A DNA stretch of 64,000 bases from Monosporascus cannonballus (taxonomy: Eukaryota; Ascomycota; Sordariomycetes; Xylariales), in the NCBI GenBank assembly GCA_004154925.1, contig QJNS01000168.1, forward strand, positions 1-64,000, in the 5' to 3' direction. The stretch's first letter is position 1; each line of letters opens with the position of its first letter. Below the pieces are notes generated by a model that searched no databases, was not told the DNA's origin, and worked only from the letters and a program-made list of their open reading frames with translations. Of the stretch, positions 1-64,000 are shown piece after piece. A program made the position numbers and the translations under genes.

Positions 1-31
1 AAGAATAAAGTAAAAAAAAAAATTAATATAA

Positions 32-103
32 AAGAAATTAGCTCAATGGTAGAGCAACCGTTTTACACACGGAAGGTTGGGTGTTCAATTCACCTATTTC
101 TTA
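32..103 (+). tRNA. trnV: tRNA-Val (UAC)
   Basis: A complete cloverleaf can be folded. The acceptor stem AAGAAAT (32-38) pairs with ATTTCTT (96-102). The D stem is GCTC/GAGC, and the anticodon stem encloses the loop TTTACAC with anticodon TAC at 64-66. The T arm is GGGTG-TTCAATT-CACCT. One A-A mismatch lies at the base of the anticodon stem. U33 is present, so this looks functional. Confidence 0.85.
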
Positions 104-221
104 AAGAAGTAAAGTAAGAAATTACTTTCTTTCTTTAAAATTATTTTAATTATATACTTTGTATGCTTTTAACTTATTAATCAGTAAATATAAGTGATTT
201 TATTTTCAAAATTCATAAAAA

Positions 222-262
222 CTTCGCGCACATAAATGAGCGCTTCTCGCTTCGCAGAAGGA
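222..262. repeat. GC-rich palindromic cluster
   Basis: A short GC-rich run in AT-rich DNA, built of CGC/GCG units such as TTCGCGC and CTTCTCGCTTCGCAGAAG. The second unit can form a hairpin. Similar islands recur near 16065, 16135, 17420, 35688, 41580 and 63118. They resemble the dispersed GC clusters or double-hairpin elements known from fungal mitogenomes. Confidence 0.5.
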
Positions 263-270
263 ACAAAAAT

Positions 271-834
271 ATGCATCAAAATAGACTTTTTAGTACTACT
301 AAATCTTTAAGAGTAGATCCATTAGCAGTAACAGCGTTAGCCTTTAAAACCATAAATCCTGGAACTTTACCCTTAATTTATACAAGCTTTTTACCAAGGA
401 TAATAGGTGCAGCTTATGTTGTGTATCTCTTCCTTAACACTCTAGAATTTGAGTTATCTCAGAGTTTAGTACTAGATTTCAGGAATGGAGTTAGAGGGGC
501 TGAAATGGTTAATGGTTATTTATTTGATATAGATAATTTTATAAATAGTTTAAGATCTCAATGAATTAATAGTCATCATACTATGGAAGAATTACACTCT
601 ATTTATATACATTTACAACAACTTATTACTATTCACGAAAGTATGTTTGATACTCTTGCGGATATAGTTAACAGAACAGAAAATAGAATAGATTTAGGTG
701 AATACAATGAAACATACGATAGAATTAGAGAACAGGGTGGAAATTTAGTTGAGCTCTTAAGAAGCATTGAAAACTATTTAAGCGTAAATGATTGATTTAC
801 ATCCAGGATACCTAACTTTTGATTTGAAGAATAA
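271..834 (+). CDS. hypothetical mitochondrial ORF
   Basis: In code 4 the ATG at 271 opens a 187-codon frame ending at TAA 832-834, with three TGA codons read as Trp. The N-terminal third contains a hydrophobic segment (about residues 40-60). The C-terminal half is charged and looks helical, with many E/R/Q residues. I recognise no domain, in particular no LAGLIDADG or GIY-YIG motif. It follows tRNA-Val and a GC cluster and precedes a cox3 fragment. Its architecture (short membrane segment, then charged coil) loosely recalls the ORFs at 22161-22649 and 56932-57672. It may be a free-standing accessory ORF or a decayed remnant. Confidence 0.4.
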
Positions 835-915
835 AATTATTTTATAATATTCAAATCAATTTATTATATGTTAAAGTACTGGATATATGTATTAAAAGTT
901 TTAGTTATATTTGAA

Positions 916-1249
916 ATGTATGAATTTTTAGGTTATTATTCATTACCTTTACTTAGTAATATTATTATCAAGTGGAGCTACAGTAACATATGCTCATCAT
1001 TCTTTAATTCAAGGTAAAAGAAAGGGAGCTTTATACGGTTCTATAGCTACCATATTATTAGCAGTAATTTTCACAGGTTTTCAAGGAATAGAATATAGTG
1101 TTTCATCTTTCACTATTAGTGACGGTGCTTTCGGAACGTGTTTCTTCTTTATTTATGTAATAACAGGTCTAATCAGATTTTATATTCTTATTAGATATAT
1201 ATCATTATATAGGTGTTTATCAACTAGAAAAATACATACAGATCCTTAA
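916..1249 (+). pseudogene. cox3: cox3 internal fragment, frameshifted
   Basis: Translation from 968 gives SSGATVTYAHH, then GALYGSIATILLAVIFTGFQG and FTISDGAFG, which is the conserved middle of cytochrome c oxidase subunit 3. The piece before it (ATG 916, ending PLLSNIII) is also cox3-like but lies in another frame, so an indel sits near 961-968. After FTISDGAFG the frame diverges from cox3 and stops at 1247-1249. The gene's start and its C-terminal half are both absent. This is a non-functional partial copy; the real cox3 is presumably elsewhere in the genome. Confidence 0.75.
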
Positions 1250-1380
1250 GTGTAATTCTATATAATAAGGTATAAATAGAGGTTTTCTTAAAATTGTTTA
1301 GTGATAATTTTAAATTTTTATTGTGAGTCACGCCCCTAAAACGATAAACGGTATAGATATATTATTATATATCTATACAA

Positions 1381-1451
1381 AGAGTGTTAGTTTAATAGGT
1401 AAAATGAGGTATTAGTATGCCAATATATGAGTTCAAGTCTCATATACTCTC
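1381..1451 (+). tRNA. tRNA-like sequence, degenerate
   Basis: The acceptor arm AGAGTGT/ATACTCT and the T arm ATGAG-TTCAAGT-CTCAT are well formed, and the D arm GTTT/AAAT is acceptable. The anticodon arm is poor: GGTA/TGCC encloses a six-base loop, so no anticodon can be assigned. It lies 55 bases upstream of a decayed nad4L/nad5 copy, just as another tRNA-like sequence (3159) lies upstream of the intact nad4L. I infer a duplicated, decaying tRNA gene that moved with the module. Confidence 0.5.
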
Positions 1452-1505
1452 CCATAAATAATTATGGGGAAATTTTTACAATAATTTAATTTTGATAAAT
1501 ATACA

Positions 1506-2941
1506 ATGAATATTACACTAATACTTTTTTTAATAGGAATCTTAGGGTTCGTGTTAAATAGAAAAAATATTATATTAATGCTTATTTCAATTGAAATAAT
1601 GCTATCTATATTACTCTTAATATTGGAAAGTTATAACAATGTAGACTTAATAGGTCCTACCTTCAACCCATTAAGTGAAGGTCTTTTTATCTTAAATTTA
1701 ACTTTACCTTTATTAAGGTTTATAGTTTCTGGCTTCTTTGGTAGAGAAGTTAGTGTTAGCAGTCCATTAGTTAGTTATTATTTTGGCTTAAGAGTCATAT
1801 TGTTTGTTATCTTATTTAGATTATTTGGAGTTTTACTAGTTAGATATGAATATTTTATTGGGTTTTTAAACATTCTTAAGGTAACTAGTTGCTATGTTGG
1901 AGTAAACAGTAATATAAATACATGTAGTACAATTAATAGATTAAATTTATTCCACAAAGAGGTTACTAAGGCGTCACATACAGAACTAAACCAAAGCAGC
2001 GTGGAAAAATCTAGCTCAAAATCTAGTAATTCAAAGTTTTCTTTATTAAGTCCCTGATTTATAACAGGATTTACAGATGGTGAAGGGTCATTTGTGGTTA
2101 GATTTAGAAAGAGTTCTAAGTCTCTAAAGGTTGAATTGTTCAACCTGTCTTCCAAATTATCCTACACAAACGGGATTTATTCTTACTGGAAGCTATAAAA
2201 TCTCAACTTGGAGGAGTAGGAAGTATAGGTAAGAACGGGGCTAATAAGGTGAGATATATTGTCACATCTTTACAGGATTTAAAGCAAATAATAGCACATT
2301 TCGATCAATATCATTTAATGACACAAAAAAGAGCGGATTATATATTATTTAAGCGTGTGGTAGAGATAATGCTAACTAAAGGTCACCTTAAATCAGAGTC
2401 CGAAAGTGTACCAACAGAAGGGGGTCTTCAAGAAATTATTTCAATCAGAGCCTCAATGAATTATGGGTTAACTGATGAATTGAAGGCCGCTTTCCCTAAT
2501 ATTATACCTGTAGCTAGACCTTTGATAATTGATAAAGTAATACCTAGCAAGTCTTGAATAGCTGGATTTGCTACAGCTGAAGGTTGCTTTCAGATATTTA
2601 TTAGAACTAATGGATTTATCGGATTGAAATTCGCTATTACCCAACATTCAAGAGATAAGCAGTTAATGGTTAGTTTAGTAAGTAACTTCGGTTGTGGTAC
2701 ATGTTATAAACATTCTACTAGAGATAGTGTTGATTACTTGTGTTTTAAATTTACCGATATTGATGAGAAAATTATACCATTTTTCCAGGAGTATCCTATC
2801 CTAGGTGTTAAATCTTTAGATTATCAAGACTGGTTACTTGCTGCGGAATTAATAAAAAGTAAAACACATCTTTCTTCTGAAGGAAAGGCTAAAATTTTAG
2901 AATTGAAAACTGGGATGAATAAGGGTAGATTGGTTGATTAA
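1506..2941 (+). pseudogene. chimeric nad4L/nad5 copy fused to LAGLIDADG endonuclease
   Basis: The frame opens with the first ~37 codons of nad4L (the same start as 3340). It diverges, then resumes as a mutated nad5 N-terminus ([10 protein letters not shown]). It continues into a family-1 LAGLIDADG endonuclease with motif 1 WFITGFTDGEGSF (from about 2055) and motif 2 WIAGFATAEGCF (from about 2558). A one-base loss in an A-run near 2127 shifts the frame, so the endonuclease reads through only if one base is restored. The later part runs open to TAA at 2939-2941. The upstream leader (ACAATAATTTAATTTT then ATAAATATACAATG) matches the leader of the real nad4L. This is a mobile endonuclease gene carrying a captured gene start, now decaying. 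Confidence 0.8.
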
Positions 2942-2955
2942 ATTACTATTTTTTT

Positions 2956-2975
2956 GTAGCATACTTCGTAGCGCA
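2956..2975 (+). repeat. 20-bp element-end signature, copy 1
   Basis: GTAGCATACTTCGTAGCGCA lies 15 bases after the stop of the LAGLIDADG gene. An identical 20-mer lies at 47207-47226, again just after a paralogous LA-GLIDADG stop codon. It probably marks the 3' part of one mobile cassette family. Confidence 0.7.
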
Positions 2976-3158
2976 TGAATAAAAAGGTTTTTATATTATA
3001 AGATATAAACGGAGTTTATGGTGGGGGAATACCTGAAAATATTTAGATAGAATCTCTCATAGAGATTCTATAAGTAATAATTACTTTCTTATTGTGTCAT
3101 GGTTATTAAGAAATATGATAATTGAGATTGTGTTTCAAGGTAGAAAATTTCTACCTAA
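2976..3158. other. intergenic, no gene seen
   Basis: AT-rich spacer between the decayed cassette and the tRNA-like sequence. It includes a short inverted pair around 3048-3070 (AGAATCTCTCATAGAGATTCT) that can form a hairpin. I see no ORF. Confidence 0.4.
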
Positions 3159-3237
3159 GGGGTGTTAGTTCAATAGGTAGAATAAAGGCAGTTAATTTGA
3201 CTGTTGAGAGATGTTAGTTCGAATCTAACGCACTCTC
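3159..3237 (+). tRNA. tRNA-like sequence upstream of nad4L
   Basis: The acceptor GGGGTGT/GCACTCT (with wobble pairs), D arm GTTC/GAAT and a perfect T arm GTTAG-TTCGAAT-CTAAC are present. The anticodon hairpin GCAGT-TAATTTG-ACTGT is strong but lies four rather than one base from the D stem and has A at position 33. The variable region is eight bases. Identity cannot be assigned safely. Confidence 0.55.
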
Positions 3238-3339
3238 TTCCTTATTGAAAGGTATAAATACAGGTATTTTTATATAGGTATTTATATAACACAATAAGGA
3301 TTTAATTTAAACAATAATTTAATTTTTTATAAATATACA

Positions 3340-3609
3340 ATGAATATTACACTAATACTTTTTTTGATAGGGATCCTAGGGTTCGTATTAAATAGAAAAA
3401 ATATTATATTAATGCTCATCTCGATAGAGGTGATGTTATTGTCTATAACATTTCTAATATTGGTAAGTTCACTTAACATTGACGATATAATAGGCCAAAC
3501 ATACGCTATTTACATAATAGCAGTAGCAGGTGCAGAATCTGCTATAGGTTTGGGTATTCTAGTAGCTTTCTATAGATTAAGAGGAAGTATAGCAATAGAA
3601 TATAAATAA
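3340..3609 (+). CDS. nad4L: NADH dehydrogenase subunit 4L
   Basis: This is an intact 89-residue protein of normal length with three hydrophobic segments and the conserved [20 protein letters not shown] block, which contains the membrane Glu of the ND4L family. It is a proton-channel subunit of the complex I membrane arm. The stop TAA (3607-3609) overlaps the nad5 ATG (3609-3611) by one base, the usual Pezizomycotina arrangement, implying a shared transcript. No intron. Two altered copies of its 5' half lie at 1506 and 12418. Only this copy continues through the Glu-bearing helix, so it is the functional one. Confidence 0.97.
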
Positions 3610-6600
3610 TGTATTTAAGTATAATAATTTTACCTTTATTAGGATCTATAGTTTCTGGCTTTTTTGGTAGAAAAGTTGGAGTTAGCGGAGCACAATTCAT
3701 TACATGTCTTAGTGTAATAGTAACTACAATACTAGCAGTAATAGCCTTTTTTGAAGTAGGATTTAACAATATTCCCGTTTCAATTGAATTATTTAGATGA
3801 ATTGATTCAGAGTGATTTAATATTTTATGAGGTTTTGAATTTGATAGTTTAACAGTATATTGTGTAAATGTATCTTTAATATGATATATAAATGCTGTGT
3901 TGGTGGAAATCCAACTATATAAGGTGATTTTTGTCAATAAATTTTTTTTTGGTAGCGGTTATCTAATCTTTGCCTCACAGGGATACGGAAATAATACAGG
4001 TATAGCTTATTTTAATAATAAATCTCAGAACAGATATCTCGTTAAAGATCTTTTGCAAAAAAGATACTTTTCGAATATTACTGGAAGTACTACCGGTGTT
4101 ATACAATCCCTTTCACTAGAAAAACCCCTTAAAGGTTCTGGCTGTTCCAATATAGTAGGGGAGGTAGACTGAGAAAATTTTCTTCAATGATTCGTAGGGT
4201 TCTCGGATGCTTCGTTGTTCTCAAAACATTTAGGTTTAATGCAAAAAAGGTTTTATACTAAAAAAGTTTCACAGCAAACATGTCAAGAAACAAGTTTAGT
4301 GATTTGGGGTCAAAATTTACCCAGTTCAGTAGGTTTAGGTAAATTTACAATAAAAGAAAGTATTATGATTCAATTACCTCCTTTTAACAAAAGTGTTATC
4401 ATAGGATTACTTCTATCAGATGGGTGATTAACTTTTGCATCTAAAACACATAAGAATGCACGATTAGGATTTAAACAGTCTTTATCCCGTTCTAGTTATG
4501 TGTGATTTGTGTTTAATGAATTATCTCATTATTGTAGTAGTTATCCTCAATTAACAAAAGGTATTAGATCAGGAAACCCGTTTTTCGGTTTACAGTTTTT
4601 TACTCGAACGCTATCTTGTTTTACTGAAATTTATTCTATTTTTTATAATGCTAAAGGTACAAAAATAATTCCTGAAGATATTTATAATTTATTGACGCCT
4701 GTTGCTTTAGCGCATTTAATCCAGGGAGACGGTCAAGCGTCAGGCCATGGTCTAATTTTATGTACTAATTCTTATTCAATTCAAGATGTAATCAGATTGA
4801 TGAATGTTTTAATTATCAGGCATAGGTTAGAATGTACAATAACAGTAAAAAAACAAAATCAAAAAGTTGAATTTCTGATTTATATAAGACATGGTTCTAT
4901 GCCTTTATTGCGAACTATAGTAAAACCATATATGCATCCATCAATGCTATATAAAATAGAGAATTCTAAGACTTACTGTCCAACGAAGCGCGGGGCGCAA
5001 GCTCCCACAACTAAAGAATTAAGTTTACCTGATCTTCATAAAAGATTATACTCTACAGCTTGTTTCAAGGGTAGCAGACCGGAGGTTGGTCCTTACTGAG
5101 TTACAGGGTATACGGGTGCAGCAAAGGCAAATTTTATTATTAATTCTTTATTAAAAAAGGATAGAGTAACGATCTCTAGATTTTCTTTCATGTTTAAGAT
5201 AACATCCCCTTCTTACCTTAAAGGTGTACGTTTTGCTTCTACTACCTCAAATTCCTTTACTCCTAGTACCTTACATCCCTTCTGAGTTACTGGATTTGTT
5301 GATGCTGAAGGTAGTTTTATTATTACAGTCCGGAAACAGCAAGGAAAGACAGGATGACGTGCAATTCCAGTTTTTACTATACATTTACATATTAAGGATG
5401 TACATTTGTTGTACAAAATGCAAAGCTTTTTCAAAGTAGGAAGGGTACACGAGAATAAAAAAAGTGCATGTTTTACGGTAGAAAGGGTTGAGGATGTAGC
5501 TAATGTAATCATTCCACACTTCAAGAAATATCCTTTACAAAGTGCGAAGAGTATTGATTTTGATTTATGAAGTAAATGCGTAGAAATCATGGTTAATAAA
5601 GAACACTTAGCTCTTTCAGGGTTAAAGAAGATAGTTAGATTTAAATCTGCCTTAAATAAAGGTCTACCTAAGTATTTAAAAAACAACCCGCATTTTTCAG
5701 ATGTTATGGAAAGGCCAGTTTTTCAAGTGAATCCTGAGCCTCTTAATCCTTACTGAGTAAGTGGTTTTTCAGAAGGAGATGCTTCTTTCTTTGTCTCTAT
5801 TTCTCAAAAGTCTCATGTAAGAATGTTTTATGCAATAAAATTAAATAATAGAGAAACACCTCTTATTGCAAAAATACAAGAGTTCTTTAATGGTATGGGT
5901 TATATTGTACAGGATAAGAATAATATGGTGCTATATAGTATAGCTTCAATAAAATTTATCAATGAAGTTATTATTCCTACATTTGATACTTACAGGTTTT
6001 CTGGTAATAAGCTAACGAATTATTTAATTTGAAAAGAAATATTAGGGTTGATCAACTCTAAAGCTCATTTAACAGCTGAAGGTTTAGATAAAATTAGAGA
6101 TTTGAAAGCTACACTTAATAAATGAGAAATACTAGATTAGTTTTGATAATGTAGTATTAGTAATACGTTATATATCCAAAAGGAAAGGGGTAGACCGGGG
6201 CGGAAGTACTTTTGGGTTTCTTAAGGTTGCTTTACTAATAAGGATGACGCAGGTGTTTTATGATACATTCAGAAAAGGTTAGCCATTGGTAATGTAAGAT
6301 TTTATAAAAATGAATGTATATTTAATGTTACAGATAGAGAAGGGATTGAATTATTAATTTCTATATTTGACAAGTATAACCTTAATACAACTAAATATCT
6401 AGATTATTTAGACTTTAAGGAAGCTTTTTATTTATACCTGAATAGGGATAAAGATTTAAAGGTTGAATTAATTAAAGATACAATTCTAGAATTAAAGAAT
6501 AAAATGAACACTAATCGTGTAAATTTTGATAGACCAGAAAATTCTAAAATTGTAATTACGAAATGGTGACTATTAGGGTTCATAGAAGGTGATGGATCCT

Positions 6601-9600
6601 TTTTTATGAGAAGAGATACTTTCACACCTGTTATTTGTATTGAAATAACCGGAGTACAATATGACGTTTTAATTAGAATAAAGGAATTCTTAGAAAAGTC
6701 TCTAGATTTTGATCAATATAGTTTATATAAATTAAATAACTCTTCTATCATAGCAGTAACAACAGTAAAAGCAAGAAAGAATAGTAAAAGTAGCGTAGCT
6801 CTTACTATTAAAAATGTTAGAGTTTTAAATAACTATATTGTGCCTTTTTTAGATGATATGACATTTTTAACTAAAAAAGGTAAAGATTTTCAAGACTTTA
6901 AAATTATTTGTAGAGTTGTTCATAATGGGGCTTATAAAAATGATGAGATTAAAAAAATAATCTTAAAGTTATCTTACACAATGAATAATTATCGTTTATC
7001 AACTAATACAGCATCGGGCTCACCTTTAAGTAAAGATGACTGAGATAAACTATTTTCTGCATCACCGACGGTAAAATATCTTTCCGATGGTAGAGTAAGA
7101 GGTATTTCCACAGGAAAAACGATACATCAACAAATCAGCTGTGTATACGAGATACTTGAACTAGATGGAGAAGTCTTAATAGCAAATACTTTATCAGAAG
7201 CTGCCTCGATTGTGGGGGTATATCCTGATACTTTAAGTAAATATTTAGATGTAGAAATCCAAGATTCAGTAGAACATTGAGTTAGACTTAATAACCGTAA
7301 GATTAGAAGAGTACCTGTAATTTAACCTTTTCCTAAAGCATACGTAATATTTACTTTTATTTAACTCAGTTGATAACTTTATTTAGATCAGATACTTATT
7401 CTACCTAAGTCTTCTTATAATGAAACAGATCTGAAGTTACGTAGACTGGGAACTAGCTTCAGAGTTAAGTTTTTTAACTTAAGGTGGAGGTGGGTTATTT
7501 ATCAACTTTGTTATCCCTGGAGGGAATTAAGGAATCAGCTCATAATAAAAGTATAGTTATTATTACGAAACCATACCGCTACCTCAGCGTCATTGAACGC
7601 AGTGATTACCCTTCAGAGAGTTAGGTTAGACAAAGATCTCTTCGGAGAGGCAGGGTTGCACTGTGGATCCTGGTCCCTATGGATCATCACTGTTATCGAC
7701 GTTGAATTAAAACAAATATTCAATAAATCTAGAAGAATTGAGTAAGATTATCATCGAACAATTCTATACTTATATAAAAAAAGGTGAATACGGTTAATGA
7801 GATCCTGCTCAAAGACCGTCGGCAGTTATAAATGTCGCTACAGACTGGTCCACCAGGGTTAGGCTGAAATGTCTGTCCAAATGTACAGTCGAGTCCTATA
7901 ACGAGTGCGATATCGTAAGGAGGAAGGATTATCTAAAAAACACTACGCACAGTGGATAGCCGATTCACACACGGTAAATAACTCCTAAAGGGTTTACTTA
8001 ATCCTTGTTTTCAATTCAGTTATAAGACTATTTCTGTATATGGTTATTTCTGAATATGGAATCGAATTAATTAGGACTGATCTATGTTAATACCTGTATT
8101 AATTATAAGTTCTTTAGTTCATATATATTCAATTTCGTACATGAGTCATGATCCTCGGTGTCACATTAGGGGAATATGTGTTTGTGGGGATAAATTGCCA
8201 AATTCCGGAAAACCCCTAAAGCTTATGGTACCAAGCTGTAGTTGAAAAACTATTAGTGGATGAACTAATTACTCATGTATGGTAATAAGCCATAAGATTT
8301 GTGAAAACAAAGTGGGCAATCGCGGATCTAAGTCAGTAATATTATTTAATATTGCTGTAAAAGAGCAACGAGTAAACGGTAGTTGATCCATTATTCTTTT
8401 ATTAATGGGTTTAAGATGTACTCTAATGGGTTTCGAAAGAAACCGAGATATATGTCTCGGCTTCAATAATCAAACATGTTGAAGTTCACGAATAAAAATC
8501 CCATCTAAGCAATTCCGTCTAAAAATGAATTATTCTACCTCTACCTCTGCCTCTACTCCTATTAACCCTTGGGTTTGGTCTGGTTTAATAGATGGTGAAG
8601 GTTCTTTTACTATAATAATAGTAAAAGATAAAACCCGTAAATTGGGTTGACGAATTGAAGCCAAATTTCAACTTGGTTTACACAGCAAGGATTATGATGT
8701 TCTATTTCAATTACAACAATATTTGGGTGGTATTGGTGCTATTTATTTAAATGGAAAGCGAGAGGTTGCTAATTATTCAGTTTATTCAATTAATGATTTA
8801 AATAAACTTATTCTTCATTTAGATAAATATCCATTATTAACTCAAAAAGCCGCAGATTTCTTATTATTTAAACAAGTAGTAGAACTTATGAATAATAAAG
8901 TTCATCTGACGGTCGAAGGTTTAAATCAAATAGTAAATATCAAAGCATCCATGAATTTAGGTTTATCTGATAAATTAAAATTAGAGTTTCCTGAATATCG
9001 GGCTGTAGAAAGACCAGTCATTAATAGGGACAACGTAATTATAGAACCTTCTTGAATTTCAGGTTTTGTTAGTGCTGAGGGGAATTTCGATGTTCGTATT
9101 CCTCAATCAAATAGTAAAACCGGTTATAGAGTACAGTTGAGATTTAGGATAACCCAACATACAAGAGATCTTAAACTGATGGAGAAAATAGTTCAGTATT
9201 TAGGAGCAGGTCAAATCTATAATTATACTAAGTCAGCTATTCATTTAAACATAGTGGATTTTTCTCTTATAACTAATAAGATAATTCCTTTATTTGAGGA
9301 AAATCCTTTAGTTGGTGTAAAATCCCAAGATTATCTAGATTGGTGTAAAATCCATAAATTAATGCTTGATCGTTCTCATCTAACTGTTGAAGGTATAAAT
9401 TTCATTAGGGAAATTAAATTAGGTATGAATAGAGGTAGAAATTCGTAGAAGTAATTTTTCAAAAGTAAGGGTTACTTCAATCTTACTACACTCCTATTTA
9501 TAAAGGAGGTGGATAATATAAAAACTAGTCATAGAACTTATTTTATAAACAATTTAAGTTCTTATTCTTTTTTTTTTCGCCACATCCAAGTAGTAAATAT

Positions 9601-12600
9601 TAAAAAAAAATTAGACAATTGTATGATAAATTTTATTTGAAGCACGTACAACGTTTCTTTAGTTATTTAAGCTTATTCACTTTTATGATGATTATACTGG
9701 TTACAGCTAATAATTATCTATTAATGTTTGTAGGATGAGAAGGTTACCTCAAATGCCTTATATGGCTATGCTTATATATTAGTTTAATAGTTTACATTTA
9801 TGTTAATTTTTGACCTAAAAATAAAATTAATGGAAAAACATTTAATTACTTTAGTTCTGTCCCGAGTTTTTATTATTGTGAGAACATATCTTTAATAATA
9901 GGATCTTTATTAGGAAACTCTTATATGAGTAAATCTTATTCAGGTATAATAATTACTTTTATAAAATGCAGCGATAATATAGAATATTTAATGTGATTCC
10001 ATAAACGTATGGTTTGTAGCGGGTATTGTAGTTCTAAAAAACCTAGGTTAAATAAAATAATATCTAAAAATAATAAATTATTATATACTTATAATATCGA
10101 TAGTTATAATTTACCTGGTTTCTATTGACTATATGAAATGTTTTACGTTTACCCATTAGGGACTAGTAAAACCAAAAAAGTAATACCTAGTAATTTAGAA
10201 AATTTTTTAACTCCTTTATCCTTAGCTACATGATATTTAGATGGTACAGATAAATTACCTAAATTACATGAGTCTAGTTTTATTTTTACTAAGAAAGATT
10301 TAGTATTTATCTCAGATATCCTAAAAATTAAATATAGTTTAGATTTAATTACACAATTAAAAGATAATGGTAAAGTTGTTTTTTATATTCAAAATTCTTC
10401 AATAAAAAATTTTTTCGAGATAGTTAAACCATATATTTTACCTTCGTTACATTATAAATTAAAAGGTCAACACAATAAATTAACATTATGAAGTTATAAT
10501 CGTACAAATAGTAGAAGTTATTCCACAAACGTAAAAAATATAAAGTCTACAATGAATTATAAAAAGGAATACGAATTAAGTATTATACAAAAAGAAGCTT
10601 TAATCGGTATTATCCCCAAAACTCTAACCCCATTTAGGTTATATAGTACATCCGTAAAAGATACACCTTTTAACAATAATAAATCTTCAAAGTTAGATGG
10701 ATATTTTTTTGCAGGGTTTACAGACGCTGAAGGATGCTTTAGAATAAGAATATCTAAAAGTAGTGAAAGGAAAACAGGTTGAATGGTAGAACCTATATTT
10801 CAAATAGGACTACATAAAAAAGATTTAGTTATATTACAACTAATACAAAAAACTTGAGGTGGAATAGGTTCAATTAGTAGTATGGGTAGTGAAGCAGTTA
10901 TGTATAAAGTTTCATCTATTAAAGATTTAAATGAAATAATTATTCCTTATTTTATGAAATATTGTTTACTAACATCTAAACAGGCTGATTTTTTATTATT
11001 AAAAAAAGTTGTAGATATAATGAATCGAAAAGAACATTTAACAATAGAAGGGGTAAGGAAAATTGTAGCAATTAGAGCCTCAATGAATTTAGGGTTATCT
11101 GATGAACTACGAGTTGCTTTTCCTGATATTAAACCTGTACCGAGACCTTCAACCGATAAAAATAAAATAGAAGATCCAAACTGATTGGCGGGATTTATTA
11201 GCGGAGATGGTGGTTTTTTTATTGATGTATTCAAATCTAAAACTAATAAGATTGGAAGTTCAGTTAAACTAAAGTTTCTTATAACTCAACACAACAGAGA
11301 TATTAGTATAATGGAAAGTTTACCTGATTATTTAGGTTGTGGACGATATGTTATTGCCCCATCTGGTTATAACCATGGGCAATATATAGTTACCAAGTTC
11401 TCGGATATAACTGAAAAAATTATTCCATTTCTACAAAAATATCCGATTATAGGTAATAAAACCTTAGATTTTGAGGATTTTTGTAAAGCATCCATTATTC
11501 TGAAAAATAAGGAACATTTAACACTTGAAGGTTTGAATAAAATTAAGAACCTTAAAAGCGGTATGAACACAGGTAGAATCTATAAATAATAATGGTATTT
11601 ACCGAAAGTAGTATAATAAAGTATACTTCTAAAAATTGAAGAGTTCAAAGGACGGGTGGTTAGGAGGGTGAAATAAAAAAAAATACTAGCTTAAGTCTTT
11701 ATTGTTTTAGCTTTTCTAACCTAAATGGTAATTAGGAGATGGATTTCTAGAAAGAAATAAACCTAGTCATAATACAAGATTAAGAATAGAGCAATCTTAT
11801 CCTGAGAAGGAAGAATACTTAAAGAGTTTACATAAATTGTTAGAACCTTTAACTTTGATGGAACCGACAATATTAACAAGAAATAACCAAAAAACAGGTC
11901 TTACTACTAAATCATTATATTTTAGAACTCTTGCTATGCCTTGTTTAAATTATTATCATGAATTATTTTATCCAAATAAAAAAAAGATAATACCAAGAAA
12001 CCTAGAAGAGTTATTAACAGCTAGAGGGCTAGCTCTGTTGCTTGCCTTTTAATCGTTCTAAGATTAGGATCCTTTGAACAATTTTAATAAGAAACTTTAT
12101 TTAATGATACTATATATATTCTCTTATTTATTTAGGGTGTTGTAGGTGCAACGACTCCGTCTAATTTATCCGAGGGCTTTCTAAAGATAGGGTCAGTATT
12201 TTTTTTTATACGAATATTGTTGAATATAAGTTATTGATGATGAGGGTACAAAAATTTTATAGTGATGGATGTAAAAAAAAAACTTTTTTCTAATTTAAAG
12301 TTTAAGAGAAAAACACAGCTTATTCTTTAATATTAGTGTAAGAGTTCGATTTTCATTCATCTTACGTTATGAAATTAACGTATATTATTACAATAATTTA
12401 ATTTTAATAAATATACAATGTACATCACACTAATACTTTTTTGAATAGGAATTTTAGGATTCGTGTTAAATAGGAAAAATATTATATTACATATTAGAAA
12501 ATTCTTGATATTGGAAAGTTATCACAGTGTAGACTTAATAGGTCCTACCTTCAAGTTATTAAGTGAAGGTTTTTTTATATTAACCGTAACTTTATCATTA

Positions 12601-15600
12601 TCAAGGTTTATAGTTTCTGGCTTCTTTGGTAGAGAAGTTGGAGTTAGCGGAGCACAATTCATTACATGTCTTAGTGTAATAGTAACTACAATACTAGCAG
12701 CAATAGCCTTTTTTGAGGTAGGGTTTAAGAATAATCCTGTTTCAATTGAATTACTTAAATGAATAGCCAATAAACAATTTAATACTATATATGCTTTTGA
12801 ATTTAATAATTTTGGTACTAATCAAAATGTAAATTATATATTAAATAATAAGGTTTATTTTTCAACAAGTAGTCTAAACTCAGGAGATAATAATAATCTA
12901 AAACCCGTCGCTATTTACCAAAATGCTGATATAAATAAAAATGAAATAATTCAAGAAAATAAAAATAAATCAGGAGTTTATAGATGAACTAATTTAAACA
13001 CAGGGTTTATATATGTAGGAAGTAGCGTAAATCTAGCAAAAAGATTTTCAAATTACTATAATTATTCTTTTCTTGCCAAAAAAAATATGGTTATTAATAA
13101 AGCTATATTAAAACACGGTTATTCTAATTTTAGATTAGAAATTTTAGAGTATTGCGCTCCAGAAGAGTGTATTAAAAGAGAACAGTTTTATATAGATGCT
13201 TTAAAACCTGAATATAATATATTAAATATCGCAGGTTCTTCTTTAGGTCATAAACATACCGAAGAGACATTGGCGAAATTTAAAGAAAGAAAATTTTCAC
13301 CTGATCAATTGGAAAAATTAAGAGCTCATTTGATAAAATTAAATAAAAATCAAAGTGAAGAGCAAAAATTCAGAGCAAGGGAGCGAATGTTAAAATTGAA
13401 TGAAGCAAAAGGTATAAAGGTAGAAGTAACAGATCTAAAAACAAATGAAATTACTGTTTATAATTCTTTACGACAAACGGCAGAAGCTTTAAGTACAGAT
13501 TTAAAAGCATTACGTTATAATGAAAATATACAAAAAGAAAGAGGTATAACTGTACCCTTTAAAAAACAATATATTGTAAAAATTAAAAGAGACTAAGCTA
13601 AGAATGGATGATGGGGGAAAATCAGTGCATAATCAAACTATTCTTCATACAAGATCTTTTAGTAAAGAAGAAGTTATATATCTTCAATTTATACTAGAAA
13701 GAAACTTTGATCTAAAAACAAGATTAGAAGAGAAAAAAGAAGATCAGTGAGTTATCTATATCCCCGTAAGACAAAAAACAAGACTTAAAGATATTGTAGG
13801 TCCATACATGCATCAAAGTATGCTTTATAAAATATAAATTAATATATAAGTATAGTTATAGTTAGTAGTTAAAAATACATTAATTAGAAATAAAATGTAT
13901 TACTACTAGCAACATTGTTGAAAACGATCAAATAAATAAAGTTAATTTATAGATCGTCGATTAAGTTTTTTTTGATCGCGATAGACTGGATCAACAATGG
14001 GTGTCTAAGTACAAGCTTAAGATGCTTAATGTACAGTCAGAATGTTTATATTTTTAATATATCAAGGCTTTAAATAAAACCAATTAGGTATTAAAGTACA
14101 AGGAATAAATATTGAACTTTATGTATTTCTTACAGAGGTAGCTTATGCCTATCTCTATATTAATACATATTTATTTATTCTAAACATTTGGTAGGAGTTT
14201 GTTCATATCTTTTAGTAAGTTTTTGATTTACTAGAATTGCAGCAAATCAAAGTTCTATATCTGCATTTTTAACTAATAGAGTTGGTGATTGCTTTTTAAC
14301 TATAGGTATGTTTGCCATTTTATGATCTCTAGGTAATTTAGATTATGCAACAGTCTTTTCATTAGCTCCATATATTAATGAAAATGTTATAACTATTATA
14401 GGTATATGTTTATTAATAGGTGCTATGGCAAAAAGTTCTCAAGTTGGTCTTCACGTTTGATTACCTATGGCGATGTCCATATAAAAGTCGCAAATGGTCA
14501 ATGAACAGTAACTACTTTTAATAGTTATGGTAAAGTTCGACCATAGAACCATACCAGAAATATAGCAAGGATTAAACCAAATATATTTCGTACGTATGGA
14601 GATTCCAGACACTTCTGGGTTAAAAATCTACTAAGGTGAAAACGGTCAAAATGTTCCGTAGTTAAGACCGTCGGTATTTTAATGTATCGCTACAGACTGG
14701 GTCACCGCGGGGTGGCTGAAATGCTGCTGAATGTACAGTCGGAAGCTCAATTTATTTGACAGGTGTATTCGGAGTATAATATCTTGGTTGATTATTACTT
14801 TACACCGTGAGCTTTGGGAAGGTTTATTTAAATTATTTCTCCTTTTAATTATAGGATATTTTTGTACTCCAGGTTTAATTAATTTTATTTATTTTAATAC
14901 TTCACATAATAATATACCCTTTAGAGTGTCAACTATTAATAGGAAGAAATATATAAGAAGTATCCATACTAGTAGTAAAAGACCTTTTATATGAGTGTAT
15001 GATATAACTAAATTATCTGATAACCACAATTGTTTAGTTAAAGGTGCCCCTTTTAAAACAAAAACGGAATGTGCCAATGTTTTAAAAACTACCCGTAATT
15101 CTGTTACACTTTATTTAGATAGCAATAAGATATTGAATAATAAATGAATATTTAGTTCTATTGAATTATCTAAAGAAGAATTATCTAAATTTTTAATACC
15201 TTCAACAGTATGAGAAGTGATAACTGGAGAGTTATTGGGGGACGGGTATATATCATATGACCCTCTTAATAAACCACTGAATAATGGGAGATTAGAGTTT
15301 ACATTTGCTGCTAAAATTTTACACTATGTTAATTATTTGAAATTTAATGTCTTAGCTCCTATTTGTACTCCATCTAACCCTACTCCTTGATCTAATCCTA
15401 AAATGGAGGGTAAAGAACCCACACAGTATTGATTCTCTACCAAACGTCTTCCAGCCATTACTGATTTATATCAGTTTTGATATAAACAAATAGATGGTAA
15501 ATTTATAAAAGTTTTACCTTCTAATATTGAAGAATTATTAACTCCTATTGCTTTAGCTCATTTTACACCACACTATACTTTTATAAGTAACCACCAGATG

Positions 15601-18600
15601 TACCGAGCTTTCCCAAAATATGTAACCAATTACGCGATGGTTAGGTAACCACAGCCCCTATGGTTAAAATTTTATAGTGATATAGTTTACTAAATATGTA
15701 ATTTTTATCTTTTAGTAATTTATATCATAAAGGTCGGCCCTGCCTGCAAAAGACTTATCGTGACAGGTGACTGTCTTTCCAATAAAGATCCCCTCACAAA
15801 GCTTTCGAAAGTGCAGGGGATAAAGGGTGAATTCTTATGCGGTTGGGCTTTCTTCTTACGTTTTTTTCTAGGTGCTTGCTCAAATAGGTAGAATGTATAA
15901 TACCTATCACTATTTTAAAAATTTTAATATTCTCATGTTTTAAATTATTATAATTTAGGTAGTGAAATTTTGGAGTTATTAAAGGTCAATATTACTAACC
16001 TTTATATATATATGTATGAATAAATGATTAAATTCATTAACAAATATAAAAATTTTTATCTTAGCGGTCGCTTCGCAAGCATATTTTATGGCTTTAATAA
16101 ACAAGGTGCTTTAAAATCAAAAAATGTTACAGTGGCGGTACGCTTCGCACACACAGGTGGTTTAAACGCAGAGAACCAACAAGTAGAGATAACTCCTATA
16201 CTTGTTTATGATAATGCCGATCTTAAAAAATTACAAGCTGTCTCGGAGAATAAAGGAAAATCTGGTGTGTATCGTTGAATAAATAAAGTTAATGGAAAAA
16301 CTTATATAGGTAGCAGTGTAAATTTAGGAAAAAGATTAGGTAATTACTATAATCTAAATTATATAAGTTCAAGTGAAATGCTAATTAGCAAAGCTCTAAT
16401 AAAATACGGTTACGGTAATTTTACTTTAGAGATTATTGAGTATTGTAGTAGTTCAGATGCAATATTAAGAGAACAATACTACCTTGATCTTTATAAACCG
16501 GAGTATAATCTTTTAAAGGTTGCTGGTTCAAGTTTAGGTTATATCCATACTGAAAATACTTTAGCTAAAATGAGAGATAGTAGACTTAATTGAACCGAAG
16601 AACAAAAAGCAAAAATTCTAGATCATTTAAAAACACATAATTCTAGTGCGGAACAGAGAGAGAAATCTAGACAACGTTTGATGGATTATAACAAATCTAA
16701 GGGAGTGTCAATTGAAATTTTAGATACAACAACTAATGAAATTTCGTCTTACTCTTCTATTAGACAAGCTGCGGAAGCATTAGGGTGTGTACATGGTACT
16801 ATTCTCTCAGCAGAAAAAAAACAAAAAGAGGGAATATCTAAGGTTATTAAAAAAAGATATTTAGTTAAAAGTATACGAAGAGAGTTCCATTCTTTTACTC
16901 GATCTTCTGCACAAGCTATTAGTAATAAAAAGGTAGGATTAAGTGGTGTCATGGGAGATGGTTATTTTACAGATGGTAGTTTAAAGATATGTACAGATAA
17001 TTTCACTATAGAGGAAGTAGAAAGGTTAATAGAAGTTTTACAAGCAAAGTATGGTATAAAAGCTACTATTAATCAACGTACTAATCCAGATGGGGCAATT
17101 AAGTGACGTATTAGAATAAGTAAATTAAGTATGGATAAACTAATACGAATAGTTCGTCCTCATATTATTCCTGAAATGCTCTACAAACTAGGGCTAAAGG
17201 AGTAGCAATAATATCTTATTTATCTACTTATTTATTCGAGTTAGAGTATAACAAATTACTTTCATATACAATGAAAATTTTTTTGTCTTTAGTTTGGAGA
17301 TTTAAAAGGGCTTTCCTTAAACTTCACTATGTGCAAGAATATCCCGCTTTAAGTATTGGTCCACTCAAGAGTTATTTCTTGCTAGGAAAAATCCAATATA
17401 AGGGACAACCTGCAGGAAACATGGCGGCGGCTACGCCGCCCAATCATGGATCTTCAGAGACTACACGTGAAGCATATATATTAAAGGATAATCTATTTAA
17501 GTATTGATTTATAGGATTTTTAGAAGGTAAAGGATCGTTTATTATTGATAAAGATAAAAATTTAGAATTTAAAATAGTACATAAATCTACAGATGCCTCA
17601 GTTTTATTATATATAAAGAAGAAATTAGGCTTCGGTATTGTACGAAAACAGGATAAAGTAAAAAATAATCATTGCTTTAAAGTAAATGATGAAAAAGGCT
17701 TATTAAAATTAATTTCAATATTAAATGGTAATCTATTTTTAGATTCTAAAGAAAAAGAATTTAAATTATTGATAGATACATACAACAAAAAATACGGAAC
17801 TACTCTTGTTTATTTTAAAAATAATAATAAGCCTGATTTGTCAAACTATTGATTATCTGGTTTTACTGACGCCGTAGGTAGTTTTACTTGTACTATTAAA
17901 GATAAACCTGATAAAAGCGGTTTAGTTAAATTGAGTTTTACTTTATATCAAGAAGGTAATTTCGACCAAATGAAATATTTGGCTGAAATCTTAAAAGGTA
18001 AAACACATTATAATAATGGTATTTACGAAACTACAGTAAATACAACTAAATTGTCTAAAATAATTAATTATTTAAATATTCATCCTTTAAAAACTAATAA
18101 ATCAATAGTTTATTTTAATATAAGAAAAATTTATATCCTAATTAAAGAGAAAAAGTATTTAACTAATGAAGATATAAAACTCTTAACTAAATATAAAAAG
18201 AATTTAAATAGATTAGCTTCATAAATATCGTAATACAGGTATTTATTTTATACAAAAAGGCTGATAACTTTTATTATTCCTTTTTGTATAAATAATATAT
18301 ATGAAGATATAGTCCGAACAGTTATATAAATAACTGCGTATTTTTAATTAATATATATTAAAAATCAACAAATTTTTTGCCTACTCCAGTTTCTGCTTTA
18401 ATACATGCAGCTACTATGGTAACTGCAGGGGTATATCTATTGATACGTTCATCTCCTTTAATAGAATATAGTTCTACTATTTTATTGTTATGTTTATGAC
18501 TAGGTGCTATTACTACTGTTTTTAGTTCTCTTATTGGATTATTTCAACAAGATATTAAAAAAGTTATAGCTTATTCTACTATGAGTCAATTGGCTCAAGA

Positions 18601-20917
18601 ATGTAATTCTCATTCTATTACATTCAGACATCAAACTATATGCGTGGAGCTCAAAATTAATAAAATAAATAATATTATTAATATGATTAATTCGCAGATA
18701 ACCAAAGCTCATGACTATTTAATAAATAGTCATATTAATTATAACCTTTTTAATTCACCTCTCATTTATTGATTGTACAATTATATATTTTTATATGTAA
18801 CTTTGTCAGAATGGTGAAAGATTATAATTTTAAGCAAGTTAGTAGGAATCTCAGAGGCCATACGTTTGATATTAACTTTTGTTAAATTAATAATTATTAA
18901 TTTAATAAACAAATCATTTATCTTTATAAAATATATATTTATATTAATATACACTAGTATTTATAACATAGATTTTTCAATTGTTAGTAATAATTATTAC
19001 AATAGTTTTATCTTTGGCAGCTACGCCAGATATATTCATACTGATACGAATACAACGACACCCGTTGTTATTGAATCAAATAATAAAAAAAATAATAAAG
19101 ATTTATCATTTAATCAATGATTAGCTGGATTAATAGATGGAGACGGATATTTTATATTAACTAAAAAAGGATATAGTAGTTGTGAAATTACTATGGATGC
19201 AAGAGATCAAAAACTATTGTATGAAATAAAACATAAATATGGTGGAAATATTAAACCTATCTCAAATGCTAACGGAGTAAGATATAAGTTAAGACATAAA
19301 AAAGGTTTAATTTCATTAATAAACGATGTAAATGGATTAATAAGAAATCCAGCAAGATTATTACAAATGAATAAACTATGTGTAAAATATAATATAGAAT
19401 TAAAATACCCTGAACCTTTAACATTTAATAATGGATGATTAAGTGGATTTATTGATAGTGATGGGTCTATTTATTATAGTGAAGCATCTGGACAAGTATT
19501 TATAAGTTTATCACAAAAAAATAAATATCTATTAGAACCGTTAATAGCAATATACGGGGGAAGAGTAGATATACTAAGCCCAAAAATAGAAGCATTTAAA
19601 TATATTATTTACAGAAAAGCCGAATTAATTAATTTAATAGACAATTATTTTTCTAATTATCCTTTAAAATCAGAAAAAATGAAAAGAGTTAATTTAATAC
19701 GGGATTTTTATGAATTAAGACCTCATAGAAATAGTCAGGATATACAAAAATTTAATGAATGAGTTAAATTTAAAGATAGATGAGAAAAATTCCAAGGTTA
19801 ATAAAGAAATGGTCCACATATACTATAATAATAGTATATTTTGCAATTAGGTATGATGGTTATAGCAATAGGTTTATCTTCTTATAATGTAGCTCTATTT
19901 CATTTAGTAAATCATGCTTTTTATAAAGGATTACTATTCTTGGGTGCTGGTGCTGTTATTCATGCAGTAGCAGATAACCAGGATTTCAGAAAATATGGAG
20001 GGTTGATTTCATTTTTACCTTTAACATATTCTGTTATATTAATAGCAAGTCTTAGTTTAGTAGCTTTCCCCTTTATGACAGGGTTTTATAGTAAAGATTT
20101 TATATTAGAATCTGCTTTTGGTCAATATTATTTTAGTAGTATAGCTGTATATGTAATAGCAGTAATAGGTGCAATATTCACTACTTTGTATTCAGTTAAA
20201 GTTCTATATTTAACTTTCTTAACTAATCCTAATGGATCTATGATATATTATAAACATGCTCATGAAGGTGATTTATTTTTAAGTTTACCTTTGGTAGTAT
20301 TAGCTGTATTTTCAATATTTTTTGGTTATATAACTAAAGATATTTTTATAGGTTTAGGTTCAAGTTTTTTTATTGATAACAGTATTTTTATACATCCTGT
20401 TCATGAAATAATGTTAGATACTGAATTTGCCGTTCCTGTATTATTTAAATTATTACCTTTAGCATTTACTGTTTCATTTAGTATTTTAGCTCTTATTCTT
20501 TCAGAATATTTACCTGAATCTCTAATTAGCTTTAAATTTTCTAAATTAGGTTATAACATTTTTGGTTTCTTTAATCAAAGATTTTTAGTTGAAATGTTTT
20601 ACAATAAATATATCACTAACTTAGTTTTAAACTTAGGTGGACAAACGACTAAAGTGTTAGATAAAGGAAGTATAGAGTTATTAGGACCTTTTGGTCTTGA
20701 GTTAGGGTTAATTAAGTTAAGTAAAAATATTTCATCTTTAAGTACAGGTGTAGTTACATCGTACGCACTATATATCTTAATAGGTGTAATTACCTACTTG
20801 ATATTTAATGTCTACTTAGTTCAAATTGAATGAAACTTAGTTTTATTAATAATATTAACAGGTTTTTCATTAATGGCTTTTTCTACGGAGGAAAGCCCTA
20901 TTACGAGGAAAGTTTAA
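3609..20917 (+). CDS. nad5: NADH dehydrogenase subunit 5, split by six introns
   Basis: Proposed exons: 3609-3857, 8081-8155, 9643-9744, 14191-14475, micro-exon 14818-14822, 18379-18593 and 19851-20917. Together they are 1998 nt, exactly 666 codons with the stop, the usual fungal length (~660 residues). The joined protein reads as the large proton-pumping subunit of complex [72 protein letters not shown] and FMTGFYSKD are all present. Trp is mostly TGA. The last ~28 residues (after [10 protein letters not shown]) differ from the displaced copy downstream at 21939-22166, so the present C-terminus appears to be a replacement. Exon edges were chosen by protein continuity, not splice data, and may be off by a base or two. 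Confidence 0.9.
3858..6140 (+). CDS. tandem LAGLIDADG endonuclease (LAGLIDADG_2 + LAGLIDADG_1 fusion)
   Basis: One open frame runs from nad5 exon 1 through 760 further codons to TAG 6138-6140. The first unit is of the LAGLIDADG_2 type, with [10 protein letters not shown] (about 4390-4430) and [10 protein letters not shown] (about 4710), ending near [14 protein letters not shown] linker with several aromatic/Gly residues leads into a second unit of the LAGLIDADG_1 type, with [12 protein letters not shown] (from 5284) and [12 protein letters not shown] (from 5755). Each unit alone has normal length, about 250-300 residues. The fusion is read in frame with the upstream exon, so it is probably made as a NAD5 fusion and processed, the common mode for fungal intron ORFs. 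All four motifs keep an acidic residue. Confidence 0.8.
6225..7325 (+). pseudogene. LAGLIDADG endonuclease with deleted first motif and C-terminal NUMOD-like tail
   Basis: The frame is open from 6225 to TAA 7323-7325. The first LAGLIDADG motif is destroyed: only its flanks remain (YFWVS, a stop, then [10 protein letters not shown]). The second motif [13 protein letters not shown] (from about 6567) is intact. The tail after MNNYRLSTN contains a segment like the DNA-binding NUMOD1/IENR1 repeat ([25 protein letters not shown]), as in the related proteins at 23338, 32752 and 41507. Loss of one motif should abolish cleavage. It sits second in nad5 intron 1. Confidence 0.7.
8156..9642 (+). other. 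nad5 intron 2, group I (IC-like)
   Basis: The intron lies between HDP and HVQRFF. Its 5' part (8195-8470) has the core blocks AATTCCGGAAAACCCC, TAAAGCTTATGGTACCAAGC, GAACTAATTACTC, ATCGCGGATCTAAGTC, AAAGAGCAACGAGTAAACGG and CTCTAATGGGTTTCGAAAG. All recur with few changes in the nested intron at 54553-55933. The ORF lies 3' of the core. Confidence 0.8.
8525..9448 (+). CDS. LAGLIDADG_1 homing endonuclease
   Basis: ATG 8525 to TAG 9446-9448 gives 307 residues in code 4. Motif 1 is [14 protein letters not shown] and motif 2 is [12 protein letters not shown] (from about 9053). The domain connector ([23 protein letters not shown]) and end ([13 protein letters not shown]) are typical of the I-OnuI-like family. 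Unlike most ORFs here it has its own ATG and is not fused to the exon. Length and both acidic motif residues are intact, so it may be active at the nad5 HDP/HVQ site. Confidence 0.85.
9745..11589 (+). CDS. tandem LAGLIDADG endonuclease (LAGLIDADG_2 + LAGLIDADG_1 fusion), exon-fused
   Basis: Open from nad5 exon 3 for 614 codons to TAA 11587-11589. The first unit looks like LAGLIDADG_2 but its motifs are worn: [10 protein letters not shown] (Asn where Asp is usual, about 9897) and LATWYLDGTD (about 10222). It ends near [16 protein letters not shown]. The second unit is a good LAGLIDADG_1 protein, with [12 protein letters not shown] (from about 10708) and [13 protein letters not shown] (from about 11182). 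I infer that the first half is catalytically weak or dead and the second half is active. This has the same architecture as the ORF at 3858. Confidence 0.8.
12053..13600 (+). mobile_element. GIY-YIG element carrying a chimeric nad4L/nad5 start
   Basis: The insert in the LAGLIDADG_2 gene. It begins with about 360 bases without a gene (12053-12417), holding TTTTATAGTGATGG (from 12255) and a T-arm-like piece near 12335-12365. Then comes a copy of the nad4L leader (ACAATAATTTAATTTT, 12391) and a fused nad4L-nad5-GIY ORF. The edges are inferred from where LAGLIDADG_2 homology stops and restarts. Confidence 0.6.
12418..13596 (+). CDS. GIY-YIG endonuclease fused to nad4L/nad5 N-terminal copy
   Basis: 392 codons, unbroken in code 4. 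Residues 1-~115 are a diverged chimera: an nad4L start, a divergent middle, then the nad5 N-terminus ([22 protein letters not shown], residues about 65-85). Next comes the endonuclease: GVYRW...GFIYVGSS (GIY-YIG core), [36 protein letters not shown] and the NUMOD3-like [15 protein letters not shown]. The tail has a NUMOD1-like helix-turn-helix segment ([15 protein letters not shown]). The catalytic Tyr, Arg and Glu positions of the family appear present. Confidence 0.8.
14476..14817 (+). other. nad5 intron 4, short ORF-less group I (IB) intron
   Basis: The intron lies after HVWLPMAM. The whole intron is about 342 nt and carries little beyond the core: GTGAAAACGGTC (14632), AAGACCGTCGG, TCGCTACAGACTGGG, GGGGTGGCTGAAATG and TGTACAGTCGGAAGC. 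It ends in front of the proposed 5-nt exon GAAGG. It is the smallest intron in the window. Confidence 0.7.
14823..15648 (+). pseudogene. LAGLIDADG_2 endonuclease, 5' part, exon-fused and truncated
   Basis: In frame with the micro-exon (E-G then LFKLF). A hydrophobic lead (about 15 residues) and a spacer precede the endonuclease unit, with [14 protein letters not shown] (15215-15255), [15 protein letters not shown] and LLTPIALAH (ending about 15561). At this point homology stops at the second motif and about 87 unrelated bases run to TAA 15646-15648. The missing half is found, in frame, at the end of the GIY-YIG ORF (about 16933-17205). Confidence 0.75.
15649..16023 (+). other. non-coding head of nested GIY-YIG element
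   Basis: No gene seen. It contains TTTTATAGTGATATAG (15669), a motif shared with the heads of the cassettes at 12255 and 41247. It also holds G/C-rich blocks near 15735-15830 with complementary runs (CCCCTCACAAAGC, GTGCAGGGGATA) that may fold. Confidence 0.4.
16024..17205 (+). CDS. GIY-YIG endonuclease fused to LAGLIDADG_2 C-terminal half
   Basis: 393 codons in one frame. The N-terminus carries GC-rich inserts (GRFAS, AVRFAH). The endonuclease core is [43 protein letters not shown] and [16 protein letters not shown], followed by a NUMOD3-like [18 protein letters not shown] and a NUMOD1-like [17 protein letters not shown]. From about codon 305 the frame continues into [20 protein letters not shown] and [15 protein letters not shown], the C-terminal half of the LAGLIDADG_2 gene that was interrupted at 15561. 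So the GIY-YIG gene is inserted in, and translationally joined to, its host endonuclease gene. Confidence 0.8.
17271..18224 (+). CDS. LAGLIDADG protein with both catalytic acids replaced
   Basis: ATG 17271 to TAA 18222-18224, 317 residues. The first ~65 residues are translated from the intron core itself ([19 protein letters not shown], then [10 protein letters not shown] from the P7 strand). Motif 1 reads [11 protein letters not shown] with Lys where the catalytic Asp/Glu belongs. Motif 2 reads [12 protein letters not shown] with Val in the same place. The rest of the fold, including hydrophobic spacing, is kept. The family is known to include splicing maturases that no longer cut DNA. I infer that a maturase-only role is possible, and decay is the alternative. 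Confidence 0.75.
18594..19801 (+). CDS. LAGLIDADG endonuclease of nad5 intron 6, exon-fused
   Basis: The frame continues from nad5 exon STMSQL to TAA 19799-19801, about 400 codons. A long Asn/Ile-rich N-terminal part overlaps intron structure ([11 protein letters not shown] is read from core sequence). The endonuclease follows with [12 protein letters not shown] (from about 19120) and [13 protein letters not shown] (from about 19438), then [14 protein letters not shown] and LRPHRNSQ. Both motifs are intact. The intron (18594-19850) sits where the widespread fungal nad5-717 type intron lies, by its protein context (MSQL/GMM). Confidence 0.8.
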
Positions 20918-22649
20918 ACATTCATCGTTAATACCATATAGTTACAAGGGTACTCGTAATTATAGTACACATGTAGAAGAGTTACTCGAGACTAACCATG
21001 TATCTTCACCTATCCAACTAGAACCATGATTTGTAACAGGATTCGTTGATGCGGAGGGTAGTTTTGTTCTACATATTAGACAGAATTCTAAATCACGTTC
21101 AGGTTGAGAAATTATACCTATATTTTCAATATCTATACATGAGAAGGATTTAGCTTTACTAGAAGGTATAAAAGCTTATTTCGGAGGGATAGGTCGTATA
21201 TCAAAACATGGGGCTTCTAGTTATAGTTATGTTGTAACATCTAAAAAACAATTGACTATAATTTTAGACCATTTTGATAATTATGGTTTAATTACTCAAA
21301 AATTAGCGGACTACCTTCTATTTAAGATGGGTTTTGAGATATTTAAACAAAAAGCTCATTTAACAGGTGAAGGGTTACAATCTATTGTAGCTATTAAAGC
21401 TAGTCTAAATTTAGGTATTAGTGATGATTTGAAGGCTGCTTTTCCAGATATTAATCCAGTTCCAAGACCATTAGTGGAAAACTTAAAAGTTCCACACCCA
21501 GAGTGAATGGCAGGTTTTGCATCAGGTGACGGATCTTTTTCAGTAGGTATATCTCCATCTCCAGATACTAAGGTAAAATTCAGTGTAGGTCCAGAATTTA
21601 AATTGACTCAACATAATAGAGATAAGGCATTATTAGAAAGTTTTATTGCTTACTTTGGATGTGGAAGTATCCATATAAGAAGTCAGGAGAATACGGTAGA
21701 TTACAGATGTAGAAGTTTTGCCGACATTAATCAAAAAATCATACCGTTTTTTCAAAAACATAATATTTTAGGGGTTAAAGCTGAAGATTTCTTAGATTTA
21801 TGTAAAGTGATAGATATTATGGAGAAGAAAGGTCATCTTACTTCAGAAGGATTAAATCAAATTCGTGAAATTAAATCTGGTATGAATAAAGAAAGACTAG
21901 TTAACATGTTGCCTTCTAAAGATAGTGTTGTATTAAATAGCAGTTTCGGTTTTCCTGGTTTTAAAAAATTAAAAATAGGATTGGTTAAATTAAGTAAAGA
22001 TATTTCATCTTTAAGTACAGGTGTTGTGACAAGTTATGCTTTATATATATTAATAGGTTTTATAGGGTATTTATCTGTTGCCTATTTAGGATTATTAGAT
22101 TTTAATATGGTATTATTATTTATATTAGCTACTTTCTCATTAAGTACTTTCAACTATAACTATGGTTATAATAAAAATAAAATTTTACAATCTAATTTTT
22201 TTAAATCATTCCTATGTTGATTTTATAAAATTAAAGATATAATTTATTCAAATTTATATTTAATATTAATATTATATTTTACTGTTAATTTATTCTATAC
22301 TATATATAATTTAGTGTATCCTGAATTTCCTATAATGTATGTTTCAGAGCCCAATAAAGAAAATTCAATAGGGGGTGACGAATCACAGTATGTATATAAA
22401 TCTCCTGCAGATAAAATACATGAAGAGATAAAAAGAATAGATCAGGAGATCCAAAAACTTGATCCTAATTCTAAAGATTATCTTAAAGAAAAAGAAGATT
22501 TAGAGTTAGTTAGATCTGAATTCGAGAATCAAATGTCTCTTATAAGTCAATTTAAAAGCACTAGAGCGAAATATATTCCTGATACTTCTGATTATAAAAG
22601 AGTAGGAGATAATAACATAGTAAGTGCTTCTAAACGTACAAGAGATTAG
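20874..22649 (+). CDS. LAGLIDADG endonuclease fused to displaced nad5 C-terminus and a membrane/coiled-coil tail
   Basis: One frame of 591 codons overlaps the end of nad5 by 44 bases in another frame and has no ATG before 21507. Start usage is therefore unknown. LAGLIDADG_1 motifs are [13 protein letters not shown] (21027 on) and WMAGFASGDGSF (21504 on), ending SGMNKERL (about 21903). The frame then runs through a second copy of the nad5 end ([20 protein letters not shown]), a hydrophobic segment (about 22235-22310), and a charged Glu/Lys-rich coil ending at TAG 22647-22649. The arrangement is: new nad5 end, endonuclease, old nad5 end. Confidence 0.75.
21939..22166 (+). pseudogene. nad5: displaced nad5 3' end
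   Basis: Encodes [20 protein letters not shown] and ALYILIGFIGYLSVAYLG, parallel to [20 protein letters not shown] and [18 protein letters not shown] in the last nad5 exon. It is separated from nad5 by the endonuclease gene and lies in frame with it, so it is a fossil of the pre-invasion C-terminus. Confidence 0.8.
22167..22649 (+). CDS. unknown ORF tail: membrane segment plus charged coil
   Basis: The last part of the fused frame. A hydrophobic stretch (SNLYLILILYFTVNLFYTIY) is followed by a Pro/Ser/Gly-rich linker and a region dense in E, K, D and Q (EEIKRIDQEIQKL, DYLKEKEDLELVRSEFE) that should form a coiled coil. I recognise no family. The ORF at 56932-57672, also fused to an exon copy, has the same plan, so these may be one class of accessory protein. 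Confidence 0.45.
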
Positions 22650-22712
22650 TATGATTTTTTCTTGTTCAGTATTTATAATAGTAATAAACTTTATATTAAA
22701 TTATAATATTAA

Positions 22713-22786
22713 AGAAAATTAACTCAATAAGGTAGAGTATTCGTTATGTTTTCGGAAAGATGGGAGTTCAAGTCTCTTATTTTCTT
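22713..22786 (+). tRNA. trnT: tRNA, anticodon UGU (Thr, tentative)
   Basis: Acceptor AGAAAAT/ATTTTCT, D arm ACTC/GAGT and T arm GGGAG-TTCAAGT-CTCTT fold well. The anticodon stem TTCGT/TCGGA has a T-T mismatch next to the loop TATGTTT, giving anticodon TGT but A instead of U at position 33. Overall it is similar to tRNA-Val at 32. Identity is tentative. Confidence 0.5.
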
Positions 22787-22824
22787 TTTTAATACATTTG
22801 GTTTTTGAATTATTATAAATTCGT

Positions 22825-22918
22825 CGCTTGCGCTTGCGCTTGCGCTTGCGCTTGCGCTTGCGCTTGCGCTTGCGCTTGCGCTTGCGCTTGCGCTTGCGCT
22901 TGCGCTTGCGCTTGCGCA
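22825..22918. repeat. (GCGCTT)n hexanucleotide array, about 15 units
   Basis: Perfect tandem hexamer GCTTGC/GCGCTT for about 92 bases, between the tRNA and cob. It is far more GC-rich than its surroundings. All six reading frames are open through it, which makes spurious ORFs of alternating Arg/Lys, Ser/Ala or Leu/Arg. Probably a slippage-expanded GC cluster. Confidence 0.9.
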
Positions 22919-23058
22919 CAAATAAAAAAAAAAAGTTATTAATTTTTATTTACAATACATTTTTATTACCCTCTATATTAATTGTATATAATACATATAA
23001 GAGCCTTTTATTAACTCTAAATTTTACTAACCTAAATTAAAATAAGAAGAATCAAAAC

Positions 23059-26000
23059 ATGAGAATATTAAAGAGTCATCCTTTATTAAGATTAGTTAAT
23101 TCGTATATTATTGATGCATCACAACCTAGTAACATTAGCTATTTATGAAATTTTGGGTCATTATTAGCTATTTGTTTAATAATACAAATTATAACAGGTG
23201 TTACATTAGCGATGCATTACAGTCCTAATGTATTAGAAGCATTTAATTCAGTTGAGCATATTATGCGTGACGTAAATAACGGATGATTAGTTCGTTACTT
23301 ACATAGTAATACAGCTTCAGCTTTCTTCTTTTTGGTCTGTACTTTTTATATTTGCTTTTATTTGTGTGTAATATTTATTGATGCTTTCATCCCTTTTTTA
23401 TTAAAAGAATCTAGATATGAAGAAGTAGAGTCTGTTAATTTTTCTAATGTAGGAAATGAAATAGATTTTACTTCTAACCAAAAAAATTCGTTAAATACTC
23501 TTTCAGATGAAGACTTCTCTGAATGATTAAGAGGTTTTATCGATGCGGATGCGGAGGGAAATTTTTTTATACAAGTCTTTGAAGGTCGTTTTAAATTTAT
23601 ATTTACACTTTGTGTACATAAAGATGAAACACCTTTAATTAAATGTATTGCACAAAAATTAGGAGTAGGAAATCTTTATGTAAGAGATAAAACTGTTAAT
23701 TATTCTATTTCAAAAAAAGTGGATCTAATGAAAATTTTTAATATTTTAGACAAAAAATCTCTTAATACTAGTAAAAATTTAAATTACATAATGTTTAGAC
23801 AAGCGTATGATCTTTATTTTAATCGTGAATCTACAGTTTCTAATGAATTACGTGAAAAAATCCTTAACCTTAAGGGTCAAATGAATAAAAAGAGAGTTGA
23901 TTTTAATCAACCTGAAGGTCATTCTATATACATTACTCGTTATTGATTATTGGGATTTATAGAAGGTGACGGGTTTTTTTCTGTCAATCAATCTGACTAT
24001 TCATTAAAATTTGGAATTTCACAAACTTATTATGAATTAAATGTATTAGAAGAAATTAAAAAGTTTCTATTAAATTTACCAGGTGAATACTCAGTAAAAA
24101 GAAAAAACCAGGATATTATAAAATTAGATATTTATAATCAAGCTAAAGGTCGAAATCATCAACCTATGGCCTCTATCTCAATTAATCAATTAGGTTATAT
24201 TACTAATATACTTATACCTTTTTTTGATAATTTGATTTGATTAAGTAAGAAAGAAAAGGATTATAAAGACTGAAAATTAATAATAAATATTGTTAACCAA
24301 GGTAAACATTTTACTGATGAAGGTAAAGAGTTAATATCTTTATTGTCTAAAAGAATGAATAATAATAGATTATCTACTAGTTTAGCTTATCAAGAAGTAA
24401 GCAAATTAGATAATGAAGCCCTTCTGACTCCGATCTCCTCCGTAGGCGCAGGAGAAAGAGAAATAACTTTTTTAAAAGAAGATAAAGTTAAGGAAAGAGT
24501 ATTAAAACTTTTATCTGCCCCCTCTAATTATGAAACACAGCCAGATGGAAAAATATTGATAAAATCAACAGGTACTTATCTTAAAGGTAGAGGGAACGTA
24601 GGAGTAAAAGTCTTAGACGAAAAAGGCGGATTAGTATATAGCTTTAATTCGATAAAAGATTGTGCTTTATTCTTTAATGTTCATAGTAGAACTATAAACA
24701 GAAGACTAGATAAAGGGAATATTGTAGAATATAACGGAAAAAATTTGATATTCAAACGGGATATAATGAAAGATTTATAAATATAATTCTAATTAAAGGC
24801 CCTATACTCAGTTACATATAAAGTATCTAACTATATATGTAATGTATAGTCCATTATGCTTTTAAGGTACTGAGGAATAGTAAAGGAGATGTGAGTAATC
24901 TCTTTTTTGGCCAATTTGTGGGAGTGAACCTCCTGCTATAAACCATCAAATTGCGGGAACACCTTAAAGCAATTTTAACCAAACAAACATGGTAACATAG
25001 TTTGTGGCACAGGTAATGACTCGTGGTAAGGTAAAATCAAAATTGATGCACGAAAGGAAATAGGTTATCCGCAGCCAAGCACCTACATACTTATAGTATG
25101 GGTGTGCAGTTCATCGACTAAATGTTGGTTGGCATGTATAATATTTTATATTATCGTGCTTAAGATATAGTCAAACCCTAATGGAAACATTATAGAACAA
25201 TAATAGCATGCTGATCTTTTAACTAGGTTGGTGTTTTCTTAACATTATTGTTTTAAATTAGTAGTTGTGTTAAGCTTTGCTTAACCAACTGCTAAGAAGG
25301 GGGTAAGGACCCTACTCAGCCTGTTTTGTAAATATTTTTTTTTTTATAAATGGCAAAAGGGGTAGATTTGCTACTTACACATAGGTAGAGGTATATACTA
25401 CGGATCTTATAGATATCCAAGAACATTAGTTTGAGCTATCGGTACTGTTATACTTATACTTATGATGGCTACTGATGAAATTATGTGGCCAAATGGATTA
25501 GTGGATTATCAAGTTAAATATACTAGCGATATCGTAGTTTCTGTTTTACCTTTTAATAAAGGTAGAACTAGAGCTATTCGTAGAATAGGTCCTCATAATA
25601 TTGATGCATTATCAATAATAATATGTGGTATGTTAGGAGATTGATGGGGTAATAAGATAAAAGGTCAACAAATGGATAGTGTTAGATTTTGTATTGAACA
25701 AGGTGTAAAAAACTCTGCTTATATACATCACCTTAACATTGTTTTGTGTGATTTAGGTTACTGCTCTACAATTACTCCTAAATTAATCGTTAAATCTGAA
25801 GCAAAGGTTGATAAACGATTAGATCCTACGTTAACTCGTTATAACTATAGATTAACAACCCATAGTTTTACTAGTCTATTATGGATATACAATTCCTTTT
25901 ATTATGAAGTCAACGGTATTATGACGAAAAAAATACCAGATTGAATAGGAGAATTTATAACACCTATAGGTTTAGCTCATTGGATTATGCAAGATGGATC

Positions 26001-29000
26001 TAGACAAAAAAATCAAGGAATAACTCTTGCAACTAATAGTTTTTCATATAAAGATTGTCTTTACTTGAGTAAAATACTTAATGAAAAATATGGACTTAAA
26101 ACTAGTGTTATAAAAGCAGGCCATGTTGATCAATGAAAAATAAGTATATGAAAACAATCTATGGCTGATTTAGTTTCAATAGTTAAACCGTATATAATAG
26201 ATGAAATGAAATATAAATTTATAGGGTATATTTAACTTGACTCCAAAAATCAAAGTCCTACTTTAACTTAGAGTATATGCAATATATAATTAAAAATATA
26301 CTGTTATAATTAATAGCTTTTGTATTAATCATGAACTAAAGTAGAATACCCTGATAGGGGTATTGGGTATATTGCCTGGCTACGCTAGTGAAAACGGTTA
26401 AACATTCGTTATCTGTTTATAGACCGTCGGTTAATTATATAATCGCTACAGACTGGATCACTGGCGGGTGTCTGAAATGATGCTTAATGTACAGTCGAAA
26501 GTTCCTAATTGAAAAGATTACACAAGGCTTTAGATGATATATATTATAAAGATATTTGCTAGATATCGGGGACTAATATATTGATAAAGCGCAGGGGCGC
26601 TATACAGATATATTTAGGATATAGTTAGCCGGAACTTAGACAGCTTTCCTGGGTTATGAATATAGCCCAAAATGATTTAATATAAGTAATAAAGGAAATA
26701 TAATAAAGTATAACAAAGTAAACAGTAAAAGACTGTTTAACCAAAGCATAGTAAAAAGAGGATATTGTACAAATCGTCCTTCAGATAATATTGAAATTTC
26801 TGAAAGACTAAAAACAATTCTTCAAGAATTAGGTTTAAACCCGGTATATATTTATGAAAATTTAAATTTAGAAGATACTAGAAAACAAATATTAAACGAT
26901 ACCAGAGGTTTAAGCGGTATATATATGATAGTTAATAAAATAACTAAAGACTATTATATAGGTTCTGCGGCAACTAATAGATTTTATGCTAGATTCTGTA
27001 ATCATGTTATTTATTTCAGAGGTAGCAAAATAGTTAAATTAGCAATTAAAAAATATGATTTGAAAAATTTTGCTTTTATTGTATTAGATTTATATCCTAA
27101 TATTGTTACCAAGGAAAATAACCAAGAATTATTGGATTTAGAAGATAAATATTTAAAATTGTTAGTCCCTAACTATAATATTTTGACAGAAGCAGGTTCT
27201 AGTTTTGGTTACAAACACACTGAAATTGATCGTCAAAAGATGAAAGATATCTATAGTGAGGCTAGACGTGAAAGAATAGGTAATCTAAACAAAGGTAAAA
27301 AGCTTTTGACAGAAACCCTAGAAAAAATGAGAGAAAAGGCTTTAAATAGACCTCCCATGTTAGATGTAATTAAACAAAAGTGTATAACTAATACAAGACC
27401 TGTTGTATTATATAATTTGAATGGAACTGTTTACGGTGAATATTCTACTATTTTAGATGCAGCTAAATCTATAAACTGTTGTTCCCGGAGGGAAAAGAAA
27501 AAACTATTAGAAGAGCACTAAAAACAGAAAAAGGATTAGTAAAAAGACAATGAATAGTAAAAGATTTGTCAAGTAAATAGTTATCTAATTATCAATATTT
27601 TATTATACTTTATTTTTATATTAAATCATAGTCCCACGAGTAACAATCTTTCTGCAATCTTTATAGAGAAAAAAAAGATTAAAGTGGTATAACCCGACGG
27701 GGATATAGAATAGTCTTTAAGATTATTTGGCGATGTTAGTGAAAACGATCAAAGAAGTTTAAACTTTAAGATCGTCGGTTATATAAATAATCGCGACAGA
27801 CTGCGTCACTAATGGGTGGCTGAAATGCTGCTTAATGCACAGTCGGAACTTTTGGTTGAATTATTTTAACTAATAGAATATACGAATTTAAAGTTATTCT
27901 AGCTTATTATCTTTATAATAAGTAAGTTTGTATGTACTGCCCTATGGGCAAATGAGCCTATGAGGTAATTATTTGCCTCAAATGTATAACTAAAAATTCA
28001 AGACTTTATGATGATTGATGCCGTCAATTGTTTCTAACGTCCTCTGCAACTATGCCAAAATAAAAAAAAAAAATACAAGTTCCCATTTAGCCAAATCCTT
28101 CATACGCCATGAGCCCAAAACTTAGTAAAGAAACAAGTTTAATCTGATCCGAGCTATCCCTTTTTTTTTTTCTTAGCTCACATTTTGCCCCTCTAAACCG
28201 AATAAACTTATTTCTGATAATCCCTTCCCACATCTTTTGTTTTCAACCAGCCATTTCAGAAAAAACTTTTTTAACCACAGCTGTTACCTTCGTGACAATA
28301 TGTTTCACATCGTCATCCGTGACGATGTATGAAGGTGCAAGGATGATGTGGTCTCCACGGTCACCTTCGAGGGTACCAGTGCCTGGGTAGACTGTCATGT
28401 TAAATGGGGGTGAGATGGCCAAGTCTTGAATTTTCTGACCAACGCCAAGTTTGGGGTTGAAGGGCTCTTTGGTCACTTTGTCCTTCACGAATTCCAGACC
28501 CCAGAAAAGACCCAGTCCCCTAATGTCTCCAACATTTGGATGATTGCCCAGGTTAGCTTTTAAACGTTTTTCTAAAAGCGCACCCTGTTTGGAGACATTC
28601 TCCATCAATTTGTCTTCCCGGATGATTCGCTGAACCTCCAGAGCAGCAGCTGGCTGTACTGGCATGGCCTGGTAGGTCAGCCCATGGACGAACTGTCCAC
28701 TTCCCTCCTTGATCACGTTTACGACCTTTTGTGATATCATTATGGCCGCGATCGATTGATACCCAGCGCCAAGTCCTTTACCCATGGTTTGGATATCAGG
28801 TACGACATCTTCTGCCTGCCATGCATGCAGAGTGCCAGTCCGACCCATTCCGCACATGACTTCATCGAGTATGAAAAGAGCCCCATGTTTGTGGCAAACG
28901 TCTCGCATTGCTTTGAGATAGCCTGGGACATATGGAACACAACCAAGCGCGGCGCCGACGACTGGCTCAGCAATGAAGCCGATCACTGTATCCGGGCCTA

Positions 29001-32000
29001 ACTCTTGGAATTTTTTCTCGAGTTCGGCGGCTTTTCGAGCAACGAAAGCAGGATTAGATTCACCTTTTTCCTGTTGACGATAGGGATTACATGAAGAAAT
29101 GTGGTGAACATTCTTCATGAGGAATGGAATGTAAGGTGCTCTCCGGGCAGGATGTCCTGAGACAGATAAAGCACCGATCGTGTTGCCGTGGTACGAACTC
29201 TGACGGGTGATGAAATTGACACGGGGTGTTTGCTTGTCTTGTTCATAATAATATTGACGAGACAGCTTGATGGTACCCTCCATCGCCTCAGAACCTGAGC
29301 CAGTCAAGAAGACTTTGGCCATTTTCCCATCCGTTCCCCGGATGAGCTCCTTGCACAAGTCCTCGACAACTTCGTTGGCCCAAAATGAGGATGCCAGGTA
29401 GGGAATTCCGGTTTCTAACTGTTCAACAATTGCTTTGATCACTCTTTCGTTTCTGTGACCAAGACAAGAGACAGCAGCACCTGAACATGCGTCAAACACC
29501 TCACGCCCTTCCTTTGTATAAAGGATATTATCCTTTCCACGCACGATCTTGGTATAGATCTTGTGAAGATTACGGTGAAAGGAGTACTCCGGATTATGTT
29601 CAACGATTTCAGGTGAAAAGGCCATAGTGCAGGATGATGCAGGTGATAATATTCAGAAATATATCTGTGTGAGGTCGTGACCAAGAGAAGACTCAAAGAG
29701 TTGACTGATGATAAAGTTTGATCTGGATCAAACTATAGATTGGTTGTGATTGATAGTGACGGATTTGATTGTGATAGTATGGATGAATAAGTTGGTTGTG
29801 ACTGATGGTGATGGATTTCGTTGTGTCGACGAAGTTCGCTGTGTGGAGGAAAAAGTAGGTTAGTATTGATGATGATTGATCTGATTGTGGTAGATGGTAA
29901 TTGATGAGGATTGATTTGATTGTAATTGATGGTGATTGACTGTGAAGAAAGAGAAAGCAAAGAAGATTCCACATCCTTATATACTTTTTCTTTGTCAAGA
30001 TCACATGTAAATTTTCATTTGATTTCTAAGCAAGGGGATGTATCGGTGTTCTCCGAGGTTCTTTTCATTAGATTGAAGAATTTTAATGACTCATTATGGA
30101 TCTGCAAGATTCCGTGATCATTAGGTAAAGAGGGCAGATGATCAAAAATGAAACAAGAGATAAGGAGATAATAGATATGATAGGTTAGAAGATTGAGGGA
30201 TTTATGCGAGGTAGTTCAGGTAATATGCGCCCGCTGCAAGGTGAGCAGCATGTGATCTCGTATTTGATAGTGGGGAAATGCTAAGGAGGATCTTCATTTA
30301 TCTCTGTTAATCTATTGGTTGATCAGCTATCACAAGACTAAAAGCAGCGCTGCGGAATGATCTCCGCATATGGAGGTGGCTAAATTGAAAGGAGAAATAA
30401 TGTTAATGATTGGCTAGAGTATTCGCCTGATTCATGATGACAAGGAGGATGACGCGTCATGATCCGCACTTTTTCTTCCTCCGAAACAAGTGTGACTAAT
30501 GCTAATAAACCTCGTATTCGACGATCATCTTGTATTCGTCGATCATCTCGTATTCGTCGATCATCTCGTATTCGGCAGCTAAATCTATCAAGTGGGCTTT
30601 ATCGTATGATTTGTATGTAAGGGATGCAGTCATTTCATCTTTTATTGGTAGAATAGGCAATGTGATGGTGGTTTGTGTGATATGGAGGGTAAGCGGCAAT
30701 AATGAAGTGTATGGAATATGACAAGGTTGATCTCGTATTAGATAGTGAGTAAATGCCAAAAAGAGTTTTCATTGGATATATAGATGGAAGGAATCTTGGC
30801 AATGTGGAGTATAAAGAAGAAAACCTGTTTTCCTGAAAGATCCTTGTTTTATGACTCAATGATCGTCATAAGCAGGATGGATCTACGCAATTCAAAATGA
30901 AACAAGATATACAGAAACCACGAATAAGATTGCTAGATTATTTATCATATGACTCATGAATGATGAGATGATAGGTGATTAGGTCGATATTTGAGGGGTT
31001 TATGCGGTATGATTATGAAGTAGATCGAATATGGTGTGTGATGGATGGTAGATTTTGCCATGTGATTTGTTTATGCTTATCTATTGGTCATAGACTAGGG
31101 TAAGGAAATCTTGGCAGATCTAGATCCTAGATAAGAATACGTAAGATGATGAGACAATGATTCATCATTCTGAAGCGTTATCGTTCGTGAATGATGAAAT
31201 TTTCCTTCCCAATATCTATTTAAGCTTCATCATTTCTCCTTACTCTGAAAGTACTATATTAGATTAAAGCAGACATTCTCATCGTTTATCAAGCTATCTT
31301 CTTTACTTGTTGTTTTAATCATGAATCTTCCTCCTTGTGTTCCGCGTACCTATCGTTTTGGTCAAATCAACACTCATGATCTTTCCCTGTCTACCGCACC
31401 TCGGAGTCCTAAGAGAGAGAATGACGATTTTCCAAGTGACGCATCTTCAACCACTCTATCAGAGGGTTCAACTGAATTCATTGCCAACTCGAATGATTCA
31501 ACAACCTCTTTGAGAAAACCTTCAGCTGAAGGTTTTGACTCAAGTAGTGATGAAGATCCTTTCGCCTCTACTACTACGAACTTGTATGGAGATACCGTGG
31601 AATTGAGCAAGGGTCAGAAGAGAAAGAATGCACCTGTGAATCCCCGACCAACCCGCAAAGGTAAGTTTCCTCTCCCTTTTATTTATTACACTTTACATTG
31701 TTTTATTAAGTTTTACTAGTGAGACCTCATCTTCATCATAATGGCGTTGAATGGCGCTATGGCCCACGACGGTTGAGCGGTAGATCGAAATCAGTTCGAG
31801 AACATCTCAAACAACGAGATTCGGAACGTTCTCCAACCCTTCAAAAGATTTCATCCCGAACCATTATATATAATCGCCCTCAAATCAAAACGCTTGCTCA
31901 AAAACTCGAAGAAGTTGTAGAGCAGCATTTGAAGGAGAACCCTGAGGATTGTGTGAGAGCTAGTTCGGAGATTTCGTCTTGGAAGGAATCCAGTGAGTGG

Positions 32001-35000
32001 GTTGTTATGGAAGATATAAAAACTAAAGTTGTGGAATTCACTCTTGATTTTAGGTTTATTAGTTATACATAGTTGCATAATTAAGTGAGTGAGGTAATAT
32101 TTACTTAGAACTCCCTTTTTCAAAATTTTGCAGCAATACTAGTGAAAACGGTCAAATATATTTGTTTAGTATAAAGACCGTTGGTAGAGTAAAATATCGC
32201 GACAGACTGGTTCACTGGTGGGTATCTAAAATGATGCTTAATGTACAGTCGGAGTCTTTTCTCAATATAAAATTAATATGTTTCTAGATTGAGACACAGG
32301 GCTTTGTACTAAATTCTAATTCTTTTTATTAAAAAGTACAAAGTACAGGGTTTGCTTGTTTTAAACATGAAAAGCTAAATACTATAGCTAGAATAAGTAA
32401 ATTAAAGACTTGGCTACAGTTTAACCGCGAAGTAATAGCTGTAGTAAAATACCACTAATTGCTGGAAACTCTTCTGTTCAGATGACAATCAGCAGGGAAA
32501 TTAACATATTATGTTAAAACCTTCAGAGACTATACGTGGTACATTTAACTTTTTTATATAGTAATATTTTTATTATATAGATTAAGAAAATGAAGATATA
32601 GTCCAAATCATTAAAGAGATTTAATGTAAGGAGAGTTGCGCCTCCTTCCTTTTTTAATAACAGTAAATGTTTCAGTATGTTTGCAAGCATAAACCTTATT
32701 TAAGGTTAATAAAACGTTGTTCATACTGGGTTGTTAAAAACAAAGGTTTAATGTATTACTTTTTTAATATCACCATTTTTATTATATTATTCTCAAATTT
32801 ATTTAGATTTATACTATTACTTAGCATTTATCTTTTTTAAATCTAAGGAAAAAAACCATAGTGAAACTAATGAGATCAATGTTTTATTAACTGGTGTCCA
32901 TAAAGAATTACCTGAACCATCTTTAAATACAAATTTTATAGAATGGTTCGTAGGCCTTTGTGAAGCAGAATCTAATTTTTTAATTAGAATAAGAAAAAAC
33001 GAAAAAAAGCAAGTATCGGGTTTTGAGTTTGTATTTAGAATCACTTTACATCAAGATGATAGAAAAGTTTTAGAATACATAAAAAATTCATTAGGATGTG
33101 GTAGATTAAATACTGAGAGAGATGTTTTAGTTTTTTCAATATCTCAATTAAATGATATTGAGACAGTATTAATACCTTTATTTGATAAATTTTCATTAAA
33201 TACTACCAAGTACTTGGATTACCTTGATTTTAAAAAAGCATTTTTTATGTTTAGAAATCGTAAATCAAGTGAATTATCTTTACAAGAATTAAATTTAAAT
33301 ATTATAAAATTAAAAGAAGGTATGAATAGTAAAAGAGTAAATTTTGTTTTACCTAAGGATCATATTATAGTAATTACAGGTAATTATCTTGTAGGTTTAC
33401 TAGAGGGAGATGGGTCATTTTTCTTAAATAAGCATGATATGACTGCTCGTGTTTCACTTGTTACTACTACAGTTAATAGACTAGTTTTAGAAAAAATACG
33501 TGAGTTTATTTTAGGCTTATTAGACGAGTATTCTTATATACTAGGAAGTACAACTAAGTTAGTTAATATTAGTGATAAAAAATTTAAAAGTGGTCAGAGA
33601 CCTATCTCTATATTAGAAATCTCTCAAATAGATTTTATTTGTAATGTACTAATTCCTTACCTAGATAATGTAGAATTTAGAACTAAAAAATATCATGATT
33701 ACCTAGATTTTAAAACAATAGCATTATTAATCTTAGAAGGTAAATACTTAACTAATAAAGGTAAAGAACTAATAATTAAATTAGGTGATAGTATGAATAA
33801 TAATAGATTATCTACTAACCCTTACCCTATAATATTAGATGATACTACTAAGTCAGAATTAAATATTCTAATAAAATCAGATCCTTTAATAAACATAGAT
33901 TCTGAAGGTAGAGCTATGATAATATCTGAAAAAAAATATATAAGATCTACCTATATTATAAAAGTTTACCTTCTAAATGGTTCTGTTAATTATTTTACAA
34001 ACGGTGTTTCATGTGCTAAATTTTTACATGTAAGTAATGATACTATAACAAAAAGATTAAACGACGGTAAACCAGTAAAAAATAAAGAAGGTTTAGTCGT
34101 CGCTCAAAGTATAAAAAGAGTAAAAGCTTACTCTTCTTTGAGATCTTATTAAAAAAACGATACAAATTCTTAACTCGTATTTGCTCGACCACGTCGTAAA
34201 ACAACCACTTAATTATAAATTGGTTAATTTTTGTATTACTAACCTTATAAGTGCTATTCCATGAATTGGACAAGTCTTTTTAATTAGTTTTACTTTATTA
34301 ATCAATGAAATATATATGAATTTGTATAGAAAAGTTGAATTCAATAAACCTGTAACAAAAGTTACACATATTTATAATAAATTCCGTTACGCAACACAGT
34401 GCCTAATAAATAATAAATCTTTCGTGCACGGAGTTAGAAACTATTCAACTAGTAATACTTCAAACTCAGTAAAACTAGATCCTGATTATGTTTCAGGGTT
34501 CATAGATGCAGAAGCTTCATTTACTACCGTAGTTTACTATAAAAACCGTTGATGTGTTAACTCTGTATTTAAAATTTCTCTTCATAGAAAAGATATAGAG
34601 TTACTAAATTCTATACAGGCTTTTTTTGGTGTAGGTAGAATTACAGGTAGTGACAATGCGGACTATAGAGTAGAAAGAATAAGCGATTTGGCTGATTATA
34701 TAATTCCACATTTAGATAAATATCCCTTAATTAGTAAGAAAAAAGCAGACTATGAGCTTTTTAAACGTATTGTTTTTATAATGAGGGATAAATTACATCT
34801 AACTGATAAGGGGTTACAAGAAATAGTTAATCTTAAAGCATCTATGAATAATGGAGTTTCAGAAGTATTATTAGCAGAATTTCCAGCTACAATTCCGGTA
34901 GATAGACCAATAGTAAAAAACCCTGTGCTAGCAGATATTAGACCTAATTGATTAGCTGGGTTTACAGACGGAGATGGTTGTTTTGTCATTTACGTAGAAA

Positions 35001-38000
35001 AAAATACTAAGCTTCGTTCAGGTTTTCGTGTAAGATTAAGATTTAATATTTGTCAACATATTAGAGATAAATCTTTACTAGAGACTATAAGTTCTTACTT
35101 AAATTGTGGTAGTGTTTTAGAAACTTCTAGAGGAGAAATTAACTTTGATGTTTATAAGTTTTCAGATAATTATGAGAAAATTTTACCTTTTTTTACTAAT
35201 TATCCTCTTCATGGAGTTAAAGCTTTGGATTTTAATGACTGAAAATTAGCAGCAGAAATTTTAAAATCTAAAGATCATTTAACTAAAGAAGGAATAGAAA
35301 AGATTATTAAAATTAAATCAAATATGAATAAATCTCGTGTAGCGGACTAAAAATGGTTTATAATTATTATAGTATGTGTAAGTTGTTAGGGTTTATTTAA
35401 GTAGACAATTAAAAAGATTTGTATTAATTTAAGATAGCTTATTATATTTATTCGAGAGGGCCTTTCCCTCAGGGCTGATATCTATATATTTAAATAGAAT
35501 TATATTTATCATGCTACTAATGTTAATAGTAAGATTATAATACGAAATAGAAAAAAGTATTACTAACCTTATTAGCGCGATACCTTGAATAGGTACTGAC
35601 GTTGTTGAGTCAAAAATTATTACAACAATTATTAATTTATGTTTTGGTGTTGTTATTTTATTTTCAGTTGTAGCTGTTCACAAGTATCTGGCTTCGCTAC
35701 ATTTAAATGTTTCGGATACCAAAGCTTCCTTACCTACAATAGGAGTTATTCATAAGAATGCCTTAAAAAAAGGTAATAAAACTTTAAGATTGGATAAACA
35801 AGAATATATTTCAATTCCTTCATCTTTTTTAGCCTTTTTAGTTGGATTAATTGATGGGGACGGATATATTCAAATAAGTAAAACACCAAAAGGGTTTATA
35901 ACTATGAAATTAGTTATATCACTACATTTAGAAGATATTTCTACTTTAGAATATATTCATTCTGTTTTAAAATTAGGTAAGATAAATATTTATAAGGATT
36001 TGAGAAGCCCTGCTTGCAAATTAGTTATTAATAAAACTGATCTACAAGAAGTATTGTTTCCATTACTTTTATATAATAACATATTTTTCTTAACTATTAC
36101 TAGAGTAGATCAATTTAATTTGGCTATGTATATATTAAAAAATGATATTAAATTGTATAATGAAATACCTAATGTAAATAACATACCAACTATTTTTGAA
36201 ATTCCTAATAATCCATTTGATTATACATTATTACATTTTTTTAAAAATTGAATTGTAGGATTTACATGTTCAGAGGGTTCTTTTTTTATTAAAAGTAATA
36301 ATGATGGTTGTTTTCAATTAAAACAAAGAATACATTCTAATTTATTCGAGGCTTTTAAACTAATATTCGATACAAATAGAAAAATAGATACAACCAATAA
36401 TTATAGTCAATTTGGTGTTAGTTCTAAATCTGATATACAAAAAGTTATAAATTTCTTTTCATTTTCAGGTTTACATCCTTTAATTTCACATTTTTTTAAA
36501 GATTGAATAGTAGGATTTGCATGTCCTTGATTATATCCCCCCCTTGCTCAGTTTGTCCAAAATAACCCTCTTACTTATAAAAGAGTAAAAAGAGATTTAA
36601 AAAAAATTGTTTCTAGACGGAAGGGTTTTAATTATTTTAAACAAACCTTAAAACAGCAAGAAAAGGTTAGAGGTAGTTCTTATTCTAATAAAGGTTAGAG
36701 ATAGTTATTAGTTTAATGTACAAAAATTATAAATTTTGTCAGGTTTACAACCTATAGCAAGTTTCATTATAAAAAATTTCTAGTGATACATTATAAAAAA
36801 ATATGATATATTGTATCTATACTTTTTTAAGAGTATAATTTAATGGAAATATAGGGAGCATTCAACCTCCAACCCTCAGTTCAAGTCTGAGTAAGCCTAC
36901 TTCGCGATTATTATATCGAATCACAATAGCAGAGTAGGTAATTCATCCTTTACGAAGGTATTTTTTAGATTCAAAATATGAAAAACAGAAGTATATGTTA
37001 TAAAGATATAGTATTAAATAATATTTATCAATTACGAAGTTACAGCTCGGGGGGTGGATTAAATTCGGATTCTTCAAATTCTAGCTTTAATATAACTCCT
37101 GAAGTTATTTATGATAACGCTCAAGAAAATAAAGAAATTGCAATTAAAAGCAATAGAAAAAAATCAGGAGTTTATAGATGGGTGCATAATAAATCAGGGA
37201 AAATGTATATTGGTTCTAGTGCAGATTTAGGGCAACGTTTTTCTAGCTATTATTCTTTAATTTGAATTAAAAGTCAGGCTAAGCGTAGTATAATTTATAA
37301 ATCTATCTTGAAACACGGATTATCTGAATTCAGGCTAGAGATACTAGAATATTGTAATAGTGAAGATGTTATAAAAAGAGAGCAATTTTTTCTTGATTAT
37401 TTAAAACCAGAATATAATATATTAAAAATAGCCGGATCTCGAGTTGGTTTTAAAGTTTTAGAGGAGACTAAAGCTAAAATTAGTGCAGCTTTAACTGGAC
37501 GTGTTCTTTCAGAAAGTGTTAAAGGTAAAATAAAAGCTGCCAGAATAGGAGTTAAACATAGTGAGGCTACTAAAGCTAAATTGAATGAGCATTTGATAAA
37601 TTTAAATAAAAATATTTTAGCTGAAAAAAATAGTATAAAAGTAACTATTTTTGACCTAGAAACTAAGGTTTTTACGGAATATCGTTCAATAAGAAAAGCT
37701 GCCGAGGCTATAGGAAGTTATGCCCATAAAATTCTTAACTATGAAAACCTAAAATTAAATAAAAATTACACTAAACCTTTTAAAGGACGCTACGAAATAA
37801 ATATTATTAGAATATAATATATACAATACGTTAATTGATTAAATAATTTGCGTGAAAGTTCGCGTTATAGTAGTTTAAATTATCCTCAGTAATAGATCAA
37901 TCTTATAATACTCTTACACCAAAAAACCTGAATTAATAATTGTAATGGGCTCCTTAAAATAATCTTCATATAAGAAGATTAATTTTAAAGTCAAATGGGG

Positions 38001-41000
38001 AAAATTACAAGGACGTTTAATAAATTACCTCCAGTTTATTAGATTATTTGTAGCGAAGTTTAATCAGGTATATATAAAATGATTAAGAACGTTCAACGAC
38101 TAATGAGTGAGTTATACTAACAATAAGCTCAACACGAAACCCCCAAAATCATCGCAAGAATGTGATGGTTTAAGATATAGTCTAATATACCCTTAAGGGT
38201 GTAAAGTATAAATTAAATATTATACGAATTACATATGTCATTTGAGGAGGTTTAAATATAGATGAACCACACTATGGTGACATAGTGTTAAAAATCCTGC
38301 TTAATGCTGGAAAATCTCCTAATTTAGAATTTGCATACGATTTATTCTTGATACCACCATTAATTATTAACGTAAAAACTGCAAAAACATGGAGAAAACC
38401 AGCCGGGGTGAGAAGTCTACATACTTCAGTAGCCTCTCAGAGACTACACGCAGGAGATCTCAAATTCGCTTATTTAGTAGGTTTATTTGAAGGGGATGGG
38501 TTTTTTTCTATCACAAAAAAAGGTAAATATTTAACATATGAACTTGGTATTGAATTATCCATTAGAGATGTACAATTAATATATAAAATTAAAGATTTAT
38601 TAGGTGTAGGTGTTGTAAGTTTTAGAAAAAGGAAAGAAGTTGAAATGGTAACTTTAAGAATTAGAGATAAAGACCATTTAAAAAATTGCATTTTTCCTAT
38701 ATTTGATAAATATCCTATGTTTTCTAATAAACAGTATGATTACTTAAGATTTAAAAGTGCTTTACTTTCAGGTATTATATATTCAAAAGATTTACCTGAA
38801 TATACTAGAAGTAACAAGCCTATAAATTCCATAGAATCGATTATTAATACATCATATTTTTCTGCTTGGCTAGTAGGATTTATAGAAGCTGAAGGTAGTT
38901 TCAGTATATATAAATTGCAAAAAGATAAAGATTACTTAATTGCTAGTTTTGAAATTAGTCAAACAGGTGGAGAAATTATAATATCTGCTATTCGTAAATA
39001 TTTCTCCTTTACTACTGCGATATATTTAGATAAAACCAATAATTATAAATTAAAAGTTACAGGTGTAAGATCTATAGAAAATGTAATTAAATTTCTAGGT
39101 AAAGCACCTGTTAAATTATTAGGTAATAAAAGATTACAATATTTACTATGAATAAAGCAATTACGTAGAATATCTAGATATTCTATAAAGATAAATATAC
39201 CATCAAATTATTAAATAAATTAACTTACTTAAGCAAGAGATCATGATATAGTCCGATCAATAATGAAAATTATTGAGTGTAGTGAGAGTATTTAATATAT
39301 TTATATTAAATACGGGACTACCAACATAATGTTCTGTTAATAACGCTACTTTAAACAGATTCTTCGCATTACACTTTGTATTACCATTTGTTTTAGCAGC
39401 ATTAGCTTTAATGCACTTAATAGCACTTCACGATACAGCAGGGTGGTTTAATATTGGCCCTAAATTTTTATATATAAAATATACATTAATGATTACTAAA
39501 AGACAACTTCATAACAAAGCAAAGCTAGCATTTATATTGCCTAATTATAACGCCAATAAAAGAATAGGTCCTCATAACGAAGATGTTATTTCTTTATTAG
39601 TCGGTTCATTATTAGGTGATTGTCACGCAGAGCGAGAGAAAAGTGGAGGTGTTAGATTTAGATTTAAACAAAGTGCAGCAGATAAGGATTATATATTTTG
39701 GTTACACGAATTTCTTAATAAAAGAGGCTATTGTACTAATAACTTACCTGTTCTTTTCAAAGATGGAGATAAATTGCAGCATCTCTGTTATCGTTTTGGT
39801 ACGTATAGATATACAAATTTAATGTGACTATATAAATTATTTTATAATCATAATAAGCAAAAGAGAGTACCTAAAAATATAGCTGATTTATTAACACCTT
39901 TGAGTTTAGCCGTTTGGATTTGTGACGATGGTGGTTTTAAAAAGCCAGGTCTTAGAATTCATACTAATAGTTTTACACAAGAAGAGGTGATCTTATTGTC
40001 ATTAGCATTAGATACTAAATTTAATATAAAAAGTACATTACATAAAAATCAAGGTAATTTCGTGTTATATATCGAAGGAAAATCTATGCCTTTATTAAAA
40101 AAATTAGTATTACCTTATATAATACCAAGTATGCGCTACAAATTAGGATTATAAGTATATATATATATATATAAAGTAGTTGTGAGATAAAACATTTTAT
40201 CTCTAAGTTTCCGACAGGAGACTTAAATTAGAATACTTTATGGGTATTCTAGTTTGGCAATGCTAGTGAAAACGGTTAAAATATTAATATTTCTGGTAGA
40301 AGAGTATTTCATGTTCTCTTGAATAATCGTGAATCAGAGTATTACACCTATATTAATACAAGACCGTCGGTCATATGAATCCTAGAATGTTTAAAATATG
40401 GTCGCTACAGACTGGGTCACTGGTGGGTGTTATTTTATGTAATGCTTAATGTACAGTCGAATAATTGTTACGCAAGTAACCCTTTAGGAGTGTCAGGTAA
40501 TTATGACAGATTACCTTTTGCTCCTTATTTCTTATTTAAAGATTTAATAACTATCTTTATGTTTATATTTGTTTTAAGTCTATTTGTGTTCTTTATGCCT
40601 AATTACCTAGGTGATTCAGAGAACTACATTATGGCTAATCCAATGCAGACACCGCCTGCCATTGTACCTGAATGGTACCTACTTCCCTTTTACAGTATTT
40701 TACGTGCGATCCCTAATAAACTTATCGGTGTTGTTGCTATGTTTGGTGCTATTGTTTCTTTAATAACTTTACCTTATGTTGATTTAGGTAGATCAAAAGG
40801 TTTACAATTTAGACCCCTAAGTAAATTAATATTCTGAGTGTTTGTAGCTAATTTTTTAGTTCTTATGAGATTAGGAGCATGTCATGTGGAATCACCATTT
40901 ATCGAATTAGGGCAATGTTGTACTATTTTATATTTTAGTTTTTATTTATTACTATTCCCTCTAGTAAGTGTACTAGAAAATACTTTAATGGATTTGTCAT

Positions 41001-41014
41001 CCATTAATAAATAA
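23059..41014 (+). CDS. cob: apocytochrome b, split by at least seven introns
   Basis: Exons located by protein continuity: 23059-23337, 25372-25473, 26642-26657 (16 nt), about 27935-27965, 35557-35610, 38238-38253 (16 nt), 39332-39443 and 40475-41014. The product is the complex III haem-binding subunit: [90 protein letters not shown]. About 10 nt encoding the Ala-Thr-Val step between exons 4 and 5 were not found. They should lie in a micro-exon between 27966 and 35556, a span that includes the nuclear insert. The last ~100 residues differ from the displaced 3' end at 42949, so this C-terminus seems acquired. Confidence 0.88.
23338..24780 (+). CDS. LAGLIDADG endonuclease with NUMOD1-like tail, cob intron 1
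   Basis: Read in frame from cob exon 1 for 480 codons to TAA 24778-24780. Motif 1 is [15 protein letters not shown], with an extra Ala-Asp from a 6-bp repeat (GATGCGGATGCGGAG, about 23542). Motif 2 is [12 protein letters not shown] (from about 23944). After the MNNNRLSTS end of the nuclease comes a linker with a GC-rich insert (24425-24460) and a C-terminal segment [28 protein letters not shown], like a NUMOD1 DNA-binding repeat. Whether the motif 1 insertion is tolerated is unclear. Confidence 0.8.
24781..25371 (+). other. 3' catalytic part of cob intron 1 (group I)
   Basis: No gene. Contains AAATTGCGGGAACACC then TTAAAGC (24949), GGTTATCCGCAGCCAAGC (25063), TGTGCAGTTCATCGACTAAATG (P7 5' strand, split around 25108-25130) and AAGATATAGTCAAA (25163). 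These are classic group I core blocks. About 200 AT-rich bases follow to the 3' splice site before TTACACATAGGTAGAGG. Confidence 0.8.
25474..26235 (+). CDS. LAGLIDADG_2 endonuclease, cob intron 2, exon-fused
   Basis: Continues the frame of cob exon 2 (ILMMAT) and ends at TAA 26233-26235, about 253 residues. It has [21 protein letters not shown] (first motif, about 25587-25650), [36 protein letters not shown] (second motif, about 25960) and [14 protein letters not shown]. Size and order match single-chain LAGLIDADG_2 enzymes, and the gene is intact. Confidence 0.85.
26236..26641 (+). other. 3' part of cob intron 2, IB-like group I core
   Basis: Core at about 26385-26505: GCTAGTGAAAACGGTTAAAC, TAGACCGTCGGT, TCGCTACAGACTGGATC, GGGTGTCTGAAATGATG and AATGTACAGTCGAAAG. 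About 135 bases follow to the micro-exon GCTTTCCTGGGTTATG. Confidence 0.8.
26658..27580 (+). pseudogene. GIY-YIG endonuclease, cob intron 3, frameshifted near the end
   Basis: In frame with the 16-nt exon. Domains: [18 protein letters not shown] (GIY-YIG core, about 26915-26970), [42 protein letters not shown] and the NUMOD3-like [15 protein letters not shown]. The NUMOD1 segment ([10 protein letters not shown]) is interrupted near 27485 by a GC-rich TCCCGGAGGG, after which the frame stops at 27521. The expected tail ([11 protein letters not shown], then WIVKDL) continues in another frame to 27580. The nuclease domain itself is unbroken, so partial activity is possible. Confidence 0.75.
27581..27999 (+). 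other. 3' part of cob intron 3 with IB core, exon 4, start of intron 4
   Basis: IB core at 27730-27850: TTAGTGAAAACGATC, AAGATCGTCGG, TCGCGACAGACTGCG, GGGTGGCTGAAATGC and AATGCACAGTCGGAAC. It is followed by cob exon 4 (about 27935-27965, encoding LPYGQMSLW). Intron 4 begins about 27966 with GTAATTATTTGCC and is mitochondrial-looking up to roughly 28000. Confidence 0.7.
28243..29625 (-). CDS. class III PLP-dependent aminotransferase
   Basis: 460 residues, ATG at 29625 and stop just below 28246, no TGA-as-Trp and no frame break. Family hallmarks: [10 protein letters not shown] (phosphate-binding, residues about 108-117), [14 protein letters not shown] (144-157), [14 protein letters not shown] (251-264, with Asp254 expected to hold the pyridine nitrogen) and [10 protein letters not shown] with Lys283 as the Schiff-base lysine. 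The C-terminal [14 protein letters not shown], with [14 protein letters not shown], is also typical. These fungal proteins resemble omega-amino acid or BioA-like transaminases; the substrate cannot be told. No obvious targeting peptide. It stands alone on the minus strand, divergent from the gene at 31321. It looks like an intact nuclear gene; expression from within a mitochondrion is doubtful. Confidence 0.92.
   Translation of the reverse strand: MAFSPEIVEHNPEYSFHRNLHKIYTKIVRGKDNILYTKEGREVFDACSGAAVSCLGHRNERVIKAIVEQLETGIPYLASSFWANEVVEDLCKELIRGTDGKMAKVFLTGSGSEAMEGTIKLSRQYYYEQDKQTPRVNFITRQSSYHGNTIGALSVSGHPARRAPYIPFLMKNVHHISSCNPYRQQEKGESNPAFVARKAAELEKKFQELGPDTVIGFIAEPVVGAALGCVPYVPGYLKAMRDVCHKHGALFILDEVMCGMGRTGTLHAWQAEDVVPDIQTMGKGLGAGYQSIAAIMISQKVVNVIKEGSGQFVHGLTYQAMPVQPAAALEVQRIIREDKLMENVSKQGALLEKRLKANLGNHPNVGDIRGLGLFWGLEFVKDKVTKEPFNPKLGVGQKIQDLAISPPFNMTVYPGTGTLEGDRGDHIILAPSYIVTDDDVKHIVTKVTAVVKKVFSEMAG
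29626..31320. other. divergent intergenic region of the nuclear-type block
   Basis: About 1.7 kb without a convincing gene. It includes Ser/Thr/His-rich low-complexity stretches made of TGATTGATGGTGATTG-like repeats (29745-29945), an 18-bp tandem array (30508-30575), and a duplicated segment (GATCTCGTATT...GATAGTG, at about 30254 and 30730). The region just before 31321 (TTTCTCCTTACTCTGAAAG, TATATTAGATT) could hold a promoter. Short ORFs here look like chance. Confidence 0.55.
30508..30575 (+). repeat. 18-bp tandem repeat, about 3.7 units
   Basis: Units of CTCGTATTCGTCGATCAT with single-base variants (CGACGATC in unit 1, CTTGTATT in unit 2). It lies in the nuclear-type block between the two divergent genes. 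Confidence 0.85.
31321..32072 (+). CDS. hypothetical nuclear-type gene with a 59-nt spliceosomal intron
   Basis: Exon 1 is 31321-31660, the intron 31661-31719 (GTAAGTTTCC ... TTTTACTAG) and exon 2 31720-32072. Spliced, it is 693 nt, exactly 231 codons. Without splicing the frame stops at 31719. The 230-residue product has a Ser/Thr/Asp-rich N-terminal half ([27 protein letters not shown]), then a basic Arg-rich part ([19 protein letters not shown]) and a helical Glu/Lys stretch ([19 protein letters not shown]). I recognise no domain. The end lies close to the mitochondrial junction, so the original C-terminus may have been longer. Confidence 0.65.
32131..32751 (+). other. IB core of cob intron 4 followed by an IA-type core
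   Basis: First core 32131-32260: ACTAGTGAAAACGGTC, AAGACCGTTGG, TCGCGACAGACTGG, GGGTATCTAAAATGATG and AATGTACAGTCGGAG. Second core 32455-32625: TTGCTGGAAACTC, AATCAGCAGGGAAAT, CTTCAGAGACTATACGTG and GAAGATATAGTCCAAATC. So two introns end or begin here with at most a very short exon between them. No ORF. Confidence 0.7.
32752..34152 (+). CDS. LAGLIDADG endonuclease fused to a cob exon remnant (copy 1)
   Basis: The frame opens with TGT ATT ACT, the first three codons of the cob VITN segment, then diverges. The LAGLIDADG protein has [13 protein letters not shown] (from about 32944) and [13 protein letters not shown] (from about 33391). It ends MNNNRLSTN and carries a C-terminal NUMOD1-like segment ([18 protein letters not shown]). 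466 codons, no frame break, TAA 34150-34152. In motif 1 Gly is replaced by Ser after the acidic Glu. It is closest in plan to the ORFs at 23338 and 41507. Only 80 bases separate it from the next exon copy, too short for an intron core. Confidence 0.75.
   Translation, partial: CITFLISPFLLYYSQIYLDLYYYLAFIFFKSKEKNHSETNEINVLLTGVHKELPEPSLNTNFIEWFVGLCEAESNFLIRIRKNEKKQVSGFEFVFRITLHQDDRKVLEYIKNSLGCGRLNTERDVLVFSISQLNDIETVLIPLFDKFSLNTTKYLDYLDFKKAFFMFRNRKSSELSLQELNLNIIKLKEGMNSKRVNFVLPKDHIIVITGNYLVGLLEGDGSFFLNKHDMTARVSLVTTTVNRLVLEKIREFILGLLDEYSYILGSTTKLVNISDKKFKSGQRPISILEISQIDFICNVLIPYLDNVEFRTKKYHDYLDFKTIALLILEGKYLTNKGKELIIKLGDSMNNNRLSTNPYPIILDDTTKSELNILIKSDPLINIDSEGRAMIISEKKYIRSTYIIKVYLLNGSVNYFTNGVSCAKFLHVSNDTITKRLNDGKPVKNKEGLVVAQSIKRVKAYSSLRSY
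34232..35350 (+). CDS. LAGLIDADG_1 endonuclease fused to a longer cob exon copy (copy 2)
   Basis: Starts in frame with the cob codons [13 protein letters not shown] (34235-34273), then a hydrophobic lead and a spacer. The endonuclease has [13 protein letters not shown] (from about 34487) and [13 protein letters not shown] (from about 34949), with [20 protein letters not shown] between domains, ending [12 protein letters not shown] (TAA 35348-35350). 372 codons, intact. It belongs to the same I-OnuI-like subfamily as those at 8525, 20874 and 46100. Confidence 0.78.
35556..36698 (+). CDS. LAGLIDADG endonuclease fused to the full cob exon (copy 3)
   Basis: The frame begins with the presumed functional cob exon 5 ([17 protein letters not shown], to 35610) and continues without a stop into a different LAGLIDADG protein. 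It has a membrane-like lead (about 35620-35690), [14 protein letters not shown] (from about 35830) and [13 protein letters not shown] (from about 36247). Its tail is odd: [20 protein letters not shown] repeats the start of motif 2 and then runs into unrelated sequence to TAG 36696-36698. This suggests a replaced or duplicated 3' end. It belongs to the intron at the cob-490 position. Confidence 0.7.
36821..36977 (+). ncRNA. structured leader module with tRNA-Glu-like part, copy 1
   Basis: Starts ACTTTTTTAAGAGTATA. Then come a D-arm-like GTATAATTTAATGG, an anticodon-like arm GGGAG-CATTCAA-CCTCC (TTC at the anticodon position, as in tRNA-Glu) and a strong T arm CTCAG-TTCAAGT-CTGAG. The 3' acceptor strand is missing. 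Next is a hairpin CCTACT (36896) / AGTAGG (36933), then CCTT-TACG-AAGG (36947-36958), then the ATG of the GIY-YIG gene. Copy 2 at 41330 has compensatory changes in both hairpins, which supports a conserved RNA fold. Confidence 0.65.
36978..37817 (+). CDS. GIY-YIG homing endonuclease, cob intron at position 490
   Basis: ATG 36978 to TAA 37815-37817, 279 residues. The N-terminus [12 protein letters not shown] is shared in outline with the unrelated LAGLIDADG protein at 41507 and belongs to the leader module. The nuclease core is [43 protein letters not shown] and [21 protein letters not shown]3-like repeats ([26 protein letters not shown]) and a NUMOD1-like [17 protein letters not shown] follow. 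All family landmarks are intact. Confidence 0.85.
37818..38237 (+). other. 3' part of cob intron (position 490), group I core
   Basis: No ORF. Core blocks: TCAACGACTAATGAGTGAG (P7 5' region, about 38094), CAACACGAAACCCCC and TTAAGATATAGTCTAATA (P7 3', about 38169). The 3' splice site lies just before TCATTTGAGGAGGTTT, the 16-nt exon. Upstream, 37900-38050 is AT-rich spacer. Confidence 0.65.
38254..39214 (+). CDS. LAGLIDADG endonuclease, cob intron at position 506, exon-fused
   Basis: Read on from the FIWGG micro-exon: [17 protein letters not shown] is a lead familiar from cob intron proteins. Then [11 protein letters not shown] (translated core strand), [13 protein letters not shown] (from about 38474) and [13 protein letters not shown] (from about 38865), ending [13 protein letters not shown] 39212-39214. 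It sits between the two P7 strands (CTCAGAGACTACACG at 38437 and ATGATATAGTCCGATC at 39242). About 320 codons, both motifs intact. Related cob proteins of this type act as maturase and/or endonuclease. Confidence 0.82.
39444..40154 (+). CDS. LAGLIDADG_2 endonuclease of the last cob intron, exon-fused
   Basis: Continues from cob HDTAG. It has [21 protein letters not shown] (first motif, 39570-39630), [38 protein letters not shown] (second motif, about 39890-39945) and [12 protein letters not shown]. About 236 residues to TAA 40152-40154, an intact and complete family layout. It is sister to the ORF at 25474 (IGPHN...LLGD, WI.DDG). Confidence 0.85.
40155..40474 (+). other. 3' part of last cob intron, IB-like core with enlarged loop
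   Basis: The core starts GCTAGTGAAAACGGTT (40262). The usual ~15-base loop before AAGACCGTCGG (40361) is expanded to about 80 bases with its own hairpin potential. Then TCGCTACAGACTGGG and AATGTACAGTCGA (40449) follow. Only about 12 bases then lead to exon AGTAACCC. An AT dinucleotide run lies at 40157-40174. Confidence 0.75.
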
Positions 41015-41329
41015 AAAAAATTACAGGTAAAATGTATTTATCGCAAAATATATTATGTAGAAGTACATAATATAAAAAGTTAGGTATATAGGTATACATT
41101 TAAATAGAGTACGCTCTGCATAAATTGTTAGGTTCGATTCCTACCTAATTTTATATAATTACTAGAGCTTGTAAGTTTTTAGTACACTCTGATGGATTTA
41201 AGCTAATTGAGTAGAATTGTACGGCAGAAATAATTAAAACTAAAGATTTATAGTGATATACTCTCTGTGGAGTACTTTCTTAGACGGGTATATCAAATAG
41301 TTCGTAGCGTTCATGAAAAAGCATAATAT
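41015..41329 (+). other. cob 3' flank with tRNA-like sequence and cassette head
   Basis: 41077-41158 folds partly as a tRNA: acceptor AAGTTAG/CTAATTT, T-loop TTCGATT with stem TAGG/CCTA, and D arm GTAT/ATAC. The middle (AGAG-TACG-CTCT) does not give a normal anticodon loop, so identity is unknown. TTTATAGTGATATA at 41247 is shared with other cassette heads. No ORF. Confidence 0.45.
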
Positions 41330-41506
41330 ACTTTTTTAAGAGTATAGTTTAATGGAAATATAGGGAGCATTCAACCTCCAAATCCTCAGTTCAAATCTGA
41401 GTAAGCCTGCTTTATGATTTTGCGAACAAAGTATGCTTCGCAATAAATCCTATAGTAAAGCAGGAATAATTCATCCTCTACGGAGGTAATTTTTTAGATC
41501 AAAAAT
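41330..41506 (+). ncRNA. structured leader module with tRNA-Glu-like part, copy 2
   Basis: Nearly the same as 36821-36977 up to CTGAGTAAGCCT. The hairpin that follows is CCTGCTTTA (41406) / TAAAGCAGG (41456), different in sequence from copy 1 but again paired. The next is CCTC-TACG-GAGG (41475-41486) against CCTT-TACG-AAGG in copy 1. It runs into ATG AAA AAC of a LAGLIDADG gene. A GC-rich ATGCTTCGC piece lies in the first hairpin loop. Confidence 0.65.
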
Positions 41507-42928
41507 ATGAAAAACATAAATGTATGTAATAAAGCTATAGTATTTAAAAATAATTATTTTTATTTAACTATTAATTTAAGCCGCTCCGCTAGCTCCGCTA
41601 CAAATTTTAATAATAAGTTTCATTTTAGTACTACTAGGTTAGTAAAAGATACTACAAAAATAATTAATAATGGAGATTCTGCGTTATCCCAAGTTGCTGG
41701 TAATTATGTGCCAATCGATAATTTAGATAATTTCTATAGCTGATTGGCGGGGTTCACGGATGCTGAGGGTATGTTTTATATTAAACTTACTGAATCTGAG
41801 AAAAATGCAGTATTTTCTTTTAAGATTTCACTTCATGTTGATGATGTTTCTGTATTAGAATTTATTCAAAAAACTTTAGGTTTTGGTAAGGTATACACTT
41901 CAGAGAAAGCATCTTTTATTGTTTCTAATCAAAAAGAATTAAAAAATTTAATAGATATCTTTTCTAAATACAATTTAAATACTACTAAATATTTAAACTT
42001 TTTAGGTTTTAAAAAGGCTTTTGAGTTATATACTAGTAGTAAAACCAAATCTTTAGTAACAATGGAAGAGATTAAACATATAAAAAATAATATGAATAAA
42101 CTGAGAGTGGAATTTGTATTTCCTCAAGATTATAAAATTAAATTGAATGACTATTGAGTTTTAGGGTTTGTAGAAGGTGAAGGATCTTTTTCAATAGTTA
42201 AAAAAAATAACTATAAATTAAGATTTTCTGTAGGACAATCTTCTAAAGATCTAAATTTAATGGAATCTTTAAAGGGATACTTCATTAATTTAGCGATAGC
42301 TAAAGGTTTTAATGAATTGGATATAGCTATAGGTTTATATAGAAGCAAAATGAAAAACTATGAGGATATGTTAAGTATAGATATCAGAGATAGTAATTTT
42401 ATTGAAAATGTAATAATACCTTTTTTTGATAATTTAAGCAATTCTTGAAGAAGTAAAAAATATTTAGATTTTCAAGACTTTAAGTTCGTATTGAACCTTA
42501 GAAATAAGGGAGCTCAATTTACAGAAGAGGGAGTGGAGGTATTAGATCTTATTTTAAGTCAGATGAATAATAATAGGTTATCTTCTTCATTATGTAGCAA
42601 TAATTCTATAACTAGGGAGCAATTAATTCTAAAAATTGAAGATTTACTAAATAAACCTTCAAATTTGGAAATAAAAGAGGATGGCAGAATATTTATTAAA
42701 AATTTAAATAAATTCTATAATCCTGGGAAAGGTTCTACTAAGGTAGGTTTATTTGATGAAAATGGTAATTTAGAAAATTCTTTTGATAGTATTACAGCGT
42801 GTGCTAAACATCTAGGGGTATCTAATGATGTAGTTTCACGGACTTTAATAAATAAAGGTAAACCTGTTTCAATAGATTCTAAGGTTCTTTTTGTAAAAAG
42901 AATTGCAACTAATACTATATCAAAGTAA
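41507..42928 (+). CDS. free-standing LAGLIDADG endonuclease with NUMOD1-like tail (cob 3' cassette)
   Basis: ATG 41507 to TAA 42926-42928, 473 residues, not fused to an exon and not inside an intron. An N-terminal lead with a GC-rich SRSASSAT insert is followed by [13 protein letters not shown] (from about 41741) and [13 protein letters not shown] (from about 42155). The end MNNNRLSSS leads to a NUMOD1-like segment ([20 protein letters not shown]). It lies between the current cob stop and a second, displaced cob 3' end, so it probably brought the new C-terminus with it. Confidence 0.85.
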
Positions 42929-42948
42929 GTATAAATTATTTTAGAAGT

Positions 42949-43275
42949 TACGCTATATTAAGATCTATACCTAATAAATTATTAGGAGTTATTGCTATGT
43001 TTAGTGCAATATTAGCAATAATGTTATTACCTATAACAGATTTAGGAAGATCTAAAGGTTTACAATTTAGACCTATAAGTAAGATAGCTTACTTTATTTT
43101 TGTAGCGAATTTCTTAGTTTTAATGCAATTAGGTGCTAAACATGTAGAGTCACCATTTATAGAATTTGGACAAATAAGTACAGTTTTATATTTTGCGCAT
43201 TTTGTATTTATAGTTCCTTTTGTAAGTTTAATAGAAAATACTTTAGTTGATTTATCTTTTGGAAAAAATTCTTAA
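42949..43275 (+). pseudogene. cob: displaced original cob 3' end
   Basis: Encodes [20 protein letters not shown], then [34 protein letters not shown] and a stop at 43273-43275. It parallels [20 protein letters not shown] and so on, at the end of the current cob, with many substitutions. The open frame is intact although it has no start or exon link, so the displacement is recent or the segment is still under constraint. Confidence 0.88.
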
Positions 43276-43387
43276 AATTAATTTAAGAAATAATTAACTG
43301 CAACCTTAAGTGTTTAATTAGAGTAGTTATTCTATTTATCTTTATGTTTAAGTAAATCTATAATTATATATATTAATATATATATAA

Positions 43388-43459
43388 AGATTATGATGTA
43401 GTTGGTCTGCACTTTGATTGCAGATCTTAAGTATTGAGGTTCGATTCCTCCATAATCTT
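43388..43459 (+). tRNA. trnC: tRNA-Cys (GCA)
   Basis: Perfect acceptor AGATTAT/ATAATCT, D stem TGTAG/CTGCA with short loop, anticodon loop TTGCAGA with GCA at 43420-43422, and T arm TGAGG-TTCGATT-CCTCC. The anticodon stem TTTGA/TCTTA has two T-T mismatches. Its place between cob and cox1 is where Pezizomycotina commonly carry trnC, which supports the call. Confidence 0.75.
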
Positions 43460-43670
43460 CTGGAATATTCGTATAATTATCTAGCTTCTTTCTTTTATAA
43501 CTATATATTAATTAATTAATTACATTAATAATATTTTTTTTATTATATGATAAATTTAAATTTATTATATTTGAAGAATGCTTATGCCTGTGCGTATCAT
43601 TCAAGATCAGGAGGATAGGCACATGCATAGTCACAATGTGACAAATATAAATTTAAAATCTTCTATTAGT
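43460..43670. other. cox1 upstream region
   Basis: AT-rich spacer with one G/C-richer patch (43576-43626: GAATGCTTATGCC, TCAGGAGGATAGGCAC) that can pair as a hairpin (GTGCG/GGCAC region). No ORF. The cox1 start was chosen at ATG 43671 because MWFERWF begins the conserved protein. Confidence 0.45.

Positions 43671-64000
<20,330 letters not shown>

Follow-up and report, generated by a model that had tools for sequence, protein, structure and literature searches.

A nuclear-type two-gene block within a cob group I intron of Monosporascus cannonballus mitochondrial DNA

Foreign DNA of about 4 kb (28243-32072 at least) was located between the P1 helix and the conserved core of a group I intron in the cob gene of Monosporascus cannonballus, where it carries an intact class III aminotransferase gene and a second gene. 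Our preferred reading, to which a probability of roughly 55% is given, is a recent insertion of the two genes from a nuclear or once-nuclear, AT-richer donor, the block now being a passenger that is spliced out with the intron. Aminotransferases of this kind are known from other fungal mitochondria, so that the block adds an unusual case to a phenomenon already on record.

The window, which is the whole stretch of 64,000 nucleotides analysed, corresponds to bases 1-64000 of a contig (C93) of 171,561 bp without Ns and with a GC content of 0.298, and the assembly searched comprises 88.8 Mb in 618 contigs. An RNA polymerase III subunit encoded in the nuclear part of the assembly shares 96% identity with its counterpart in Diatrype stigma (Diatrypaceae, Xylariales), which makes the fungus Diatrype-like. 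C93 is mitochondrial DNA, as shown by cob, rRNA, tRNAs, introns of groups I and II, and numerous ORFs of the LAGLIDADG, GIY-YIG and RT/maturase types.

Host intron and borders of the block

The cob exons were placed with a Pezizomycotina cob sequence as yardstick (Table 1). The exon piece before the block ends at codon 143, the motif GCNACNGT occurs a single time within 27967-36000, at 32413, and joining the exons across 27967-32412 with the 8-nt exon GCTACAGT restores the cob reading frame; therefore, the block-bearing intron was assigned to 27967-32412. Features of group I introns found here are a P1, in which the exon end UGAGGU can pair with the intron bases GCCUCA (27975-27980) and which ends in a U.G pair, a last intron base G at 32412, and flanking exons that are in frame. 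Both flanks of the block, which the first-pass annotation gave as the same gene in the right order, belong to this intron, P1 lying to the left of the block and the core to its right.

The core region 32138-32251 is 74-82% similar to five further places on C93, including the core of a cob intron at 26385-26497. Another cob core near 27732-27847 resembles it by eye. Because the core was not listed by the Rfam search, its class is our own reading: the intron looks ID-like and not like the IB intron initially proposed. When the flanks were folded with the block left out (without shuffled control), P1 formed in all three joins and P3 together with P4-type helices in two of the three; P7 was not shown by these folds.

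Table 1. Features of the block, its host intron and the surrounding cob gene (window positions).
Feature	Position	Strand	Basis or remark
cob exon pieces	23059-23337, 25366-25473, 27931-27966, 40472-40999		yardstick alignment
cob exon piece before the block	27931..27966	+	yardstick residues 132-143; last codon 143 is GGT (G143)
Block-bearing group I intron	27967..32412	+	direct reading, in-frame exon join, fold of joined flanks
Class III aminotransferase gene	28243..29625	-	intact, 460 aa, TGA stop, GC3 0.477
Spacer	29626..31320	.	three short tandem arrays (29740-29825, 29865-29939, 30511-30574); composition ambiguous
Second gene	31321..32072	+	230 codons, two exons, GC3 0.342; inferred GT-AG intron 31661-31719
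Conserved core of the block-bearing intron, P3 onward	32134..32258	+	similarity and fold; absent from Rfam matches
8-nt cob exon GCTACAGT (A-T-V)	32413..32420	+	
Next intron, start	32421..32626	+	overlapped by Rfam group I match 32393-32626
Duplicated cob pieces	34235-34273 / 35559-35609		
Second cob C-terminus	42949-43257		

The left border of the block lies within 27981-28243 and the right border within 32073-32134. The GC content measured in 1-kb windows increases from about 0.28 to values of 0.37-0.49 in the stretch from 28.0 to 32.1 kb. Additionally, an order-3 Markov scan was performed that compares nuclear with mitochondrial composition, with six nuclear loci (39,230 bases, an AT-rich stretch of contig C346 being left out) as the nuclear training set. 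The top segment of all C93 was 28275-29849 with 201 bits, a second segment inside the block was 31330-32001 with 40 bits, and 13 of 20 windows of 200 bp in 28001-32000 scored as nuclear. As a control, 10.4% of 357 held-out mitochondrial windows scored as nuclear and 0-25.6% of the windows in the six nuclear loci scored as mitochondrial. Four other segments above 40 bits, between 100 and 144 kb, were rejected as further foreign blocks, because rRNA, group II intron and RT/maturase features lie at these positions. The GC rise and the Markov scores confirm that the approximately 4.1 kb of nuclear-type DNA first reported in the cob intron is present in the assembly, with borders that could be refined. 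The balanced base composition ascribed to the block holds for the two genes but not for the spacer at 29.85-31.33 kb, which scores around zero; the GC skew of the spacer reaches 0.335.

It had also been suggested that the block took the place of an endonuclease ORF. The position agrees with this, as both cob introns before it likewise have their ORFs upstream of the core (a LAGLIDADG ORF at 25462-26232 and one with a NUMOD1 match at 26925-27518), but no remnant of such an ORF was seen in the block, and no endonuclease domain was found by a Pfam search of the block genes.

The two genes and their coding composition

The 460-residue class III aminotransferase announced by the first-pass annotation is intact: its frame is complete and matches the entire PF00202 domain at residues 18-449 with an E value of 4.5e-81 and 273 bits (cut-off 30.5). 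K283, D254 and Y145-H146 are invariant in alignments of 13 and of 24 proteins; we take K283 to be the PLP lysine and all of them to be active-site residues. The model NF005685, "aspartate aminotransferase family protein", was passed with 541 against a cut-off of 485. The assignment BioA (adenosylmethionine-8-amino-7-oxononanoate aminotransferase), which is the name used in JGI records, was rejected, the TIGR00508 score of 276 bits being below the cut-off of 405.

The standard code and TGG tryptophans claimed for the block were found in this gene, whose 460 codons include three TGG and no internal TGA and are followed by a TGA stop; in code and composition it does not conform to a fungal mitochondrial gene, as none of the three tryptophans is encoded by TGA, the TGA serves as stop and the GC3 is 0.477. 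Under code 4 the frame would run on for 52 codons to 512 aa. In contrast, the cob pieces use TGA for five of six tryptophans. Drift simulations of the 460-codon frame under neutrality and code 4, in which indels were not counted, left it open in 27 of 400 runs at 5% divergence and in 5 of 400 at 8%. As the frame rarely stays open under neutral drift, the block either arrived lately or is constrained.

The second gene of the block was likewise recovered, as 230 codons once an inferred GT-AG intron of 59 nt (GTAAGT...TAG), chosen from five frame-compatible options, is removed. A Pfam search of either exon gave no domain. Among 202 candidates six partial relatives were found, five for exon 1 (77-98% identical) and one for exon 2 (85%), none of which is named. 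GC-hairpin-like peptides of two of these relatives were sought in C93 and were absent, so the mitochondrial location of those relatives is unproven. A retrocopy origin of the block was rejected, since the second gene retains its inferred intron.

The GC3 values of the aminotransferase (0.477) and the second gene (0.342) exceed those of four mitochondrial ORFs (0.158-0.207) and of the four cob pieces (0.211). Host nuclear values are 0.656 for RPC2, 0.743 and 0.884 for two exons of a paralogue on contig C112, 0.39-0.87 for further long frames, some of them not genes, in the nuclear loci sampled, and at most 0.16 for AT-rich frames on C346. In the aminotransferase 16 of 20 arginine codons are CGN, and in the second gene 13 of 20; the corresponding counts are 3 of 12 for the four cob pieces and 12 of 42 for three LAGLIDADG ORFs. 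The sole tRNA-Arg found on C93, a contig that may be incomplete, has the anticodon tct. The coding composition, the TGA stop and the inferred GT-AG intron together suggest that the block was written for a nuclear system. Given its moderate GC3, the donor was unlike the host genes measured; the FYMINK/GARP ratio leans the same way, but the ranges overlap (0.94 for the window protein, 0.85-1.05 for 11 near relatives and 0.72-0.96 for 19 presumed nuclear sequences). Given the low-GC3 frames on C346, an AT-richer host locus may have been the donor.

Relatives of the aminotransferase

In the protein search 7,999 candidates were scored and the best 120 listed. The metagenome protein P0001 differs from the window protein at 1 of 460 residues and P0121 at 2 of 132. 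Several relatives carry mitochondrial marks: the record of P0100 (Apiospora kogelbergensis) is labelled mitochondrion, P0006 begins with nad4L (PF00420) fused to the aminotransferase, and P0032 (Juglanconis oblonga) has a long N-terminal extension and presumably stems from a mitogenome deposit, on which its record name is silent. Moreover, among 30 sequences whose ends were inspected, P0051, P0057 and P0078 were judged to have hydrophobic, mitochondrial-looking extensions.

Two trees were calculated. The larger comprised 95 sequences, namely 93 of the best 120 (at least 440 aa, up to P0100), the window protein and one host nuclear paralogue; in it, the window gene falls in a clade of 61 sequences (SH-aLRT 99) together with P0100, P0006 and P0032 and apart from Leotiomycete orthologues on large contigs. 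The smaller contained 37 hand-chosen sequences of the first tree and the window protein, 38 in total, and placed the gene in the corresponding clade of 22 sequences with a support of 100/98. Constraining the window gene with 13 presumed nuclear sequences, a group picked after the 95-sequence tree, was rejected (p-AU 7.15e-9). By sequence comparison, the placement of the window aminotransferase in a Pezizomycotina clade with apparently mitochondrial relatives, away from ordinary nuclear orthologues, is supported. The same clade includes sequences on contigs of 2.95 Mb (Diaporthe batatas), 650 kb (Diaporthe sp. PMI_573) and 474 kb (Hypoxylon sp. FL1857). For these Diaporthe and Hypoxylon sequences contig size is only a hint of nuclear location.

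A search of the nuclear assembly for the same aminotransferase locus, as recommended by the first-pass annotation, did not find it: no other copy of the block or of either gene was detected in the 88.8-Mb assembly, the DNA search passing over repeats and very common words, and the best nuclear aminotransferase shows 43-52% identity. The idea that the block was simply copied from a nuclear gene of the host is not supported, in view of the failure to find a nuclear copy, of a GC3 below that of the host genes measured and of the grouping of the protein with mitochondrial relatives. Relatives of the aminotransferase in IMG/VR amounted to one match of 45%, followed by none in 20 candidate stretches, and the best 80 of 189 matches in a genome-contig search all had bacterial titles, with identities of 46-50%. 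The intron-core pattern was found in IMG/VR on one fungal mtDNA contig, which has the preceding cob intron but, at the following position, apparently another intron, and thus gave no empty site; a search for an empty site with the junction pattern gave no match.

Origin of the block and comparison with known systems

According to the preferred reading, a piece of about 4 kb with two standard-code fungal genes would have been inserted upstream of the core of the cob group I intron. As donor, a nuclear or once-nuclear locus is envisaged whose AT content already exceeded that of the measured host genes, perhaps from an AT-richer region of the host or from another fungus; no donor locus was found in the searches described above. 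Since P1 and the core were left whole, the block would be transcribed as intron and removed by splicing, and its removal would make it tolerable. A passenger role within the mitochondrion is the most likely, because the aminotransferase is read from the strand opposite to every rRNA, tRNA and intron feature found on C93 (40 of 40 Rfam matches, 9 from one search and 31 from another, and 22 of 22 ARAGORN tRNAs, 3 and 19, are on the plus strand) and because the second gene would apparently depend on a spliceosome. That the frame of 460 codons is intact would reflect either the recency of the insertion or continued constraint. Against this reading stand the two GC3 values, which lie between those of the mitochondrial ORFs and of the host genes measured, the core that Rfam did not recognise and the one join in which P3 failed.

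A broader scenario is put forward only tentatively. The aminotransferase might shuttle repeatedly between the nuclei and mitochondria of Pezizomycotina, in which case the block would be a recent arrival caught before recoding, still in the standard code and with a nuclear neighbour and its spliceosomal intron, and would be cheap to carry in a self-splicing intron.

Long mitochondrial residence under selection, which would also count against the preferred reading, is possible, given the mitochondrial records in the aminotransferase clade. In its full form, as a long-standing functional accessory gene of Pezizomycotina mitochondria that is mobile between mtDNAs and introns, selected and translated by mitoribosomes, this explanation appears doubtful. 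The supported clade with the A. kogelbergensis mitochondrion record, the nad4L fusion and J. oblonga, the rejected grouping with presumed nuclear sequences and a FYMINK/GARP ratio like that of the 11 near relatives, albeit within the overlap with the presumed nuclear range, all agree with it, as does a gene of the same kind in Annulohypoxylon stygium mtDNA, for which the available parts of PMC6140425 favour vertical inheritance. However, the gene has TGA as stop and no TGA tryptophan, its GC3 is 0.48 compared to 0.16-0.21 in mitochondrial ORFs, it lies in antisense orientation beside a companion with a nuclear-type intron, and its clade also includes the genes on large, presumably nuclear contigs (474 kb-2.95 Mb). 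An assembly artefact, with both ends of a nuclear fragment wrongly linked to mitochondrial sequence, would account for the missing nuclear copy, its reads having been used here, and for near-identical proteins in metagenome clusters with differing longest contigs (P0001, 9,622 b; P0121, 80,013 b), but such a double chimera is improbable in 171,561 bases without Ns, with both joins inside one intron whose P1 and core are intact and with no word of 8-14 bases shared between 27967-28120 and 32041-32140 that could have misled the assembler.

This fungal case could allow gene movement into mitochondria to be dated, as it combines intact genes in the standard code with an intron of spliceosomal type and the shelter of a self-splicing intron. 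A clade that spans mtDNA and large, presumably nuclear contigs lets one ask how frequently and in which direction genes move, and whether the position in introns that endonuclease ORFs occupy also serves as an entry point for foreign DNA.

The first-pass annotation considered such transfer to be rarely described in fungi. As far as the accessible text of the papers goes, PMC6140425 does call transferase genes rare in fungal mtDNA, and regards the ones it reports as vertically inherited, but class III aminotransferase genes are in print, from A. stygium, between atp9 and cox2 and with two short introns (PMC6140425), and from Pestalotiopsis fici mtDNA (PMC11277600, where a nuclear origin is proposed for N-acetyltransferases). 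Aminotransferases are also mentioned among intron-encoded proteins in the parts available of PMC7902536 and PMC8393795, both of which refer to Wai et al. 2019. A literature search of titles and abstract openings, mostly of papers outside subscription, gave among the papers listed no two-gene nuclear-type block in a cob intron.

Compared by description, the A. stygium aminotransferase is likewise of class III and from Xylariales mtDNA, but it is intergenic and not in a cob intron. The N-acetyltransferase in cob-i3 of A. stygium and the P. fici transferases resemble the block as non-endonuclease metabolic genes in a cob intron or intergenic mtDNA; they differ in enzyme or place, and a two-gene nuclear-type block is not described in the accessible parts of these reports. 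P0100, P0006 and P0032 are 63-78% identical to the window protein and belong to one clade with it, but P0032 is extended and P0006 fused, whereas the window gene is a bare standard-code ORF of 460 aa. With the homing-endonuclease ORFs of cob group I introns, finally, the block shares the spot upstream of the core, which it fills with an aminotransferase instead of an endonuclease.

Residue 325 of the aminotransferase

At residue 325 of the class III aminotransferase (window 28651-28653) the window protein carries proline, while alanine was found in all 12 other aligned rows, including the metagenome relative P0001. The proline is either a private change or a sequencing error.

Mitochondrial-like DNA outside the contig

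A DNA search of the host assembly (G000) revealed a stretch of 65 bp on another contig (C346:26666-26730) with an 86% match to DNA from the intron that lies downstream of the nuclear-type block; this stretch may be mitochondrial DNA that was copied into the nucleus. Separately, the examined stretch of IMGVR_UViG_3300027664_000476, classed as viral in IMG/VR, was fungal mitochondrial DNA of the cob region.

Repeats and cob exons

The mitochondrial contig (C93) contains two near-identical repeat pairs, in one of which tRNA-Val is duplicated. In the joined cob exons the reading frame was kept across the 8-nt exon. The doubled exon piece and the doubled C-terminus of cob form a pattern like that of introns bringing an exon fragment along.

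Repeated and short features of the mitochondrial contig
Feature	Sequence	Copy 1	Copy 2	Flanks
Near-identical repeat pair	C93	3386-3752	126237-126603	
Near-identical repeat pair	C93	16-188	127986-128158	
8-nt cob exon	window	32413-32420		group I introns, both sides
cob exon piece (12 protein letters)	window	34235-34273	35559-35609	
cob C-terminus	window	40472-40999	42949-43257
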